Positions 1-64,000 of a DNA stretch of 64,000 nt are shown here, in pieces. The DNA comes from Granulicella sibirica. Its GTDB lineage: Bacteria > Acidobacteriota > Terriglobia > Terriglobales > Acidobacteriaceae. Position numbers and translations under genes: made by a program. Location of the stretch: the NCBI RefSeq assembly GCF_004115155.1, contig NZ_RDSM01000001.1, forward strand, positions 992,001 through 1,056,000. Direction: 5' to 3'. The notes beneath the pieces are model-generated. The model searched no databases and was not told the origin of the DNA. It worked only from the letters and a program-made list of their open reading frames with translations. Every line of letters starts with the position of its first letter. Positions within the stretch are counted from its first letter, which is position 1.

Positions 1-386
1 TTTCCATACAGGTTGTCGTTGATCGAAACCGTGTTCGACGGAGTGACAGCGAACACATCGTGATTGCCGAGCACGTGATACATCTTCAGCCCCAGATCCT
101 GCTCAGTCTTCCCGTAGAGATCGTATAGCTGCGTCGCCCGAGGCTTGGAAACGGCGTTCGAATCGAAGACGTGGTCCCCGCCGTTGATCGCAAAATCTGC
201 CTTGATCGTGCGGCCGTGGCGAAACGCCATCCCGGTGCCAAGCACGCCGTTGAGCTCCGGCTGAAGGTGCGCATCGGTAAAGAAGAGAAAAGTGAAGGGC
301 TCGGAGGGAGGAGCGAGCGCGAAGGCCGGCAGCGATGCGGCGCCAAGTGTTGCGCCAGTGAGCGAGAGGAAGCGTCGGCGGTTCAT
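1..386 (-). CDS. Tat-exported calcineurin-like metallophosphoesterase (C-terminal part outside window)
   Basis: The reverse strand reads from an ATG at 386 into a protein beginning MNRRRFLSLTGA, a twin-arginine signal followed by an Ala-rich stretch, so export in folded form is expected. Three metallophosphoesterase motifs follow in the right order: FFTDAHLQ (D-x-H), NGGDHVFD (GD) and VLGNHDVF (GNHD), which bind the dinuclear metal site. About 128 residues are present and the rest runs off the left edge, so substrate and full length are unknown. No strong Shine-Dalgarno sequence precedes the start. The family call is secure; the specific activity (phosphodiesterase or acid phosphatase) is not. 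Confidence 0.85.
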   Translation of the reverse strand, partial: MNRRRFLSLTGATLGAASLPAFALAPPSEPFTFLFFTDAHLQPELNGVLGTGMAFRHGRTIKADFAINGGDHVFDSNAVSKPRATQLYDLYGKTEQDLGLKMYHVLGNHDVFAVTPSNTVSINDNLYG

Positions 387-478
387 CGAAGTAGCCACAC
401 GCCCATCATAAACACGGCTGTTTTCCCTGCGATCAACAACGCCGAGCCCCACCCGCGCCGGAACGATAAGATGGAGGC

Positions 479-946
479 ATGAAATATGTCCTTGCCCTGC
501 TTGCGATGGCTGGCCTCGTCGTCAGCGTTCTTGCCCTGCGCGTGCACAACATGGATCCGAACCTCGCGCCGCCATGCGCCGTGACCGAGCACTGGGACTG
601 CGGCGCGGTGAACCACAGCCGCTTTGCCGTATTCCCACCGCGTTCCTTCGATGAAGACCCGAAGTCCAGCAAGCCGCACATCCCGGTCGCCACCATTGGA
701 ATTATCGGCTACAGCCTCATGCTATTGCTCGCGCTCCTTGGCCGCGTTGGCCTGGTTCGGGAGCTTGCCTTGATCGGCTTCATGGCCGCCGGCTTCCTTA
801 CTTATCTCGAGGCGTTCGTGCTGGAAAAGTGGTGCATCTACTGCGTCTGGTCGCAAGGAATCGTCACCGTCCTTCTGCTGACCGCGATCGTCGCGGTCTG
901 GCTGCAGCAACGCAGCCTCTCACCCTCAACCCGCTCCATCAGCTAG
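479..946 (+). CDS. Vitamin K epoxide reductase (VKOR) family membrane protein
   Basis: The 155-residue protein has about four hydrophobic segments and the VKOR cysteine pattern: a loop pair at C33 and C41 and a CIYC active-site pair at C119/C122. Bacterial VKOR homologues reoxidise periplasmic thiol oxidases, taking the place of DsbB and passing electrons to quinone, so a role in disulfide formation is expected. It lacks the thioredoxin-like domain fused to some bacterial VKORs. The GGAGG at 473-477 lies only one base before this ATG, which is unusually close, so a slightly different start is possible. The menaquinone gene mqnC lies two genes downstream. Confidence 0.8.
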   Translation: MKYVLALLAMAGLVVSVLALRVHNMDPNLAPPCAVTEHWDCGAVNHSRFAVFPPRSFDEDPKSSKPHIPVATIGIIGYSLMLLLALLGRVGLVRELALIGFMAAGFLTYLEAFVLEKWCIYCVWSQGIVTVLLLTAIVAVWLQQRSLSPSTRSIS

Positions 947-998
947 GCTGAGAACGAACATGGCCACCCCAATCATTGAAAAATCCAGGAGACCCGCC

Positions 999-1397
999 AT
1001 GTGGCCCAAGATGTTGATCGAGCTCCTGCCCCACCTATCCCGTCTCGTGCCGATGTGGGAGAAGTTCCTCACCTCCCGCGCGGCCAACGACAAGGCTAGC
1101 GAGAACGCCCTCACCGCAATGGCCGAAGGTGTTCGGGGCGATCTCGGCCAGGTGACTGCGGCACACGCTGGCCTCTACCGCCAGCTTCAGGACCAGAGTG
1201 CGCAAATCGCTTTGCTCGGTGAAGAACTCAAGCTCACCCGCGACGCCGCCGAACGCGCCGAAACAGCCGCTCGTCATACCGATCCGGAGATCTTAGCCCT
1301 AACGGCGGCTGTAAAGCGCGTCGGAACGGGACTTCTCTTCGTCGGACTCCTGCTCGTCGTTGTGATCGTGCTTCAAGTCGTCTTTCGGCACGGCTAG
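999..1397 (+). CDS. Small C-terminally anchored membrane protein, unknown function
   Basis: I do not recognise this gene. From the ATG at 999, which has AGGAG seven bases upstream (a better site than the earlier in-frame ATG at 960), it encodes 132 residues. The N-terminal ~95 residues are charged and helical, with a probable coiled coil over the QLQDQSAQIALLGEELKL segment. A single C-terminal membrane helix (VGTGLLFVGLLLVVVIVLQ) ends almost at the stop, giving a tail-anchored layout with the bulk in the cytoplasm. It sits between the VKOR-like gene and mqnC on the same strand. Confidence 0.65.
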   Translation: MWPKMLIELLPHLSRLVPMWEKFLTSRAANDKASENALTAMAEGVRGDLGQVTAAHAGLYRQLQDQSAQIALLGEELKLTRDAAERAETAARHTDPEILALTAAVKRVGTGLLFVGLLLVVVIVLQVVFRHG

Positions 1398-1427
1398 CGC
1401 GAAACCGGGCGGGGGTAGAATATTGCT

Positions 1428-2474
1428 ATGGGAATCAGCCGCGAACAAGCTCTGGACTGCTTTAACAGCGACGATCTGATCGGCATCGGCATGGAAGCCG
1501 ACTCGGTCCGCCGCCGCCTGCACCCCGAGGGCGTGGTCAGCTACATCATCGACCGCAACATCAACTACACCAACTTCTGCACCGAGTACTGCACCTTCTG
1601 CGCCTTCTACCGGCCGCTCAAGGGCAAGCTCGCCGCCGAAGGCTACATCCTCACCTTCGACACTATCTACGAGAAGATTCGCGAGACCGTCGAAATGGGC
1701 GGCACCGGCGTCCTCATGCAGGGCGGCATCCATCCCGACCTCAAGATCGACTGGTTCGAAAGCCTCTTCACCGGCATCAAGGAGCGCTTCCCCTCCATCT
1801 GGCTGCACTGCCTCTCGGCTTCCGAGATCCTCGCGATTGCCGAGTACTCCGAGATCAGCCTCCGCGACACCATCATGCGTCTCCGCGACGCCGGTCTCGA
1901 TTCCATCCCCGGAGGAGGAGCCGAGATCCTCGACGACGAGGTTCGCCACCGTATCGCCCGCCTCAAGTGCCGGACCCAGGATTGGGTCGACGTCCATCGC
2001 ACCGCCCACGAACTCGGCATGCGCACCACCGCCACCATGATGTTCGGCGTCGGCGAGACGATGGAACAGCGCGTCAACCACTTCGAAGTCGTTCGCAAGC
2101 TACAGGAAGAAACCGGCGGCTTCACGGCCTTCATCCCCTGGAGCTTCCAGCCGAACAACACAGCCCTCGGCGGTCGCGGCTGGGACGAAGCCACCTCCGT
2201 CGAGTACCTCAAGACCCTCGCCATCAGCCGCATGTACCTCGATAATATCGAGAACGTGCAGTCAAGCTGGGTCACTCAGGGCCTCAAGGTCCTGCAGATG
2301 GGCCTCCGCTTCGGAGGCAACGACGTAGGCTCCGTAATGCTCGAAGAAAACGTAGTCAAGGCCGCCGGAACTGCCAACTCCACCACGGAAGAAGAACTCC
2401 GCCGCATCATCCGCGACGCCGGCTTCAAGCCCGTCCAGCGCGACACGCTCTACCGCACCATGTTCCTGAACTAG
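1428..2474 (+). CDS. mqnC: Cyclic dehypoxanthine futalosine synthase MqnC (radical SAM)
   Basis: The 348-residue product carries the radical-SAM cluster motif CTEYCTFC at C51, C55 and C58, followed by the MqnC-type signatures MQGGIHPDLK and DSIPGGGAEIL. MqnC converts dehypoxanthine futalosine to its cyclic form in the futalosine route to menaquinone. The alternative MqnE assignment is disfavoured by the SIPGGGAEIL motif and the length. A TAGAAT hexamer lies seven bases before the ATG, so a very short or absent leader is possible. No other mqn genes are in the window. Confidence 0.92.
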   Translation: MGISREQALDCFNSDDLIGIGMEADSVRRRLHPEGVVSYIIDRNINYTNFCTEYCTFCAFYRPLKGKLAAEGYILTFDTIYEKIRETVEMGGTGVLMQGGIHPDLKIDWFESLFTGIKERFPSIWLHCLSASEILAIAEYSEISLRDTIMRLRDAGLDSIPGGGAEILDDEVRHRIARLKCRTQDWVDVHRTAHELGMRTTATMMFGVGETMEQRVNHFEVVRKLQEETGGFTAFIPWSFQPNNTALGGRGWDEATSVEYLKTLAISRMYLDNIENVQSSWVTQGLKVLQMGLRFGGNDVGSVMLEENVVKAAGTANSTTEEELRRIIRDAGFKPVQRDTLYRTMFLN

Positions 2475-2504
2475 AATGAGCAGCAAGTACAAACGGGGTG
2501 ACGC

Positions 2505-2747
2505 ATGAACGAGCTTCCCGAACCTGAACTATGGACCGACGAGTACAAAGCGCAGATTCTGCTTAACGCCGCAGGCTCAATAGAAGAATGGGATGAGACC
2601 TCTGCCGAGGTACGCTCCTGGGGCCTCGATCCAGCGAAGATTCCCTACGTCGATCCGAATCACCGCGGTACGCTGCCCACCCGAGCGGAGATGTACGAGA
2701 GCATAAGACGAGCGCGAGCTGAACTCGGAATCCGTCGCAGTGCCTGA
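2505..2747 (+). CDS. Small acidic protein upstream of a PIN-domain protein (putative antitoxin)
   Basis: This 80-residue protein has no fold I recognise. It is acidic over its first two thirds and ends in a basic helix (YESIRRARAELGIRRSA). Its last eight bases overlap the GTG start of the PIN-domain gene, the tight coupling usual for type II toxin-antitoxin pairs, and its position before the toxin fits an antitoxin. No ribbon-helix-helix or AbrB-like DNA-binding motif is visible, so the antitoxin label rests on context alone. Confidence 0.55.
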   Translation: MNELPEPELWTDEYKAQILLNAAGSIEEWDETSAEVRSWGLDPAKIPYVDPNHRGTLPTRAEMYESIRRARAELGIRRSA

Positions 2748-3204
2748 TGACGAACTCATTCGGCCTTTTATTGACGCAAACGTTCTCTTCTCCGCAACCC
2801 ATAAACCGGAAAATGTATTCGTTCGCATCTGGGCGATGACCGGTGTCGTTCCTACCACCTCGCTTCACGCCATTACGGAAGTACGGAACAACATCGGAGA
2901 AGCAGCACAGAGACGGCGCCTGGAAAGTCTCCTGCGCTGGAGCGTCATTGTAGGCGATCGACCAGACGACCTCATTCCGCCGAATACCGTCCTCCGCGCG
3001 AAAGACAGGCCAATCCTCTCGGCAGCAATCGGAGCGGACTGCAATTACCTTCTCACCAGCGATAAGCATGATTTTGCTCACCTCTACAAACGCACGATCA
3101 AAGGGGTTTACATCATGTACACGATGGACTTCTGTTACGCCTTCCAGTACCGTCTCGACCTCGACATGCTCGCGTACAATTTCTCAGAAGCTACCGGGTG
3201 GTAG
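2740..3204 (+). CDS. PIN-domain protein (putative VapC-like ribonuclease toxin)
   Basis: The 154-residue protein starts at GTG 2740, inside the end of the preceding gene. PIN-domain acidic positions can be followed: D12 in FIDANVLFSA, E47 in AITEVRNN, D89 in AKDRPIL, and D100/D108 in GADCNYLLTSD. PIN proteins are Mg-dependent endoribonucleases, and in VapBC-type modules they cleave tRNA or rRNA. Together with the 80-residue partner this forms a likely toxin-antitoxin pair, though of a less common PIN subfamily. Its 3' end abuts or overlaps the glycosyltransferase gene, depending on which start that gene uses. Confidence 0.75.
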   Translation: MPDDELIRPFIDANVLFSATHKPENVFVRIWAMTGVVPTTSLHAITEVRNNIGEAAQRRRLESLLRWSVIVGDRPDDLIPPNTVLRAKDRPILSAAIGADCNYLLTSDKHDFAHLYKRTIKGVYIMYTMDFCYAFQYRLDLDMLAYNFSEATGW

Positions 3205-3236
3205 CCAGGGAGATCAATCTGTTTCAAAACGCGCAC

Positions 3237-4871
3237 ATGGCTGGAGTCTGGCTTCTTCTTGAAGCCCCGAAGGGTCTCGGCCACTACTGGAAGACTCACT
3301 ACAGCGACCCCACCTTCCGCAATCTCTACCGCCTCGAAGCCTTCGACCTCTGCATCCTGATCCCGTACTTCATCGTCATGATCATCCTGGCGTTCTACGG
3401 AGTTCACCGTTACCAGCTCGTCTGGCTCTACTATCGCAATCGTAAGAACGCGGCCAAATGGAGTGAGCCACCCGCCACCTTCCCGGTAGACGAACTGCCC
3501 TTCGTCACCATCCAGCTCCCGATCTACAATGAGCAGTTCGTCATCGACCGCCTCATCGACGCCTGCTGCCGCATCGACTACCCTCGCGACCGCTTCGAGA
3601 TCCAGGTTCTCGACGACTCCACCGACGAAACCATCGAAGTCGCCCGAGGCATCGTCGACCGTTACGCCGCAGGCTTCGGCGACCTCGCCCCCCAACCCAT
3701 CGTCTACCTGCACCGCACCAACCGCTACGGCTACAAGGCCGGCGCCCTCGACGAAGGCCTGAAGGTAGCCAAGGGCCAGCTCATCGCCATCTTCGATGCC
3801 GACTTTGTCCCGCCGCCCGAGTGGGTCATGCAGGTGATCCATCACTTCGCCGAGCCCGGCATCGGCATGGTCCAGACGCGCTGGACACACCTCAATCGCG
3901 ACTACAGCTTTCTTACCCAGGTCGAAGCCATCCTCCTCGACGGCCACTTCGTCCTCGAGCACGGCGGCCGCTCGCGTGCCGGGGTCTTCTTCAACTTCAA
4001 CGGGACCGCGGGCATGTGGCGTCGCGAGACTATCGGAGAAGCCGGAGGCTGGCAGCACGACACCCTCACCGAAGACACAGACCTCAGCTACCGCGCGCAG
4101 ATGGCCGGCTGGAAGTTCAAGTATCTCCAGGACGTCGAGTGCCCCGCCGAGCTCCCCATCGAGATGACCGCATTCAAGACCCAGCAGGCACGCTGGGCGA
4201 AGGGCCTCATCCAGACCGGCAAGAAGATCCTCCCGCGCGTCCTCCACAGCGACGCAGCTTTCCACACGAAGCTCGAAGCCTGGTATCACCTCACCGCGAA
4301 CATCAGCTATCCCCTGATGATCGTCCTGAGCACCCTGCTCATGCCCGCCATGATCATCCGCAGCTACCAGGGTTGGCTCCAGATGGTCCTCATCGACTTT
4401 CCGCTCTTCATCGCCAGTACGATGTCTGTCTCGAGCTTCTATCTGGTCAGCCAGAAAGAGCTCTTCCCCCGGACCTGGTACAAGACGTTCCTCTACCTGC
4501 CGTTCCTTATGGCACTCGGTGTAGGCCTCACGATCACGAACACCAAGGCAGTGCTGGAGGCCCTCTTCGGCATCAAGAGCGCCTTCGCCCGCACCCCAAA
4601 GTACCGCGTCCAGGAAAAAGGCGAGAAGTCCCAGGCGAAGGTCTATCGCAAACGCCTCGGAATCATCCCATGGATCGAGCTCGCCATCGGCTGCTACTTC
4701 GTCGCAACCGTGTGGTACGCCATCTCGAGCGAGAACTTCTTCACCGTGCCGTTCCTTTTGCTCTTCGTCATGGGCTACTGGTACACCGGGCTTCTCAGCC
4801 TGTTACAGGGCCGCTTCGAGCGCAACAGCGGCCAGTCCATGCACGAGAAGCCCTACCCCGTCGGCGTCTAG
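3237..4871 (+). CDS. Membrane glycosyltransferase family 2 (cellulose-synthase-like)
   Basis: Counted from the ATG at 3237, the protein has 544 residues. It has an N-terminal membrane helix (LIPYFIVMIILAFYGVHRYQLVW), a GT2 domain with the processive motifs D,D,D,TED,QxxRW (LDDSTDE near 126, FDAD near 187, TEDTD near 278, QQARW near 316), and about four C-terminal membrane helices. Processive enzymes with this layout polymerise and export beta-glycans or transfer sugar to lipid. No c-di-GMP PilZ domain or bcs partner is present, so the polymer is unknown. A GTG start at 3198 overlapping the PIN gene is also possible; neither start has a good ribosome site. Confidence 0.85.
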   Translation: MAGVWLLLEAPKGLGHYWKTHYSDPTFRNLYRLEAFDLCILIPYFIVMIILAFYGVHRYQLVWLYYRNRKNAAKWSEPPATFPVDELPFVTIQLPIYNEQFVIDRLIDACCRIDYPRDRFEIQVLDDSTDETIEVARGIVDRYAAGFGDLAPQPIVYLHRTNRYGYKAGALDEGLKVAKGQLIAIFDADFVPPPEWVMQVIHHFAEPGIGMVQTRWTHLNRDYSFLTQVEAILLDGHFVLEHGGRSRAGVFFNFNGTAGMWRRETIGEAGGWQHDTLTEDTDLSYRAQMAGWKFKYLQDVECPAELPIEMTAFKTQQARWAKGLIQTGKKILPRVLHSDAAFHTKLEAWYHLTANISYPLMIVLSTLLMPAMIIRSYQGWLQMVLIDFPLFIASTMSVSSFYLVSQKELFPRTWYKTFLYLPFLMALGVGLTITNTKAVLEALFGIKSAFARTPKYRVQEKGEKSQAKVYRKRLGIIPWIELAIGCYFVATVWYAISSENFFTVPFLLLFVMGYWYTGLLSLLQGRFERNSGQSMHEKPYPVGV

Positions 4872-4883
4872 CACGATTCGTGA

Positions 4884-6341
4884 CTAGGAGAGGAAGCCAA
4901 ACAGTCTGCTTACCCCATTCAGTGGATAAGGTTCGCGGTTCAGGATGATCTCCACCATCGTCGTCGTAAATGGGTGGAAGAGCGAAGCTCCCGCATCGGC
5001 GAGCGCACTCAGATCGATCTCCACCGGAGCCGCATCCGCCGTCATATTCGTTTGCGTCTCATTGCTCCCATATCCCTGATACACCATCAACTCCGTACCG
5101 CTCGATGCGTGAACCCGCAGCATCAGCGGAACCGTGCCAGTGGAGATACCCTTGGGCAGCCGGATATGAAAGCACCGATAGCTCGGGTCGCTCTTATAGG
5201 CGTGGACGTCCGTGTACATCTCTTCGAACGCAACCCACTGATCGCCCTGTTTCGTCAGGACATCGATCAGGTAGTCTCGAACGCCATCCCCGCGCTCGTC
5301 CCGTGCGTGAATAGCGAACTGCTGCCAGCCCTCCATCTCCTCGCCACCCGCGAGATGTCCGAAGAAAGTCTTGAGTTCCCCCGTAACTCCGCCGGCGTCC
5401 TTTCCTGGATTCACCAGCATCTTCGCTTTGGCATTCTTACCGAACTCCTCGGCTCGCGCGAACCACGCATCCTGCGTCTCTTCTCCGTCGTCGCCAACCT
5501 TCAAAAAGTCGGCGATCAGCTTTACCATCGCCGGATCAGGATTGCTGATAAGCGTGGCATGATTCCGGCCCTCGACCGGGATCATGGGGATGTTTAAGCG
5601 ATCGTCTTCCCACGGCGTAATCGAGATCCGGTCGATGGGCTTGCCATCTGCGCCGATCGGCGTGCGCGTCAGGTCGACAACAATCTTCCTCGTATTCAGC
5701 GCGCATCCCGACCAGCGCACCGTGCCATCCGTGCCCGGATCGTTCGCCACGCTCGACAGTCCGTCATAAGGCGTGTTCCCGATGAAAACGCACACATACG
5801 GCGTATCCGGCCCCTTGCTGTAGTAGGGCGCTGGTCCCAGCAGATCCGCCTCCGCAAGCTCCCAGGTAAAGCGGCTTCCGAGCTCCAATCCATCAAGCAC
5901 CTGGTCTCCCGCGTTCAGGAAGTCCGGCCCAACCTGCTTGTCGCCCTTCACCAGCGCGCCCAACCACGTCCGCCCCTTGCTTGCCTGCGGCGAACCCCAG
6001 GTCGCCGGTGCAACCCCAATCAAGTGCTTTAAACGCTTCAACCGGTTATTGCTGTTCACCTCGGCGCCATAATTCGTCAGCCACGATCGAATCACGAGCA
6101 TCCCGGTCGAGTGCACGATCGCATCGAAAGGCTGGTCCGCGTTGAACTTCGGATTCGAGCGAAAGGCCCGGTCGAGTCCCTCCGCGATGTCCTTGATCGT
6201 GATCTCGTTGTTGAGCGACACGTAGTTTCCCACGTTGATGTCGACGGCATCGATCCCCTGTCCCTGAAGTGCTGTACGAAGGGGAGTAAAGTCCAGGCCG
6301 CTTGCGGAATAGCCGTGAATGAGTACGAGCTGGCGCTTCAT
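4884..6341 (-). CDS. Alpha/beta-hydrolase, lipase-like
   Basis: From the ATG at 6341, which has GAGGAG just upstream, the protein has 485 residues. It opens directly with a hydrolase core (MKRQLVLIHGYSASG), where HG forms the oxyanion region. The nucleophile elbow is IVHSTGM with Ser near 78. A conserved GRNHATLISNP segment near 285 probably supplies the catalytic His. The C-terminal ~170 residues form a separate beta-rich domain. No signal peptide is seen with this start; 21 more residues could be added upstream but would lack a ribosome site. The substrate is unknown. Confidence 0.75.
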   Translation of the reverse strand: MKRQLVLIHGYSASGLDFTPLRTALQGQGIDAVDINVGNYVSLNNEITIKDIAEGLDRAFRSNPKFNADQPFDAIVHSTGMLVIRSWLTNYGAEVNSNNRLKRLKHLIGVAPATWGSPQASKGRTWLGALVKGDKQVGPDFLNAGDQVLDGLELGSRFTWELAEADLLGPAPYYSKGPDTPYVCVFIGNTPYDGLSSVANDPGTDGTVRWSGCALNTRKIVVDLTRTPIGADGKPIDRISITPWEDDRLNIPMIPVEGRNHATLISNPDPAMVKLIADFLKVGDDGEETQDAWFARAEEFGKNAKAKMLVNPGKDAGGVTGELKTFFGHLAGGEEMEGWQQFAIHARDERGDGVRDYLIDVLTKQGDQWVAFEEMYTDVHAYKSDPSYRCFHIRLPKGISTGTVPLMLRVHASSGTELMVYQGYGSNETQTNMTADAAPVEIDLSALADAGASLFHPFTTTMVEIILNREPYPLNGVSRLFGFLS

Positions 6342-6481
6342 CTTGCTCCTCGAGCGAGCGTGAAATTCCCTGATTCGGGGGCCCCACCAGAAGATGATCC
6401 ACACACGAAATTCGCGGCGATTCTTCCCGCCACGAATTCTCCTGCCCTACACCGGGCGTGTCAATTCAATTCATGAAGAAG

Positions 6482-7117
6482 CTACCCCTGCATTGCGGAA
6501 GCCGCCAGATAGGACTTGCAGATAACCACGAGCTCCTTCCGCAAAGACCGCACCATCTTTGGCGCGGCACCGCCTTCGAGAACCGCCCGTGTCGCCCCGG
6601 CCATCACCGCGTACAGCATGAACGTCGTGAACTCAACATCTTCGAAAGACGCATCGGGCGCGGACGCCAGCATCTTCGCCATGGCTGCGCGGCCGTTCCT
6701 GCCCACGCGCCGCATCACCTCTACCCCGTTCAACTCCGAGCTCACCGCATACAGCGCCATCGAAACATCCGGCCGTTCCATCTTGGCAGTGATGAACGCA
6801 GTCGCCACTGCCTCAGCCATCGCCTCGATCGGCTGATGGTGTTGCTCTGCACACACCTTCTCCATCGTCCGCATCAGACGAGTCAGATGTCCCTCCATCG
6901 CGGCAAATAATAGCGCTCGTTTATTCGGAAAATACTGGTAGAGCGTCCCCACCGAAACACCCGCACGTTCCGCCACCCGCGTTGTGGTCAGCCGGTCCGC
7001 ACCAAGCGACAGCAGAACCTGAATGGTCGCCTCGCCAATCGCCTCAACCGTCACCGCCGACCGTGCCTGGACCGGCGTCTTTCGTACCTCGAACGTCACC
7101 TGCGCCTGCGGACTCAT
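6482..7117 (-). CDS. TetR/AcrR-family transcriptional repressor
   Basis: The 211-residue protein has an N-terminal TetR helix-turn-helix (TTTRVAERAGVSVGTLYQYFPNKRALLFAAM, about residues 44-74) and an all-helical ligand-binding C-terminus. It is divergent from the short-chain dehydrogenase at 7186 across 68 bases containing inverted repeats, so it most likely represses that gene and itself. The ligand is unknown. A similar TetR/SDR pair occurs at 54.4-56 kb. Confidence 0.88.
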   Translation of the reverse strand: MSPQAQVTFEVRKTPVQARSAVTVEAIGEATIQVLLSLGADRLTTTRVAERAGVSVGTLYQYFPNKRALLFAAMEGHLTRLMRTMEKVCAEQHHQPIEAMAEAVATAFITAKMERPDVSMALYAVSSELNGVEVMRRVGRNGRAAMAKMLASAPDASFEDVEFTTFMLYAVMAGATRAVLEGGAAPKMVRSLRKELVVICKSYLAASAMQG

Positions 7118-7128
7118 ATGCGAACTCC

Positions 7129-7164
7129 GAATCTGAAGATTCCTTCATCTAATCATAAGAAGGA
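7129..7164. promoter_or_regulatory. Probable TetR operator region between tetR and SDR genes
   Basis: Two inverted repeats lie in the 68-base divergent spacer. GAATCT-GA-AGATTC at 7129-7142 has six-base arms. TCCTTC (7141-7146) and GAAGGA (7159-7164) form a second, wider dyad. Either could bind the adjacent TetR repressor and control both directions. The SDR ribosome site GGAGGA follows at about 7172. Confidence 0.5.
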
Positions 7165-7185
7165 TCAACACGGAGGAATCGCATC

Positions 7186-7920
7186 ATGCCGGACACCACC
7201 ACGAAAGTCGCTCTCATTACGGGAGCCAACAAGGGAATCGGTTTCGAAGTAGCCCGTCAGCTTGGCAAGGCCGGATTCACCGTCCTGCTCGGCGCGCGCA
7301 ATCTCGATCTCGGTCGCAAAGCCGCCGGCATCCTCGAGTCCGAGGGCATTCACGCCCAGGCCATCGAACTCGACATCATCAACGCCGGCACTATTGAAGC
7401 GGCCGCGAAGACCATCTCGACGGAGTTCAAAAAGCTGGATGTCCTCGTAAACAACGCAGGCATCATTCTCCAGGGCGACGGTCTTCCCGGTGCGGCATCT
7501 CTCGACGCCGTCGAGACCACCTTCAAGACGAACTTCCTCGGCCCTGTCGCCGTTACCCAGGCAATGCTTCCCTTGCTTCGCGAGGCTCCAGCAGCTCGTA
7601 TCGTCAACGTCTCCAGCGGCCTCGGCTCGATAAGCCAGAACAACGATCCCAACTGGCCCTACGCTCAGGTCAAATATCTCGGCTACAACGGCTCAAAAGC
7701 CGCGCTCAACATGTTCACCGTGCATCTCGCCTGGGAGCTGCGCGACACGAACATCAAGGTCAACTCAGCAGATCCCGGATACACCGCGACCGACCTCAAC
7801 CAGAACCGCGGTCACCAGACCATCGAGGAGGGCGCAGCCGAAACCGTTCGCCTCGCGCTCCTTCCACCCGACGGACCCACCGGAAGCTTCTCCGATAACG
7901 CAGGTTCCGTACCCTGGTAA
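7186..7920 (+). CDS. Short-chain dehydrogenase/reductase (SDR)
   Basis: A classical SDR of 244 residues. The nucleotide-binding motif TGANKGIG is at 12-19, NNAG at 89-92, the catalytic Ser in NVSSG at 143-144, and YNGSK (Tyr167/Lys171) provides the catalytic pair. It resembles carbonyl-reductase-like SDRs that reduce reactive carbonyls with NADPH. A strong GGAGGA site precedes the ATG by eight bases. It is controlled, by inference, by the divergent TetR. It shares the overall design and a terminal Pro-Trp with the SDR at 55229, a probable paralogue. Confidence 0.9.
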   Translation: MPDTTTKVALITGANKGIGFEVARQLGKAGFTVLLGARNLDLGRKAAGILESEGIHAQAIELDIINAGTIEAAAKTISTEFKKLDVLVNNAGIILQGDGLPGAASLDAVETTFKTNFLGPVAVTQAMLPLLREAPAARIVNVSSGLGSISQNNDPNWPYAQVKYLGYNGSKAALNMFTVHLAWELRDTNIKVNSADPGYTATDLNQNRGHQTIEEGAAETVRLALLPPDGPTGSFSDNAGSVPW

Positions 7921-7940
7921 CTGCTGTCGCAGACAAAAAG

Positions 7941-7969
7941 AAAGGCCCGGCATCCATAGCCGGGCCTTT
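7941..7969. terminator. Bidirectional intrinsic terminator between SDR and OMP genes
   Basis: AAAGGCCCGGC (7941-7951) pairs perfectly with GCCGGGCCTTT (7959-7969) around a seven-base loop, with A- and T-rich flanks on both sides. It lies between two convergent genes and can serve both. Confidence 0.88.
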
Positions 7970-7989
7970 CCGTTACTTACCAGGACAAG

Positions 7990-8979
7990 TTAAAAACGAA
8001 GACCCACGGTAACAGGTATATAAGTACTCGTAGCGCTGTTGCCTGGGAAGAAATTCGTCGTGGACGCTGCCTTCGCGGTATTGAAGGTATGGACAACGCG
8101 AGCCTCGGCATAGAAGCGTTCGTTCGCAAACCGCGAAAACTTATAAGTAATACCAACGCCGCCATTCACGCCGGCCGAGTTACTCGTATACAGATCGAAC
8201 GTCTGGTTCGCCTGGTACTCATAGCAACCGTAGTACGGATCGCAATACTCACCCGTTTGCGGAAGCGTGAAGTTCGTGACCTTGTGATAGAACCCGCCCC
8301 CGACAACTGCGTACGCACCCATCGAATCGCCCTGGTAAAAGTTATAGGTCGGATTCAATGTGATCGACCAGATGTGCGCTCCGCCATCGAGACCGCTGAA
8401 GTCAACCGTCGTTCCATCCGAATATACGAAGTTTTGCGCGTTATAGACTGCCTGCTGGCTGGCAAGCAGCTTGCCCGGCAGCGCGAAGTGGTCGAAGTCG
8501 AACTGGAACACAACGCCGAACTTCTTATTCACGTTGTAGCCCACACCACCCTGAAGCTTGTAGCCGAGCTTCAGAAAGTTCGTGCTGTCGCCTACAGGAG
8601 TCGTGAACCCACCGCCGGCCATGAACGAGATCTTGTTCGATCCATCCGAGTTATGCATCCGGTCGCTATAGTTCGGATGTCCATAACGACGGCGCGGAGG
8701 TGGCTGCGCGGAATCCGTCGCCGCGCCCAGGTTATAGTTCTCCGCCGAAGCAAGCTCGTTCGATCCCGTGCTGCTGCTGTACGCAATCCCATCTTCCGTA
8801 AGGTTGAGAGCAGGCAGCGACGTGGACGCGGAGCTCACGAGCGGGAACAGCACCGGCTGGTGAAGCTCGGCGGTTATGATGTTCTGCTGCGCATGCATCG
8901 CGACGCTGCCGGCCGTGGCAAAAAGAGAAAGCGCTGCCACGCGGCAAGCATGGGCAGTAAAGATCTGTTTCATCGTCAT
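7990..8979 (-). CDS. Outer-membrane beta-barrel protein
   Basis: The 329-residue protein has an N-terminal signal peptide ending around SVAMHAQ, a low-complexity linker of ~80 residues (with QPPPRRRYGH), then alternating amphipathic strands such as ISFMAGGGFTTPVG and LQGGVGYNVNKKFGVVFQF. It ends in VTVGLRF, a terminal aromatic residue as recognised by the BAM complex. This matches small OmpA/PorT-like barrels; no peptidoglycan-binding domain follows. AGGAG lies ten bases before the ATG at 8979. Function beyond membrane residence cannot be stated. Confidence 0.82.
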   Translation of the reverse strand: MTMKQIFTAHACRVAALSLFATAGSVAMHAQQNIITAELHQPVLFPLVSSASTSLPALNLTEDGIAYSSSTGSNELASAENYNLGAATDSAQPPPRRRYGHPNYSDRMHNSDGSNKISFMAGGGFTTPVGDSTNFLKLGYKLQGGVGYNVNKKFGVVFQFDFDHFALPGKLLASQQAVYNAQNFVYSDGTTVDFSGLDGGAHIWSITLNPTYNFYQGDSMGAYAVVGGGFYHKVTNFTLPQTGEYCDPYYGCYEYQANQTFDLYTSNSAGVNGGVGITYKFSRFANERFYAEARVVHTFNTAKAASTTNFFPGNSATSTYIPVTVGLRF

Positions 8980-9127
8980 CGTGGTTCAACTCCTGGAACG
9001 TGCTCTCCGGTTGCTAACCCGGCACGGCGGAATTTGTTGTGTTCCCGGCTTCAACACCGGGGGTACAGTGGGGAGCGTACAGGACCGGTTCCATGCATAG
9101 GCCCGGCTCTGTTTTTAGACGCACGAA

Positions 9128-9154
9128 GGGGCGCCCTGGTCTACAGGGCGCCCC
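9128..9154 (-). terminator. Hairpin downstream of the RNase E/G gene
   Basis: GGGGCGCCCTG (9128-9138) pairs perfectly with CAGGGCGCCCC (9144-9154) around GTCTA, 15 bases past the stop codon of the RNase gene. The T tract is poor, so it may act as an end-stabilising hairpin or a weak terminator. Confidence 0.65.
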
Positions 9155-9168
9155 CGGGCCGCTTTGTT

Positions 9169-12100
9169 CTAGTGAATATCGAACTGCTCAGGATGCAGGC
9201 TCGGATCGCTCTTGATGAGGATCGTCTTTCCGCACATCTCTTCCATCTCCTGCAGCCACTTTGATCCGGTGAGCTTCAACTGCTTGACAACTTCAGGATG
9301 CACCCGCAGCATCACATCGCCGCGATCAAGATGCTTATGCATCTTCCGCATCTCGATGTAGATGTCGTTGCATACCGTCACCGGCGACTTCACCATGCCG
9401 GTTCCGGTGCATACATTGCATGTCGTCGACAGCGTACGCTCCAGAGACTGCTTCACCCGCTTACGAGTAATGGCGACAAGGCCGAAATCGTTGAACGGCA
9501 GAACCTTCGAAGGAGCACGATCCGTCTTCAACTCCTCTTCCAGCGCAGCCATCACGCGATTGCGATTCTTCCGCTCATCCATGTCGATGAAGTCGATGAT
9601 GATGATGCCGCCAAGGTCCCGCAGACGAATCTGCCGCACAATCTCCGGAATCGCATCGAGGTTCGTCTTCACGATCGTGTCTTCGAGGCGCGCCGTCTTG
9701 CCGACAAACTTGCCGGTATTGATATCGATCGCGACCAGAGCCTCCGTCTGGTTGATCACGATCGATCCACCCGACTTCAGCCACACCTTCGAACGCAGCG
9801 CCTTGTTGATCTCTTCCGTGATGCCGAACTGTTCGAAGAGCGGCGTCTCCTTCGTGTAGAGCTTCACCCGCCGAATCAACGACGGCTGGAACCGTTGCAG
9901 AAAGCGCAGTACCCGTTCGTACTCGGTCTCCGTATCGACCCAGATCGCCGAAAACGTGTCGGTGACCTGGTCGCGGAGAATCCGCTCAACAAGGTTGAGA
10001 TCGTGATAGATCAGAGCCGGCGACTTCGACGACTCCGACCTCTGCTTGATATCCGTCCACAGGTTCAGCAGGAAGCGCAGGTCCGAACGAAGCTCTTCTT
10101 CGCTTGCCCCGGCAGCCGCCGTCCGGACGATGAATCCACCTGCAGCCTCACCCTTCTCGGAGAGGAGAATCTCCTTCAGACGACGACGCTCCGCATCCGA
10201 CTCGATCTTACGCGAAACACCCGTGTGGCTCACGGTCGGCATGAATACCAGGAACCGTCCCGGAAGCGCGATGTGCGACGTAATGCGCGCACCCTTCTTC
10301 GCGATCGGCTCCTTGGCGATCTGGCAGAGAATCTCCTGCCCGGGCTTCAGAAGCTCTGAGATAGCCGGCAGATTGGTCATCTGCATCGACTGACGTCCGC
10401 CGCGTCCGCCACCATTTCGCCCACCGCGATCCCGATCTCCGCCGCCGCCCGTATTGCGTGCCCGTTCGCCCATGCCACTGCGATCCGGGTACCCGTTCGA
10501 GACGCCACGATCGCCGCCTTCGCTGCGTCCCCCTGACTCGCTGCGCGGCGCGGCCTCACGGTTACCGCTGCGATCCCGATCCCCGCGTCCGCCGCGACGA
10601 TCCCCACGGCGTCCACCCTCACGACGCCTCCGCGGATCACCACTGCCGTTCGCGAACGAAGCTCCTTCGGCGGAGCCGCCGCGCTCTGTCTCCGTGCTCG
10701 CATCTCCTGCGACATACGAGGCCTCGGAGTCAGGCGTCTGGCGGAACGCGTGCCCGCCTTCCATCGGCTCGGCCTCGGCGTACTCGTGAGAGTCTTCGGC
10801 ATCTTCGGCAACCTCGTCCTCACCGGAAGATTCGAAGCCCTCTTCGTCGAACTCGTCCTCTTCGAGCGTGTCCTCCTCGAAGTCTTCGTCGCCTTCCTCA
10901 TCCTCCGAGAGGCCAGCTTCGGTCCGCGTAATGTGGTCGATCGACATCTCGCGGATCATCGTCCCGAGATCGGCCGCACCTTCCAGCGGCATCTGCTCCT
11001 CGGACTCGACGAACTCCTCCGCCCGCGCCTGAATGCTGTGCGTGTCGAACTCATCGTCCTCCTCGATGAAGTCTTCCTCGAGATCGCCCGTGCCCGGCTC
11101 AAAGTGCTGCAGTGAAGGCTGGTACGGGGTTGACTGCGTCTCGACCGCACCCGCCGCCTCGGCCTGTTCCACCTGCTCATCATCGCCATACACGGTCTCG
11201 GTCATCGCGATGCCGTGAGGCAGCAGGTGAGTCTCCGTCGATGGAGCCTCCTCAACCTCGTGAGTCTCCACGACCTCCTCAACGACTCCAACAGGAGCTG
11301 CGTGGAACGGAGACGGCACCTCGGAGACCATTTCGCCTGTAGGCTCGATAACCGTAACGTCATGCTCCTCGAGCACTTCCTCCTGATGAACCGCCTCGTG
11401 GAACGTGGCCTCTGGCTCAAGCACCTCCGCGGATGCCGAAAGACCCTCAATTGCCCCGCCGTGCGCCACGAACGCATCATGCTTAGGCTCAGCCTCGAAC
11501 ACCTCGCCCGAAGGCGCAACCTCAAGATCTTGGTGACGATCCTGCTGCCTATGCTCTTCAACGGCCGGAGCCTCGGGCTCCATCACCTCAACTGTCGGCG
11601 CGCTCTGCCGGTACTCGCTAGGCGGTGCCGGATCGACCCGGTAGGAAGCCGAAGCCTCTTCCGGCTCGTACTCCTGCTCAACCTCTGGTTCCGTGGCGGC
11701 AAGCTGCGCCGCATCGACAAACTCGACGTCCTTGCCAGCCTCATTGCCGAACACGCTGCTCTCGCCTTTGCTGTCCGCATGCGGTGCCTCGGCAGTCGCC
11801 TCCGGCAGCTCGGTGTGCGTGAAGTCGGGCGGGAACTGCTGAATCTGCTCCGAACTCTGGTCGGCGTGAACATAACCGATGACCGGCCCGGCAGACTGCA
11901 GATCGCGACCCGGCACCGACGCCGGCACCATCATCGCGTCTTGCGGATTCTGGCGCTGATCCCGTCCACGATCTCCGCGACCATTCTCCGGCCGGCGGAA
12001 GTCCGAACGCTCACCACCGCGTCCCTGCGACGCGCCTGAAGCCGGCCCGCCGCGATGCCGCGAGAGCGTCTCACCAGGAAGTGCCGCACCGCCATCCCAG

Positions 12101-13419
12101 CCGGTGATCGTGATCCCGCTGTCCGGCAGCGAAGCCGGAGCCGCATTAGGCTTCGACGAAGCCGTCTCTTCTCCACCCTTGCGGTACTTCGAAAGCGATT
12201 CGCCCGGCAGAATCAACGGCTCGACCGCCGGAGCGGCGTCGACCGAGGCCGAGATCGTCTCGTCCAACTCTGCGGTATCGGCTACGCCGTAAAGCCCACG
12301 CGGCGCGAATCCACGAGGCACACGCGGCGCACCGGCATTGCGGTCGCCACGGTCGTTCCGTCCACCGCGATCGTTGCGTCCGCCGCGGTCATTTCGGCCG
12401 CCGCGCTCTCCACGGTCCCGGCGCTGTCCGCCATCACCCTGCTGCGGTGCAATCGGTGCGAGCGGCGCAACTACCGGTGTAGGGGCCGAAGCAATCGGAG
12501 CCTCTTCCGCGCTGCCATCGATATCGAAGCTGCCTGCCTCATCAAATTCATCGTCGCCAACAACGGGCGCGCCGAACTCCGTCTCGCCCGAAACCGGAGC
12601 GCCGGCAACAGAAGCCTGTCCCTCAACCCGCGCACCCGTTCCACGTCCGCGACGCCGTCCGCGGCGTCCGCGCCAGCGGCGGCTGCCATCGGCACCCGGA
12701 GCGCCTTCACCAACAACGCCAGCCTCGGCCACCGGGATCTCGGGCTGCCCATCAAACCCGGCCGGAGCCGCCGTCCGCTCTTCAAATTCGTTCGCCTCTT
12801 CGGGAACCGCCTGCTGAAACCCCGGGGTCTCCACCGATCCGTTCCGTTCGCCGCCCTGCCGCTCGCCTCCGCGATCCCGCCGTCCGCGACCCCGGTTGCG
12901 TCCCCCACGGTCGTTCCCGCCACGATCCCGGTTGCCAAACTCGTCGCCCCGTCCTGCGCTCGCTACCGCGAAGTCGGATGCGGGTGTCGCCGAAGCCTGT
13001 TCCTGGTTCCTTTCGGACACATAGGCCGGGCTGCGCTCGCCCCCACGGTCATTTCCACGATCCTGCCCGTTGCGATCCCCACGTCCATTCCGCTGGCCCT
13101 CGCCACGCTGACCATCGCCCCGCTGTCCTTCAAGCGTCCTGGGCGCGCGTTGCGTATCCCCGCCATGGTCGAAGTCAGCCGAATCCCCGGCCTCCTCCAT
13201 GAAGTCAGTGATATAGAGGAACGCGTCGCGCTCGAGCCCGATATCCACGAAGCTTGACTGCATGCCCGGAAGCACGCGCGTCACGCGCCCGTTGTAAATC
13301 GAGCCGGCGAGCGTGTACTCGTTCTCTCGCTCGTAGTAGATCTCGGTGAGTTCGTCGTTCTCGACGATCGCGAGCCGCGTCTCATGCGGCGTACTGGAGA
13401 TATAAATTTCTTTCGACAT
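9169..13419 (-). CDS. rng: Ribonuclease E/G with very large insert in the S1 domain
   Basis: The protein begins MSKEIYISSTPHETRLAIVE and has 1416 residues. Residues 1-73 form the first half of the S1 domain (NGRVTRVLPGMQSSFVDIGL). About 930 residues of low-complexity sequence follow: RG-, RN-, DRGG- and acidic-rich, including GGRNDRGGRNDRGD. The second half of S1 (EILCQIAKEP) then resumes at about residue 1010. The catalytic core is intact, with IDINTGK and IIDFIDMDE supplying the Mg-binding Asp residues and CNVC the Zn-link cysteines. RNase E/G processes rRNA and starts mRNA decay. The insert sits in the S1 loop, not at the C-terminus as in enterobacterial RNase E. No strong ribosome site is seen. 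Confidence 0.93.
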   Translation of the reverse strand: MSKEIYISSTPHETRLAIVENDELTEIYYERENEYTLAGSIYNGRVTRVLPGMQSSFVDIGLERDAFLYITDFMEEAGDSADFDHGGDTQRAPRTLEGQRGDGQRGEGQRNGRGDRNGQDRGNDRGGERSPAYVSERNQEQASATPASDFAVASAGRGDEFGNRDRGGNDRGGRNRGRGRRDRGGERQGGERNGSVETPGFQQAVPEEANEFEERTAAPAGFDGQPEIPVAEAGVVGEGAPGADGSRRWRGRRGRRRGRGTGARVEGQASVAGAPVSGETEFGAPVVGDDEFDEAGSFDIDGSAEEAPIASAPTPVVAPLAPIAPQQGDGGQRRDRGERGGRNDRGGRNDRGGRNDRGDRNAGAPRVPRGFAPRGLYGVADTAELDETISASVDAAPAVEPLILPGESLSKYRKGGEETASSKPNAAPASLPDSGITITGWDGGAALPGETLSRHRGGPASGASQGRGGERSDFRRPENGRGDRGRDQRQNPQDAMMVPASVPGRDLQSAGPVIGYVHADQSSEQIQQFPPDFTHTELPEATAEAPHADSKGESSVFGNEAGKDVEFVDAAQLAATEPEVEQEYEPEEASASYRVDPAPPSEYRQSAPTVEVMEPEAPAVEEHRQQDRHQDLEVAPSGEVFEAEPKHDAFVAHGGAIEGLSASAEVLEPEATFHEAVHQEEVLEEHDVTVIEPTGEMVSEVPSPFHAAPVGVVEEVVETHEVEEAPSTETHLLPHGIAMTETVYGDDEQVEQAEAAGAVETQSTPYQPSLQHFEPGTGDLEEDFIEEDDEFDTHSIQARAEEFVESEEQMPLEGAADLGTMIREMSIDHITRTEAGLSEDEEGDEDFEEDTLEEDEFDEEGFESSGEDEVAEDAEDSHEYAEAEPMEGGHAFRQTPDSEASYVAGDASTETERGGSAEGASFANGSGDPRRRREGGRRGDRRGGRGDRDRSGNREAAPRSESGGRSEGGDRGVSNGYPDRSGMGERARNTGGGGDRDRGGRNGGGRGGRQSMQMTNLPAISELLKPGQEILCQIAKEPIAKKGARITSHIALPGRFLVFMPTVSHTGVSRKIESDAERRRLKEILLSEKGEAAGGFIVRTAAAGASEEELRSDLRFLLNLWTDIKQRSESSKSPALIYHDLNLVERILRDQVTDTFSAIWVDTETEYERVLRFLQRFQPSLIRRVKLYTKETPLFEQFGITEEINKALRSKVWLKSGGSIVINQTEALVAIDINTGKFVGKTARLEDTIVKTNLDAIPEIVRQIRLRDLGGIIIIDFIDMDERKNRNRVMAALEEELKTDRAPSKVLPFNDFGLVAITRKRVKQSLERTLSTTCNVCTGTGMVKSPVTVCNDIYIEMRKMHKHLDRGDVMLRVHPEVVKQLKLTGSKWLQEMEEMCGKTILIKSDPSLHPEQFDIH

Positions 13420-14075
13420 TCTGCTCTGCTCTTTCTGCCCGTTCCGGGATCGTTCCCGAAGGAGCGTCCCAGCCACGCGCTGGCAGGCAGGCAAAAGTTG
13501 GTTCGGCCACAACCCGGTGCTACACCGGTTGCGGCACCCCCGGCAGGACGGACAAGTTGCGGGATGCAGAAGCGGCGTAACCGATCCAACCATTTGGACG
13601 TGCTGGACGACCTGGACTTGCCAACCCTTGTTCACGAGCCGCGGCAAGCGCGGAACTCGAAAAGAAGCAGTTAGCGGGGGTCGAACAGGGCAAATCCGAA
13701 CAGGGGAGACCAAAAACGCTTACATGTGCTTCGAACAGTGGGCGCATTGCGGAGTTTGTGACCAGAACAGCCTCTCTGCGAGGCGGGGCCGTTATCCATC
13801 CGGATGCGATCATTCCCTGGAACCTATCCGGCCATCTGGAGTCGAACTCTTTTGCCTGGCCGGCCTTTTCTCTAAAAACTTGTGTTGCCGCTTGCCGGCG
13901 CCATGCGCCAAAGGGAGCGGGGTGAAGCGCTGAAACGGCGTCTGGCCGGTCAGGTACTGCAATCAGTATGCACGAAATCCTGTGCATGCGGCATACGGCG
14001 TTTCCCGCCGGCATCCTCTGGACTTACAAAACCGTTACGTTCTTTCCAAATCGGGCTGTAACGCTCCGTTCACAC
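13420..14075 (-). other. Long non-coding interval upstream of RNase E/G
   Basis: This 656-base stretch between rodA and the RNase gene has no convincing gene on either strand. It holds a hairpin with CCGGCCA (13828-13834) and TGGCCGG (13857-13863) around an inner GAGT-CGA-ACTC, followed on the + strand by CCTTTTC, and a small CCTC/GAGG hairpin near 13773. It could be a long 5' leader for the RNase gene, which in other bacteria is autoregulated through its leader, or it could carry a small + strand RNA. No promoter was identified with confidence. Confidence 0.4.
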
Positions 14076-15176
14076 TCAGTTCACAAACCGCCGCATGCGG
14101 ATGTTCATCACAATCCCAAGCGAGAGAAAGGTAAACAGGATCGAAGACCCGCCATAGCTCAACAGCGGAAGCGGAATCCCCGTCACCGGCATCAGGCCAA
14201 GAACCATCCCGATATTCACCGCGATCTGGAACACGATCACGGCAACGATGCCCATGATAATCAGCGTGCCCGGCAGGTCGGAGGCCGTTTGAGCGTTTTG
14301 AATCAAACGCATCAATATCAAAAAGTATAGCAGCAGCACCCCGAGCGCCCCAATGAAGCCATGCTCCTCGCACAGCGCCGCGAAGATGAAGTCCGTATAG
14401 GGAATCGGCAAAAAATCCCCCTGCGTCTGCGTCCCATGGTTCGCGCCCTTGCCCCATACTCCGCCAGAACCAACCGCGATCAGCGACTGCCGAATCTGGT
14501 ATCCCGACCCCTTCGGATCGTCATCCGGATTCATAAAGCTAGTGAGCCGAGCCTTCTGATATGGCTTGAGCAGCTTCCCTGTATTCCAGGCGACACCCAC
14601 CACAAGCAAAAGCCCGACAATCAGGATCCCAGCCTGCTTGAACCGGATCCCACCCAGGAACAATCCCATGATCAACACCGGCAGATACGTCAGCGCCGTT
14701 CCCAGGTCCGGCTGTTTCAACACCAGCAGCATCGGCACGCAGACCAGGGCAAATGCCTTCCAGACATCGCGCCAGCTCAATTCCCTGCCCGCCATTCCCC
14801 AGAAATACCGGGCCAGCATCACGATCAGCACTAGTTTCACCCACTCCGATGGCTGAAAGTGAACGCCCCCGGGGAACTTGATCCACCGCCGCGCCCCCAG
14901 GTGCTTCGTCCCGATCACAAGTACCGCCACCAGCGCAGCCACGCTGATCATGTAGGCCGACCGCGCAATATCGATCAGGCGGTGATAGTCGATCAGCGAC
15001 ATGAAAAACATCAGCACTACGCCGATCAGCAGAAACCCGATCTGCTTATGGTCGAACCCATGAAACTTCGTCTGTGCGGTAGCCGACCGAATCTCCAGCA
15101 CGCTCACGAGCGAAAGCAGCGAGACGAACCCAAGCAGAATCCAGTCGAAGTCCCGGAAGGAAGAGAACCGTGTCAT
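14076..15176 (-). CDS. rodA: Rod-shape-determining peptidoglycan glycosyltransferase RodA
   Basis: A 366-residue SEDS-family polytopic membrane protein with about ten helices. SEDS features include GARRWIKFP followed by FQPSEWVKL, and a C-terminal GIPLPLLSYGGSSI. RodA polymerises lipid II during elongation together with PBP2. Its ATG follows the stop codon of mrdA with no base between, so the two are translationally coupled. mreBCD are not in the window. Confidence 0.95.
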   Translation of the reverse strand: MTRFSSFRDFDWILLGFVSLLSLVSVLEIRSATAQTKFHGFDHKQIGFLLIGVVLMFFMSLIDYHRLIDIARSAYMISVAALVAVLVIGTKHLGARRWIKFPGGVHFQPSEWVKLVLIVMLARYFWGMAGRELSWRDVWKAFALVCVPMLLVLKQPDLGTALTYLPVLIMGLFLGGIRFKQAGILIVGLLLVVGVAWNTGKLLKPYQKARLTSFMNPDDDPKGSGYQIRQSLIAVGSGGVWGKGANHGTQTQGDFLPIPYTDFIFAALCEEHGFIGALGVLLLYFLILMRLIQNAQTASDLPGTLIIMGIVAVIVFQIAVNIGMVLGLMPVTGIPLPLLSYGGSSILFTFLSLGIVMNIRMRRFVN

Positions 15177-17147
15177 CTACTCGGCACCCGGTCCAGCCGC
15201 CGCATCGGCTTTTGTCTCCGTCACCGCGACCGCCTTCGAGGGGTCAGCCGGATTCTCCGGACTCTGCTTCGGCGCTTCCTTGGGAACTTCGGCGATCCGC
15301 AGATTATTCGCCAACCGCCTCTGCTTCGTCACGAACGCATTCACCACCTGCGAGGCCAGCTTGGCCGAGTTGAATCCACCGTTCCCATGCTCCCACAGCA
15401 CCGCCACCACGATATCCGGGTTCCGCCGCGGAGCCATCCCCACAAACCACGCATTCGGCACAGTGTCATGACCCTTGTTCGTCTTCGCCAGCGCGTCGTG
15501 CCCGATCACCTGTGCCGTGCCGGTCTTTCCCGCGAAGTCGATTCCGTCGAGATGCGACGCCGCCGCCGTATGAAACGCTCCAGGCGAAGTCACCTCGGCC
15601 ATTCCGTCCGTCACCGTCTGCCAGTTCGCCGGATCAATTGGAACCGTCTTCTCGCCCGACCCAGGAAAGCTCGCCTCAAGCGCCGATGCGAAATCTTTCG
15701 GCATCTCCTCCGGGAACACCAGGTGCGGCCGATGCATCACGCCGCCCGAGGCAATCCCGCCAAGCGCACGAGCCATCTGCAGCGGAGTTACCGTCACCGC
15801 CCCTTGCCCGATCCCAACCGAGATCGTCTCCCCGGCGTACCACTTGCGGTGATAGTTCTTCAGCGCCCACTGCGTCGAAGGCACCGTCCCTGAGGCCTCA
15901 TCCGGAAGATCCACGCCCGTGTGCTGCCCAAGACCGAATGCCGAAGCATACTGCGCGATCTTGTCGATCCCCAACCGGTTCGCCAGCGTGTAATAGAAGG
16001 TGTCGCACGAGTACGGAATGGCGTTATGGATGTCCACATGGCCGTGATGTAAATCGCACGCGAAGAAGTGCCCGTAGAAGGTCGCTCCGCCGCTGCACCC
16101 GACATTGAGGTCCTGCGCCATCTGCTCCTGCAGCCCCGCTACCGACATGATGATCTTGAAGGTCGACCCCGGAGCCAGTTGCGCCTGGATCGTCTTGTTC
16201 ATCAGCGGATGGTCCGGGTTCGTCAGGATCTCGTTCCAGTAGCTCTTCGTCAGCCGCACCGAAAACTGGTTCGGATCGAAGCTCGGACGCGACACCATCG
16301 CGAGAATCTCCCCGGTATGGGGATCCATCGCAACCATCGCGCCGTTCTTCCCATCCATCGCCTTCTCAGCCGCCCGCTGGACGTCGAGATCGATCGTCAG
16401 CTTTAGATCCTGCCCCGGAACCGCCAACTCCTGTCCCAGGTGCCCGACCTCTTTGCCATGCGAGTTGACGATGATGTCCCGCGAACCGTCCTTGCCTCGC
16501 AGCAGCGCGTCGTAGGTCTGCTCGACCCCCGAACGTCCCACCACATCACCCGGCGAGTAGAACGCATACCGCTCGTCGTTCTGGAGCATCTGCTCCGAGA
16601 CCTCGCCGACATAGCCGATCATGTGCGCCGCGAACCCGTCCTTTGGATACAGCCGCCTCTGTTCGTCGTGCGTCTCAAGCTCCGGCAACTCATTCCGGTG
16701 CGCCTCGACAAAAGCCTGCTCGTCCTGCGAGATATCCTGCTTCAGCGGAATCGGCTGATACTTCGCCGCACCCTGGAACCTCTTCAGCGTCGCCTGGATC
16801 TGCTCGATCGGCAGATGCAGCCCGCTCGCGATCAGCGGCAGATCGACCGAAGGATCCTTGATCTGCTCTACCAGCAGATAGCACGAGACCGAAGGATAGT
16901 TATCGACGAGTATCCGCCCCTCGCGATCGAAGATCTTTCCTCGTGGCGCAAGCACCGGAACCTTACGAACGCGATTCGCCTCCGCCAACACCTTCCAGTT
17001 ATCCGCTCCGAGCACCTGCAGCCGCCACAGCCCCGCCACCAGCACCGCGAGCAGAAGCACAATCGCGTACTGCACCCCGGCCAGCTTGGCAGCCGGAAGC
17101 TTCTCGTCGTTGTTCAACTGCCGCGTCGTCGGGGAGGAAAGAGACAT
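15177..17147 (-). CDS. mrdA: Penicillin-binding protein 2 (elongasome transpeptidase)
   Basis: From the ATG at 17147 the protein has 656 residues. It has a cytoplasmic tail, one membrane anchor (YAIVLLLAVLVAGLWRLQVLG), a PBP dimerisation domain beginning VPVLAPRGKIFDREGRIL, and a transpeptidase domain with SxxK in APGSTFKI (Ser about 326), SCD in IPYSCDTF and KTG in AGKTGTAQ (about 540). The SCD variant of the SxN motif is typical of PBP2. It cross-links strands made by RodA, which is encoded immediately after it. A start 19 codons further upstream is possible but less likely. The C-terminal ~60 residues are a variable Ala/Glu/Lys tail. Confidence 0.95.
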   Translation of the reverse strand: MSLSSPTTRQLNNDEKLPAAKLAGVQYAIVLLLAVLVAGLWRLQVLGADNWKVLAEANRVRKVPVLAPRGKIFDREGRILVDNYPSVSCYLLVEQIKDPSVDLPLIASGLHLPIEQIQATLKRFQGAAKYQPIPLKQDISQDEQAFVEAHRNELPELETHDEQRRLYPKDGFAAHMIGYVGEVSEQMLQNDERYAFYSPGDVVGRSGVEQTYDALLRGKDGSRDIIVNSHGKEVGHLGQELAVPGQDLKLTIDLDVQRAAEKAMDGKNGAMVAMDPHTGEILAMVSRPSFDPNQFSVRLTKSYWNEILTNPDHPLMNKTIQAQLAPGSTFKIIMSVAGLQEQMAQDLNVGCSGGATFYGHFFACDLHHGHVDIHNAIPYSCDTFYYTLANRLGIDKIAQYASAFGLGQHTGVDLPDEASGTVPSTQWALKNYHRKWYAGETISVGIGQGAVTVTPLQMARALGGIASGGVMHRPHLVFPEEMPKDFASALEASFPGSGEKTVPIDPANWQTVTDGMAEVTSPGAFHTAAASHLDGIDFAGKTGTAQVIGHDALAKTNKGHDTVPNAWFVGMAPRRNPDIVVAVLWEHGNGGFNSAKLASQVVNAFVTKQRRLANNLRIAEVPKEAPKQSPENPADPSKAVAVTETKADAAAGPGAE

Positions 17148-17407
17148 AGGCACGTCCACTCCTAGTCTATCTCCCCATTCTGCAGAACACAGCAGCTCCG
17201 GCATCTATCCTGCCAACCCACCCTGCGGCCTTTCATCGACCATCAAAGAAATTCTCTTTCAACTCGCATACGCCCTCCGTGTGTGTACCCTTCCGGGTAG
17301 CTCCACCGAAAGCTTTGGACCGTCTCTTCCGGAAACGTTATCTGCGATTTCCCTCTAGCTATCGCATTTTGGCGAATCCATGGGCACTTATTCGCGCCGA
17401 ATCGTTC

Positions 17408-17437
17408 TTGACATCCATCTTCCAGGCTCTCTATAGT
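17408..17437 (+). promoter_or_regulatory. Sigma-70-type promoter for the TonB-dependent receptor
   Basis: A perfect -35 TTGACA (17408-17413) is separated by 18 bases from a -10 TATAGT (17432-17437). This predicts a start near 17444, about 37 bases before the receptor ATG. The remaining ~200 bases back to mrdA show no gene. Confidence 0.7.
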
Positions 17438-17480
17438 TCGCGGCGAACAAAAATACCCCTTTTGTCCTACCCGGAGGCAT

Positions 17481-20400
17481 ATGAAAGTTACCCCGTCAGC
17501 ATGCAAGCACCGCAGAGTGCTACCGCTCTTTTGCATCCTGTTGCTCCTCGTCATAGTGCTTTCACCGGGTAGCGCGCTCGCCCAGACTCTCTACGGCACC
17601 CTCACCGGCACCGTTACCGACGGGACCGGCTCCGTCGTCCCCAACGCCCAGGTCACCGCGCTCAACACCGCGACTGGCATCAGCCGTCAGGCCGTCAGCG
17701 GCCCGAACGGCGCCTACCAGATCGGTGACCTGCAGCCCGGCGAGTACGACGTCTCCATATCCCTCGCCGGATTCGGAACCTACCAGGTCAAGGCCTACCC
17801 CATCTCCGCCAACGGAACCGTCCGCCTGGACGCCGCCCTCAAGGTCGGCGACGTCTCCCAGCAGGTCACCGTCAGCACCGCGCCGCCCGCACTCCAGACC
17901 GAGCGCGCCGATGTCAACTACGACATCACTCCTACCCAGCTCGCGCAGCTCCCCACCAGCTCCTCAGCCGGACGCAACTTCCAGAGCCTCTACCGCCTCG
18001 TCCCCGGCATTCCCCCGCCCGTCGAGCAGAACTCCTCCGCCGCCAATCCCGGCCGCGCCCAGGCTATCAACGTCAACGGCGTCTCGAACACCGTCAACAG
18101 CACCAAGATCGACGGAGCCGCCGTCGGTTACCCCTGGCTCCCGGCCCTCATCGCCTACATGCCGTCACAGGACGCCATCGAAAGCGTCAACCTCGTCACC
18201 AACAGCTTCACCGCCGAGCAGGGAACGGCCGGCGGCGCCGCCGTCAACGTCACCATCAAGAGCGGATCCAACCACTTTCACGGCACCGCCTACGAGTACA
18301 ACTCCATCTCGCAGTTCAACGCGCGCAACTACTTCTACACCAAGCTCGCGAACCCGGTCCTCCCCAAGAACATCTACAACGAGTTCGGCGGAACCGTCGG
18401 CGGCCCAATCCTCAAGGACAAGCTCTTCTTCTTCGTCGACTTCAACCGCGTCACCAACCGCAAGGTCGTCACCAACTCCTTTGAGGTCCCCCTCTCGACC
18501 TACCGCTCCGGCAACTTCTCCGCCAGCGGCGTCACCATCTTCGATCCCACCACCGGCAACGCCACCGGCGGCGGGCGCACCGCCTTCGCCAACAACATCA
18601 TCCCCGCCTCCCGCATCAGCGCCGCTGCCGCGAAGGTGCTAGCCCTGATTCCCAACGAGCTCAACACCTCGACCAGCGGCGGTCTCACCACCAACTACCC
18701 CGGAGCCGCCGTCCTCGCCTACAACCGCAACTCCTTCGACACCAAGGTCAACTACAACCGCGGCGACCGCACCACCTTCTTCGGCCGCTACTCCATCCAG
18801 CCCTCAAACATCTTCGATCCCCCCGCTTTCGGTCCCGCCATCGGACCCACCTATGACGGCGGACAGCCCGGCAGCGCCCTCGGCCGCATTCAGAACGTAG
18901 GCCTCGGCGCCACCCACACCTTCACCCCCAACGTCCTTATGGATGCCAACGCCGGCTACGGACGCATTCGAATCAACGGCCAGTCGCCCGACTACGGCAC
19001 CAACTTCGGCCTGAACACCCTCGGCATTCCCGGGACCAACGGATCCGATCCCTTCCAGTCCGGCTTCCCCATCTTCAACTTCGCCCAGGGCATCACCTCC
19101 GTCGGCAACACGCTCTCCTCGAACCCCTTTGAGTTCCGCGACCAGCAGTACGTCGGCAACGTGAACCTCACCTGGGTCAAGGGCAGCCACAACATGCGCT
19201 TCGGCGGCGAGTACATGCACTCTGCCATCAACCAGGCGCAGACCAACGGCAACAGCCCACGTGGCCTCTTCACCTTCAACGGCGGAGCCACCGGCAACAA
19301 CGACGGAACCAACACCCCGAACTACCAGCGCGTCATCGCCGACTTCCTCCTCGGCCTTCCCAACGTTCTCGGCAAGAGCACCCTGCTCTTCAACCCCAAC
19401 GGCCCCCGCTTCTCCACCTTCGCCTTCTACGCGCAGGACCAGTGGCACGCCTCGCCCAAACTCACCCTCTCCTACGGCATCCGGTACGAGTACTATCCCT
19501 TCGCCAACCGCGACCACACCGGCGTCTTCCGCTACGATCCCATCGCCGGCAACGTCCTCATCGGTGGCCGCGGCACCACACCCACTGACACCGGCGTCAC
19601 CGTCGGCTGGGGCATGATCGTCCCCCGCTTCGGCATCAACTACCGCATCGACGACAAGACCGTCATCCGCTCCGGCTTCGGCATGACCGTCGACCCCGAC
19701 AACTTCCGCGCCTTCCGCGACGCCTACCCCGCCATCATCACGCAGCAGACCAACGGCACCACGTACGTCCCTGCCGGAGACCTCCGCACTGGCATCTCCG
19801 CCCCCGTCCTGCCGGATATCTCCTCCGGAACGCTCGTCCTGCCTCCCGGCATCCAGACCACCACCGCCCCGCAGAACTTCCGTCGCGGCTACATCGAAAC
19901 CTGGAACCTCTTCCTCGAGCGTTCCTTCGTCAAAGACCTCGTAGCCAATGTCGGCTACGTCGGAACTCACCACGTCCGGCAGTTCGTCGGCCTCGATCTC
20001 AACGCGGCCCCTTACGGCAGCACCTCCAGCTCGCAACGTCCGCTGAAGAACTCCCTCGGCCAGGTCCTCGGCCAGCAGGTCCTTCAGCTTACCCCCTTCG
20101 CCGATGAAGAATACTCCGCGCTTCAGGCTCAGCTCATCGACCGCCAGTACCGCGCCTTCCAGTTCGGCTACGCCTACACCTACTCGCACAGCCTCAACAA
20201 CTTCGACGAGAACAGCACCCTCGCCGCCCTCACCTTCAACTCGCCCGGCCTGCTCAAGCGCAACTACGCCAACTCCGCCTTTGACCGCAAGCACAACAAC
20301 GCCTTCTGGACCGTCACCCAGCTTCCCGTCGGTCCCGGTCGCGCCTACCTCAACAAAGGTATCCTTGGCCGCATCGTCGGCGGCTTCGACATGAACACCG

Positions 20401-20822
20401 TCCTCCAGTACACCAGCGGCGCGCCCTTCCAGCTCACCGACTCCACCAACGCCACCTTCGGCGACCAGGAGACACCCAACCAGCTCGGACCCGCCAACCC
20501 GCACCTCCGCGGCAACGCAGGCGGCCTCTTCTATCTCGATCCCATCAACTTCGCCAAGAGCGGTGGCCTCGTCGAAGGCAACGTCGGCCGCAACTCGGTC
20601 CGTGGTCCCGGCTTCTTCGACCTCGATCTCGGCCTCACGCGCAACATCCCCATCTTCCGCGAGTACACCGTCATCCTGAAGGCGGAAGCCTTCGACCTCA
20701 CCAACACCCCGCAGTTCGCCAACCCCGGAAGCGCCAACATCGCGCAACCTAGTTCCTTCGGTCAGATCACCACGGCAAATGCCTCCCGCTCCATACGTCT
20801 CAGCGGCCGGTTTACCTTCTAA
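17481..20822 (+). CDS. TonB-dependent receptor with N-terminal carboxypeptidase-like regulatory domain (Oar type)
   Basis: The 1113-residue protein has a signal peptide ending at ALAQ and a carboxypeptidase-regulatory-like beta-sandwich of ~90 residues (GTLTGTVTDGTGSVVPNAQV). A plug domain follows (INVNGVSNTVNSTKIDGA), then a long barrel ending in RLSGRFTF with a terminal Phe. Such Oar-like receptors are greatly expanded in this class and usually take up glycans or oligosaccharides; no substrate can be read from the sequence. It is monocistronic, with a promoter at 17408 and a terminator at 20864. GGAGG lies three bases before the ATG. Confidence 0.93.
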   Translation: MKVTPSACKHRRVLPLFCILLLLVIVLSPGSALAQTLYGTLTGTVTDGTGSVVPNAQVTALNTATGISRQAVSGPNGAYQIGDLQPGEYDVSISLAGFGTYQVKAYPISANGTVRLDAALKVGDVSQQVTVSTAPPALQTERADVNYDITPTQLAQLPTSSSAGRNFQSLYRLVPGIPPPVEQNSSAANPGRAQAINVNGVSNTVNSTKIDGAAVGYPWLPALIAYMPSQDAIESVNLVTNSFTAEQGTAGGAAVNVTIKSGSNHFHGTAYEYNSISQFNARNYFYTKLANPVLPKNIYNEFGGTVGGPILKDKLFFFVDFNRVTNRKVVTNSFEVPLSTYRSGNFSASGVTIFDPTTGNATGGGRTAFANNIIPASRISAAAAKVLALIPNELNTSTSGGLTTNYPGAAVLAYNRNSFDTKVNYNRGDRTTFFGRYSIQPSNIFDPPAFGPAIGPTYDGGQPGSALGRIQNVGLGATHTFTPNVLMDANAGYGRIRINGQSPDYGTNFGLNTLGIPGTNGSDPFQSGFPIFNFAQGITSVGNTLSSNPFEFRDQQYVGNVNLTWVKGSHNMRFGGEYMHSAINQAQTNGNSPRGLFTFNGGATGNNDGTNTPNYQRVIADFLLGLPNVLGKSTLLFNPNGPRFSTFAFYAQDQWHASPKLTLSYGIRYEYYPFANRDHTGVFRYDPIAGNVLIGGRGTTPTDTGVTVGWGMIVPRFGINYRIDDKTVIRSGFGMTVDPDNFRAFRDAYPAIITQQTNGTTYVPAGDLRTGISAPVLPDISSGTLVLPPGIQTTTAPQNFRRGYIETWNLFLERSFVKDLVANVGYVGTHHVRQFVGLDLNAAPYGSTSSSQRPLKNSLGQVLGQQVLQLTPFADEEYSALQAQLIDRQYRAFQFGYAYTYSHSLNNFDENSTLAALTFNSPGLLKRNYANSAFDRKHNNAFWTVTQLPVGPGRAYLNKGILGRIVGGFDMNTVLQYTSGAPFQLTDSTNATFGDQETPNQLGPANPHLRGNAGGLFYLDPINFAKSGGLVEGNVGRNSVRGPGFFDLDLGLTRNIPIFREYTVILKAEAFDLTNTPQFANPGSANIAQPSSFGQITTANASRSIRLSGRFTF

Positions 20823-20863
20823 CAAACCAGCGACACAAACCATCCGATCAACTATGAGAAGTC

Positions 20864-20893
20864 GAATGGCCGGGCGAAATGTCCCGGCCATTC
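20864..20893 (+). terminator. Intrinsic terminator after the TonB-dependent receptor
   Basis: GAATGGCCGGG (20864-20874) pairs with CCCGGCCATTC (20883-20893), followed by TCTCGTTT, 42 bases past the receptor stop. Confidence 0.85.
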
Positions 20894-20912
20894 TCTCGTT
20901 TGAACCCTTGAC

Positions 20913-21182
20913 TTGGTCGTCAATCTCCGCAACCAGTCTGGCCTCACTTCCATCGACCTCACGACCGACTACGGCGCCGCCTTCCCCAGGAGCCCACAGG
21001 ATCGCTATGACGCCGGGCGATGGATCGTCGAAGGTTCCCTCATGGTGATTCTCTTGCATGTCAACTCAGGGGAATCGCTTCTCTGCACCCTCAAAGGGAA
21101 CATGCACACCGACGTCTACACCCTCGATGCTTCGGGCTTAATCCTCGCCGTCTCCCAGGAAGAATACCGCCGAACCCACTGA
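20913..21182 (+). CDS. Possible small protein, unknown
   Basis: A TTG-initiated reading frame of 89 residues with third-position C/G preference like neighbouring genes, e.g. the segment TLKGNMHTDVYTLDASGL. It is preceded by a terminator and lacks a clear ribosome site. An in-frame ATG at 21042 would give a shorter product. I recognise no family; it could be a remnant. It converges on the gene at 21191. Confidence 0.35.
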   Translation: MVVNLRNQSGLTSIDLTTDYGAAFPRSPQDRYDAGRWIVEGSLMVILLHVNSGESLLCTLKGNMHTDVYTLDASGLILAVSQEEYRRTH

Positions 21183-21190
21183 TAGATCTT

Positions 21191-22117
21191 CTATTTCCCT
21201 GGAGGTTCCTTCTGTAGCTTGGCGGCCTGGCCCATCTTGTTCGGATCGAGATACCCCAACGAAGCCCCCAGCCCGATCATGGCCTCGGCCATCGTGCTCA
21301 ACTGCGAGCCTGGCACGGTGGGATCGAAAGAAGTGCCTTGCAGCTTCCCTGTAAAGGGCGGCCCAAACGCATTGAGTCGCTTGATCGAGGCGGCGTTGGC
21401 CTCCATATCTCCGGCCATTCCAGCAAGGACCGCAATAACCCAGTGAAGATACGGATTGGCGGGTTCAAGATGATCGCGCATGCCCTCGAGCCAGATGCGA
21501 GCCTGCTTGGCATTTGTACCGATGACGGCAGCAGCATTCCGTCCGTAAGTCTCGGAAAACTGCCGCCTGTTTGCAAGATCGAGGCGCCACGTCGAGAGAA
21601 AGATATCTTCATTCTGAAGCTCGGAGATCGGAAACACCGTGAGAGAGAAACAGCGGCTGCACATGTTGAAGGCGTAGGAGTTAATGCCTGCGGCCATCCA
21701 AAGATCCGCCTGGGTGGAAAGATCCTCAACCCGGCAAGCCGCTGCCACGGCGGCGAGCTTCTTGGCTGAGATATAGGCGTCGGCCATCGCTTTCAAGGTG
21801 AAGATCAGGACGATGGTCTTCAAGCCGTCAGCAGTCGTAATGGAGTGAGTGAGTCCCTGCTGCGGAAAGACAACGTAAAAGAGCACCTCTGGCTTGAGGC
21901 CGATTCGCACCATCTCTTCGAACTTGCGGTGTGCCCCCAGGAAGTGTACGAACGCACCCTCCGGAGTGTGAGTTTGTGCAACGCACACCTGCACTGCGAC
22001 CGGCTTCGCGTCAGCTTTGGGGTCGGGTGCGGGCGCCGGTGGTGTCTTGCGAGGTGGGGGATTGCCAAGGTCAAGCGAGGTCAACTTCTTGTCCTTTTGA
22101 TTGAAGTTCTCGAACAT
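21191..22117 (-). CDS. Hypothetical protein with Pro-rich N-terminus
   Basis: I do not recognise this 308-residue protein. Its first ~45 residues are polar and Pro/Lys-rich (PPPRKTPPAPAPDPKADAK). The rest is mostly helical, with hydrophobic stretches (GLKTIVLIFTLKAMADAYI, HWVIAVLAGMAGDMEANAA) that could be amphipathic repeats rather than membrane spans. There is no signal peptide. GGGGGA lies four bases before the ATG. Codon use matches the rest of the chromosome. Confidence 0.7.
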   Translation of the reverse strand: MFENFNQKDKKLTSLDLGNPPPRKTPPAPAPDPKADAKPVAVQVCVAQTHTPEGAFVHFLGAHRKFEEMVRIGLKPEVLFYVVFPQQGLTHSITTADGLKTIVLIFTLKAMADAYISAKKLAAVAAACRVEDLSTQADLWMAAGINSYAFNMCSRCFSLTVFPISELQNEDIFLSTWRLDLANRRQFSETYGRNAAAVIGTNAKQARIWLEGMRDHLEPANPYLHWVIAVLAGMAGDMEANAASIKRLNAFGPPFTGKLQGTSFDPTVPGSQLSTMAEAMIGLGASLGYLDPNKMGQAAKLQKEPPGK

Positions 22118-22219
22118 GAGTTCCCCCGAATGGCCACATCATCCGCTACGATGTGTCTCACTTGCAATGTAATTCCTCTAGGCTCACGGTCAGAGCCTGA
22201 GCAAAACCGAGAGGTGCGG

Positions 22220-22492
22220 ATGCGTCAGGGAGACGGCGACGAAGGGATCTTGGACGATACCGGGACTGGCAACGATACAGAGACGGGACAGGCCGGAGGC
22301 GGAGACATCCAGTGCCCGATCTGCGCGTGGAAGCCCGATAGCTCCTCTCGCTGGATATGCACTTGTCACCACATATGGAACACGTTCGACACGGGAGGGG
22401 TGTGTCCCGCGTGTCTCCTGCGATGGGCTTATACAGCTTGCTTAAGCTGCACTTCCTGGTCCAGACACAGCGACTGGTACCGAAAACTGTAA
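22220..22492 (+). CDS. Small zinc-ribbon protein (four CxxC/CxC-type pairs)
   Basis: From the ATG at 22220, with AGAGG five bases upstream, the product has about 90 residues. The first ~35 are acidic and flexible. Then come paired cysteines CPIC, CTCH, CPAC and CLSC with the intervening WNTFDTGGVC. This pattern predicts one or two zinc ribbons. Such proteins often mediate nucleic-acid or protein contacts; nothing more specific can be said. The frame stays open far upstream, but that part overlaps the opposite-strand gene at 21191 and is not credible coding sequence. Confidence 0.6.
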   Translation: MRQGDGDEGILDDTGTGNDTETGQAGGGDIQCPICAWKPDSSSRWICTCHHIWNTFDTGGVCPACLLRWAYTACLSCTSWSRHSDWYRKL

Positions 22493-22628
22493 GTTCAAAA
22501 TCCTTGCCTCCACCTCCTGAAGCAAGTACTATCAGTCCGCGCCTATGACCTCCTGATCCTCTCGCCCGCCGCGAAGCCGCCCAGTAGGGCCGCTCCCTCA
22601 CGCCTCGAAGAGCCCATCAGGAGTCCCC

Positions 22629-23159
22629 ATGCATCCAGCAGACATCCTCACCCGTCGTCTCCACCTCGTCGCCATCACACCCGCAGCCCTCCACTCCGAA
22701 CAGTCCAACGACGACCGCCTGGGCTTGATCCTTCAGGCGGCCATCCCGGAAAACTGGCCCCCAGCCGACTGGGAGCCCCACGTCTTCACCATCCTCCTCG
22801 CTCAATACGAGAAGCACCCCCAGCAGATCGCGTGGCATCGCTACCTCTGCCTCCGGAATCCCGATCAGACCCGCACCCTCATCGGAGCGGCCGGAGCGTT
22901 CTGGCGCGAGACATCACCCGCCGAATGCGAGATCGGCTACTCGGTCCTCTCGCCGTGGGAAGGCAAGGGCTTCGCCACCGAGGCCGCCCAGGCTCTCATC
23001 GCAAACATCCGCCTCGATCCTAAAATCGAAAACATCATCGCCCACACCTTCCCCCACCTCACCGCATCCATCCGCATCATGGAAAAATGCGGCCTCACCC
23101 CGGATGGCGAGGGCGAAGAGCCCGGAACGATCCGCTACCGCCTCCGCCTCAATTCGTAA
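22629..23159 (+). CDS. GNAT-family N-acetyltransferase (RimJ/RimL type)
   Basis: 176 residues. The N-terminal TRRLHLVAITP start and the acetyl-CoA motif GYSVLSPWEGKGFATEAAQALI are typical of RimJ/RimL-type acetyltransferases, which act on ribosomal proteins, amino acids or small amines. The C-terminal SIRIMEKCGL completes motif B. The substrate is unknown. The gene stands alone, with ~85 bases to the DUF503 gene. Confidence 0.85.
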   Translation: MHPADILTRRLHLVAITPAALHSEQSNDDRLGLILQAAIPENWPPADWEPHVFTILLAQYEKHPQQIAWHRYLCLRNPDQTRTLIGAAGAFWRETSPAECEIGYSVLSPWEGKGFATEAAQALIANIRLDPKIENIIAHTFPHLTASIRIMEKCGLTPDGEGEEPGTIRYRLRLNS

Positions 23160-23243
23160 CCTGCAATCCTGGGCGAAGCGCTGCCAGGTCCTACGATCTG
23201 CGCCGCGCTTCCCTCAGCCCGCTTCCCTCAGCCCCTAAAGACA

Positions 23244-23540
23244 ATGCCCATCGCCAAACTCATCATCGAGCTCGAAATCCCCCACGCGCAGTCCCTCAAG
23301 GACCGCCGCCAGGTCGTCCGCTCTCTCAAGGAGAAACTCGGCAACAAGTTCAACGCCGGCGTCGCGGAGCTAGACGAAGCGCTCGTCTGGAACCGCGCCA
23401 CCCTCGGCATAGTCGCCATCTCGAACTCCACCACTTACCTCAAGGGCCAGCTTGAAGAGATCGACCGCACCGTCGCCCGCCTCGTCATCGACCTCGGCGC
23501 GCAGGTCAGCGACTCCTACGCCGAGATTCTCGACGAATAA
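23244..23540 (+). CDS. DUF503 / YlxP-like small protein
   Basis: The 98-residue protein matches the DUF503 (YlxP) pattern: a beta strand, then AQSLKDRRQVVRSLKEKLGNKFN, then AELDEALVWNRATLGIVAISN. In Firmicutes ylxP is usually next to infB and rbfA. Here rbfA is 18 kb away at 41069, so the usual linkage is lost. A ribosome-assembly role is suggested by that genomic association in other bacteria but is unproven. Confidence 0.85.
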   Translation: MPIAKLIIELEIPHAQSLKDRRQVVRSLKEKLGNKFNAGVAELDEALVWNRATLGIVAISNSTTYLKGQLEEIDRTVARLVIDLGAQVSDSYAEILDE

Positions 23541-23873
23541 GCAGCCGCCCATGCGCCCACGAAACGACCCGATCGTGGTGTCGGCGACCCCATCTTTGTA
23601 GGCTGTCCCACCTTGGCTCTCTAGCGAACAATCGCTATATCAGGACGAGCCATCGTGGCTGCATCCTCCATCCGGCTCATGCAAGGGGAGACCGATATGT
23701 CGCCGGCCAACGCCATTGACGCCTGGGCCATGGGCCAGCGAAGTCACACTAACCGTCTCGCGGCGCTCCATGATCCTCGGCAGCGCCGCCACATAGCCGC
23801 CCTCAGCCTCCCCACCATCTCGAGTACCGCGGAAGCCGAAGCGCCACGCCCCAACAAGCACTCAGGAGCCTCC
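23541..23873 (+). other. Intergenic region before the alpha/beta hydrolase
   Basis: These 333 bases contain an open frame continuous with the hydrolase from 23655, but the peptide has no family resemblance, and the good ribosome site (AGGAG) lies before the internal ATG at 23874. No terminator, repeat or RNA signal was seen. Confidence 0.4.
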
Positions 23874-24695
23874 ATGAATACCATCACCGTCAAAGACGGC
23901 ACCACCATCTACTACAAGGACTGGGGCACCGGCCAGCCCATTGTCTTCTCCCACGGCTGGCCCCTCAACGCCGACGCCTGGGACGCTCAGATGCTCTTCC
24001 TCGGGCAGCAAGGCTACCGCGTCATCGCCCACGACCGACGCAGCCACGGCCGTTCAAGCCAGACCTGGTCAGGCAACGAGATGGACACCTACGCCGACGA
24101 TCTCGCAGCTCTCTTCGACACCCTCGACCTCAAGAACGCCGTTATGGTCGGCCACTCCACCGGCGGCGGCGAAGTAGCCCGCTACCTTGGCCGCCACGGC
24201 TCCAGGCGCGTCGCCAAGGCCGTCCTCATTGGAGCCGTTCCGCCTCTCATGCTCAAGACCGGCGCCAATCCCGGGGGTCTTCCCCTCTCCGTCTTCGATG
24301 GCATTCGCGCAGGAGTCGTGAACGACCGTTCGCAGTTCTTCCTCGATCTCAGCATGCCCTTCTACGGCTACAACCGTCCCGGAGCCAAAATCTCCGAAGG
24401 GGTGAAAGAGAACTTCTGGTTCCAGGGCATGCAAAGCGGGGTCAAAGGCTGCTACGACTGTATCAAGGCCTTTTCCGAGACCGACTTCACCGAAGACCTC
24501 AAGAAGATCGACATCCCCACCCTCGTCCTCCATGGCGAAGACGACCAGATCGTCCCCTTCCCGGACTCCGGCGCGATGACCGCCAGACTCGTCAAGAACG
24601 CCAAGTTGAAGGTCTTTCCCGGCTACCCCCACGGCATGTGCCAGATCCACGCCGACGACATCAACGCCGAACTCCTGGCCTTCATCAAGTCCTAG
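23874..24695 (+). CDS. Alpha/beta-hydrolase, non-heme chloroperoxidase/arylesterase type
   Basis: 273 residues from the ATG at 23874. It has the cofactor-free haloperoxidase/esterase pattern: oxyanion FSHGWPLN, nucleophile elbow VGHSTGGGE, acid in HGEDDQIVP and His in YPHGMCQ. Enzymes of this group hydrolyse aryl esters and show perhydrolase activity. It has no signal peptide and so is probably cytoplasmic. AGGAG is five bases upstream. Confidence 0.88.
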
Positions 24696-24753
24696 CCAAG
24701 CGAGCGGGGTGAGCCATCACCGGCCCACCCCGCCCTTCCTGCTTTGTTTTTCT

Positions 24754-24789
24754 GGTTGTCATTCCCGAAGGGAATCTGCGTTTGCCCTT
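24754..24789 (+). repeat. Dispersed palindromic repeat, copy A
   Basis: GGTTGTCATTCCCGAAGGG continues into AATCTGCGTTTGCCCTT. The core ATTCCC-GAA-GGGAAT is a perfect inverted repeat. Near-identical copies lie at 30963 and, inverted, at 37981-38010. This copy lacks the 91-base tail of the other two. It sits between convergent genes. Confidence 0.75.
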
Positions 24790-24813
24790 GCTCCGGCAGT
24801 TCGCAGAAATAGC

Positions 24814-25893
24814 CTAGCCGCCAGCCTTGACGCCTTCCGTACCCACATCCGCCAGAGTCGTCCGCAGATACTTATGCGGATTCACCGGCGTATTCCTCAC
24901 CCGGACCTCATAGTGAACATGGTTCCCGGTAGTCCGGCCGCTATGACCGACGTACCCCACCACCTGCCCCTTCACGACCGTCTGCCCACCCATCACGGCA
25001 AAACCAGACATGTGCCCGTAGCAGGTCTCGATCCCGTGCCCGTGATCGATCACCACCTCGCGCCCGTAGCCGTTCACCATCCCGGCCGACTTCACAACCC
25101 CGTCTGCCGTAGCCCGTACCGGCGTTCCGAGCTCTGCCCGGATGTCGACGCCCTTGTGGAACTCACCTTCGCCGTTCCCTAGGATCGGATCTTCCCTCTG
25201 CCCGAAGCTGCTCGAGATCGGTCCGATCACGGGCCACAGCGAAGGAATTTCATTCTCCACATCCCCAAGCGCCGACCCGCCCACGTTGAACCCGCGAATA
25301 CTCCCAAAACTCGACCCCGTCGAAAGCGAGTTGGAGATCGCCCGATCCGTCGAGACACTCATCGCCGACGACCGCAGCGCATAAAACGTATCCAGCGATT
25401 TGAAGTAGCTTTCGTCGGTCATATTTGCGCCCGGATCGTTCGCCGAAGCATCCAGCACCGTCCCGTTCGCCGCCGCCGCGTTCTTCGCATCCTTCTCGAG
25501 CTTGGCCGCTTTTCCACCGCCAAGCCGCAGGCGTCCCATTGGGACTGCCAGTTTGCTCGTCGTCAGTCCGTAAAGAGCCGAAACCTCGGTCGCCAGCGAC
25601 CCGAGCGAAGCCGCCTGCACATCGCTCTCATGCGCTTTTTTCTCGAGATGCGCATAGTCCTTGCGCAGCGTGTCGTGATCCTGCCGGAGCTGGTTGAAGC
25701 GAGCCGTCTTGATCAGCATCCGCGTGTACGATCCGGCCATCCCCGTGATCGTAAACATGCCGATCGCCGCCGCCGCCACGAACACGTAGGCGTAGCGAAG
25801 CGGCACAGGCACCTTGTGCAGGTTCCCGTCCTCATCGCGGCTGACGAAAACGATGTAGAAACGCCGCTTCGAGCTTCCAAGTTTCCGAGTCAA
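24814..25893 (-). CDS. M23-family metallopeptidase (LytM-like), membrane anchored
   Basis: 359 residues. A short basic N-terminus is followed by one membrane helix (YAYVFVAAAAIGMFTITGMAG), a coiled-coil stretch (QLRQDHDTLRKDYAHLEKKAHE), a linker, and a C-terminal LytM domain. Zn ligands are present in FHKGVDIR (HxxxD) and HVHYEV (HxH), so it should be catalytically competent, cleaving peptidoglycan peptide cross-links in the periplasm or activating amidases. GTPVRATADGVV is typical of the family. Confidence 0.9.
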   Translation of the reverse strand: MTRKLGSSKRRFYIVFVSRDEDGNLHKVPVPLRYAYVFVAAAAIGMFTITGMAGSYTRMLIKTARFNQLRQDHDTLRKDYAHLEKKAHESDVQAASLGSLATEVSALYGLTTSKLAVPMGRLRLGGGKAAKLEKDAKNAAAANGTVLDASANDPGANMTDESYFKSLDTFYALRSSAMSVSTDRAISNSLSTGSSFGSIRGFNVGGSALGDVENEIPSLWPVIGPISSSFGQREDPILGNGEGEFHKGVDIRAELGTPVRATADGVVKSAGMVNGYGREVVIDHGHGIETCYGHMSGFAVMGGQTVVKGQVVGYVGHSGRTTGNHVHYEVRVRNTPVNPHKYLRTTLADVGTEGVKAGG

Positions 25894-26114
25894 AGAGTGT
25901 CCTTACTGCCGAACGGAATTGCCTGATCTGACCCCACCGAGCCGGTGGCAGGATACTGAGTTCCTCTGGGTCCGGGCAAATCAAGTTCGCCAATCGTCAT
26001 TCGTCAAACGATTTCAAGACTAAGGAATCTTTACTGGGCGTACTCGCCAAGAATAACAAACCCGTGATCGTCCCCGCAAATCCCGCTCCCCTCTCGCGAT
26101 ATCCTCCGATCAGC

Positions 26115-27089
26115 ATGAAAAACGGCGAACTAGCCCTCATCGACCAGATCCGCGCCACCTTCGCCCACCGTCCAACCCCCACCATCCCCCTCGGCATCGG
26201 CGACGACTGCGCCATCCTCCGCCCGCCCCCCGGCCACGAACTCCTCGTCACCACCGACTTCACCCTCGAAGGCCGCCACTTCCGCCGCGACCTCCACCCC
26301 GCCGCCTCGGTCGGCCACCGCTGCCTCGCCCGCGGCCTCTCCGACCTCGCCGCCATGGGAGCCACCCCCCTTGCCGCCTTTCTCTCCCTCGCCCTCCCCG
26401 CGGGCCTCCCAACCACCGCAAAAGGCCGCCGCTGGATCGCGTCATTCCTGGAAGGCCTCCACACCCTGGCCCAATCTGCGAAAGTAACCCTCGCCGGAGG
26501 AGACACCTCCCAATCCCCCTCGGATCACATCCTCGCCGACATCATCCTCATAGGCACCGCCCCCACCGGAACCGCCCTCCGCCGCTCCACCGCCCGCCCC
26601 GGCGACCACATCCACGTCACCGGCCAACTAGGAGGCTCCGCCGCCGAACTCCAAACCCTCCTCACCGGCAAACGCATCCACCCCACCCAAACCAGCCCTC
26701 ACTTCTACCCCACCCCACGCCTGAAACAAGGCCTCCACCTCCGCAGCCAAAAACTAGCCACCGCCTGCATTGACCTAAGCGACGGCCTCTCCACCGACCT
26801 GACCCACCTCTGCGAATCCTCCAGGGTCCGCGCCGAGATCGAAGCCGCCGCCCTCCCTATCCACCCCAAAGCCACCTTCAACCTGGCCGTAAACGGAGGC
26901 GAAGACTACGAACTCCTCTTCACCGCCGCACCCGCCACTCGGATCCCCAAGCAAATCGCCGGAGTCCCCATCACCCGCGTCGGCACCATCCACCGAGCCT
27001 CCCGCGCCAGGCCCCAAATCACCGTCCTCAACCCCGACGGCACCACCCACCCCCTCAAGGCAGGCGGCTGGGAGCACTTCAAGGCTTAG
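26115..27089 (+). CDS. thiL: Thiamine-monophosphate kinase ThiL
   Basis: 324 residues from the ATG at 26115; a GTG 17 codons upstream is an alternative. ThiL motifs are clear: GIGDDCAIL near the N-terminus, VTTDFTLEGRHF, LAGGDTSQS, and DLSDGLSTDL in the second half. It phosphorylates thiamine monophosphate to the diphosphate with ATP. Its end overlaps the convergent DinB-like gene by 11 bases. No thiamine riboswitch is recognisable upstream. Confidence 0.93.
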   Translation: MKNGELALIDQIRATFAHRPTPTIPLGIGDDCAILRPPPGHELLVTTDFTLEGRHFRRDLHPAASVGHRCLARGLSDLAAMGATPLAAFLSLALPAGLPTTAKGRRWIASFLEGLHTLAQSAKVTLAGGDTSQSPSDHILADIILIGTAPTGTALRRSTARPGDHIHVTGQLGGSAAELQTLLTGKRIHPTQTSPHFYPTPRLKQGLHLRSQKLATACIDLSDGLSTDLTHLCESSRVRAEIEAAALPIHPKATFNLAVNGGEDYELLFTAAPATRIPKQIAGVPITRVGTIHRASRARPQITVLNPDGTTHPLKAGGWEHFKA

Positions 27090-27666
27090 CCGATCCCGCA
27101 GCCGACCAGGGCGGCACCACCCCATTCGACCGCGCATAGGCGATCAACTGGCCAAGATGCTCATTGTTGTGGCAGATGATCCGCAGATACATCCCATCCA
27201 CATCCGCGCTTTCCCCTTCAATATTGACTTTTCGCGCCAGCTCTCCCGGCTTGAGCCCCATCCGGCCCGTCTTCACCGCCTCCAGCGATCGTTTCAGCCA
27301 GTCGATCACCTCCACCTTCGAAGCGATCTTCGCTTCCGCCCCCGGAGCCATCAGTTCCGCCGGCATCTTCGACCCCATCGGCGTCAAAAGATAGTAGTTG
27401 GCGATCACGATATGCATGTACACCTCGCTGACCGATCTCACCCCCGGTGCCGGCCTCCACGCATACTTCTCCGCCGGAATCGCCTCGGCCAGCGACACCA
27501 GCAACCGCGTGACATACCGCAACTCTCCGTCATATCCCTTCCAGATCCCCTCGTTCGGATCGCTCATCGGGGTCGGCATCGCCTCGGCAGTACCCTGGGA
27601 ATAAAGGCTAGTGGTAGTGACGCTCAGGAAGATCAGGGCGAATAGGAACAGGCTCTTTGCGCGCAT
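27079..27666 (-). CDS. DinB-like four-helix protein with signal peptide
   Basis: 195 residues with an N-terminal signal peptide (FLFALIFLSVTTTSLYSQG) followed by a DinB/YfiT-type helical bundle. The usual metal His positions are seen in SVSEVYMHIVIAN and in ICHNNEHLGQLIAYAR. DinB-family proteins bind divalent metal; some are thiol transferases, and most are of unknown function. Export is unusual but common for this group in acidobacteria. It overlaps thiL convergently. Confidence 0.82.
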   Translation of the reverse strand: MRAKSLFLFALIFLSVTTTSLYSQGTAEAMPTPMSDPNEGIWKGYDGELRYVTRLLVSLAEAIPAEKYAWRPAPGVRSVSEVYMHIVIANYYLLTPMGSKMPAELMAPGAEAKIASKVEVIDWLKRSLEAVKTGRMGLKPGELARKVNIEGESADVDGMYLRIICHNNEHLGQLIAYARSNGVVPPWSAAGSAKP

Positions 27667-27752
27667 GCAGGCACATTACCAGACAAGCGCCCGCATTACC
27701 GCTCGCCAGCCGCCAGGTTGTTCCCTAACTTCCCTCCCCATAAACTCAACTC

Positions 27753-28889
27753 ATGCGTGACGCCACCCGGATCATCCGCTCGACCCTCACCCCCGCGGTC
27801 GCCGGCGAGCCCCTTCACCACGGCCCCGTCTTCGCCGCTCCCTTCCACACCCCCGGCGACCCCACCGGTGTCCCCTACTCCTACGCCCGCTCCCACAACC
27901 CCACCTGGACTGCGCTCGAGAAATCCATCGCCCAGATGGAGTCCGCCCCCGGCTACCGCGCCAAGGCCCTCATCTTCGCCTCCGGCATGGCCGCCGTCAC
28001 CGCCGTCTTCGGAGCCGTCCTCCGCCCCGGAGACGTCTGCGTCCTGCCCTCGAACGCCTACTTCGCCGCCCGCGTCCTCCTCCAGAAGTACTTCGCCGAG
28101 ATGGGCATCGTCCTCCGCATGGCTCCCACCGCCGGAAACGCCCAGGCCGAACACCTTGAAGGCGCAAAGCTCCTCTGGATCGAAACCCCCAGCAATCCCA
28201 CCATGGACATCTGCGACATCGCCGCCCTCTCAGAGGCCGCCCATCGCGCCGGCTGCCTCGTCGCCGTCGACAACACCACCGCCACCCCCCTCGGCCAGAA
28301 ACCCCTCGCCCTCGGTGCCGACTTCTCCGTCGCCTCCGACACCAAATCCATGACCGGCCACGGCGACCTCCTTCTCGGCCACATCGCTGTCCGCGACCTC
28401 GAACTCCACGCCAAGATCGACTCCTGGCGCACCCTTACCGGAGCCGCCGCCGGACCCATGGAAGCATGGCTCGCCCTCCGCTCCATCGCCACCCTGCCTC
28501 TGCGCCTCGAACGAAGCTGCGAAAACGCCCAGAAGATCGCCGAGTTCCTCGCCACCCGCCCCGAGGTCACGGAAGTCCTCTACCCCGGCCTCCCCACCCA
28601 TCCCGGCCACGCCATCGCCCGCGAGCAGATGACCTGGTTCGGCCCCGTCATGAGTTTCACCCTCCCCACCCGTAAAGCCGCCGAAACCTTCCTCAATAAA
28701 TCCTTCCTCCTCACCGAAGCCACCAGCTTCGGAGGCATGTCCACCACCGCCGAACGCCGAGCCCGCTGGGGCGGAGACGCGATTCCCGAAGGCCTCATTC
28801 GCCTCAGCGCCGGATGCGAGGCGATTGAAGACCTCCTCGAAGACATCGCCCAGGCCCTCGAAGCCGCAAACCAGATCGAAGCCGAATGA
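27753..28889 (+). CDS. PLP-dependent trans-sulfuration enzyme (cystathionine gamma-lyase/synthase family)
   Basis: 378 residues of the Cys/Met-metabolism PLP fold: SGMAAVTAVFGAVLRPGD, the cofactor-binding segment WIETPSNPTMDICDI, and the Schiff-base lysine in DTKSMTGHGD. The C-terminal SAGCEAIEDLLEDI is typical. Gamma-lyase, beta-lyase and gamma-synthase cannot be separated by eye. It is translationally coupled (ATGA overlap) to the hypothetical gene downstream. It adds to the sulfur-amino-acid genes of the window. Confidence 0.88.
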   Translation: MRDATRIIRSTLTPAVAGEPLHHGPVFAAPFHTPGDPTGVPYSYARSHNPTWTALEKSIAQMESAPGYRAKALIFASGMAAVTAVFGAVLRPGDVCVLPSNAYFAARVLLQKYFAEMGIVLRMAPTAGNAQAEHLEGAKLLWIETPSNPTMDICDIAALSEAAHRAGCLVAVDNTTATPLGQKPLALGADFSVASDTKSMTGHGDLLLGHIAVRDLELHAKIDSWRTLTGAAAGPMEAWLALRSIATLPLRLERSCENAQKIAEFLATRPEVTEVLYPGLPTHPGHAIAREQMTWFGPVMSFTLPTRKAAETFLNKSFLLTEATSFGGMSTTAERRARWGGDAIPEGLIRLSAGCEAIEDLLEDIAQALEAANQIEAE

Positions 28890-29467
28890 GCTCCTTCGAA
28901 ACCTGGCCCCACGTCTGGTCGGTCGAAGTCCTCACCCGCCCACCCCTCATCGCCCCCGCCCGCCAGTTCACCTACCCCCTCCAGATCGCCGGAGAAGAAG
29001 ACGCCCTGGCCCGCGGAGCCCTGCATCTTCTCATCCGGTCCACCCCCGGCCAGCCACCGTTCCTCGCCACCTGCGCCCTCGGATTCCGCGACCCCACCAT
29101 GCCCACCGGCGTATACGCCACCCCCAATCCTCGCGAACTATGCGCCGTGGCCGGAGGCTACGCCTACCTCATCGACACCCAATCCCCGGAGGTCTCCACC
29201 CACATCCCGCTGAAACCCGTAACCGCCATCCTCCCCATCCCGACGCACGATCTCCTCATCTTCAGCAGCTTCCACACCCTCCTCGCCTGGGGCAAACAAG
29301 GCATAGCCTGGACCACCGCCCGTCTAAGCTGGGAAGGGATCACGCTGGGCGAAACCACCGCCACCCACCTTCAGGGCAAAGGCTGGAACATGCTTACCGA
29401 CCGCGAACTCCCCTTCGAAGTCGATCTCCTCACCGGCCAACACACCGGCGGCGGCTTCACACCATGA
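28886..29467 (+). CDS. Hypothetical protein coupled to the PLP enzyme
   Basis: 193 residues, no recognised domain. It starts within the stop of the trans-sulfuration gene (four-base overlap), so they are co-translated. The sequence is strand-rich with regularly spaced turns (LATCALGFRDPTMPTGVYATPNP, LIDTQSPEV, LIFSSFHTLLAWGKQG), like a small beta-propeller-type or sandwich fold. It has no signal peptide and is probably cytoplasmic. Confidence 0.7.
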   Translation: MSSFETWPHVWSVEVLTRPPLIAPARQFTYPLQIAGEEDALARGALHLLIRSTPGQPPFLATCALGFRDPTMPTGVYATPNPRELCAVAGGYAYLIDTQSPEVSTHIPLKPVTAILPIPTHDLLIFSSFHTLLAWGKQGIAWTTARLSWEGITLGETTATHLQGKGWNMLTDRELPFEVDLLTGQHTGGGFTP

Positions 29468-29560
29468 CCCGGCACAATCCGTGTGTGCCCTTCCCTTCCG
29501 GCAGTCTCATCGTCGGATAGGGTATCTAGCCTGGCGAGACCCTCTCTCGACCGCTAGGCG

Positions 29561-30774
29561 CTAAACCTCCACGACCACCTCCCGCGTAGCATCAATCCCG
29601 AACCAAATCCCCGATCCCACCACAAGCAGCCCGATCATCGGCACAAAGGGCGCGTTATACCCATAGCCTTTCACGATGTACCCATAGGCGATCGAAGACA
29701 CGAAAGCCGAGAGAAACGTAGCCGTATTCATCGCACCGGTCACCGCCCCCGCATACCTCCTGCCGCCCAGATCCAGACACACCGCGAGAACCCCCGGCTG
29801 CTGCAGCGTAATCGCCCCGAAGGAAAGCGACAGGAACACCAGGGACCACATCCTCTGCTCGGTCAGCATCGCCGCCGTCAACAGGAGCGCCGCGCTCCCT
29901 AAGCCAAAGCATCCCAGCCACCGCCGCCCCCACTTCAGCCCCAACCGCCGCGTCAGCGCTTCACTCAGGAAACCGCCGCAGAAGTTCGCAGCCGCCGCCA
30001 CGAGGAACGGCAGGCAAGCCAGCAGAAGCCCCGCTTCGGTAAACCCTCGCCCCTTCATTAGGTACGTCGGAAACCACGACTGAAAAAGTAAAGCGTGTAC
30101 CCATAGCTCGCCGCCATCAACATCACGCACCAGAGATTCCCACTACGAAGCCCAACCATCAGCGGCAGCGCCCGATGCCCCTGGGCCACAGCCCTGGTCT
30201 CGGCGACCTCTTTGGCGCTGATCCCCGGCATCTCCGCCGGGAAGTCCCGAAACCACCAGTACCACGCCGCCGACCACGCCACACCCAGGCACCCGAACAG
30301 GTAGAACGAAGCCCGCCAGCCATACCGGATCTGGATCGGAACAACGAGCAGCGGAGCCAACGCACCGCCCAGTTGACTGGCCGTCAGCACAACACCCCAC
30401 GCCGAAGTTCGTCTCTCCAGGGAGAACCATCGTGAGATCGCGATCCCTGCGTTGGGATACGCCCCCGCCTCACCCATTCCAAAGCAGAACCGAGTCACCA
30501 GGAGGATCCCGTAGCTGGACACCGCCCCGGTCAACGACGTAAACAACGACCACCAGAGCACGATCCGCGTCAGAACCCGGCGTGGCCCGATCCGATCCCC
30601 CAGCGACCCGCTCGGGATCTCAAACACCGCATACGCAACCGTGAACATCCCCGTCACCCAGCCCCACCCCACCGGCCCGATGTGCAACGCATCCTGCATC
30701 CGTGGCCCCGCAATCGCAAGGCACACCCGGTCCAGGTACGTAATCACAAGCAGAAGCGAAAGCAGACCAAGCAC
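29561..30774 (-). pseudogene. MFS transporter interrupted by a frameshift
   Basis: Two adjacent reading frames together make one ~400-residue MFS transporter of the sugar-acid/anion-symporter type. The upstream part (from GTG 30774) ends at YGYTLYFF, and the downstream part resumes with QSWFPTYLMKGRGFTEAG. The break falls in a run of five T (A5 on the + strand, 30083-30087); one more T would restore YFFQSW. The homologous start appears to have decayed too: the expected N-terminus K-Y-R-P-R is preceded by CTG (30790-30792) rather than ATG. It could be a recent pseudogene or a homopolymer sequencing error. Confidence 0.8.
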
Positions 30775-30915
30775 ACGAGGTCGGTATTTCAGTCAGGAGG
30801 CCCCTCTCAGCCGGCAGATTGTAACGGTTCCCCAACCATATCAGGACCGCCTTTGCTGTCTTCCTGCCTCTCCGGCCGCATTCTCGAAGAGTTTCCTACT
30901 CCCGCTCCCGTAGCA

Positions 30916-30957
30916 GTTGCAGTTGCAGTTGCAGTTGCAGTTGCAGTTGCAGTTGCC
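30916..30957. repeat. Hexanucleotide tandem repeat (GTTGCA)6
   Basis: Six perfect GTTGCA units at 30916-30951 are followed by GTTGCC and preceded by GTAGCA. They lie in non-coding DNA just before dispersed-repeat copy B. This is a simple-sequence tract prone to slippage. Confidence 0.95.
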
Positions 30958-30962
30958 CCAAT

Positions 30963-31157
30963 GGTTGTCATTCCCGAAGGGAATCTGCGTCTGCCGTTAC
31001 CTGTTCTCTACAAAATCAATCCCGAACCGAAGGTCCCCTACTCGCAGGGCATCCGCGGCAGCCCAAAAAATCTTGTCAAGAGGCAAATCGTACAAAATCA
31101 ACATAACAATGAACTTAGCAATGTCCTTTTAGTTATGGTGGATCCGATACAATTAAG
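30963..31157 (+). repeat. Composite dispersed repeat, copy B
   Basis: It begins with the palindromic unit GGTTGTCATTCCCGAAGGG (30963 on). About 66 bases later comes a tail from AAAAATCTTGTCAAGAG (about 31065) to TACAATTAA. The tail aligns without gaps to the inverted copy at 37797-37889; I count about 70 of 91 identical positions. No coding sequence is evident. The tail is much richer in A/T than the surrounding genes. Confidence 0.75.
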
Positions 31158-31354
31158 AAGTAGATCGAAAGCAGGCGGAGATAAGTTGGGCTCAGGCTCG
31201 AACCCGTTGCTTTGGAGATACCCCTAAACCCTTTCCCTACTAATATTTAGGGTCTAACTCCTTTGAAATCTTATATTTACGGGCGGAAATCTGCCTTATC
31301 CCATTGTAAACAATGGACTTACACCCCGGCAATGGGAGGGGGGGGGGTGGCCCC
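31158..31354. other. Non-coding interval with a 16-base palindrome and a G10 tract
   Basis: No gene is seen. CCATTGT-AA-ACAATGG (31301-31316) is a perfect inverted repeat of operator size, and a run of ten G follows at 31338-31347, eight bases before the rsmD stop. CTACTAATATTTAG near 31240 resembles a segment near the other composite repeat. The interval ends the repeat-rich island. Confidence 0.5.
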
Positions 31355-31948
31355 TCACACCGAACCGCGAATGCTTGAATCCACGAGAGGAATCTCGTAA
31401 AGACTAAGCGCGGCGTCCCCCTGCTTCCGCGTGTCGACGAGCTCCAGCGCTCCGAAGCGTCCAGGCATCTTCGTCCGGCTCGCATGCTCCGCGACGATAA
31501 CGGCGCCAGCAGCCAGGATCACTCGACCCTTCGCGCTGCCGAAGAAGTTGAGCGTCCCGAGATACTCTTGTTCCGCCTCGTACGGAGGATCGAGAAACAC
31601 GATATCGATCGTTCCCGGAAGCTTCGCGAGCCGCTGCAGCATCGCTCCCGTCCCGCGATCCTCAAGCGTGAATCCCTGGGTAATCTTCAACGTCGCAAGA
31701 TTCGTACGAATCGAACCAAGAGCCGCGACAGAGTTCTCCGCGAACCAGACATGCGTCGCCCCCCGGCTGATGGCCTCGATCCCAACCGCGCCAGTCCCCG
31801 CGTAGAGATCGACAAAACGGCAACCTTCCAGCCTAGGCTGAAGGATGTTGAACAGCGTCTCCCGAAGCCGGTCGCTGGTCGGTCGCGTAGCTGTGCCCTT
31901 GGGAGAAACGAGTTGCCGTGAGCGGTGAAGACCGCCGATAACGCGCAT
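31355..31948 (-). CDS. rsmD: 16S rRNA (guanine966-N2)-methyltransferase RsmD
   Basis: 197 residues. The N-terminal MRVIGG and TATRPTSDRLRETLFNIL are diagnostic of RsmD. The SAM-binding motif is FVDLYAGTGAVGIEA, and the catalytic DPPY is at 120-123. The enzyme methylates G966 of 16S rRNA on the assembling 30S subunit. It is divergent from the site-2-protease-like gene, 54 bases away. Confidence 0.93.
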   Translation of the reverse strand: MRVIGGLHRSRQLVSPKGTATRPTSDRLRETLFNILQPRLEGCRFVDLYAGTGAVGIEAISRGATHVWFAENSVAALGSIRTNLATLKITQGFTLEDRGTGAMLQRLAKLPGTIDIVFLDPPYEAEQEYLGTLNFFGSAKGRVILAAGAVIVAEHASRTKMPGRFGALELVDTRKQGDAALSLYEIPLVDSSIRGSV

Positions 31949-32002
31949 CCCTCGATGATATGTCGCGAACTCCTCTCACGGGCAGCGCATACAATCGGAG
32001 AC

Positions 32003-33103
32003 ATGCGCGGGTGGTCTTTTCCAATCGGTCGAGTTCTTGGTGTTGAGATTCGGATCCACTCGTTCTTCCTCATCCTGCTCGGATTCTCCATCAGCTTCGG
32101 GATCTACACCTCCGGCAACGGCGGCCGAGGCTTTCTCCTCTGGTTCATCCTCGTGGCAGCCGTCCTCGTCCGCGAAGCTGCAAGAGGTCTCGCCGCAGCC
32201 TGCTACGGCCTAGAACTGCGCAGCCTCCTGCTCCTTCCAACCGGCGGTTTGCCGACCTACGCATCGACGAGCACCTACGAAAAGTCTCCCGAAGACGCGC
32301 TCCTGAAGCGAATGACCTTCGTCGGTCCCGCCGCGAACCTCGTCTTTGGAGGAATCCTCGCAGCCGTCGTCACAGCCGTCTCGCCCGAGATCAACCTCTT
32401 CTCGCGCCCGCTGGTCACGCCTGCGAGCCTGATGAAGGCCCTCGTCTGGGCGAACCTTCTCCTCGGCCTCGTGAACCTGCTTCCCGCATCCCCGCTCGAC
32501 GGTGGACGTCTCGTCCCTGCAGGCTTCAACAAGCCAGGAACCAACGGACTCCTCAGCTTCGGCCAGATGATCGCCGTTGGCCTCGTGCTCATCGGAGTCC
32601 TTTCTGGCGGCGCCTGGTTCGTCATGATCGGCTTCTTCATCATGTTCGGCTCGCACCTGGAGAATCAGGGATCGCTCCTCCAGACCAGCGTCGACATGGT
32701 CAAGATGCGCGACGTCATGCTGACCGACTATTCCACCCTCTCCGCATCAGACACCCTCGAAGACGCTCTCGAGCGCGCGATCCACACTCTGCAGGACGTC
32801 TTTCCCGTCGTCCGCGGAGGCACCATCGTCGGAGCCGTCTCCCGCCAGAGCATCCTCGAAGCCCTCCAGGCAGGCGGAAACAGCTATGTACAAGGCGTCA
32901 TGGCACGCACCTTCGAAATCGCCCATCCCGAAGACGCCCTGGTCAAGACGCTTCGCCGCATCGCCGGAACGGGCGGAACGCAGTTCGTCCCTGTCCTCGA
33001 GGGCGAGCGCGTCGTCGGCATCGTGACGCCGCACCATCTCTCCCAGTCCATCCGGCTGCGGAGCCAGCTTCCCAGGCGCGGGCGGGAACGCGATGACCGC
33101 TGA
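32003..33103 (+). CDS. Site-2-protease-like membrane protein with CBS domains, zinc histidines missing
   Basis: From the ATG at 32003 (MRGWSFPIGRVLGVEIRIH, a typical M50 start) it has 366 residues. Membrane helices and the second M50 motif (LLPASPLDGGR) are conserved, and a C-terminal pair of CBS domains follows (MRDVMLTDYSTLSASDTLEDAL; VMARTFEIAHPEDAL). Where active M50 proteases have HExxH, the sequence is REAAR, so both zinc-binding histidines are gone while the Glu stays. It is therefore probably a pseudoprotease, perhaps binding membrane substrates or sensing nucleotides through CBS. Its stop overlaps the rsmI start by 11 bases. Confidence 0.85.
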   Translation: MRGWSFPIGRVLGVEIRIHSFFLILLGFSISFGIYTSGNGGRGFLLWFILVAAVLVREAARGLAAACYGLELRSLLLLPTGGLPTYASTSTYEKSPEDALLKRMTFVGPAANLVFGGILAAVVTAVSPEINLFSRPLVTPASLMKALVWANLLLGLVNLLPASPLDGGRLVPAGFNKPGTNGLLSFGQMIAVGLVLIGVLSGGAWFVMIGFFIMFGSHLENQGSLLQTSVDMVKMRDVMLTDYSTLSASDTLEDALERAIHTLQDVFPVVRGGTIVGAVSRQSILEALQAGGNSYVQGVMARTFEIAHPEDALVKTLRRIAGTGGTQFVPVLEGERVVGIVTPHHLSQSIRLRSQLPRRGRERDDR

Positions 33104-34007
33104 CGTCCCAGAACCATTCGACGACGATCTAGCCCTGGCACAGCGCGGCAAAGACCGTCCACTCGCGCCGGGCCTCTACCTCGTCGCGACACCAATCGGC
33201 AACCTCGAAGACATCACGCTGCGCGCACTCCGAGTCCTGCGTTCCGTTGATCGGATCGCCTGCGAGGACACGCGCCAGACCCAGAAACTGCTCCACTTCT
33301 TCGGCATCCAGACCCCGATGGTCAGCTACCACATGCACAACGAGTTCGCCCGCTCCGAGGAGCTTGCCGCCGAACTCCGTGCCGGAGCCCGCATCGCCGT
33401 CGTGAGCGACGCCGGGACCCCAGGCATCGCCGATCCTGGAGGACATCTCGCCGCCGCAGCCATCGCCGCCGGAGTCCCCGTCTTCCCTGTTCCCGGAGCC
33501 AACGCAGCAATCAGCGCGCTGATAGCCAGTGGCCTCTCCACCGAGCGCTTCACCTTCCACGGATTCCTGCCTGCCAAGCAGGGGCAGCGCAGATCAGCCC
33601 TGGAAGCCCTGGAGCGGAGCGGAACGACCCACATCTTCTACGAGGCTCCGCACCGCATCCTCGACACCCTCACCGACGTCTCCGCCGTATTCGGCGACGC
33701 GCAGCCGATCGCGCTCGCCCGCGAGCTCACCAAGCTGCATGAGGAGTTCCTGCGTGGGCCCGTGAAAGAGGTGAGTTCCACGCTGGCTGCCCGCTCGCTG
33801 GTTCGAGGCGAGATCGTCCTCCTGCTCGCGCCTGTCCAGGAGACCGAAGCCGCCGAAGCGGCAAGCATCGCATCCGAAGTTGCCGTGTTACAGAAAGCCG
33901 AAAACCTGAGCGAGATGGACGCTCTGAAGCGTGTCGCCAAGGCGCGCGGAATCGGCAAGAGCGAGGCTTACCGCGAACTGCAGCGCGAGCAGCGCCGAAT
34001 TCGCTGA
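33093..34007 (+). CDS. rsmI: 16S rRNA (cytidine1402-2'-O)-methyltransferase RsmI
   Basis: 304 residues, tetrapyrrole-methylase fold: PGLYLVATPIGNLEDITLRA, ACEDTRQTQKLL, VSDAGTPGIADPG and FHGFLPAK are RsmI signatures. It 2'-O-methylates C1402 of 16S rRNA. It overlaps the upstream pseudoprotease gene and is convergent with the gene at 34009 (one base apart). With rsmD it makes two rRNA-modification genes around the M50-like gene. Confidence 0.95.
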   Translation: MTADVPEPFDDDLALAQRGKDRPLAPGLYLVATPIGNLEDITLRALRVLRSVDRIACEDTRQTQKLLHFFGIQTPMVSYHMHNEFARSEELAAELRAGARIAVVSDAGTPGIADPGGHLAAAAIAAGVPVFPVPGANAAISALIASGLSTERFTFHGFLPAKQGQRRSALEALERSGTTHIFYEAPHRILDTLTDVSAVFGDAQPIALARELTKLHEEFLRGPVKEVSSTLAARSLVRGEIVLLLAPVQETEAAEAASIASEVAVLQKAENLSEMDALKRVAKARGIGKSEAYRELQREQRRIR

Positions 34008-34008
34008 G

Positions 34009-34413
34009 CTACTCGCGGCCGGCTACGCGGTCGTAGAGGTATCGATCGCTCGTAGTACCAAGCGATTCGTTGTAAAGGCTCATCCCGCCCGAAGCCTCTT
34101 TCAACTCTTCGCTAAAGCTATGCAGTGAACGGAGATGATCCGCCGTGGCGGGAATCTCGAGGTGCGTCGTCTTCAGAAATTTCTGATAGCCGCGATCGAC
34201 AATCCGGGCGATTTCCCCGTTTAGCAACCAGCCTGGACGAACCAACAGGTCGACTCCGCCGTCCTTCGCGGCCGCGATTTCGGCGGCGCAGCCGTATTTC
34301 CGCACCTGGAAGCTCCCTCGTGAACCCTGAGAGGCGGGAGCGACATCAAAATGCTGAGTGCCGAGCGTGGAAAGGACATCCTGGAAGGTGCGCTGCTGCG
34401 TCTTCTTTGCCAT
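34009..34413 (-). CDS. Hypothetical protein
   Basis: 134 residues, no recognised domain. It is soluble and mixed alpha/beta, with a basic N-terminus (MAKKTQQRTFQDVLSTLG) and a central DGGVDLLVRPGWLLNGEIARIVDRGYQKFL. Clean codon use and a full-length frame support a real gene. It is divergent from cysM with an 87-base gap that could hold both promoters. Confidence 0.7.
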   Translation of the reverse strand: MAKKTQQRTFQDVLSTLGTQHFDVAPASQGSRGSFQVRKYGCAAEIAAAKDGGVDLLVRPGWLLNGEIARIVDRGYQKFLKTTHLEIPATADHLRSLHSFSEELKEASGGMSLYNESLGTTSDRYLYDRVAGRE

Positions 34414-34500
34414 AAGTTAGACTCGGTTTAACCATCGCACATCCGCTGCCTGCCATCAATCGGCAACGCGGAGAAGCCCCGGAGAGAAACCCAGGCCAGC

Positions 34501-35436
34501 ATGATCACCACAGTGAAATCTCTCGGCACGAACATTCTCGATCGCATCGGGAACACCCCTCTGGTGCGTCTCGACCGGCTGGCCGCTCACCTCGACGGCA
34601 TCCAGATCCTTGGCAAGGCTGAGTGGGCGAACCCCGGTGGCTCGGTCAAGGATCGGGCCGCTTCGGCCATCGTCGCCGACGCGCAGGCTCGCGGATTCCT
34701 CAAGAATGGGCATGGCCTGCTCGACGCGACCAGCGGAAATACCGGCATTGCCTACGCCATGCTTGGCGCGGCGATGGGCTTTCCGGTAACGCTCTGCATG
34801 CCCTCGAATGTCTCGCCCGAACGGAAGCGGATTCTCTCCGCCTATGGCGCGGAAATCGTCTGGACGAATCCGGCTGACGGATCTGACGGAGCCATTCGCG
34901 AGGCTCGCGCTCGTGCGGCAGCGGAACCGGACAAGTACTTCTATGCGGATCAGTATTCAAATGAGGCCAACTGGAAGGCGCATTACCGCACAACCGCAAA
35001 CGAGATATGGGAGCAGACCGAAGGACAGGTGACGCATTTCGTCGCCGGTCTCGGGACGAGCGGGACGTTCATGGGAACGACGCGGCGGCTGAAAGAGCTC
35101 AATCCGGCGATCCAGTGCATCTCGATGCAGCCTGACTCGCCGTTCAACGGGCTTGAAGGTTTGAAGCACATGGCGACTGCAATCGTGCCGAAGATCTACG
35201 ACTCGCATCTCGCGGACGAGAACATCGAGATGCCGACCGAGAACGCTTATCAGATGGCCAAGTCCCTCGCTCGGCATCAGGGACTTCTAGTCGGAATCTC
35301 CGCTGCTGGTGCGGTTGCGGCTTCGCTTGCTCTTGGTGAGCGCGAGGCGAAGGCTGGACGTGAAGCGGTGATTGTGACCATCCTGTGCGACTCGGCCGAG
35401 AAGTACCTCAGCGAACGTTTCTGGGAGGAAGGCTGA
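34501..35436 (+). CDS. cysM: O-acetylserine/O-phosphoserine sulfhydrylase, CysM type
   Basis: 311 residues of the PLP beta-family. Lys50 in NPGGSVKDRAA binds PLP, TSGNTGIAYA holds the substrate, and GLGTSGTFMG binds the phosphate of PLP. It is followed at once by a JAMM protease, a CysO/ThiS-like carrier and a MoeZ-like activator. It is therefore most likely the enzyme that makes CysO-bound cysteine from a protein thiocarboxylate, as CysM of mycobacteria does, rather than one using free sulfide. Gaps to the next genes are tiny, indicating an operon. Confidence 0.92.
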   Translation: MITTVKSLGTNILDRIGNTPLVRLDRLAAHLDGIQILGKAEWANPGGSVKDRAASAIVADAQARGFLKNGHGLLDATSGNTGIAYAMLGAAMGFPVTLCMPSNVSPERKRILSAYGAEIVWTNPADGSDGAIREARARAAAEPDKYFYADQYSNEANWKAHYRTTANEIWEQTEGQVTHFVAGLGTSGTFMGTTRRLKELNPAIQCISMQPDSPFNGLEGLKHMATAIVPKIYDSHLADENIEMPTENAYQMAKSLARHQGLLVGISAAGAVAASLALGEREAKAGREAVIVTILCDSAEKYLSERFWEEG

Positions 35437-35439
35437 TCC

Positions 35440-35925
35440 ATGCTGCAACTCAGCTACAAGCATTACGAAGCGCTGCGCGCCCACGGCGAAGAGACCTACC
35501 CGAACGAGTGCTGCGGCGTTCTGCTCGGCAAAGCAACCGAGGGCGGAAACGATGTGCGCGAGATCGTTCGCGCAGGCAATACCCGCACCGACTCCGCGCA
35601 CAATCGCTACCACATTGCCCCACAGGAACTCGTCAAGATTCAGCGCCAGGCGCGCACTCTAGGGTTCGATATCGTCGGCTTCTATCACTCGCATCCGGAT
35701 CATCCGGCGCAGTGGTCGAAGACGGATTTCGCCGAGGCCCACTGGCTCGGCTGTTCCTATGTCATTACCAGCGTCGAGCAAGGCAAGGCGGTTTTGACGA
35801 ACTCGTTCTTTCTTAAAGGATCGAGCGAGGAAGACAAGAGCTTCGAAGATGAGAGCATAGAGATTGAGATCGCCGGGACGTCGCAGACCGGCGAGGTTGT
35901 TGAGATCCAGGGAGAGACGGCATGA
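35440..35925 (+). CDS. mec: JAMM/MPN metalloprotease (Mec-like)
   Basis: 161 residues. The JAMM zinc motif is complete: Glu23 in YPNECCGVL, His83 and His85 in YHSHPDHP, Ser93 and Asp96 in QWSKTD. In mycobacteria Mec cleaves cysteine off CysO; the related QbsD trims extra C-terminal residues from its carrier. Both roles fit here, because the carrier encoded next has a tail after its Gly-Gly. It starts three bases after cysM and overlaps cysO by four bases. Confidence 0.9.
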   Translation: MLQLSYKHYEALRAHGEETYPNECCGVLLGKATEGGNDVREIVRAGNTRTDSAHNRYHIAPQELVKIQRQARTLGFDIVGFYHSHPDHPAQWSKTDFAEAHWLGCSYVITSVEQGKAVLTNSFFLKGSSEEDKSFEDESIEIEIAGTSQTGEVVEIQGETA

Positions 35926-36206
35926 AGATTCACATTCCTACACCTTTGCGTGCTTACACCGGCGCTCAGGAGACCATTACGCTCGAAGCAACGAGTGTGG
36001 CTGCGGCGCTCGATGCGTTGACCGACAAGCATCCAGACCTGCGCCAGCATCTCTTCACGCCGGAAGGCAAGACGCGCTCGTTCGTGAACATCTACCTCAA
36101 CGACGACGACGTTCGTTACCTTCCCGAGAAGGAACAGTCGCCCGTCAAGGAATCCGACGAACTGACGATCATCCCCTCGATCGCCGGTGGTTGTTGTTGT
36201 CTGTAA
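35922..36206 (+). CDS. cysO: Ubiquitin-like sulfur carrier (CysO/MoaD/ThiS family) with a CCCL tail
   Basis: 94 residues with a beta-grasp sequence (MKIHIPTPLRAYTGAQETITL; VNIYLNDDDVRYL; DELTIIPSIAGG). The functional Gly-Gly is at 89-90 but is followed by Cys-Cys-Cys-Leu, encoded TGT TGT TGT CTG, so it must be trimmed before it can be adenylated and thiocarboxylated. The overlapping JAMM protease gene is the obvious processing enzyme. Three consecutive TGT codons at the very end of a cysteine-biosynthesis carrier are odd and might also make translation sensitive to charged tRNA-Cys. Confidence 0.9.
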   Translation: MKIHIPTPLRAYTGAQETITLEATSVAAALDALTDKHPDLRQHLFTPEGKTRSFVNIYLNDDDVRYLPEKEQSPVKESDELTIIPSIAGGCCCL

Positions 36207-36267
36207 CACCTCTCTCCTGACCTACCTCCGATTCGACATCTGAAACTTCACCTTTCGCGCATCCCGT

Positions 36268-36288
36268 CGCGTCCGTTCGACGCGTTTT
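36268..36288 (+). terminator. Short hairpin with T4 between cysO and moeZ
   Basis: CGCGTC (36268-36273) pairs with GACGCG (36279-36284), followed by TTTT and, right after it, the moeZ ribosome site AGAAGGA. It is terminator-like but short, and may only reduce downstream expression. Confidence 0.4.
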
Positions 36289-36303
36289 AGAAGGACAAAC
36301 ACC

Positions 36304-37530
36304 ATGCCAACAGCAGTAGAAGAACTGAAAGCCGAGCTCCCGAAGCTCACCAACGAAGAGATCTCCCGCTACTCGCGGCACCTTATCCTGCCCGAAGTGG
36401 GCTATGAGGGACAGCAGAAGCTCAAGGCCGCGCGCGTGCTATGCGTCGGCACCGGCGGCCTCGGCGCCCCGCTCGCCCTCTATCTCGCCGCCGCCGGAGT
36501 CGGAACCATCGGCCTCGTCGACTTCGACACCGTCGACGCCAGCAACCTGCAGCGGCAGATCATCCACTCGACCGCGACCGTGGGCAAGCTCAAGGTCGAT
36601 TCGGCTGAGATTATGCTCCATGGCCTGAACCCCAACCTCAAGGTCATCAAGTTCAACACCATGCTCACCAGCGCCAACGCGCTCGAGATCATGAAGGACT
36701 TCGACGTGATCGCCGATGGGACCGACAACTTCCAGACGCGGTACCTGGTCAACGATGCCTGCGTCCTGCTCGACAAACCGAACGCCTATGGTTCGATCTT
36801 CCGCTTCGAAGGCCAGGCGAGCGTTTTTGCGACCAAGGAAGGTCCTTGCTATCGCTGCCTGTATCCTGAGCCGCCGCCGCCGGGTCTTGTGCCTTCCTGC
36901 GCGGAAGGTGGAGTCCTCGGCATCCTTCCAGGGCTCGTTGGCGTTATCCAGGCCACCGAGGTCATCAAGTTGATCCTTGGGATCGGCGAGACGTTGGTGG
37001 GCCGGCTGTTGCTCGTTGATGCGTTATCCATGGGATTCCGGACGCTCAAGCTGCGGAAGAACCCGGACTGCCCGGTCTGCGGCACGCATCCGACGGTCAC
37101 CGAACTGATCGACTACGACCAGTTCTGCGGCGTCCCGAAGCCGACCGAGGTTGGTCCGCTTGAGATTGCCCAGAACCAGGCTGTGGCCGAACTTCCGGTG
37201 GTCGATGGCATTCCGCAGATCAGCGTTGAAGGGCTCAAGAAGAAGATGGACGACAAGGAAGACTTCTTTCTGCTCGACGTCCGTGAACCGCATGAGTATC
37301 CGATCGCGAATCTTGGAGCGCCGTTGATTCCGGTTGGCGAGATCGAAAAACGCGTTGGCGAAATCGCCGACCAGAAACATCGTCCGGTGTTCGTTCATTG
37401 CCGTTCGGGAGCGCGAAGCCAGAAGGCCGCGGTCGCGCTCGTGAAGGCTGGATTTACGAACGTCACCAATGTATCCGGTGGAATTCTGGCCTGGGCGGAC
37501 AAGATCGATCCATCCATGCCCAAGTACTAA
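36304..37530 (+). CDS. moeZ: Adenylyltransferase/sulfurtransferase MoeZ (E1-like domain plus rhodanese)
   Basis: 408 residues. The N-terminal E1/ThiF domain has the ATP loop GTGGLG at 49-54, an R-Q-I-I-H-S-T segment and paired zinc cysteines CYRC and CPVC. The C-terminal rhodanese domain begins near LLDVREPHEYP and has its active Cys365 in VHCRSGARS. MoeZ adenylates the Gly-Gly end of carriers such as CysO and moves sulfur onto it, so it supplies the thiocarboxylate used by CysM upstream. AGAAGGA precedes the ATG by eight bases; the operon ends at the terminator at 37549. Confidence 0.93.
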   Translation: MPTAVEELKAELPKLTNEEISRYSRHLILPEVGYEGQQKLKAARVLCVGTGGLGAPLALYLAAAGVGTIGLVDFDTVDASNLQRQIIHSTATVGKLKVDSAEIMLHGLNPNLKVIKFNTMLTSANALEIMKDFDVIADGTDNFQTRYLVNDACVLLDKPNAYGSIFRFEGQASVFATKEGPCYRCLYPEPPPPGLVPSCAEGGVLGILPGLVGVIQATEVIKLILGIGETLVGRLLLVDALSMGFRTLKLRKNPDCPVCGTHPTVTELIDYDQFCGVPKPTEVGPLEIAQNQAVAELPVVDGIPQISVEGLKKKMDDKEDFFLLDVREPHEYPIANLGAPLIPVGEIEKRVGEIADQKHRPVFVHCRSGARSQKAAVALVKAGFTNVTNVSGGILAWADKIDPSMPKY

Positions 37531-37548
37531 TGTTCCTTCGTCCCTGAC

Positions 37549-37587
37549 AAGCCCACGAGTCTTCCGGATCGTGGGCTTTCTTGTTTT
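37549..37587 (+). terminator. Intrinsic terminator of the cysM-mec-cysO-moeZ operon
   Basis: AAGCCCACGA (37549-37558) pairs with TCGTGGGCTT (37569-37578), followed by TCTTGTTTT, 18 bases after the moeZ stop. Confidence 0.92.
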
Positions 37588-37622
37588 AGAAGTACCCCTC
37601 CCCCCTCCCATAGCCCGCGTCC

Positions 37623-37788
37623 AAGTCTTTTCTTTTGTGCTGTTTACGCATGGTATCCGCCTGCAAGTATTAGTAAGGAAAAGACTTACACGCAAATATT
37701 AGATATAAAACAACTTACGGCCACACCTCTCAAAATCTCCCTTGTGAAAATAACGAAAGGCCGGGGCTTGAGGCCCGGCCTTTTTCTT
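37623..37788 (+). ncRNA. Candidate small RNA ending in an orphan terminator
   Basis: A perfect ten-base inverted repeat, AAGTCTTTTC (37623-37632) and GAAAAGACTT (37678-37687), is followed by an A/T-rich single-stranded stretch and then a strong terminator hairpin, AAAGGCCGGG (37756-37765) with CCCGGCCTTT (37774-37783) plus T5. No gene lies between this and the moeZ terminator, so the second terminator has no evident protein-coding client. Alternatively it is part of the repeat element next to it. No convincing promoter was found. Confidence 0.4.
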
Positions 37789-37796
37789 CGACTGCT

Positions 37797-38010
37797 TTAA
37801 TTGTAGATCACTCACCGTAACTTAAAGGACATTTACAAGTGGCTTGTTTTGTTTACTTTGCGCGATTTAGCTCTTGACAAGATTTTTGGTTTCGCTTTTG
37901 GGGGCCTGCGGCGGGAAACGGAGCCATGCATTCCCTTTGGAATGATCGCTGGAAGGCGAGGACCGTGGCAACGGCGAGGGCAGACGCAGATTCCCTTCGG
38001 GAGTGACAAC
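37797..38010 (-). repeat. Composite dispersed repeat, copy C (inverted)
   Basis: On the minus strand CTTGTTGTCACTCCCGAAGG begins at 38010, a degenerate second palindrome (ATTCCAAAGGGAAT) lies at about 37945-37930, and the tail AAAAATCTTGTCAAGAG to TACAATTAA runs 37889-37797. The order and spacing echo copy B at 30963-31157. It fills the gap before the GNAT gene. Confidence 0.75.
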
Positions 38011-38039
38011 AAGAAAGGCAGCGTTCTCCCGTTCGCGGC

Positions 38040-39083
38040 TTAGCGGCGAAGGACGTGGGACGGCGGTTCTTCGAAGGTGTTTGCTGAGAGGCTGTCGCGC
38101 AGGCGCGAAGAGCTGTGGACGTGGGCGTCGAAAGCGTGGCGGGTCTGGAAGCCGCAGGCGCGGTAGAGATCGACGGCGCCCTGGTTGGCTTCTGTCACGG
38201 TGAGGGTGATGGCGGCGCATCCGCGCTGCGCCAGTTCGAGCATAGTGTGACGGATGAGGAGGTTGCCGAACTTGCGACCGCGCCAGTCCTTGCGCACGCA
38301 GAGCTGGGTGATGTGCGCCGTGTCCTGGCGAACGCGCGAGCTCAGGAGGAGGGCGATGATGGAGCCGTCGCGGAGGTCGCGAAGGATCCACGAGGACCTG
38401 GCGTCGAATACGCCGCATCCCGGAAAACGAACGATGTTGTGGAGGAAGCGCTGGGAGCCGTGAAGGGAGCGGTACTGATCGTTGATGGTGGCGTCGATGT
38501 GCCCGACATACGCGGCATGGATGAGTTCGGCGGCAGGCTGGTAGTCGCCGGGAACCCAATTGCGGAGCTCGAGAAAGTTCGGGAGTTGCGGCTTCGCGAT
38601 CGCGCCCGGAGGAATGCCGCGCAGAGGAACGAGATCGACCTCCATGAAGAGACGGCGGTGGATCTGGAAGTTGGCGGCGCGAAAAGGCTCGTTGATACTA
38701 CCGGTGTCATAGAGCAGAAGCTGGGACTCGATGCGATCGATATCCGGGGAGTGCTCCAGGACTGAAAGGAGTTGGCGCAGGAGTTCGTGCGTCGTTTCCA
38801 TGGCGGGCATGACGGAGTTATCGAGGGCGTAGGCATCGCCGACGACCGCCTTGTATCCCTCGTAGACGCAGAAGGTGAAGCCGCAGATCTTGCCGCGATC
38901 AAGGGCGACGAAGCCGGGAAGGACGCGCGAATCGAGATACTGGAGGAGGAGTTCGGTAGCTTCGTCGTAGTTCCATCGAAGGCGATTCTGCCAGACGCGG
39001 GCTTCGTGCTCGAGCAGGGGCCGGAGCTGGCGTCCGGAGAAGTGACGGACGTCCAGGATCTCGAGTTCCGTCTTAACCGCCAT
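38040..39083 (-). CDS. GNAT-family N-acetyltransferase, two-domain
   Basis: About 347 residues from the ATG at 39083; a GTG three codons earlier is possible. The C-terminal half has the GNAT acetyl-CoA motif LCVRKDWRGRKFGNLLIRHTM and NQGAVDLYRACGF. The N-terminal half resembles a degenerate second GNAT repeat (ALDRGKICGFTFCVYEGYK). The substrate is unknown. No clear ribosome site is seen. Confidence 0.82.
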   Translation of the reverse strand: MAVKTELEILDVRHFSGRQLRPLLEHEARVWQNRLRWNYDEATELLLQYLDSRVLPGFVALDRGKICGFTFCVYEGYKAVVGDAYALDNSVMPAMETTHELLRQLLSVLEHSPDIDRIESQLLLYDTGSINEPFRAANFQIHRRLFMEVDLVPLRGIPPGAIAKPQLPNFLELRNWVPGDYQPAAELIHAAYVGHIDATINDQYRSLHGSQRFLHNIVRFPGCGVFDARSSWILRDLRDGSIIALLLSSRVRQDTAHITQLCVRKDWRGRKFGNLLIRHTMLELAQRGCAAITLTVTEANQGAVDLYRACGFQTRHAFDAHVHSSSRLRDSLSANTFEEPPSHVLRR

Positions 39084-39127
39084 GCTTGCCACGATGTGCC
39101 GCCCCTACCCTAGGTTACTGCATCGGG

Positions 39128-41023
39128 CTATCGGATCGGCCCGGCAGCGAGTTCCGCCGTGGATGCCGGCAGGGCCGACGCGGTTGCGTCGTTCGCGTAC
39201 ACCCGGTAGATCTCAAGCCCCTGTGACTCATACAGGAATAGAGGTTTGTAGATGCGCCCGGCAAGATAGCGATCCAGAGTTTCCGTGTCATTCGCACGGA
39301 GGACCAGCAGATGTTCACCCTGTGGAACTCCGTCGACCGGATAGTGGACAGTCGGACGGTTGCGGTAAAAGGCGAGACCGTAGTCCATGTCACGCTTCAC
39401 ATTTTGAAGCGCGACGACCTCGACACCGGGAGCCTGGCGGGCGATCTCGTTGGCGAGGGGGCGAGCCGAGTAGTTGAGATCAAGCTCCTTGCCGTAGAAG
39501 CCGAGAAGGAAGATGAGCGTCGCGACGACGGGGATCAGCGTCGCGTTGGTCATCTGCGTCGTTCCCCAGCGGCGGGTCATGAAGAGAACAACGGCGCCCA
39601 TGGTGACGGCGGCGACGCCCGCGCAGACGAGCCATAGCGCCGAGGGAACGAGCGTCTCGTACTTCATATGCTGTGGGGCAAGGACGAGAACGAATACCAG
39701 GACAGCGCAGACGATGGCGTGGGACCAGAGAAGCGAATTGGTGAGGCCGCGGCGGCGGATGCGGTTGAGATAGTCGCCGGTAAGGATGGTGATGGGAGGG
39801 ATGGATGGGAGGATGTAGCCGGGGAGTTTGGAGCCGGAGAAGGAGAAGAAGAGGATGGGAAAGAGAGCCCAGAGGACGAGGAACTCGGGAAAGGCGTCGC
39901 CGGCGCGGGAATGACCGAGATAGCGTTTGGGGTCTTTGCGGACGCGCCACTCGGCGAGGCAGACCTGGAGTGCGCTGAAGAGGGCCCGGATGGAGACGAC
40001 GGTCCAGGGCATGAGGCCGAGGATGAGGACGGCCAGGTAGTACCAGAAGGGTTGATGGTGCTGGTACCGGTTGGTGGCGAAGCGCTCGAGGTTGTGTTCG
40101 AGAAAGAAGGATCGATAGAAAGTCGGGTTGCGCTTCTGGACGGCGATGTACCAGGGCAGGACCATGACGAGGTACAGGATGATGCCGGGAACCCAGATGG
40201 TTCGCCGGAGAGCCGACCACTCGCGGCGCAGGCCGAGGAAGAGGCTGATGATGGCGAGCGCGAGGAACGGGGCGACGGGTCCCTTGGCGAGGGTGGCCGC
40301 GGCTCCGAAGAAGTAAAGGTCGAAGAGCCAGAACTTCTTACCGGTCTCGTACCAGGCATACCAGCCGAGCATGCCGATGCAGAAGGGCGCGGCGAGCTGC
40401 ATGTCCGTCGACGCGCCGCGGGCGAAGGCGATGATGGCAAGGGAGGACGCGGTGATCAGCGCCGCGTCGAGCTGCCCGCCCGGGCGGAAGCGCTTCATGT
40501 GCAGGTAGATCAGGAAGATGAGTGCAAAGGCACCGGAGGTGGAGGGCAGGCGGGCAGACCAGTCGGAGACGCCGAACTCCTTGAAGAAACCCATCGCGCG
40601 CCAGTAGTAGAGGGCAGGCTTTTCAAGCCAGGGCTGGCCATAGAGCACGGGCGTGACCGTTCCGCCAAGGATGCAGTGGTAAGCCGCCTCAATGTCGGCG
40701 GGGCGGAGGCTGCCGGGCCACATGCTGGTGTGAGCGGCAGCGCATGCCTCCTCGTGCGAGGCAAGCATCTCGCGCGCGATCTGCGCGTAGCGTGGCTCGT
40801 CGGCGCCGACGAGACCGAGGCGGTCGCCGCCCGTGAGCGGGGAGAGGCCGAAGCAGAGGAGAAACAGGCTGACGCCGAGGAGAATGCAAAACTCCCACAC
40901 CACCGCAGGGGCGGGAAGCTGGAACACGTGACGCAGCCGGTCGGAGAGCCCGGAAGATGGTCGCGCGTCGGAATCGGCGGGTTGCTGGATCGTGGTCACG
41001 ATCGTTTTGTCAAAGCGAAACAA
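39128..41023 (-). CDS. GT39-family (ArnT/PMT-like) membrane glycosyltransferase
   Basis: 631 residues with about twelve membrane helices. After the first helix the large periplasmic loop carries GADEPRYAQIAREML, whose Asp-Glu is the catalytic region of PMT/ArnT enzymes, and later PWLEKPALYYW. Such enzymes transfer sugars from polyprenyl-phosphate donors to lipid or protein at the periplasmic face. The cognate sugar is unknown, and no arn cluster is nearby. Confidence 0.87.
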   Translation of the reverse strand: MFRFDKTIVTTIQQPADSDARPSSGLSDRLRHVFQLPAPAVVWEFCILLGVSLFLLCFGLSPLTGGDRLGLVGADEPRYAQIAREMLASHEEACAAAHTSMWPGSLRPADIEAAYHCILGGTVTPVLYGQPWLEKPALYYWRAMGFFKEFGVSDWSARLPSTSGAFALIFLIYLHMKRFRPGGQLDAALITASSLAIIAFARGASTDMQLAAPFCIGMLGWYAWYETGKKFWLFDLYFFGAAATLAKGPVAPFLALAIISLFLGLRREWSALRRTIWVPGIILYLVMVLPWYIAVQKRNPTFYRSFFLEHNLERFATNRYQHHQPFWYYLAVLILGLMPWTVVSIRALFSALQVCLAEWRVRKDPKRYLGHSRAGDAFPEFLVLWALFPILFFSFSGSKLPGYILPSIPPITILTGDYLNRIRRRGLTNSLLWSHAIVCAVLVFVLVLAPQHMKYETLVPSALWLVCAGVAAVTMGAVVLFMTRRWGTTQMTNATLIPVVATLIFLLGFYGKELDLNYSARPLANEIARQAPGVEVVALQNVKRDMDYGLAFYRNRPTVHYPVDGVPQGEHLLVLRANDTETLDRYLAGRIYKPLFLYESQGLEIYRVYANDATASALPASTAELAAGPIR

Positions 41024-41068
41024 GGCTATCAGAGCGGGTAGGCCTCGATGGCGCGCGGCGTGAACTTT

Positions 41069-41473
41069 TTACGGCTTCGCGGCTGGCGGGTCGGATGGGG
41101 CGGAAAATTTCTTCTCGCGTTTGCGCATGCGGCCAAGCAGTTCGTCCATGCGACCAGTCATGCGTTCGGAACGGTCGATGGCGAAGGTGAGCTCGGGAAT
41201 GTGGCGGACGCCCATGCGGTCGCGGAGCTGGGACCGGATGTACTCGCGGGCGGTCATGAGGCCGGCGAGCGTTTCGTCTTCTTCAGCCTCGTTGCCCTGT
41301 ACGGCGACGAAGATGCGGGCGGATTTGCCGCCGGGAGCGAGGACGACTTCGGTGACGTGTGCGGATGCAATACGTGGGTCAGAGAGCTCGCCCTCGAGCA
41401 TCGCACCGATCTCTTCCGAGAAGGTGTTGGCGACGCGATTGCGGTGATACTGTCGGGCTCGTGGTTCGGGCAT
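41069..41473 (-). CDS. rbfA: 30S ribosome-binding factor A
   Basis: 134 residues from the ATG at 41473. The RbfA pattern is clear: RARQYHRNRVANTFSEEIGAML, SDPRIASAHVTEVVLAPGGKSARIFV, and the C-terminal IPELTFAIDRSERMTGRMDELL. It assists 16S 5'-end maturation in cold or rapid growth. Upstream extension of the frame is possible but lacks family similarity. infB and nusA, usual neighbours, are not present. Confidence 0.9.
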   Translation of the reverse strand: MPEPRARQYHRNRVANTFSEEIGAMLEGELSDPRIASAHVTEVVLAPGGKSARIFVAVQGNEAEEDETLAGLMTAREYIRSQLRDRMGVRHIPELTFAIDRSERMTGRMDELLGRMRKREKKFSAPSDPPAAKP

Positions 41474-41598
41474 GGTGTTTCTATGATAAATGAGATATCG
41501 GCGGATGGTGAAGTCTTGTCCATGCGCGAGAATTCGACCTTGGCTCGCGTGAAACATCTCGGGATTGTTGGCTGTTCGGCGGAAGCGCGGGGTTTGGG

Positions 41599-43251
41599 TT
41601 AGGGCTTCCTCGGGGCGGGTCCCGCAGGCTCGGGACGGATGGCTTCGGTTAGAACGCGGCCGACAGCGGCGCTGGGCCGGTTCACGCGCAGGAGCGAGGC
41701 GAAAGTGGCGGCGATATCGACCGGCGCGACCATCCCGTGGTAGGTGCCGGGAATGATAGCCGTACCGAAGAGATCGAGGGGGACGTGGCGGTCGTAGCTG
41801 TTGGCGGAGAAGTGGGTGGTCCCGGTGTCGTGGCCTGGAAACTGGTATGGCCCAAAGTTGAGATGGAGTGCCCAGCCGATGTTCGGCGAATAGCTATGGG
41901 CAACGAGGCGACCGTACTGGGTATCGGGGAGCAGGCCGTCGCGCATCTGGATCGTGGTAAAGACGTGGGTGAGTGCCGGGGGTTCGGAGCGATGACCGGG
42001 GCCCGAGGCGCGGTCGGCGGCCTTGATGTCGCTGAAGACCTTTTCGAGCATCGCTTTCGTCGTGTTCTCGGCTTCTTCCTCGCTGACTCCGGCAGCTTCA
42101 AAGGCCGGCGGGTTGAGGAACAGGTAGGGATTGTCCATCTGGAGGAGGTACTCCCCTTTTCCCTTGAGCGGATATTTCGCCTCGAGCATGGATTCGAGAG
42201 GCGTGGTGAAGACGCTGGCGGAGAAGGCAGAGACGGGCATCCCGACGGCGTCGCCTGCCTGCTGGGTAACCGCTACGCCATGATCGCCGGTCATGGCGAC
42301 CATGACGTTCTTGAGGCCCACTGTCGTATCGAGCCAGGTGAAGAAGCTGTCAAGGGCGGCGTCTGACTGGACGATGAGGGCTTTCTGCGAGGGGTCGTCG
42401 GGCCCGAGGGCGTGGCCGTTGATGTCAGTCGACGAGATGGAGATGGTGATGAGGTCCGGGGTGCCCGCCGGGTTGCGGCCTAGCTTTTCGGCGTCGATGA
42501 GGGTCTTTGCGAAGTCGAGCTGGTATGTGACGCTGGCGACGGACTGTCCAACCTTCTCGTAGAAGCTGCCGGTAGCGACTCCGCTCTCCTTGCGCGCCTG
42601 CGCGGCGCGGCCGCTGGCGTTGAACTTCGTGGCCCACTCGGGAAGCTGGTTCATCCAGTAGGTCGACGTCTGCCATTGGCCGGAGTCGTGATCGACCCAG
42701 AAGGCGCCTTTGCTGGCGTGGCCGCTGGTGAGGATGGCGGCTCGATCCTTGAGCGACACGCCGTAAACACGGGAGCGGCCGCCGGTGGCGAGGACGAGCT
42801 CGTCGCCAAGAGTCGTCGCCATTTCGCGGTAGGGAGAAGCGCCGATGAGGTTCTTTGTGCCCTCGGGCGCGCCGACGAGCTTGTAGCGGGGATCATCGAC
42901 CGAGCTGATGGAGTGCATGACGCCATCGGGGCCAGGCTCATACCACTCGTTGAGCGGAACCTGGTGGCCGTCGGTGTAGGCCCCGGTGCCGATGGTAGCG
43001 TGGCCTGCGGCGGTGACGAGATTGGCGTAGTCGTAGTAGCAGTCGGTGAAGTGGGCACCCTGTTTGAGAAACAGGTTCCAGCCGTTCTTTGCCTTGAAGC
43101 CGGCGCGATAGCGGTCGAGATAGTCGCCGCGAAATTGATCGAAGACGAGGATGACGACGAGCCTGGGGTTGTCATCGTAGGCGTCTGCGTGGGCGGGGAT
43201 GGAGAGCGCAAGGATGATGAGGATCGCGACGATACGGGTGACGAACGACAT
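41599..43251 (-). CDS. Secreted alkaline phosphatase, PafA type
   Basis: 550 residues with a signal peptide (IVAILIILALSIPAHA). The alkaline-phosphatase-superfamily core includes VVILVFDQFRGDYLDRY and the nucleophile segment LVTAAGHATIGTGAYTDGH, where Thr rather than Ser is expected to attack, as in PafA. Further metal ligands occur in STDINGH and TGDHGV. It should release phosphate from phosphomonoesters in the periplasm; PafA enzymes are calcium-dependent and not strictly phosphate-repressed. No Pho box was looked for in detail. Confidence 0.87.
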   Translation of the reverse strand: MSFVTRIVAILIILALSIPAHADAYDDNPRLVVILVFDQFRGDYLDRYRAGFKAKNGWNLFLKQGAHFTDCYYDYANLVTAAGHATIGTGAYTDGHQVPLNEWYEPGPDGVMHSISSVDDPRYKLVGAPEGTKNLIGASPYREMATTLGDELVLATGGRSRVYGVSLKDRAAILTSGHASKGAFWVDHDSGQWQTSTYWMNQLPEWATKFNASGRAAQARKESGVATGSFYEKVGQSVASVTYQLDFAKTLIDAEKLGRNPAGTPDLITISISSTDINGHALGPDDPSQKALIVQSDAALDSFFTWLDTTVGLKNVMVAMTGDHGVAVTQQAGDAVGMPVSAFSASVFTTPLESMLEAKYPLKGKGEYLLQMDNPYLFLNPPAFEAAGVSEEEAENTTKAMLEKVFSDIKAADRASGPGHRSEPPALTHVFTTIQMRDGLLPDTQYGRLVAHSYSPNIGWALHLNFGPYQFPGHDTGTTHFSANSYDRHVPLDLFGTAIIPGTYHGMVAPVDIAATFASLLRVNRPSAAVGRVLTEAIRPEPAGPAPRKP

Positions 43252-43496
43252 GGAGCGTTTCTCCTCGGAAAAGCAGACAGGCCTGCAGGATGTGCTCGTG
43301 AAGGAACGCTCCGCGACAGGTTCATCGTACTAAAGAAGCTTCTTCCCCCGAACTTCCCGGGGGCACCGGCACAAGGCTTCGAAACGAAAGCGCGGATGCT
43401 CTCACCACCTTCGGGATGAGCCCTGGCTGTCGGGCTGAACCAGCGTGCGATACTTCCATCCTGGCCCAAATTTCCCCTCTTTCCCGGAGTGATCCG

Positions 43497-45686
43497 ATGC
43501 ACCGTCTCGCTGGATTTTTCCTGCTTGCCTCTCCTGCCTTCGCTTTAGCCCAGGTTCCGGCCACGGCTCCGGTCGCGCCGGTTCGACCGGTTACGGACAG
43601 CTACTTCGGCACCACAGTGACCGATCCGTACCGCTGGATGGAGACAAGCACGGACGAATTGCAGGCCTATATGCAGGCACAGAATGCGGTCACGGCGCAG
43701 ACGCTTCAGCCCTTCGCCGCACAGGACGCGCAGATTCTCGATGAGTTGACCAAGCTATCCGATACGGTGACGCAGACCGGAGGCGTGGTGCGTGCGCTCG
43801 ATCAATACTTCTACCGTGACCTGCCTCCGGGAAAGAGCGATGCGCGGTTGATGACGCGGCCAGTCAGCGGAGGGAGTGCCCGGCTGCTGCTCGACCCGGC
43901 CACGCTGGCCGAGGGCGGCAAGCACGCGGCAATCGACTACTTCGTTCCCTCACCGGATGGAAAATACCTCGCGGTGGGAGTCTCGCTTGGAGGATCGGAG
44001 AACTCGGTGCTGCGCGTGCTTGACACGACGACGGGGGCGCTCCTGAGCGAGGCGATCTCGCGGGCGCAGGACGCCGAACCCGCCTGGACGGACGACAGTA
44101 AATTCTTCTACTTTTCACGCCTGCAGCCAATGGTCCCGGGCGCGCCGGCGTCCACGAAGTACGACAACAGGCGGGTCTATCTGCACCGCATTGGTCTGCC
44201 GGAAGATACCGACCAGGCAGTCTTTGGGCCTGATGTGACGAAAGATCCGGTCCTTCCGAAGAATGGCGACGTCTTCGTTTTGCCCGTACCGGGAACGAAG
44301 ATGCTGCTCGCGGGACAGGTCTCCGGGGTCGTCGAGACGCCGGCGCTATGGCTGCGCACGACGGACCGTGGCGCCTGGACGCCGGTGGTGAAGCACGAAG
44401 ACGGCATGATGGACTTCGCGCTCCACGGAACGCGCCTTTACATCAAGACCAAGAGCGGGGCGAACGGTGCGGTCAGCAATGGCCGTGTGGTCGCCTTCGA
44501 TCTCGCGAAGGAGACGTTCGCCGACGCCCACGTGTTGCTGCCGGAGAGCAGCCTCGTGCTCTCGAGCAGAACAGGATCAGGCCTGGCCGCCGCAAGCGAT
44601 GCGTTGTACGTCTACGGCTTTCGCGACGGGCTCGGGGTGGTTACGCGGATCCCGTATGAGCACGAGGCGGAACACGTGGAGTTGAAGCTGCCTACCTCGG
44701 GAACGGTCCTCTCGGCGGACGCCGATTATCGCAGGCCCGGCGTCACCATGGCGATGATGGGATGGACGACGCCGAAGCTCATCTATGCCTATGCGCCGGA
44801 GACACGCAGCTTCGCGGACACCGGACTGCAGGCTCCGAATCCAATCGACATGTCAGGGGTGACGACAGCGGAGGTACAGGCGAAGAGCGCTGACGGGACG
44901 ATGGTGCCGCTCTCGATCCTCTACCGCAAGGGCCTCGCGATGGATGGGTCGCATCCTACTCTGGTCGAAGCCTATGGCGCGTATGGAACGTCCATTCCAC
45001 CGTTCTTCGATCCTTCCCTGCTGCCGTGGCTGAATCGCGGCGGCGTCTTCGCGCTCGCGCATGTGCGGGGTGGAGGCGAGCGTGGCGAGGCGTGGCATCT
45101 GGCCGGGATGAAGACGACCAAGCAGCACACGATCGATGACTTTGTGGCGTGCGCGCAGTATCTGATCGACAGACGCTATACCTCGCAGCCGCATCTTGCC
45201 GTGTCTGGAACGAGCGCGGGCGGCATTGCGGTGGGCGGCTTCCTGACGCAGCATCCCGAGATGCTCGGCGCGGTCCTTTACCGGGTGGGCATCACGGATA
45301 TCCTGCGGAGCGAGAAGCGCTCGAGCGGAGGCATGAACGCCTTCGAATACGGATCGGTCTCGGTCGAACCGGAGTTCCGCGCGATGTATGCGATCAGCCC
45401 CTATGCCCATGTGAAAGACGGCGCGAAGTATCCGGCTGTACTGCTGGAAACAGGCGCGAACGACCCAAGGGTGACGAGCTGGATGTTGACGAAGATGACA
45501 GCGCGCCTGCAGGCGGCGAACGGGTCAACGAATCCAATTTTGCTCCGCGTGGACTTCGACGCCGGCCATGGCATCGGATCGGGACGGAAGCAAGCGCTGA
45601 AGCTTCAGGCCGACGAATATACGTTTCTTGGTTGGCGGCTTGGGATGGGCGGTTTCAGCGGCGCAACGACCGCGGGCACGCATTAA
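43497..45686 (+). CDS. Prolyl oligopeptidase family serine peptidase (S9)
   Basis: 729 residues from the ATG at 43497, with GGAG seven bases upstream; a signal peptide follows (LAGFFLLASPAFALAQ). The N-terminal half is a seven-bladed propeller beginning VTDPYRWMET, typical of S9A. The catalytic Ser is in VSGTSAGG (about 572), Asp in TGANDPRV (about 655) and His in DAGHGIG (about 691). It is probably periplasmic, cleaving short Pro-containing peptides. GTSAGG replaces the more usual GGSNGG. Confidence 0.9.
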   Translation: MHRLAGFFLLASPAFALAQVPATAPVAPVRPVTDSYFGTTVTDPYRWMETSTDELQAYMQAQNAVTAQTLQPFAAQDAQILDELTKLSDTVTQTGGVVRALDQYFYRDLPPGKSDARLMTRPVSGGSARLLLDPATLAEGGKHAAIDYFVPSPDGKYLAVGVSLGGSENSVLRVLDTTTGALLSEAISRAQDAEPAWTDDSKFFYFSRLQPMVPGAPASTKYDNRRVYLHRIGLPEDTDQAVFGPDVTKDPVLPKNGDVFVLPVPGTKMLLAGQVSGVVETPALWLRTTDRGAWTPVVKHEDGMMDFALHGTRLYIKTKSGANGAVSNGRVVAFDLAKETFADAHVLLPESSLVLSSRTGSGLAAASDALYVYGFRDGLGVVTRIPYEHEAEHVELKLPTSGTVLSADADYRRPGVTMAMMGWTTPKLIYAYAPETRSFADTGLQAPNPIDMSGVTTAEVQAKSADGTMVPLSILYRKGLAMDGSHPTLVEAYGAYGTSIPPFFDPSLLPWLNRGGVFALAHVRGGGERGEAWHLAGMKTTKQHTIDDFVACAQYLIDRRYTSQPHLAVSGTSAGGIAVGGFLTQHPEMLGAVLYRVGITDILRSEKRSSGGMNAFEYGSVSVEPEFRAMYAISPYAHVKDGAKYPAVLLETGANDPRVTSWMLTKMTARLQAANGSTNPILLRVDFDAGHGIGSGRKQALKLQADEYTFLGWRLGMGGFSGATTAGTH

Positions 45687-45696
45687 GAACCGCGGA

Positions 45697-46104
45697 TCAC
45701 TCCCGACGAGAGCTTTGCTGTATCCCGCGTGCTTTCGGAAGAGCAAGGATTGTCCCGAGAAGAACCCCTATGCTGTCGGTGACGATGTCCAGCCATTCCA
45801 GACTGCTGCCGTAGATAAGGTGCTCTCCCACCTCGATCGCGAGTCCGGAGAGAATCGCCACGAAGAACAGGACAAGGCTGACCTGGCGCGACCAGGAGGC
45901 GCGCCCCGCGACGTAAGCGACGACCGTAAAGGCGAGGACGTGACCGAGGCTGTGGAACCTGCCCATCGTGTGCAGCGTCGACTTCCCACTCTCCGGCAGG
46001 AAGGAAAGAAAGATCAGGGCTGGAAACAGGACGCACCCCAGCAGGATAAAGGGAACCCTGCTGCTCCGTGACTTGGGCGCGTTCGTCTCCGCGGAAAAGG
46101 CCAT
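45697..46104 (-). CDS. VanZ-like membrane protein
   Basis: 135 residues with four membrane helices and the VanZ motifs LPESGKSTLHTMGRFHSLGHVLAF and SSLEWLDIVTDSIGVLLG. VanZ proteins include a teicoplanin-resistance factor, but most members have no known role. It is convergent with the S9 peptidase. Nothing nearby suggests glycopeptide resistance. Confidence 0.82.
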   Translation of the reverse strand: MAFSAETNAPKSRSSRVPFILLGCVLFPALIFLSFLPESGKSTLHTMGRFHSLGHVLAFTVVAYVAGRASWSRQVSLVLFFVAILSGLAIEVGEHLIYGSSLEWLDIVTDSIGVLLGTILALPKARGIQQSSRRE

Positions 46105-46201
46105 TCCCCTATTGTCGCCTCATGGGTTTCGAAAACACCACTCTCGCGCGCAAAAGGGCTGTAAGAACGCCCAGATACGGAACTTGATAGAGTTAGCTTC
46201 C

Positions 46202-47134
46202 ATGGAGAAAAGTACTGTTCGCCCGGCGTGGAAGACGCTGCTGGCGTTCGCGATTATCTATCTCGTGTGGGGCTCGACGTTTCTCGCGATTCGCGTGGGA
46301 GTACACGAGGTTCCCCCCTTTCTCCTCGCGGCAATGCGGTTTCTGGCGGCGGGCCTTGTGCTCTTCGGCTGGACGATTGCCAGGGGCGAGCGGCCGCCGA
46401 ATCCGCGACAGTGGCTGTCGGTCTCGCTGATTGCGCTCCTGATCTTCGTCTTCGACTACGGGCTCCTCTTCTGGGCGGAGCAGCGCGTCCCGTCCGGCGT
46501 CGCCGCCGTCATGATGGCGACGATTCCCGCGTTCATGGCGCTCGCGGAGATCGTCTTCCTGCGCACGCAGACGCTCACGGTCCGGCTTGCTGTCGCGCTT
46601 CTGATCGGGCTTGGCGGCGTGGCGGTGCTGATGAGCCATACCGTCGTCCTCGGAGGCGAACCCATTAACGCATGGGGCGCGGTGGCGCTGATCGTCGGCT
46701 CGGTAAGCTGGGCGATTGGCTCCGTGTTGACGCGGAAGCTGCCCCTGCCGGAGTCGAAGGGGATGAGTTCGGGCGCACAGATGCTCGTGGGTGGCGTGCT
46801 GCTCGCCCTGACATCCGCCACGCTGGGCGAACTGCGCGGATTCGATCCAGCCAAGGTCTCGCGTGAGGCCTGGTTCGCGCTGCTTTACCTGATCGTCTTC
46901 GGCTCGATCATCGGCTTCACGGCCTATGTATGGCTGATCCATCACGAGTCGCCGACAAAGGTCGGAACCTATGCCTATGTGAACCCCGTGGTGGCTGTCG
47001 TGCTTGGGTATTTCTTCGGAGGCGAACCACTTGGTTTGCGGACCGTACTCGGCACACTCTTTGTGCTGGTGAGCGTGATCGTCATCACGACGACGCCAAA
47101 GAAAGTCCCGGCTCTTTCGAGCGTAAAACCCTAG
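46202..47134 (+). CDS. EamA-family (DMT) transporter
   Basis: 310 residues from the ATG at 46202, with ten membrane helices in two EamA repeats (AIIYLVWGSTFLAIRVGV; SVSWAIGSVLTRKLPLP). It resembles YedA/RhaT-type drug/metabolite exporters. The substrate is unknown. Its stop overlaps the end of the opposing AsmA gene by four bases. Confidence 0.88.
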   Translation: MEKSTVRPAWKTLLAFAIIYLVWGSTFLAIRVGVHEVPPFLLAAMRFLAAGLVLFGWTIARGERPPNPRQWLSVSLIALLIFVFDYGLLFWAEQRVPSGVAAVMMATIPAFMALAEIVFLRTQTLTVRLAVALLIGLGGVAVLMSHTVVLGGEPINAWGAVALIVGSVSWAIGSVLTRKLPLPESKGMSSGAQMLVGGVLLALTSATLGELRGFDPAKVSREAWFALLYLIVFGSIIGFTAYVWLIHHESPTKVGTYAYVNPVVAVVLGYFFGGEPLGLRTVLGTLFVLVSVIVITTTPKKVPALSSVKP

Positions 47135-49374
47135 TGTTTGCCGAGCAGGCCGCCGAGCGCATTCTTCAGAGGATCACCGACCACCTTGCCATCGGACGAG
47201 CCTGACTTTTTGCCGGGGATGAATCCCTGGGCCGCGCCCAGTCCAACGCTCGTAGCGATACTCCCGATCTTCGGTGCGAAGGTGGGATTGCTGGTCGTGC
47301 CTGCGATATCGACTGGGATGCCATTCTTGAGGACGTTGCCCGCGATGCCACCGATCGATCCGAGCCCGCCGCCTCCCGCCGCTCCGCCGGGGATGAATCC
47401 CGCGAGCCCGCCGACAAGTCCGGCAACACCGCCGTTGTTCGACGCAGGCGCAGAGCCCGGGGACGTGTTGACGAGACCGGTGAGCTTCAAGAGCATGCTG
47501 TAGTTCAGTGCGCCGCCCTCGCTGACGCTCCCGGCACCCGTTGCTGTTCCGACTCCGGCGACATCGAGGGCGATCTTGTCGGTGCGGATATTTCCTGACT
47601 GCTCGCGAACATCCATGCTGAGCGAGCGGACGGTCGTACCGGAGCCCGTGGCTAAGCCGATCCTGCCTCCGGTCAGCTTCGACAGGCCCTGCAGCTTGGC
47701 ACCGAGGTCGAAGCCGGCGAGCTGCGTGTTGCTGAGGCTCACCGGGCCGCTAATGATGGGCGAGGCGGTGGAACCGGATACGGTGAGTGCGGCGGTCACG
47801 GTTCCTCCTTGAAGGCGCGAGCCCTGCGGAAGGCTGACGCCAAGGGCGGGAAGGAACGCCTCGATCTCATCGATCGGCATCGCGTTTCCATTAACCTTGA
47901 GGTTAATGGCGGTGGTGGGGCCACTGGACTGATAGGTTCCGGCGAGGTTCACCGCAGCGCGTCCAACGGAGAGCGCTGCATGCTGGATCTCGCCCGTCAT
48001 GGCCTGCTCGTTCTGCGCGACGGCGAACTGAGCTTCGACGGGCTTCGCGGATGGACGGCCGTTTCGGGCCAGCTTGATGTTGTCGACGTGAGCGGTACCC
48101 GTCGCGGTAAGGAGCTGGCCGTTCGACTGCACGAGCGCCTGGAGGTCGGCGAGGCCGCTGATGCCGGCGTCGGGGGCGAGAACGCCGCTGGTCTCAAGCT
48201 CGACATGCTTGAGCGTGATCTGCGCGGAAAGGGGCGTTGCTGCATTGTTCTCCGCGTTGAATGGGCCAGCCTTCCCATTGGCCGCGAGGCTTCCACCGCC
48301 GGGTAGCTGCGCTGTGAGGCTGAAGGGCGACCAGCTTGTCGGCGTGAGGTTCGTTACCTGCGCATTGAGCTGCTGGTAGACCGCGGGGGCTCCGGCCTGG
48401 CCGGCGGTGGTGAGGGTGACGGTTCCGTTCTTCACCTCCGCACTATCGACTGTCAGGCTGCGAAGCATGGTCGTGCCTTCGGGGTTGGCGCCCACGGGCT
48501 TCGGCTGCTTCGGCGTGTTCGAGCGCACGATGGCGAGATGCGGAGTGTCGACGAGGAGCTTCGTCACGTGCATCTGCTGACCGCTCCAGGCAGCGTCGAG
48601 GACGAGGTTCTCGACCAGCCCGGAGATGCCGTCGGACGCGTCGACAAAGCCGGCAGCGAGCGGATCGATGTGCTTCAACTCAAGGTGTCCGGAGAAGGGC
48701 GTCTCGGAGGCGTCCTGCTGATTGATAGGGCCAGCGGTCCCATTGGCGGTGACTGTTCCATCACCGGGAAGGTGCGCGCCGACTTTGAACGGGAACGCCT
48801 TGGTGAAGCTGAACCCGGTGACGTCGAGCGTCATCTGGTCATACACGCGGGACGGCGTGCTGGAAGCTCCGGCCGCAGCCTGCACGGAGACCGTGACGCG
48901 TCCGTCAGCGACTTCCACGTGGCCAACGCTCAGGTCCTGGGGCTGCGCTCCCGGGGTTGGCTGCTTCGTGGACGCACCGCCGATCGACGAGTAGTTCCAC
49001 GTGCCGTTCGCGGCGCGGATCAGTTGAACCTTGGGCGACTGCAGGAAGAAACCTTCGATGTTGACCTCGCGGCGCAGCACAAGAGGAAGCACCTCGACGC
49101 CGATCTTCACGCTGTCGGCCTGGATGAACGGCTGGCTGCTGAACCGCGGGTCGTCGGCGATGACCGCATTTTCGGCGAGTAGGCCACCAGAGAGTATCGA
49201 CAGGTTTAACTTGCCGATGGTTACCTTGCGGCCAAGGGACTTCGAAAGTTCCGTCTCGATGCGAGTCCGGAAGGAATCGGCGTTGAGGAACATGGGGAGT
49301 GCGACGGCTGCGAGAATGACGATTACAACCAGCGCCGCGAGAGCGGAAAGAATGATCTTTGTGAGCTTTCCCAT
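47131..49374 (-). CDS. AsmA-family protein
   Basis: 747 residues with an N-terminal membrane anchor (IILSALAALVVIVILAAVALPMFL) and the AsmA start RTRIETELSKSLGRKVTIGKLNLSILSGG. Three repeated ~130-residue beta-rich units follow, each with an AQLPGGGSLAANGKAGPFN-like segment. A Gly-rich stretch near the C-terminus (FIPGGAAGGGGLGSIGGIAG) precedes the end. AsmA-like proteins form periplasmic lipid-transfer bridges between the membranes. The internal repeats fit that elongated beta-groove architecture. Confidence 0.88.
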   Translation of the reverse strand: MGKLTKIILSALAALVVIVILAAVALPMFLNADSFRTRIETELSKSLGRKVTIGKLNLSILSGGLLAENAVIADDPRFSSQPFIQADSVKIGVEVLPLVLRREVNIEGFFLQSPKVQLIRAANGTWNYSSIGGASTKQPTPGAQPQDLSVGHVEVADGRVTVSVQAAAGASSTPSRVYDQMTLDVTGFSFTKAFPFKVGAHLPGDGTVTANGTAGPINQQDASETPFSGHLELKHIDPLAAGFVDASDGISGLVENLVLDAAWSGQQMHVTKLLVDTPHLAIVRSNTPKQPKPVGANPEGTTMLRSLTVDSAEVKNGTVTLTTAGQAGAPAVYQQLNAQVTNLTPTSWSPFSLTAQLPGGGSLAANGKAGPFNAENNAATPLSAQITLKHVELETSGVLAPDAGISGLADLQALVQSNGQLLTATGTAHVDNIKLARNGRPSAKPVEAQFAVAQNEQAMTGEIQHAALSVGRAAVNLAGTYQSSGPTTAINLKVNGNAMPIDEIEAFLPALGVSLPQGSRLQGGTVTAALTVSGSTASPIISGPVSLSNTQLAGFDLGAKLQGLSKLTGGRIGLATGSGTTVRSLSMDVREQSGNIRTDKIALDVAGVGTATGAGSVSEGGALNYSMLLKLTGLVNTSPGSAPASNNGGVAGLVGGLAGFIPGGAAGGGGLGSIGGIAGNVLKNGIPVDIAGTTSNPTFAPKIGSIATSVGLGAAQGFIPGKKSGSSDGKVVGDPLKNALGGLLGKH

Positions 49375-49473
49375 ACGATATCCCCCGGGCTACAAACCTT
49401 TGTGATGCGGTGAACGAAGCCTCTGTTGCCGGAGCGGGCGACTAAGTCCCTCGCTTACAACGCGACATATCAT

Positions 49474-50577
49474 TCAGGGCTTCGGCAGTGTGCGTGGTCC
49501 GGGGCCATCCATGGTCATCTTGACGGGTTCGATGTCTCCGTTCGCGTCGAAGCGCATGGGGTCGATGGCCATCAGACGTTCGTTCGCGCCGGTTGTGCCA
49601 AGCGGGTGGCGATGGTAGATGATGTACCAGTCGTCCGTGCCCGGTATCTGCACAACAGAGTGGTGTCCCGGGCCGTTTGCGATGGCTGGGTCGGTCTGGA
49701 GGATCTTCCCGGCGCGCACAAAAGGTCCGGTCGGACTCGTGCTCTTTGCATACGCAACGCCGTAGCTGGAGTCGCCCCAGTTGCCTTCGGACCACATGAA
49801 GTAATACACGCCCTTGCGCTTGATCATGAACGGCCCCTCGACATAGTGCTCGGGCGTGATCTCCTTGTACCTCGAGCCGTCCTTCATAGGAATCACACTC
49901 TTCATATCTGGGGCGAGACGGGAGACATTGCAGTGTCCCTGGCCACCGTAATAGAAGTAGATCGAGCCATCGTCATCCTGGTAGACCATGGGATCGATGG
50001 GCTGAGCGCCGTTGTGGAACTCACCGATGAGCGGCTTGCCGAGTGCGTCGATGAAAGGGCCGCCAGGCTTGTCGCTGACAGCGACGCCGATGCCACCTGG
50101 AAAGGTGTCGGTCTTCTGAATGTCGTTCGCGGCGAAGAAGAGATAGTACTTTCCGTTGGCGTGAATCGCGGTAGGAGCCCAGACGGCATAGGCCGCCCAG
50201 GGAACGTTTTTTACGTCAAGAACATCCGGGTGTTTCGTCCAGTGCACAAGGTCAGGCGAGGAGAAAGCGTCCAGCGAGGTGTGCAGGAGATAGACCGGGT
50301 GCACAACATGCCCACTGCGCAGCTTCTGCTGCAAAGGGTTGAAGGTCTGGTTCGCCTGGGCGTCTGCGCGCTGGGTTTGAGCACCCCACTGGGGATCGAA
50401 ATGAACCTCCGGGCTAGACGAAGTCGGGTAGATCCAGTACTGCCCGTCGAAGACCCGAATTTCCGGGTCGGCGTACCAACCCTGCTGCGCAAGGTTTGCG
50501 CCGGCCTGCGTCCAGGCAGCGGGAGCGAGCGAAAGAGAGACAGCAAAAAAGAGTGCGGAGCGGAGCTTCTGGCGCAT
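49474..50577 (-). CDS. Glycoside hydrolase family 43 (secreted)
   Basis: 367 residues with a signal peptide (ALFFAVSLSLAPAAWTQ). The five-bladed propeller acidic triad of GH43 is visible: Asp in GWYADPEIRVFDG, Asp in QPIDPMVYQDDDG and Glu in HYVEGPFMIKRKG. Family members are beta-xylosidases, arabinofuranosidases or galactosidases acting on plant polysaccharides; the exact activity cannot be told. It lies just downstream of the encapsulin gene on the same strand. Confidence 0.9.
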   Translation of the reverse strand: MRQKLRSALFFAVSLSLAPAAWTQAGANLAQQGWYADPEIRVFDGQYWIYPTSSSPEVHFDPQWGAQTQRADAQANQTFNPLQQKLRSGHVVHPVYLLHTSLDAFSSPDLVHWTKHPDVLDVKNVPWAAYAVWAPTAIHANGKYYLFFAANDIQKTDTFPGGIGVAVSDKPGGPFIDALGKPLIGEFHNGAQPIDPMVYQDDDGSIYFYYGGQGHCNVSRLAPDMKSVIPMKDGSRYKEITPEHYVEGPFMIKRKGVYYFMWSEGNWGDSSYGVAYAKSTSPTGPFVRAGKILQTDPAIANGPGHHSVVQIPGTDDWYIIYHRHPLGTTGANERLMAIDPMRFDANGDIEPVKMTMDGPGPRTLPKP

Positions 50578-50617
50578 GGTTCTTTCATTCTAGAGAACCC
50601 AGACCAGAAGCTCTTCT

Positions 50618-51418
50618 TCAGGCCGGGGAGAGTGCCACGGATGCCTCGCTGGTCAGCATGCGAAACGTGAACGTCTCCTGCAGATAGAGCTTCACCGCCG
50701 TGTCTGTGTGGCTTAGATACCCGATCGAAACGTCCTGCCCGATGACAAGCTCGAAGTCGCCGCCGCGCGTCGTCAACACGAACGCCCCTTCAATCGCCGG
50801 AGCCCAGACGATGTTGCCATCCACAAGGCGCTTCACGTGTTCGAGCACGGGGTGCCCGTTGTCGCGGGTCTCGGCAAGCTCCGTGTAGGCCTTGGCTCCC
50901 AGCAGGATTGAGTACGGTCCGTTGACGCCGACAAGTCGAAGCTGGCTCAGCGCCTGCGCGACCGCGTCGGGATACTCCCGCACATCGGCAGGCAGCGTCA
51001 TCATGGGGTTGCTCGTGCCTTCGCGGATGCCCTGGATGTTGGCTTCGTTATAGCCGTTGAAGATGGCGTGGTCCTCGGCGAAGGCGATCTTCCGGGCAGC
51101 GTCCTTGGCCGGTTGCCAGTCGGAGTCGTCCGAGCCACGCTCGACGTCATCGATGGCCTCGCGCGTCAGCTCGAAGGGAACGCGCAACTCGACGAGCGGC
51201 TTCACCTCGCGCTGCCTCGCGATGATCTCTTCCCCCGGAGAGGCAATCGACACCAGGTGCCCTGTGCCCACCGCCGGCAAGGCAATGCCGCTCGGCGTCG
51301 GAACATCGACGACGCGGCGGCCAGCGAGATAGCGCTTCAGCGTGCGAGTCGTCTCCTCCTCGATCTGATCCCATGCGGCGTCCGAGATTGGTGCCAACTC
51401 CCGATGGAGGTTATTCAT
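50618..51418 (-). CDS. Encapsulin nanocompartment shell protein (family 1)
   Basis: 266 residues from the ATG at 51418 with AAGGAG six bases upstream. The sequence has the Linocin-M18/CFP29 encapsulin pattern: MNNLHRELAPISDAAWDQIEEE, RRVVDVPTPSG, FAEDHAIFNGY and IGQDVSIGYLSHTDTAVKLYLQETF. Shells of this family have the HK97 phage-capsid fold and usually assemble as a 60-mer of about 24 nm. Its start overlaps the end of the DyP peroxidase gene by eight bases, so cargo and shell are co-translated. Confidence 0.96.
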   Translation of the reverse strand: MNNLHRELAPISDAAWDQIEEETTRTLKRYLAGRRVVDVPTPSGIALPAVGTGHLVSIASPGEEIIARQREVKPLVELRVPFELTREAIDDVERGSDDSDWQPAKDAARKIAFAEDHAIFNGYNEANIQGIREGTSNPMMTLPADVREYPDAVAQALSQLRLVGVNGPYSILLGAKAYTELAETRDNGHPVLEHVKRLVDGNIVWAPAIEGAFVLTTRGGDFELVIGQDVSIGYLSHTDTAVKLYLQETFTFRMLTSEASVALSPA

Positions 51419-52481
51419 GTCGTTCTCCTTTGAGCGAACCGATTCCAAGTGATGTGTCGCGCCGTACCGCGGGGGCAGGCGGTTCCGGGGCTGCAGGCAG
51501 GGTTGCGATTGCCGCCGCGGGCTGTTCCTCACCAACGCCGTCGAGGAACGTGACCGATGGCGCGAAGAACAGGCCGCCCGTAACCGCCTTGCTGAAGTCG
51601 AGCAGCTTGTCGTAATTTCCCGGAGGCCGCCCAATAAACATGTTCTCGAGCATCAGTTCGGTGACGCGCGGCGTTCGGCTGTAGCCGATGAAGTAAGTCC
51701 CAAACTCTCCGCGTCCCGGCTGCCCGAAGGGCATGTTATCCCGAAGGATCTTGAGCTCTTTGCCGTTCTCCTCGATGACAGTCAATGCCGTATGGGCCGA
51801 TGCCGGCTTGGTGGCATCATCGAGCTCGATATCGGTGAGCTTCTTGCGGCCGATGATGCGCTCCTGCGCCTCGGTCGAGAGGGCGTTCCATGCCTTCATA
51901 TCGTGGAAATACTTCTGCACGATGACATAGCTGCCGCCAGCGAAGGCAGCGTCCTCATCACCAACAAGCGCGGACTCGAGAGCAAGGTTTCCTCTCGGGT
52001 TCTCCGTGCCATCGACGAAGCCGATCAGGTCACGATCCTCGAAGTAGCGGAAGCCCTGGACCTCATCAGCGACGGTGACCGCGTCGCCGATCTGTTCCAT
52101 GATCTGCGTCGCAAGCTCGAAGCAGATGTCCATCCGCCCGGCGCGGATGTGAAAGAGAACATCGCCCGGGGTAGCCGGAGCATATCGTTCGCCGCTGCGG
52201 AACTCTCGGAAGGGATGCAGTTCCGCCGGCCGGGTCCTGCCGAACAGCTTGTCCCATACATCCGAGCCGAACGACGCGATGCACGTAAGCCCCGCATCGA
52301 TGTCGCGGAACTCCACGGCACGGATGAGACCCGAGAGGCCGCTGCAAAAGGAGCGCATGATTTCGTAGCTCCCCGGCTCCGGCTTCACGGTCACCACAAG
52401 AAAGATTGCCGCGCGTGTAAGCGGCCCGAGCACAGGCTGCGCGAGAGGAAGCTGGTCCGGCTGGTTGGGAGGATTCGTCAT
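51411..52481 (-). CDS. DyP-type peroxidase, encapsulin cargo
   Basis: 356 residues. The DyP signature GFVDGTENP supplies the catalytic Asp, ASAHTALTV contains the probable proximal heme His, and FGTYFIGYSRTP completes the heme pocket. After a Pro/Ala-rich linker the protein ends in DTSLGIGSLKGERHE, a textbook encapsulin cargo-loading peptide (SLGIGSLKG). It should be packed inside the shell encoded next and reduce peroxides at the expense of an organic donor. Its stop lies inside the encapsulin start region. Confidence 0.95.
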   Translation of the reverse strand: MTNPPNQPDQLPLAQPVLGPLTRAAIFLVVTVKPEPGSYEIMRSFCSGLSGLIRAVEFRDIDAGLTCIASFGSDVWDKLFGRTRPAELHPFREFRSGERYAPATPGDVLFHIRAGRMDICFELATQIMEQIGDAVTVADEVQGFRYFEDRDLIGFVDGTENPRGNLALESALVGDEDAAFAGGSYVIVQKYFHDMKAWNALSTEAQERIIGRKKLTDIELDDATKPASAHTALTVIEENGKELKILRDNMPFGQPGRGEFGTYFIGYSRTPRVTELMLENMFIGRPPGNYDKLLDFSKAVTGGLFFAPSVTFLDGVGEEQPAAAIATLPAAPEPPAPAVRRDTSLGIGSLKGERHE

Positions 52482-52826
52482 CCGCCCTGCTTCGCTTTGC
52501 TTCGGTGGTGCTTCATGCGTCTGCCCTCATCGTCCCAACCTAAAAATACCGGATCGAGGCAGCACTTGCGATTTCAAGTAGTCGAAAATCGTCGGAAATT
52601 GGCGCATCGACAGGAAAAGAGTCGTGGGAGGCCGTCAAACTCTCGCCCATCGATCACCTGCAAAAGACAGAACAATTCGTTCGCCTGCTTGAAAAAGGGC
52701 TTGGCGAAAATCCGGTATACTCTCCGCGGAGCGAACCGAGGCTGTTCCAGGCAGCACAACGCGTGATCATCGGGTTCTCGTCCTTTGCGCAACGATTCGG
52801 CCCTTCGATGCACCATCGGACAGACT
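52482..52826. other. Intergenic region between DyP and lipoprotein genes
   Basis: This divergent 345-base spacer shows no gene. A TATACT hexamer at about 52717 could be a -10 element for the lipoprotein gene, but no matching -35 at good spacing was found. No repeat or terminator was seen. Confidence 0.4.
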
Positions 52827-53957
52827 ATGCCAACCCATAACGGTAAGCTCCTGCTCTCTCTCTCAACGACCCCGATCCTCCTTCTGGCGATCGGCTGCGG
52901 CGGAGGCATGTCGCAAGCCGTAAGCACCACGACCGTCACGCCGACTCCCGTCGCCAGCCCGACTCCGGCCGATAGCATCTACGTCTTCCAGGACAACGAT
53001 GCCTTCTCTCCACCGCAGCCCTCCAGCATCCTGCGCTTTCCCAAGGCCTCTGTCGGTCCCGCCACTCCTGCCTCCACCATTACCGGTCCGGCCAATGTCA
53101 TCTTTCAGGCTCTCGCCGAAGACGCATCCGGAAACCTCTACGTGGGCGCGAACACCTACAACGCAAGCCCCAACACGGGTCCCGGCGGTGTCGACCTGCT
53201 CGTCTACGCCCTCGGCAGCGCCGGAACAAGCGCGCCCACCCGTACGATTGCAGGCTCCGCCACCGGTCTCCAGAACCTCTCCAGTAATCCGATCGCATCA
53301 CTCGACGTGGACAGCGCGGGGAACCTCTTTGTCGCAGCCGACGTCGTCGTCGGTCCAAACGGCCCCGGCGGACGCATCGTCGATGGCATCTCCGTCTTCT
53401 CTCCGAGCGCCAACGGCAACGTCCCGCCGTCTCGCGTCATCGCCGGCGATCAGACCGCAATGTCCGGCGCCATCCCACAGATCGCGGTGACGCCGGCTGG
53501 AGGCGTCTACGTTGGCGTCAACGCCTACCAGACCCCAGGTTCTATCCTGTTCTTTCCGCCGACCGCAACCGGTAACATCGCCCCCACCACAGTTCTCGGA
53601 GGCCCACTCACCACCATCGTTAACATCTCAGGAGTCGCCATCGATTCTGCGGGAAATATCTACGTCGCCTCCACCACCCTGCCCACCACGAACGACATCC
53701 ATACCGAAGTCCCGAGCATTCTTGTCTTCGCCGCCGGATCGACGGGCAACGTGGCACCCACTCGCACTATCTCTGGTTCCGCCGCTGACTTCGGCTTTAT
53801 CCATAACCTCCGCGTGGACAGCACCGGGAATATCTACGTCCTCAGCGGATCCGAGATCCTCAAGTTCACATCCAGCGCCAACGGCAACGTCGCTCCGGCA
53901 TCCGCAATTACCTCCGCCGCTTACTTCGAGCCGATCGGCAGCCTCGCACTGCAGTAG
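52827..53957 (+). CDS. Secreted lipoprotein with NHL-like beta-propeller repeats
   Basis: 376 residues from the ATG at 52827. The signal peptide ends in a lipobox (LLLAIGC), so it should be lipid-modified. A Thr/Pro-rich linker follows, then about six repeats of the form SAGNIYVA / STGNIYVL / ASGNLYVG alternating with SANGNVAPxxxI. This is the NHL/SMP-30-like propeller pattern common in acidobacterial surface proteins. The ligand is unknown. Confidence 0.83.
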   Translation: MPTHNGKLLLSLSTTPILLLAIGCGGGMSQAVSTTTVTPTPVASPTPADSIYVFQDNDAFSPPQPSSILRFPKASVGPATPASTITGPANVIFQALAEDASGNLYVGANTYNASPNTGPGGVDLLVYALGSAGTSAPTRTIAGSATGLQNLSSNPIASLDVDSAGNLFVAADVVVGPNGPGGRIVDGISVFSPSANGNVPPSRVIAGDQTAMSGAIPQIAVTPAGGVYVGVNAYQTPGSILFFPPTATGNIAPTTVLGGPLTTIVNISGVAIDSAGNIYVASTTLPTTNDIHTEVPSILVFAAGSTGNVAPTRTISGSAADFGFIHNLRVDSTGNIYVLSGSEILKFTSSANGNVAPASAITSAAYFEPIGSLALQ

Positions 53958-54046
53958 CCGCCGGGCGAGTAACAGGCGAGTCGGCGGCAGCGGATAAGGC
54001 GCACAATCCACATACCGCGATCAATGAGAGGGTACTCGGCATTTGA

Positions 54047-54361
54047 CCGTGCGATGCGCTTGTCGGCGCTTCACTTATTTTCATCGGCGGAGCTTTTGGC
54101 AAGGCTGCTTGTGGCTGGCTCGGCGAACGCCTTGGGCTGCTGGCAATTGTACTGACCACAGAGGCGGGCACGGCTGTCGCTATCCTGAGCTTACTGCTCT
54201 TGCCGCTGAGCCCAATCCTTTTACCGCTCCCAGGAGTGATGCTGAATGGGACATCGTCCGTACTCTATGGCACGGTACCGGATCTCGTGGCAGCGGACAG
54301 GATGCTTATCCTCGCCGCCACTCCCACGAACACGAGAGGGTTGGCCTGGCGATTCAATTGA
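54047..54361 (+). pseudogene. Remnant of an MFS transporter
   Basis: An open frame without a plausible start encodes GASLIFIGGAFGKAACGWLG, then ERLGLLAIVLTTEAGTAVAI and VMLNGTSSVLYGTVPDLV. This is typical of the C-terminal half of a fosmidomycin-resistance-like MFS exporter. A stop codon (54044-54046) lies just before it, and family similarity is lost after PDLVAADR, so both ends are missing. It is a decayed gene next to the TetR/SDR divergon, suggesting that the efflux partner of that locus was lost. Confidence 0.65.
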
Positions 54362-54430
54362 GAGCATGGTGAATCGATCGTGGCAGAGGAGAGAGCTCAC
54401 CTATCGGCACTCGAGATGTTTGTGTTGTTC

Positions 54431-55120
54431 TCAGCGGTGCCGGGTTGGCTTGCTCGCTCCAAAACGGAGGCCATCCACGAGCAGGTCCACCATCTTGCGA
54501 GCGTATGCGGGTTCTTTCCCGTCACGCCCGTGGCACAAAGCCGCGACTGCCCACAATAGATCCTCGGGATTGACCCCGGGACGCACGACCTTCGCTGCAA
54601 CAGCCGCATCGATCAGCTCCGCGAGCGCGGCGTTGATCCGTCTCAGGAAATAACCAGGCAGAGTACTGTACGCGGGATCGCCCGAATGGAGCGCGGCGGC
54701 AAGCCCACGCTTTGTGCCGAAGAAATCCATAAGGCGGTAAAGCCAGCGCGCAAGCGCGTCGCCCGGCTCATACTTTTTTGCAAGCGTGGATGCCGCGTCT
54801 GCGCATGCATCTACCTGTGTCTGCATCACGGCGGCGATGAGATCCGAACGCCGCGGAAAGTGACGATACATTGTGCCGAGGCCAACACCCGCCTTGTCCG
54901 CGATCTCCCGAACCGGCGCGTCAACTCCCGACGTGGCAAAGACCTCAGTAGCCGCCTGCACCAGGGAGTCCATTTTGCGGCGTGCGTCGGCGCGCATCAG
55001 CCGGGGCGCTGTCTCGTCCGGCTCCTTTACGGCAGACTTCTTCACGGCAGACTTCTTCACGGCAGACTTCTTCACGGCAGACTTCTTCAGATCGACGTTT
55101 CCCTGTGATTTCTTTTTCAT
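54431..55120 (-). CDS. TetR-family repressor with KKSAV-repeat N-terminus
   Basis: 229 residues. The first ~32 are basic, with four KKSAV-type repeats encoded by a 15-base tandem repeat. The TetR helix-turn-helix follows (VREIADKAGVGLGTMYRHFPRRSDLIAAVM), then a helical ligand-binding domain. The basic N-terminal arm may wrap the operator DNA. It is divergent from an SDR gene, with two strong dyads between them that it most likely binds. Confidence 0.88.
   Translation of the reverse strand: MKKKSQGNVDLKKSAVKKSAVKKSAVKKSAVKEPDETAPRLMRADARRKMDSLVQAATEVFATSGVDAPVREIADKAGVGLGTMYRHFPRRSDLIAAVMQTQVDACADAASTLAKKYEPGDALARWLYRLMDFFGTKRGLAAALHSGDPAYSTLPGYFLRRINAALAELIDAAVAAKVVRPGVNPEDLLWAVAALCHGRDGKEPAYARKMVDLLVDGLRFGASKPTRHR
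55031..55090. repeat. 15-base tandem repeat, four copies, inside tetR
   Basis: GGCAGACTTCTTCAC occurs four times in register at 55031-55090; the last copy ends in G instead of C. It encodes the KKSAV repeats of the TetR protein, and changes of copy number would keep the frame. Confidence 0.95.
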
Positions 55121-55130
55121 GGGCGCGGAC

Positions 55131-55175
55131 TTGCAAACGGAACTATGTTCCGTTTATGATCTGGAACAGGGTTCC
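55131..55175. promoter_or_regulatory. Two TetR-type operators overlapping the SDR promoter
   Basis: AAACGGAAC-TAT-GTTCCGTTT (55135-55155) is a perfect dyad with nine-base arms. A second site, GGAAC-AGG-GTTCC (55163-55175), has the same core, with centres 24 bases apart. A TTGCAA (55131-55136) and TATGAT (55155-55160) pair with 18-base spacing forms a plausible SDR promoter overlapped by the first operator. The dyads lie between divergent tetR and SDR genes. Confidence 0.8.
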
Positions 55176-55228
55176 GGCTTTCCAGTCAGGATAGCAGGAT
55201 TTCCGCTTGTTGTATCAAGGAGGAAATG

Positions 55229-55984
55229 ATGGCAAATACACGCATTGCTCTGGTTACCGGAGCGAATCAAGGAGTCGGGCTCCAAGTAGCGAAGGAACTT
55301 GTCGCGAGCGGAATGACCGTGTTCGTCGGGTCTCGCGACTTGGAACGCGGCAAGACCGCAGCCGCGGAGATCGGTACGGGAGCCACGGCCCTGCAGATCG
55401 ATGTGACCGATCGCGTTTCGATCGATGCCGCGGCGGAGAGCATTCGCAAGGAGTTCGGCCGGCTCGACTTACTCGTGAATAACGCTGCTATCTCAAATAC
55501 CAGAAAGGGCAACTTGTCTCTTCAGGAGTACAGCAAGACTGTTCGGGCGAGCAATGTTTCTCTCGACGAGGTCCGTGCCGTATGGGAGACCAATGTGTTC
55601 GGTGCGCTCGCTGTCTATCAGGCGATGCTGCCGCTGCTTCGCGAGTCTTCCGATGCTCGCATCGTCAACGTCTCCAGCGGAGTCGGCTCGCTGACCACGA
55701 ACGCTGACCCGGCCTTCCACTATCGCAAAATGTACAGCGCCGTCTACCCGGCGTCGAAGGCGGCTCTGAATGCGTTGACGCTTGCCATGATGGTTGAGTT
55801 GGAAGGGACCGGCATCAAGGTCAATCTGGTCTCCCCCGGCTTCACGAAGACGGCCCTCAACGGATTTGAGGGAACTGAGTCTTTGGAGGATGGCTCTCGC
55901 GAGGTGGTGCGCGTCGCACTGCTTGGCCCGGACGGTCCGACAAACACATACACCCGTTGGGAAAATGCCAGCATCCCCTGGTGA
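55229..55984 (+). CDS. Short-chain dehydrogenase/reductase, second TetR-linked copy
   Basis: 251 residues from the ATG at 55229, five bases after AAGGAGG; the ATG one codon earlier is too close to that site. Motifs are TGANQGVG, LVNNAAI (NNAA instead of NNAG), IVNVSSGVG and YPASKAAL. It is a classical NADPH-type SDR resembling the one at 7186 in length, order of motifs and the terminal Pro-Trp. It is presumably derepressed when the TetR ligand, possibly a reactive carbonyl or quinone, is bound. Confidence 0.9.
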   Translation: MANTRIALVTGANQGVGLQVAKELVASGMTVFVGSRDLERGKTAAAEIGTGATALQIDVTDRVSIDAAAESIRKEFGRLDLLVNNAAISNTRKGNLSLQEYSKTVRASNVSLDEVRAVWETNVFGALAVYQAMLPLLRESSDARIVNVSSGVGSLTTNADPAFHYRKMYSAVYPASKAALNALTLAMMVELEGTGIKVNLVSPGFTKTALNGFEGTESLEDGSREVVRVALLGPDGPTNTYTRWENASIPW

Positions 55985-56102
55985 TCAAAATGGCGGCATC
56001 TTGTTCCTGGTTACACGTGATCCATATCGGCATCATCTCCGGCTGGAAAACGCTTGATTGATCTCCTCGCCGGAGGTGCATGCTCTCAGAATGGATGCAC
56101 CC

Positions 56103-57035
56103 TCATGCGACCGGACGAGAGCGTCTCCAGTTCGAGACGTCGCGTCGAGGCGAGGTGCCAAACAGGCGGCTGTATTCGCGGCTGAACTGGGAGACGCTCG
56201 CATACCCTACTTCGAGCGCACCCGACTCTACGGTGGCATTGCTGAAGATCATGAGCCGGCGCGCCTCATGGAGGCGGAGTTGTTTTTGATACTGAACGGG
56301 CGTCATTCCCGTCACTGCCTTGAATTGACGATGAAACGTCGCCGCACTCATATGCGCGGCAACGACGAGATCTCGCACGTGAATCGGCTCGCGTAGCTTG
56401 TCTCGAAGAGTATGAACGGACTGAATGATCCTTCGATCGTGACCGTTTGCCATGATCATCATCTGGCGTACTCGATCGCCGTCAGGACAAGTGAGAAGCC
56501 AATAACAGATCTCACGCATGATCCCCGGATAAAGTATCGGAACTGCCTCCGGATATTCCAGAAGCCGGATCGCATGCAAGGTACAGACCAGAATTTGACG
56601 ACTCACCTCCAGAACGAATGCTCCACGGGCTTCCGTCTTTCCGGATAAAGTCCGGCCGGCTTGAATCTCTTCCGCGACCTCTTGCATGATGGCGAAATCC
56701 AAGGCGATCTCGAGGCCGAGATACGGCATCTTGGAACTTGCTACGGTAACCGTGCCGCGGGATGGGATGTCGACCGCGACCATGAGTGCCTGTCCGACGG
56801 CAAAGGTGTAACGCTTATCACCAAAGGTCGCCCACTTAGCGCCTTGAAGCGTTAGATAGAGAGCTGGCTTGAACAGGCAGAGCGCGGGCCGATTGGCCCG
56901 ATCTGAGCGAAGAATTGAGATTCCCTCGATCGCAGTCGGAACCATATCTCGTCCGTTGGCACTATCGGTGTACTGACGCAGGCTCTGGACCAACTCCGGG
57001 AGAATTTTCTCCGCGGATTCTTCGCGACCCTTCAT
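56103..57035 (-). CDS. AraC-family transcriptional regulator
   Basis: 310 residues. The N-terminal cupin-like AraC domain (LCLFKPALYLTLQGAKWATFG) and the C-terminal double helix-turn-helix (IHVRDLVVAAHMSAATFHRQFKAVTG; ALEVGYASVSQFSREYSRLFG) are typical of the AraC_N subgroup, often linked to oxidoreductase genes. It is divergent from the tautomerase gene (185 bases apart) and convergent with the SDR; either could be its target. Confidence 0.9.
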   Translation of the reverse strand: MKGREESAEKILPELVQSLRQYTDSANGRDMVPTAIEGISILRSDRANRPALCLFKPALYLTLQGAKWATFGDKRYTFAVGQALMVAVDIPSRGTVTVASSKMPYLGLEIALDFAIMQEVAEEIQAGRTLSGKTEARGAFVLEVSRQILVCTLHAIRLLEYPEAVPILYPGIMREICYWLLTCPDGDRVRQMMIMANGHDRRIIQSVHTLRDKLREPIHVRDLVVAAHMSAATFHRQFKAVTGMTPVQYQKQLRLHEARRLMIFSNATVESGALEVGYASVSQFSREYSRLFGTSPRRDVSNWRRSRPVA

Positions 57036-57220
57036 AGAGACCTAGTCTACGTGACAGGATTAGGCATGGATCTGAAAGACTTCGGCATTCACGGATGCCA
57101 GTCCCGCAGCCTATGCTGAAGATAGAACTACCGGCCGGGCATGTAGTCTGATCATCTGCCTCGAATCGGAAGAGAAATCTGAATGTTTTTCAACTAACGC
57201 TGCCTCCAGAGGAGACATCT

Positions 57221-57598
57221 ATGCCATTCGCTCGTATTGATCTACTTGAAGGGAAAACCCCGGAGTATCGCGCCACTGTGGCCGACATCGTCTATAAAGG
57301 CATCGTCGATGTTCTCAAAGCGCCGGATGGCGACCGCTTCATCGTCATCAGCGAGAAATCAAGCGACAATCTGATTTACGACCCGAAGTTCCTCGGCTGG
57401 GATCGGTCTCCTGACTTTCTCTTGATCCAGGTGACGAGTACCGTTGGAAATAACAAGGAGTCGAAGCTCGCCTTCTTCCGCTTCATTGCAGACGAATTGA
57501 AGAGCAAGCTTTCCATCCGTCCCGATGACATTATGATCAACATGGTTTTCGTTGACCGCTCCGATTGGTCATTCGGTAACGGCGAGCCCTGGGTTTAG
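57221..57598 (+). CDS. Tautomerase-family protein
   Basis: 125 residues starting MPFARIDLLEGKTPEYR. Pro2, exposed after Met removal, is the catalytic base in 4-oxalocrotonate tautomerase/MIF-type enzymes, and the family's beta-alpha-beta repeat is present in long form (DRSDWSFGNGEPWV at the end). Long tautomerases of this group are often found near AraC or LysR regulators and oxidoreductases. The substrate is unknown. Confidence 0.82.
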   Translation: MPFARIDLLEGKTPEYRATVADIVYKGIVDVLKAPDGDRFIVISEKSSDNLIYDPKFLGWDRSPDFLLIQVTSTVGNNKESKLAFFRFIADELKSKLSIRPDDIMINMVFVDRSDWSFGNGEPWV

Positions 57599-57943
57599 TG
57601 GTTCTTAGCAGCCGGGAGCGACCCTGGCCGCCAGGCATCGATCGGGGTCTGAAATGCTTCCCAAAGCACGTCGAGACCCCGGCGATGGCTGGACCTAAGC
57701 AACACAAGAAAGAGTCAGAGAAACGGAAGAGCGATGCGGCTGCCAGCACCGGGATCAGCTCAACCATCAGCTTTCGCGGATACAGACCTGTTGGGTTGCA
57801 GGTCTCGGATCAGAAGCTCAAACTCTCGTTGGTATGCATCGTGATGCTTCCATCTGCTGAAGTCAGGCACATAGTATTTCAGGGTATTTTTCTCGCGGGC
57901 GGGAGCCCAGAGGCACGGACAGAAGTTGCGAGATACTAATTAA
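57599..57943. other. Intergenic region between tautomerase gene and tRNA-Cys
   Basis: These 345 bases hold an open + frame overlapping the tautomerase stop, but it lacks family similarity, a ribosome site and normal codon use, so I do not call it a gene. No terminator clearly serving the tRNA was seen. Confidence 0.4.
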
Positions 57944-58019
57944 TGGAGCACCGAATGGGATTTGAACCCATGAATACTGGTTTTGCAGACCAGCGCGTTA
58001 GCCACTTCGCCATCGGTGC
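57944..58019 (-). tRNA. tRNA-Cys (anticodon GCA)
   Basis: On the minus strand the acceptor arms GCACCGA and TCGGTGC pair perfectly over seven bases. The D arm is GCG...CGC, the anticodon stem-loop CTGGTCTGCAAAACCAG carries GCA, and the T arm ATGGG-TTCAAAT-CCCAT is regular. Discriminator T and an encoded CCA complete it. It lies 84 bases downstream of the peroxiredoxin stop on the same strand with no clear terminator between, so read-through co-transcription is possible. A TAGAAT about 50 bases upstream might instead be its own -10. Confidence 0.95.
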
Positions 58020-58103
58020 CCGTGCCGCCGCGCAGGGAGGCTGCACGGCGGGTCGGCGCGGGAGCTTTGGGGTCTCCCTTTGCTTCTTTGATTCTACCCG
58101 CTC

Positions 58104-58760
58104 TTACTTGGGCTGTGCAGTCGTACGGAGATACGGCTTCACCGTCTTGTAGCCCGGGAAGATCTTATCGGCTTCCTCGTTCGACACAGCAGCCGTGATG
58201 ATGACATCGCCGCCCTGCTTCCAGTTCGCCGGCGTCGCCACCTTGTGCTTCGCCGTGAGCTGCATCGAATCGAGCACGCGAAGCACTTCGTCGAAGTTAC
58301 GCCCTGTCGTCATGGGATAGGCGAGAAGAAGCTTGATCTTCTTGTCCGGTCCAATCACGAAGACGGTCCGTACCGGTGCGTTCAGCGCAGGCGTGCGGCC
58401 TTCGCTCGAAGTGCCAGCGTCGGCGGCAAGCATGTCGTACAGCTTCGCAACCTTCAGCTCGGGATCGCCGATCATCGGATAGGTGACCTTGTGGCCGCCC
58501 ACGTCCTCGATATCCTGCGACCACTTCGCGTGGCTCTCCACTGGATCGACCGAGAGGCCGATGACCTTCGCGCCGCGCTTGGCGAACTCGCTCTCCAGAC
58601 CCGCCATGGCGCCGAGTTCGGTCGTGCAGACAGGCGTGAAATCCTTGGGATGCGAGAAGAGGACGACCCAGCTATCGCCGATCCACTCGTGGAAGTCGAT
58701 CGTGCCTTGCGTGGTCTCTGCGGTAAAGTTTGGTGCGGTATCGTTGATGCGGAGTGACAT
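58104..58760 (-). CDS. Peroxiredoxin, 1-Cys (Prx6) type
   Basis: 218 residues. The peroxidatic cysteine is Cys45 in FTPVCTTELG. The extended C-terminal domain (GRNFDEVLRVLDSMQLTAKHKVATPANWKQGGD) is that of Prx6 enzymes, with no second resolving cysteine visible in the usual place. It reduces H2O2 and alkyl peroxides using an external thiol. Its transcript appears to begin with a Cys-rich leader peptide and terminator (58977-58829), suggesting control by cysteine supply, and tRNA-Cys follows it. Confidence 0.92.
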   Translation of the reverse strand: MSLRINDTAPNFTAETTQGTIDFHEWIGDSWVVLFSHPKDFTPVCTTELGAMAGLESEFAKRGAKVIGLSVDPVESHAKWSQDIEDVGGHKVTYPMIGDPELKVAKLYDMLAADAGTSSEGRTPALNAPVRTVFVIGPDKKIKLLLAYPMTTGRNFDEVLRVLDSMQLTAKHKVATPANWKQGGDVIITAAVSNEEADKIFPGYKTVKPYLRTTAQPK

Positions 58761-58828
58761 AGTGTTCGTTTGCCTTCCGGCTTCCTTTTCCTAATATTTC
58801 TTGGATGGTTGGTGTTTGCCAGACAGTG

Positions 58829-58863
58829 AAAAACCCACCCGGCTCGGTGGCCTAGGGTGGGTT
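58829..58863 (-). terminator. Attenuator terminator upstream of the peroxiredoxin gene
   Basis: On the minus strand AACCCACCC (58863-58855) pairs with GGGTGGGTT (58840-58832), followed by a run of five T. It lies 33 bases after the leader-peptide stop and 69 bases before the peroxiredoxin ATG, so it would stop transcription before the gene unless disrupted. CACCC in its 5' arm can instead pair with GGGTG inside the leader ORF (58911-58906). Confidence 0.75.
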
Positions 58864-58896
58864 CAGAGTGCTTTCGAAGACGTTACTTCGATCCGC

Positions 58897-58977
58897 TCAT
58901 CCACACACCCCTGCAGGGCGGCAGCAACAGCAGCGGCAGCAGGAGGTGATGTTCGAAATGGCGGAGTTGCTGGTCAT
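58897..58977 (-). CDS. Cysteine-rich leader peptide of the peroxiredoxin unit
   Basis: An ATG at 58977 (minus strand) opens a 26-codon frame beginning MTSNSAISNITS and continuing CCRCCCCRPAGVCG before TGA. Seven Cys codons (TGC TGC CGC TGC TGT TGC TGC, then TGT) occur in the last 14 codons. It is followed by an intrinsic terminator and then the peroxiredoxin gene, the standard layout of amino-acid attenuation. The ribosome site is weak. The Cys run could in principle be a by-product of a GCAGCA-rich repeat, but its position, frame and stop argue for a real leader. Confidence 0.6.
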   Translation of the reverse strand: MTSNSAISNITSCCRCCCCRPAGVCG

Positions 58978-59069
58978 GGTTCTAAGTTTTTACCGCAGCC
59001 AGCTATGCTAGCCGTGGGGCCGTTGTGCCCACGTGCGGTTACCCAAACTGTACGTCTGAGGTGTATTTG

Positions 59070-60005
59070 ATGTCAAACAAGCCAAACTCCGAGACTCCAT
59101 TCAGCCCTCGTGCCTTCGACTACGCCCAGGTCGATGTCTTCGCCGAGCACGCACTTGAAGGCAACATGCTCGGCATCTTCACCGACGCCCGCGGTCTCTC
59201 GGACGAGGAGATGCAGGCGCTCGCACGTGAGACGAACCTCTCCGAGACGACCTTCATCGTGCCCCGTGACGAGGCCGTGGAGCGCGAGCGCGGCGTCCAG
59301 GTAAGGATCTTCACCGTGCAGGAGGAGCTACGCTTCGCCGGGCATCCTACGCTCGGGACGGCAAGCTGGCTCTACTGGAATCATCCGACCCTGCGTGGCG
59401 CGGAGGAGATACGACTCGACCTCAAGGTCGGCCCCGTGCCGGTGCGTTTCGAGGCTGCGGACGGCAAGCCCGGGGTCTTTGGAAGGATGAAACAACCCGA
59501 GCCGGTCTTCGGCGCAATCCACGATCCCGCAAAGATCGCCACGGCCCTCGGCCTCGCCGTGGAAGACCTCGATCCCGACTTGCCTATCCAGACCGTCTCG
59601 ACCGGCATGCCGTTCTGCATCGTGCCTCTGCGCTCGATGGCGGTCGCAGGTCGCCTGCAGATCCCCTACAGCCTCGCACAGCCATACCTCGACGCAAGCG
59701 ACGCGAAGTTCTTCCACTGCATCACGCGCACGGAAGGCACGAAAGAAGCCCAGTGGCACGCCCGCATGCAGTTCTACAACGGCGAAGATCCAGCGACAGG
59801 ATCCGCCTCCGGATGCATGATCGCCTACCTCGTCCAGCACCGCGCCGCGCGGAGCGATGAGGAGGTCATCGTCGAACAGGGGGTAGAGATGAGGCGGCCG
59901 AGCAAAATTTACGTTCGGGCGGGCTCCCAAAGCGGGAAGGTCACCGGTGTGTTTGTAGGAGGACGCACCATTCCCGCTGCAATGGGACGCTTTTTCCTGC
60001 CATAA
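59070..60005 (+). CDS. PhzF-family isomerase/epimerase-like protein
   Basis: 311 residues from the ATG at 59070, six bases after GAGGTG. PhzF-fold features are QVDVFAEHALEGNMLGIF, NLSETTFIVP with the catalytic Glu, RIFTVQEELRFAGHPTLGTA, and EDPATGSASG in the second half. PhzF isomerises a phenazine precursor; most homologues act in unknown pathways. No phenazine genes are nearby. It is divergent from the leader-controlled peroxiredoxin unit, so both promoters lie in 58978-59069. Confidence 0.9.
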   Translation: MSNKPNSETPFSPRAFDYAQVDVFAEHALEGNMLGIFTDARGLSDEEMQALARETNLSETTFIVPRDEAVERERGVQVRIFTVQEELRFAGHPTLGTASWLYWNHPTLRGAEEIRLDLKVGPVPVRFEAADGKPGVFGRMKQPEPVFGAIHDPAKIATALGLAVEDLDPDLPIQTVSTGMPFCIVPLRSMAVAGRLQIPYSLAQPYLDASDAKFFHCITRTEGTKEAQWHARMQFYNGEDPATGSASGCMIAYLVQHRAARSDEEVIVEQGVEMRRPSKIYVRAGSQSGKVTGVFVGGRTIPAAMGRFFLP

Positions 60006-60776
60006 CACCGGGAGATTTCAACAGCGAATAACCCGTTTGGGTCAACAGGCATAGGGGGTTGCGAAAAACCGTGGATGAGCAAGCCCTAATAACTTCCTCA
60101 TTTCGCCTTTTCATCGCCACTTGCCAAGCCGGTTGAAGGTTCGTAAGGTTGGGAAGCGTTGACGAGGGAAAGACGGAACCAACCGCCCGACACTCGACCC
60201 AACATACTGTTTTCGCCTGTATTTCAAACAATCTGCGATGAGAGAGACGCGCCGTCCCCAAGCGGCACGCCTCGCCCAGGTGCTCAGAAGTTCGCTGCTG
60301 CGATCGCCGCGATGTCGCTCCCTTTTGCCTGCAAAACGGGTGCGAGTCGACGGGTCACAGAGACGGCCCCACTGCGCCTGTAGAGATCGGTGCGCGGCCC
60401 TGGCCACGAGCGATCCTCTCCCATCAACCCCGCGGTTCGACGTGTTGCGTCGGACGTGGCCCTGATCTGCGCTTGATCCCGAGGGATTGAGTTGTGCATA
60501 TCCGGGCATCACGCCCCTGCGCCGCCCGCCAGCCGGAACACTGCCCCTCTGGGAGCAGACGCCCGAGCTTTGCCTTTCGGCAGTCTCGGTGAGGAGTGAA
60601 GGACGCGAGAACTATCCTTCTCGCGCCGTCGCGGCCTCGTGTCTGCCCGGCCTTCGGAGCAGAGGGGAGACAAGAAACGCCGCCCGCCGGACGCGCCCTG
60701 CCAAACAGCAGGCACGCCCTCCGGACCAAAACCGCCGCCCACCGCAACGGTGTCCGTGGCAGATCGAGACTGACCA
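60006..60776. other. Long non-coding interval between phzF-like gene and response regulator
   Basis: 771 bases with no credible gene in any frame: open frames exist, but all lack start sites and family features. The right half contains a compact set of complementary segments listed separately at 60544-60667. The left half shows no repeat or terminator of note. Confidence 0.45.
60544..60667 (-). ncRNA. Candidate structured RNA
   Basis: Nested complementarity is visible: CCCCTCTG (60544-60551) with CAGAGGGG (60660-60667), GCAGAC (60555-60560) with GTCTGC (60641-60646), and CGAG with CTCG. Two hairpins lie inside: TGCC/GGCA at 60571-60582, which on the minus strand has a GAAA tetraloop, and CGCGAGAA (60604-60611) with TTCTCGCG (60618-60625). 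The tetraloop favours the minus strand. It matches no RNA family I can name with confidence. Confidence 0.4.
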
Positions 60777-61205
60777 ATGCGCCCGAAGAAGACCATCCTC
60801 TGCGTCGACCACAACGAACAGACCCTTTCCGTCCGCACCTTCCTCCTCGAGACCCGCGGCTACCGCGTGATCGCACTGGCCACCGCGCATGAAGCGCTCG
60901 ATGTCGTGCAACAGTCCGTACCCGGCTCGATCGACCTCCTGCTCGCGGATCTTCTTCTGCCCCAGATGGATGGTAACGAGCTTGTCCGCCGCGCCAAGCA
61001 GATCAACCCCGCGCTTCCGGCGATGCTCGTATCGGGCACGGTAACGTCGTTCGAGCGCGCCAGCAGCGCCGACGTCTTTCTCCCCAAGGGCGCGTGCTCG
61101 CCGGTAGAGATGCTCGAAAGGATTCGCGTGCTCGTAGCCCGCAAACGTGGCCCCAAGAAGGCTGTGGCGCCCGTACAGCCCGCTGCACTCGCGCAGGCCT
61201 CCTAG
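60777..61205 (+). CDS. Single-domain response regulator (receiver only)
   Basis: 142 residues. The receiver fold is complete: acidic pocket ILCVDHNE, the phospho-acceptor Asp in DLLLADLLLPQMDGNEL, Ser/Thr switch in LVSGTV, and Lys in FLPKGA. There is no output domain, only a basic Ala/Pro tail (KRGPKKAVAPVQPAALAQ). It likely acts by protein contact in a phosphorelay. No kinase is adjacent. Confidence 0.88.
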   Translation: MRPKKTILCVDHNEQTLSVRTFLLETRGYRVIALATAHEALDVVQQSVPGSIDLLLADLLLPQMDGNELVRRAKQINPALPAMLVSGTVTSFERASSADVFLPKGACSPVEMLERIRVLVARKRGPKKAVAPVQPAALAQAS

Positions 61206-61264
61206 CTTTCCCGGGAACGGGCGCCATGCTACGTTGAGCAGGCAAGATCGGAGATGCTCTGTCG

Positions 61265-62110
61265 ATGGCGGATTTGCCGGCAGCCTTGCAGGACGAACGG
61301 GACGCTGAGCAGAATTTGCTTCGTCGGCATCCCGTTGTCACGTTCTACCTGCTGGCATTCCTCATCGCGTGGACGGGCTACATGCCTGTACTCGCCGCTT
61401 CGCGGGGCGTGACGTTCTTTCGCAGCCCGCTCTGGCTGGTCTTCCTCGTTCTGCCGGCGGCAGGCCCTGCGCTGGCCGCCTGGATCGCAGGGCCGACGGG
61501 AACAGGCGGCTTGCTCCTCCTGCGCGCGAGCCTCTTCCGCCGTGTCCCGTGGGGATGGTGGATGTTCGCCGTTCTTGCGCCCCTGGCGATGTCCCTGTGC
61601 GCCGACTCGCTGAGTCTCTGGTTCGCTCCGGCGCGATCTCCGGACCTCCCGCCTGCTCCGCCTCCCGGGGTTCTGGTAGCGGTAGTGACCTCGCTCTGCG
61701 CCAACCTGTGGGAAGAAGTGGGATGGCGGGGATTCGTCCTCACCCATCTGCAAACAAAGTACGACGGACGCCGCGCCGCGCTCATCATCGGAGTGATGTC
61801 GGCGCTCTGGCACATCCCCTTATTCTTCTGGACCGGCGGCCCGATGTCGCGCGTTCCGTTCCTGGCCTGGGCTCCGGGCGTGGTGGGCGAATCGTTGGTC
61901 CTGGCGTGGCTCTTCAACCGAACGCGCCGCAGTCTCGCGGTGGTCGCCCTCTTCCATATCGCCTTCAACATCTTCGGGGCCGCCCTCGGCGTGCGATCGC
62001 ATGGAGCAACGTCCGTCGTTGAGATCGGCCTCGGTCTTGTGCTTGCCTTGTCCGCGGGGCCCAGGCTCGGTCTACAGAAGGCCGAGACTCAGGCCTCTAC
62101 AAGCCCATAG
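61265..62110 (+). CDS. CPBP-family intramembrane metalloprotease
   Basis: 281 residues with about seven membrane helices. The CPBP (Abi/Rce1) motifs are present: LWEEVGWRGFVL (EExxxR), SALWHIPLFF and LFHIAFNIFG, which provide the Glu/His metal ligands. Such proteins include prenyl-CAAX-like proteases and bacteriocin-immunity factors; the role here is unknown. It converges on recG, with a 22-base overlap of the two ends. Confidence 0.88.
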   Translation: MADLPAALQDERDAEQNLLRRHPVVTFYLLAFLIAWTGYMPVLAASRGVTFFRSPLWLVFLVLPAAGPALAAWIAGPTGTGGLLLLRASLFRRVPWGWWMFAVLAPLAMSLCADSLSLWFAPARSPDLPPAPPPGVLVAVVTSLCANLWEEVGWRGFVLTHLQTKYDGRRAALIIGVMSALWHIPLFFWTGGPMSRVPFLAWAPGVVGESLVLAWLFNRTRRSLAVVALFHIAFNIFGAALGVRSHGATSVVEIGLGLVLALSAGPRLGLQKAETQASTSP

Positions 62111-64000
62111 CGGCGCTGCCACTGGTCGCGCAGACGGGTCCAGACTGCCTCGATCTCTTCCGGCGTAATGGCCGGGTCGGGCGTCTCGGCAAACTTCGTG
62201 GCCTCTACCTTCGCCAGTTCGAGAACCTCGCGGTCGCGTAGCAGGTTGGCGACGCGGAACTCAGGAAGCCCGGCCTGCTTCGTGCCGAAGAACTCGCCCG
62301 GCCCGCGCTGCTGCAAGTCAAGCTCGGCAAGCTCGAAGCCGTTCTGCGTCCGCACCATGGCGTCGAGACGCTCCTCGGCCTCGGGTGAAACGCGCGAGCC
62401 GGTCACGAGAATGCAAAAGCTCTTCGCCGCCCCACGGCCAACACGCCCGCGAAGCTGGTGAAGCTGCGCCAGGCCAAAACGCTCGGCATGCTCGATCACC
62501 ATCACCGAGGCGTTCGGCACATCAACGCCGACCTCGATGACCGTCGTAGCGACAAGCACGTCGATCTCGCCGCGCTTGAACCGCGCCATCGTGACCTCCT
62601 TGTCGTCGGAGGAAAGACGCCCGTGCAAAAGCCCAAGCCGCAAGCCCGCGAGTGCTCCATGCTTCAGTTCCTCGAAGCTTCCGGTTGCCGAGCGAAGCGG
62701 CTCCGTGGGGAACGACGCCTGGAGTGGCTTCTTCTTCGTTTTCGTCGCCTTCTTGGCAGCAGTCTTCGCCGATGCCCGCCTCCCTGCTTTCGCCGCCGGT
62801 TCGACAGGCTCAGCATCATGGGCAAAGTCGAGCTCAGGCTGATCGTCGTTCGCGCCCTCGATCACCGGATACACGAGATACGCCTGCCGCCCCTGCGCCA
62901 CCTGCTTGCGCACAAACTCCCACACCTCCGGCGCGCGCTCCTCGTTCGTCCGCCTCGTCACAATGGGCGTGCGCCCCGGAGGAAGCTCATCGATCACCGA
63001 AGCCTCCAGATCGCCGTAGAGCGTCAGCGCAAGCGTGCGCGGAATAGGCGTCGCCGTCATCACGAGCACATCCGGATCGGTAATCTTCCCATCCACCCCC
63101 GGCTTCTTCATCAGGCGAAAGCGCTGCTGTACGCCAAACCGGTGCTGCTCGTCCACGATCACGAGACCGAGGTTATAGAAATCGACCTTGTCTTCCTGCA
63201 GCGCGTGCGTCCCGATCACAAGATTCGATTCCCCGCGAAACACGCGCCCCCGGCCTTCGCGCTTCAACTCTTCCTTGAGCGACCCGGTCAGCAGCGTGAT
63301 CCGGTACGGCTTCCCCGTCGTTGGACTCGTCACCTCACCCAGAAGCTTCCGAGCCGAAAGATAATGCTGCGTCGCCAGGATCTCGGTCGGGGCCATCAGC
63401 GCGGCCTGGTAGCCGTTTTCAATCGCGACAAGCGCAGCCTGCAGCGCCACGATGGTCTTACCGGAGCCGACATCTCCCTGCAGAAGCCGTCGCATCGGAC
63501 GCGGCCGGCGCATGTCCGCCACGATCTCGGCCAGCACCCTCTTCTGCGCCCCGGTGGGATGAAACGGCAGAACCTGCTTGAGCGCCTGCCGAACCTCTTC
63601 GCCAGTCGTAAACGCCGTGCCCTCCCGCTCGCGGAGACTGCGCCGCTTCAACTCCAACCCAAGCTCAAGGTAAAAGAACTCTTCAAAGATCAGCCGTCGA
63701 TGCGCCGGGGTCCGCGCCGACATAAGATCCGTCATCGGGGTTCCTGCCTCGGGAAAATGGATCGCCCGCAGAGCCTCCATTCGGCTTGGAAGCCCAAGAC
63801 GCTGGCTCAGCGCAAGAGGAATCGTCTCGTCCGTCGCAACGTTCGCCTCGATGAGCTGCTCAAACACCGACCAAACCAGCCGCCTCTGCCACTTCGAGCC
63901 GAGCTTGGCTCCCCACGGGGTACTTGCCCCAAGCGTCGGATACACCGGAACGATCCGCCCCATCTCGAGCATCGCGAACTCGGCATCCGCGCCGCCGGAA
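62089..64000 (-). CDS. recG: ATP-dependent DNA helicase RecG (N-terminus outside window)
   Basis: 636 residues to the right edge; the frame is still open there, so the wedge domain is incomplete. Helicase motifs are I GDVGSGKT, II DEQHRFG, III MTATPIPRT and VI QLRGRVGRG. RecG reverses stalled forks and branch-migrates Holliday junctions. Between helicase lobes, after YPVIEGANDDQPELDF, there is an insert of ~45 residues very rich in Lys/Ala (AAKAGRRASAKTAAKKATK), resembling histone-H1-like tails and absent from enterobacterial RecG. Confidence 0.95.
   Translation of the reverse strand, partial: SGGADAEFAMLEMGRIVPVYPTLGASTPWGAKLGSKWQRRLVWSVFEQLIEANVATDETIPLALSQRLGLPSRMEALRAIHFPEAGTPMTDLMSARTPAHRRLIFEEFFYLELGLELKRRSLREREGTAFTTGEEVRQALKQVLPFHPTGAQKRVLAEIVADMRRPRPMRRLLQGDVGSGKTIVALQAALVAIENGYQAALMAPTEILATQHYLSARKLLGEVTSPTTGKPYRITLLTGSLKEELKREGRGRVFRGESNLVIGTHALQEDKVDFYNLGLVIVDEQHRFGVQQRFRLMKKPGVDGKITDPDVLVMTATPIPRTLALTLYGDLEASVIDELPPGRTPIVTRRTNEERAPEVWEFVRKQVAQGRQAYLVYPVIEGANDDQPELDFAHDAEPVEPAAKAGRRASAKTAAKKATKTKKKPLQASFPTEPLRSATGSFEELKHGALAGLRLGLLHGRLSSDDKEVTMARFKRGEIDVLVATTVIEVGVDVPNASVMVIEHAERFGLAQLHQLRGRVGRGAAKSFCILVTGSRVSPEAEERLDAMVRTQNGFELAELDLQQRGPGEFFGTKQAGLPEFRVANLLRDREVLELAKVEATKFAETPDPAITPEEIEAVWTRLRDQWQRRYGLVEA

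Follow-up and report, generated by a model that had tools for sequence, protein, structure and literature searches.

The window, which is the whole 64,000-nucleotide stretch of Granulicella sibirica DNA that was analysed, carries on its minus strand a short cysteine-rich reading frame, an intrinsic terminator, a peroxiredoxin gene and a tRNA-Cys gene, preceded by a predicted promoter and a structured RNA. In the direction of transcription, the features are as follows.

59047..59076, minus strand: predicted sigma-70 promoter of the leader transcript (TTGACA-18-TACAGT), from a consensus scan, with a similar site in clade relatives
58982..59045, minus strand: structured 5'-UTR RNA, a predicted three-way junction, from a 16-sequence alignment and a covariance model match
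58897..58977, minus strand: leader peptide ORF of 26 codons, MTSNSAISNITSCCRCCCCRPAGVCG followed by a stop codon, from the sequence and from poly-Cys leaders in relatives
58921..58941, minus strand: putative regulatory codon run Cys-Cys-Arg-Cys-Cys-Cys-Cys, from the sequence and from Cys runs in relatives
58896..58911, minus strand: 5' strand of the predicted antiterminator, overlapping the leader end and its stop codon, from its duplex with the 3' strand
58854..58867, minus strand: 3' strand of the predicted antiterminator, overlapping the terminator 5' arm, from the duplex and alignment tests
58829..58864, minus strand: intrinsic terminator (GAACCCACCC...GGGTGGGTTTTT), from fold energy and pair shuffles
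58104..58760, minus strand: 1-Cys-type peroxiredoxin of 218 aa with a single cysteine (PVC), from Pfam domains and the sequence
57944..58019, minus strand: second tRNA-Cys(GCA), an ordinary 7/5 cloverleaf with encoded CCA, from ARAGORN and Rfam RF00005 (68.8 bits)

A preliminary description of the locus had placed the leader ORF, terminator, peroxiredoxin and tRNA-Cys correctly, and its reading of the individual parts was largely borne out. The leader ORF (58977-58897) ends in CCRCCCCRPAGVCG and contains the CCRCCCC run that had been described, followed by the reported GGGGTG at 58911-58906. The hairpin read as an intrinsic terminator (58864-58829) has a fold energy of -21.0 kcal/mol, compared with a shuffle mean of -10.3 (z -4.2), and the protein read as a 1-Cys peroxiredoxin matches the Pfam domains AhpC-TSA (8.3e-32) and 1-cysPrx_C (1.6e-10). 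The tRNA-Cys begins 84 nt past the peroxiredoxin ORF. No clear terminator had been seen between the two genes, and our consensus scan likewise found no terminator-like site in this gap, though it gave a weak promoter-like site (9/12 consensus, 58119-58091) ahead of the tRNA. The named relatives carrying the unit are Acidobacteriaceae, and a cultured carrier of leader, peroxiredoxin and tRNA-Cys is Terriglobus albidus DSM 26559 (L005).

Conservation of the leader, terminator and antiterminator

We searched 250 genomes of the window's family, its own genome included, for the peroxiredoxin, which was present in 142 genomes at 150 places. At the 130 places examined (the 20 omitted were mostly lower-ranked or near a contig end), a tRNA-Cys was located within 300 nt downstream of the peroxiredoxin in 60, a tRNA-Sec in 13, and neither in 57. 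Leaders were defined as stop-terminated frames with at least 4 Cys per 10 residues, at most 300 nt upstream of the peroxiredoxin. Such a frame was found in 59 of the 60 tRNA-Cys-linked loci, which are mutually related and so do not represent 60 independent events, compared with 0/60 on the reverse strand and a mean of 1.6/60 in dinucleotide shuffles; the one locus without a poly-Cys leader upstream of its peroxiredoxin was L161. When at least 5 Cys in 10 residues were required, the leader was retained in 53/60 and both controls fell to 0, and the first 300 nt of the peroxiredoxin gene itself, used as a further control, contained no poly-Cys frame (0/60). Poly-Cys leaders were also observed in 4/13 tRNA-Sec-linked loci (reverse strand 0, shuffle 0.4) and in 24/56 loci without a nearby tRNA (reverse strand 1, shuffle 0.6), one of the 57 being left out for having too little upstream sequence. 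These rates indicate that the association of leader and peroxiredoxin is broader than the tRNA link, and that the tRNA link comes nearly always with a leader. The last 25 codons of the 59 leaders contain 282 TGC and 130 TGT codons, a mixture more in keeping with selection on the amino acid than with a simple repeat. A Cys run arising by chance is ruled out by the conservation together with the reverse-strand and shuffle controls.

A terminator-like hairpin was found behind all 59 leaders, mostly of the form CCCACC(C)...(G)GGTGGG with a T tract. Of these hairpins, 58 were chosen automatically, and the CCCACCC...GGTGGGTTTT hairpin of L114 was set by hand where the automatic finder took another hairpin. 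We aligned 58 of the 60 tRNA-Cys-linked loci, omitting L161, which has no leader, and L102, which is identical to L101. In this alignment, 91.4% of the terminator cells were paired, compared with 41-60% when slid, and all five measures of pairing and covariation were above 500/500 shuffles. Sliding by +2 or +3 gave more double-change cells (13 and 21, against 8 in the native register), but far fewer cells then paired. Conservation in related acidobacteria, which the preliminary description had proposed as a check, was thus found for both the Cys codons and the terminator.

The antiterminator had been proposed as a pairing of GGGGTG with CACCC. This pairing exists, with moderate and mixed statistics, and it is longer than the 5-6 bp suggested. 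Its 5' strand runs from GCGGGTG to beyond the leader stop codon, and can pair with the 3' strand, which in one clade reads CTCAGAACCCACCCGC; in the window the duplex reaches -12.9 kcal/mol. The mean duplex energy over the leaders was -15.7 kcal/mol for native partners and -14.4 for partners swapped between species, with the native mean never matched in 10,000 permutations (0/10,000), and it was -12.4 with the 3' strand shuffled and -12.0 with the 5' strand shuffled. On average, a sequence did at least as well with 45.5% of the partners in the swap matrix as with its native one, so that the native excess comes from some clades and is inflated by kinship. In the 58-sequence alignment, 73.0% of the antiterminator cells were paired, compared with 34.3-43.6% when slid. 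This percentage was reached by 3/500 shuffles, the number of pairs changed on both sides (10, compared with 7.0 in shuffles) by 11/500, the covariation score by 71/500, the number of cells changed on both sides by 114/500 and the number of pair types by 238/500. A matched change was seen by eye in L103, where the terminator arm CACCTGC is accompanied by the leader sequence GCAGGTG.

The antiterminator 5' strand appears to be kept as RNA. GGGTG was located near the end of 49/59 leaders, divided by script among the three frames as 45, 3 and 1 (L156, one of the group of 3, also has a main-frame copy), and Arg-Val was written CGG GTG in 35/40 cases. This retention beyond one frame and the codon preference suggest selection at the nucleotide level. 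The position of the strand is also suitable. The run's first Cys codon precedes GGGTG by a median of 34 nt (the end of the last Cys codon, by a median of 10 nt), which places GGGTG beyond the front edge of a ribosome stalled at that first codon. An early-stalled ribosome would therefore leave the strand free and a ribosome at the stop would cover it, and the overlap of the strand with the leader stop codon fits such blocking. In predicted folds with the terminator 3' arm not yet made and the 5' strand free, this strand paired with the terminator 5' arm over at least 4 nt in 54/59 cases, although a shuffled strand also did so in an average of 44.1/59; with a ribosome at the leader stop, the terminator formed in 58/59. 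Full-length minimum-energy folds with the strand free were won by the terminator in 48/59 cases and by the antiterminator in 10/59, so the antiterminator would have to act kinetically, by forming first. Folding alone is weak evidence for the switch; it is conservation and position that carry the argument.

Judged from sequence comparison, a leader-peptide transcription attenuator that reads Cys codons very probably controls the peroxiredoxin and the second tRNA-Cys. When Cys-tRNA is sufficient, the ribosome would translate the whole Cys run, reach the stop codon and cover the antiterminator 5' strand, so that the terminator would form and transcription would end ahead of the peroxiredoxin gene. 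If charged tRNA-Cys runs short, the ribosome would stall early in the run and leave this strand free to pair with the emerging 3' strand, which would delay the terminator and allow RNA polymerase to read through the peroxiredoxin gene into the second tRNA-Cys. The sequence evidence covers the parts, their conservation, the covariation of the terminator, and the repeated residence of the tRNA in Cys-leader units described below. From it we infer the stalling, the read-through, the co-transcription of the tRNA, and the purpose of the response.

Upstream of the leaders, a perfect TTGACA-N17/18-TANNNT promoter was found 6-24 nt before the start codon in 36/59 cases, compared with 0.9% in shuffles, and 31 of these 36 sit 6-14 nt before it, so those leaders would be nearly leaderless. 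More distant promoters were looked for in 20 of the 23 leaders without a close one (L094, L102 and L120 were omitted), and in the window clade the distance from the start of the -35 box to the leader start is 98-114 nt. In the window, a structured gap of 69 nt separates the -10 box from the leader start, so that this leader is probably not leaderless.

The structured gap corresponds to a predicted three-way junction formed by P1 (ACCGC/GCGGU), a P2 hairpin with an (N)AAC(Y) loop, and a covarying P3 hairpin. The alignment of 16 sequences consisted of 15 of the 17 finds of a regular expression (without the spurious L099 and the duplicate L102) and L130, added by eye; L092 was omitted because it has no clear P3. 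Over 19 pairs, 88.1% of the cells were paired, compared with 31-49% when slid, and 30 cells showed double changes, compared with 12.0 in shuffles, counts that lean towards this structure because it is an RNAalifold structure with P2 lengthened by hand. Native values were reached by 0/500 shuffles for pairing and for the covariation score, by 2/500 for pairs changed on both sides, and by 93/500 for pair types. Taken singly, the window sequence folds only moderately better than its shuffles (z -1.73). A T-box or known riboswitch is ruled out, as no Rfam match was found in 58800-59100 up to E 5, and at Rfam gathering scores the whole window gave only tRNA matches. A covariance model of the junction, run against 200 family genomes, had 13 matches below 1e-12. 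All 13 lie immediately ahead of a poly-Cys leader and a peroxiredoxin/tRNA-Cys unit, and three of these units (G098, G052 and G196) had no part in building the model; the window, one of the 16 building sequences, matched at 9.3e-16. Among eight weaker matches (E 1e-5 to 0.005), a poly-Cys leader followed in none of the five inspected. The junction may set leader translation or sense a second signal.

The second tRNA-Cys and other genes behind Cys leaders

The tRNA of the window had been taken to be the limiting tRNA-Cys, which does not hold in the sense of the cell's only one. Its own genome carries a housekeeping tRNA-Cys of different sequence beside a tRNA-Gly, and this rules out the window copy as the sole tRNA-Cys of the genome. 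An 8/4 or Sec-like structure is likewise ruled out, as the sequence reads as an ordinary 7/5 cloverleaf. With its GCA anticodon, U73 and encoded CCA, the second tRNA-Cys looks functional. Among 15 loci of the housekeeping type, a tRNA-Gly was in the same stretch in 12, and a poly-Cys frame within 400 nt upstream was found in none (0/15, two of them with just 161 and 315 nt available).

What the additional tRNA would do can be read in another way. Under the same attenuator, the added tRNA-Cys could stay mostly uncharged and act as an amplifier, through prolonged stalling and stringent signalling, or as a reserve, rather than as extra decoding capacity. We regard this as unlikely, if still worth weighing: in true cysteine starvation more tRNA could not add charged tRNA, and the gene is separate from and alongside the housekeeping copy, but the functional features of the tRNA argue for ordinary use, and the accessible part of a study of Escherichia coli describes that peroxide lowers full-length tRNAs by degradation and that raised tRNA levels protect, which would give extra tRNA a direct use (PMC4474833).

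We found 29 full-length relatives of the second tRNA-Cys in 100 genomes, and when their surroundings were read individually, 26 of the 29 were in units headed by a poly-Cys leader. Peroxiredoxin units hold 19 of the 29, comprising 14 with the window-type peroxiredoxin (G000, G017, G031, G033, G034, G035, G047, G064, G066, G067, G070, G088, G095 and G097), one with two peroxiredoxins (G098) and four with another peroxiredoxin (G052 twice, G039 and G072). Five others follow the leader with no protein gene in between (G029, G081, G083, G094 and G096), one is located after genes for a reductase, a siroheme-synthase-like protein and a tetrapyrrole methylase, 2 nt past the last stop codon (G026), and one after SsuA/B/C-like genes, 13 nt past the last stop codon (G078). 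No leader was found for the copies in G020, G019 and G089 (3/29). Beyond these 29, G102 has the direct leader-tRNA form, and G054 and G196 have the form with another peroxiredoxin. Where the tRNA follows leader and terminator directly (six cases), 13-87 nt separate the terminator end from the tRNA. The second tRNA-Cys, as far as gene order tells, keeps company with the attenuator more than with the peroxiredoxin, and its recurrence in Cys-leader units argues more strongly than anything else for the tRNA itself being a target.

The same arrangement makes it improbable that a real attenuator serves the peroxiredoxin only, with the tRNA-Cys transcribed from a promoter of its own and lying nearby by chance or as an insertion point. 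Such a reading could draw on the weak promoter-like site ahead of the window's tRNA and on runs of at least 4 T between peroxiredoxin and tRNA in 15/60 loci. It is opposed by the shortness of this gap (median 53.5 nt and down to 19 nt in the 60 loci), by the still closer spacing to the previous stop codon in G026 and G078, by the six genomes with the tRNA directly behind leader and terminator, and by the occurrence of the tRNA in five other unit types, with 26/29 copies under Cys leaders.

Cys leaders were also found on other genes. We searched 120 family genomes with a covariance model built on leader and terminator. At E 0.1, 115 of them had matches, many surely due to chance, and we read the surroundings of 35 loci (15, then 20 weaker ones). 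A poly-Cys leader preceded a cysteine synthase gene at L303 (above the NCBIfam cysK cut-off) and L292 (from Pfam fold and sequence), and a gene of the nitrite/sulfite reductase family at L295, L300, L302, L305, L312, L313, L314 and L316, assigned by Pfam NIR_SIR or by NCBIfam below equivalog cut-offs, and at L307 and L310, assigned by reading the sequence. Further leaders preceded genes for CysD (L308) and an SsuA-family sulfonate-binding protein (L294), both above cut-off, and for a sulfide:quinone-reductase-like protein (L299, below the family cut-off). Among the loci read, no poly-Cys frame was present at L298, L311, L317 and L318, and no target gene was convincing at L309 and L315. We read the leader-headed reductases as sulfite reductases on the strength of the Cys leader and of the siroheme-type genes in G026, the family models leaving nitrite and sulfite unsettled. 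The presence of the same leader type on cysK, cysD, reductase and sulfonate-binding genes strengthens the case for cysteine sensing. Cys leaders had been described at the outset as known in other phyla; they occur in this phylum too, beyond the present unit.

In the genome of the window itself, a short ORF, MPQVSNAPLCCRRCLAQA followed by a stop codon, and a terminator-like hairpin lie ahead of a reductase-family gene (G000:C3:632026-633234); this is a weaker Cys leader, with a model E of only 0.16. The same genome gave 11 matches to the leader-terminator model up to E 1, and of the three read in addition to the window unit and the reductase leader (L319, L320 and L322), two were in sequence full of TGC/TGT triplets. 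A DNA-pattern search for poly-Cys leaders in this genome found only the window site without mismatch, and further candidates were rejected, since up to 3 mismatches gave 29 hits, compared with 43 for the reversed-pattern control. Across 199 phylum-wide genomes, 14 had a match to the leader-terminator model at 1e-5, all within the window's family, towards which the model is biased.

It is very improbable that the Cys-rich nascent peptide itself senses a metal, the redox state or a reactive sulfur compound, with cysteine supply irrelevant: the main target here is a peroxidase and the peptides are very Cys-rich, but the ORF ends about 4-10 codons after the Cys run, so that the run would still be inside the ribosome, the antiterminator 5' strand is kept as nucleotides, and the targets elsewhere are cysteine-assimilation genes.

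Interpretation and comparison with known systems

Attenuation by cysteine shortage likely serves one common response, with sulfur assimilation as the output in other units, and peroxide defence and extra tRNA-Cys as the output here. This response would come when oxidants or starvation lower charged tRNA-Cys. Oxidants consume cysteine, and a switch reading charged tRNA-Cys would sense both the loss of cysteine and the loss of tRNA, restoring peroxide defence and tRNA-Cys together. As a point against this purpose, more tRNA alone does not relieve a cysteine shortage.

For the wider picture, we lean towards the view that Acidobacteriota have a dedicated, conditional second tRNA-Cys, which would be autoregulated through its own charging by leader-peptide attenuation and would have moved, under such control, among Cys-attenuated units (with peroxiredoxins, with the nitrite/sulfite reductase family, with sulfonate transport, or alone). 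The three-way junction of the window clade, in our search confined to peroxiredoxin/tRNA-Cys units, would add a second sensing input. The regulated product would then be the cognate tRNA, so that the supply of an adaptor would be set by the reading speed of its own codons, and one switch would link cysteine supply, peroxide defence and tRNA supply. The question of why a tRNA should be raised when its charging falls is thereby made testable.

The targets of leader-peptide attenuation known to us are biosynthetic enzymes, transporters and synthetases. The preliminary description knew of no peroxiredoxin and tRNA-Cys unit of this kind; in agreement, a literature search of incomplete coverage found neither a Cys attenuator in Acidobacteriota nor a peroxiredoxin/tRNA-Cys unit, nor any tRNA gene controlled by leader-peptide attenuation. 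The window unit has three features of the attenuator class, namely a leader rich in one amino acid, a terminator before the first gene, and downstream genes tied to the same amino acid. In trp-type attenuators, the leader ORF is rich in codons for the regulated amino acid and the terminator and antiterminator are mutually exclusive. The window unit resembles them in its amino-acid-rich leader ORF and its predicted mutually exclusive terminator and antiterminator, whereas here a cognate tRNA and a stress enzyme would be regulated, in place of enzymes of biosynthesis.

Polycysteine leaderless short ORFs of mycobacteria are said to have been described by Canestrari in 2020. The present units share with these a poly-Cys leader before genes of cysteine metabolism, and in 31/59 relatives a promoter 6-14 nt before the start codon. 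Cys-codon leaders were predicted before cys operons in mycobacteria, where, according to the part of the report available, no conserved terminator hairpins were found (PMC1262725). The units described here differ in having an intrinsic terminator and a predicted antiterminator, and that part of the report mentions no tRNA target.

A close parallel is the uORFC-8-2 motif upstream of the cysteinyl-tRNA synthetase gene cysS in Rhodobacterales, for which the accessible portion of the source describes a short ORF carrying Cys codons in tandem, together with an intrinsic terminator and a proposed read-through upon stalling at Cys (PMC8632094). The window unit has these same elements, and stalling-dependent read-through is proposed for it as well. 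In the same portion, uORFC-8-2 has two conserved Cys codons and belongs to another phylum, whereas here the target is peroxiredoxin and tRNA-Cys and the Cys runs are mostly longer, with 5 or more Cys in 10 residues in 53/60. With a peroxiredoxin gene and not cysS downstream, the window unit is not a member of that motif.

The PBC-28-3 motif, also with a structured RNA before a peroxiredoxin gene, consists of a single long stem that adjoins the start codon of AhpC-like peroxiredoxins, and the available part of its description, by which it is set apart from the present RNA, mentions no Cys leader or terminator (PMC8632094). The selC*-type tRNA-Cys is described in the consulted part of its source as an 8/4 structure, with an 8 bp acceptor and a 4 bp T stem (PMC7609411), unlike the 7/5 cloverleaf of the window tRNA. 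Compared with these systems, the mechanism proposed here is already known, and what is new, as far as the literature was searched, would be the control of a tRNA gene together with a peroxidase.

Elements flanking the leader and the divergent gene

Two features lie on the 5' side of the Cys leader:

58982-59045, minus strand, three-way-junction RNA with strong covariation
59025-60005, plus strand, PhzC/PhzF-like gene, divergent from the peroxiredoxin/tRNA-Cys unit

No Rfam family was found for the three-way-junction RNA. In a covariance model search of 200 genomes of the family, its strong matches were confined to peroxiredoxin/tRNA-Cys units of the window's genus and of near genera. An in-frame ATG at 59070 of the PhzC/PhzF-like gene adjoins the predicted leader promoter and is likely the true start of this gene.

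tRNA genes beside peroxiredoxins and elsewhere

At 13 of the 130 peroxiredoxin loci (L145, L148, L152, L163, L166, L179, L180, L184, L197, L198, L203, L204 and L212), tRNA-Sec instead of tRNA-Cys was located at most 300 nt downstream of the peroxiredoxin gene, and the neighbours of peroxiredoxins therefore include tRNAs for both Cys and Sec. Rfam RF01852 confirmed tRNA-Sec in all seven of these that were tested, and likewise at two loci outside this set (L287 and L306).

In genome G019 (L251, L341), a second-type tRNA-Cys immediately follows an Rrf2-family regulator gene, and no Cys leader was found at this locus. The window's own genome (G000) also carries two partial tRNA-Cys genes:

G000:C3:1107114-1107147, L255
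G000:C3:1066526-1066556, L256

These 3' halves lack a cloverleaf, represent both tRNA-Cys gene types, and resemble remnants of the sort left by tRNA-gene-integrating elements.

Candidate attenuators for other amino acids

Terminator-like matches to the model of leader and terminator also occur upstream of aspartokinase-like and acetolactate-synthase-like protein genes (L311, L317 and L318), named by sequence reading. These matches are possibly further amino-acid attenuators in the window's family.
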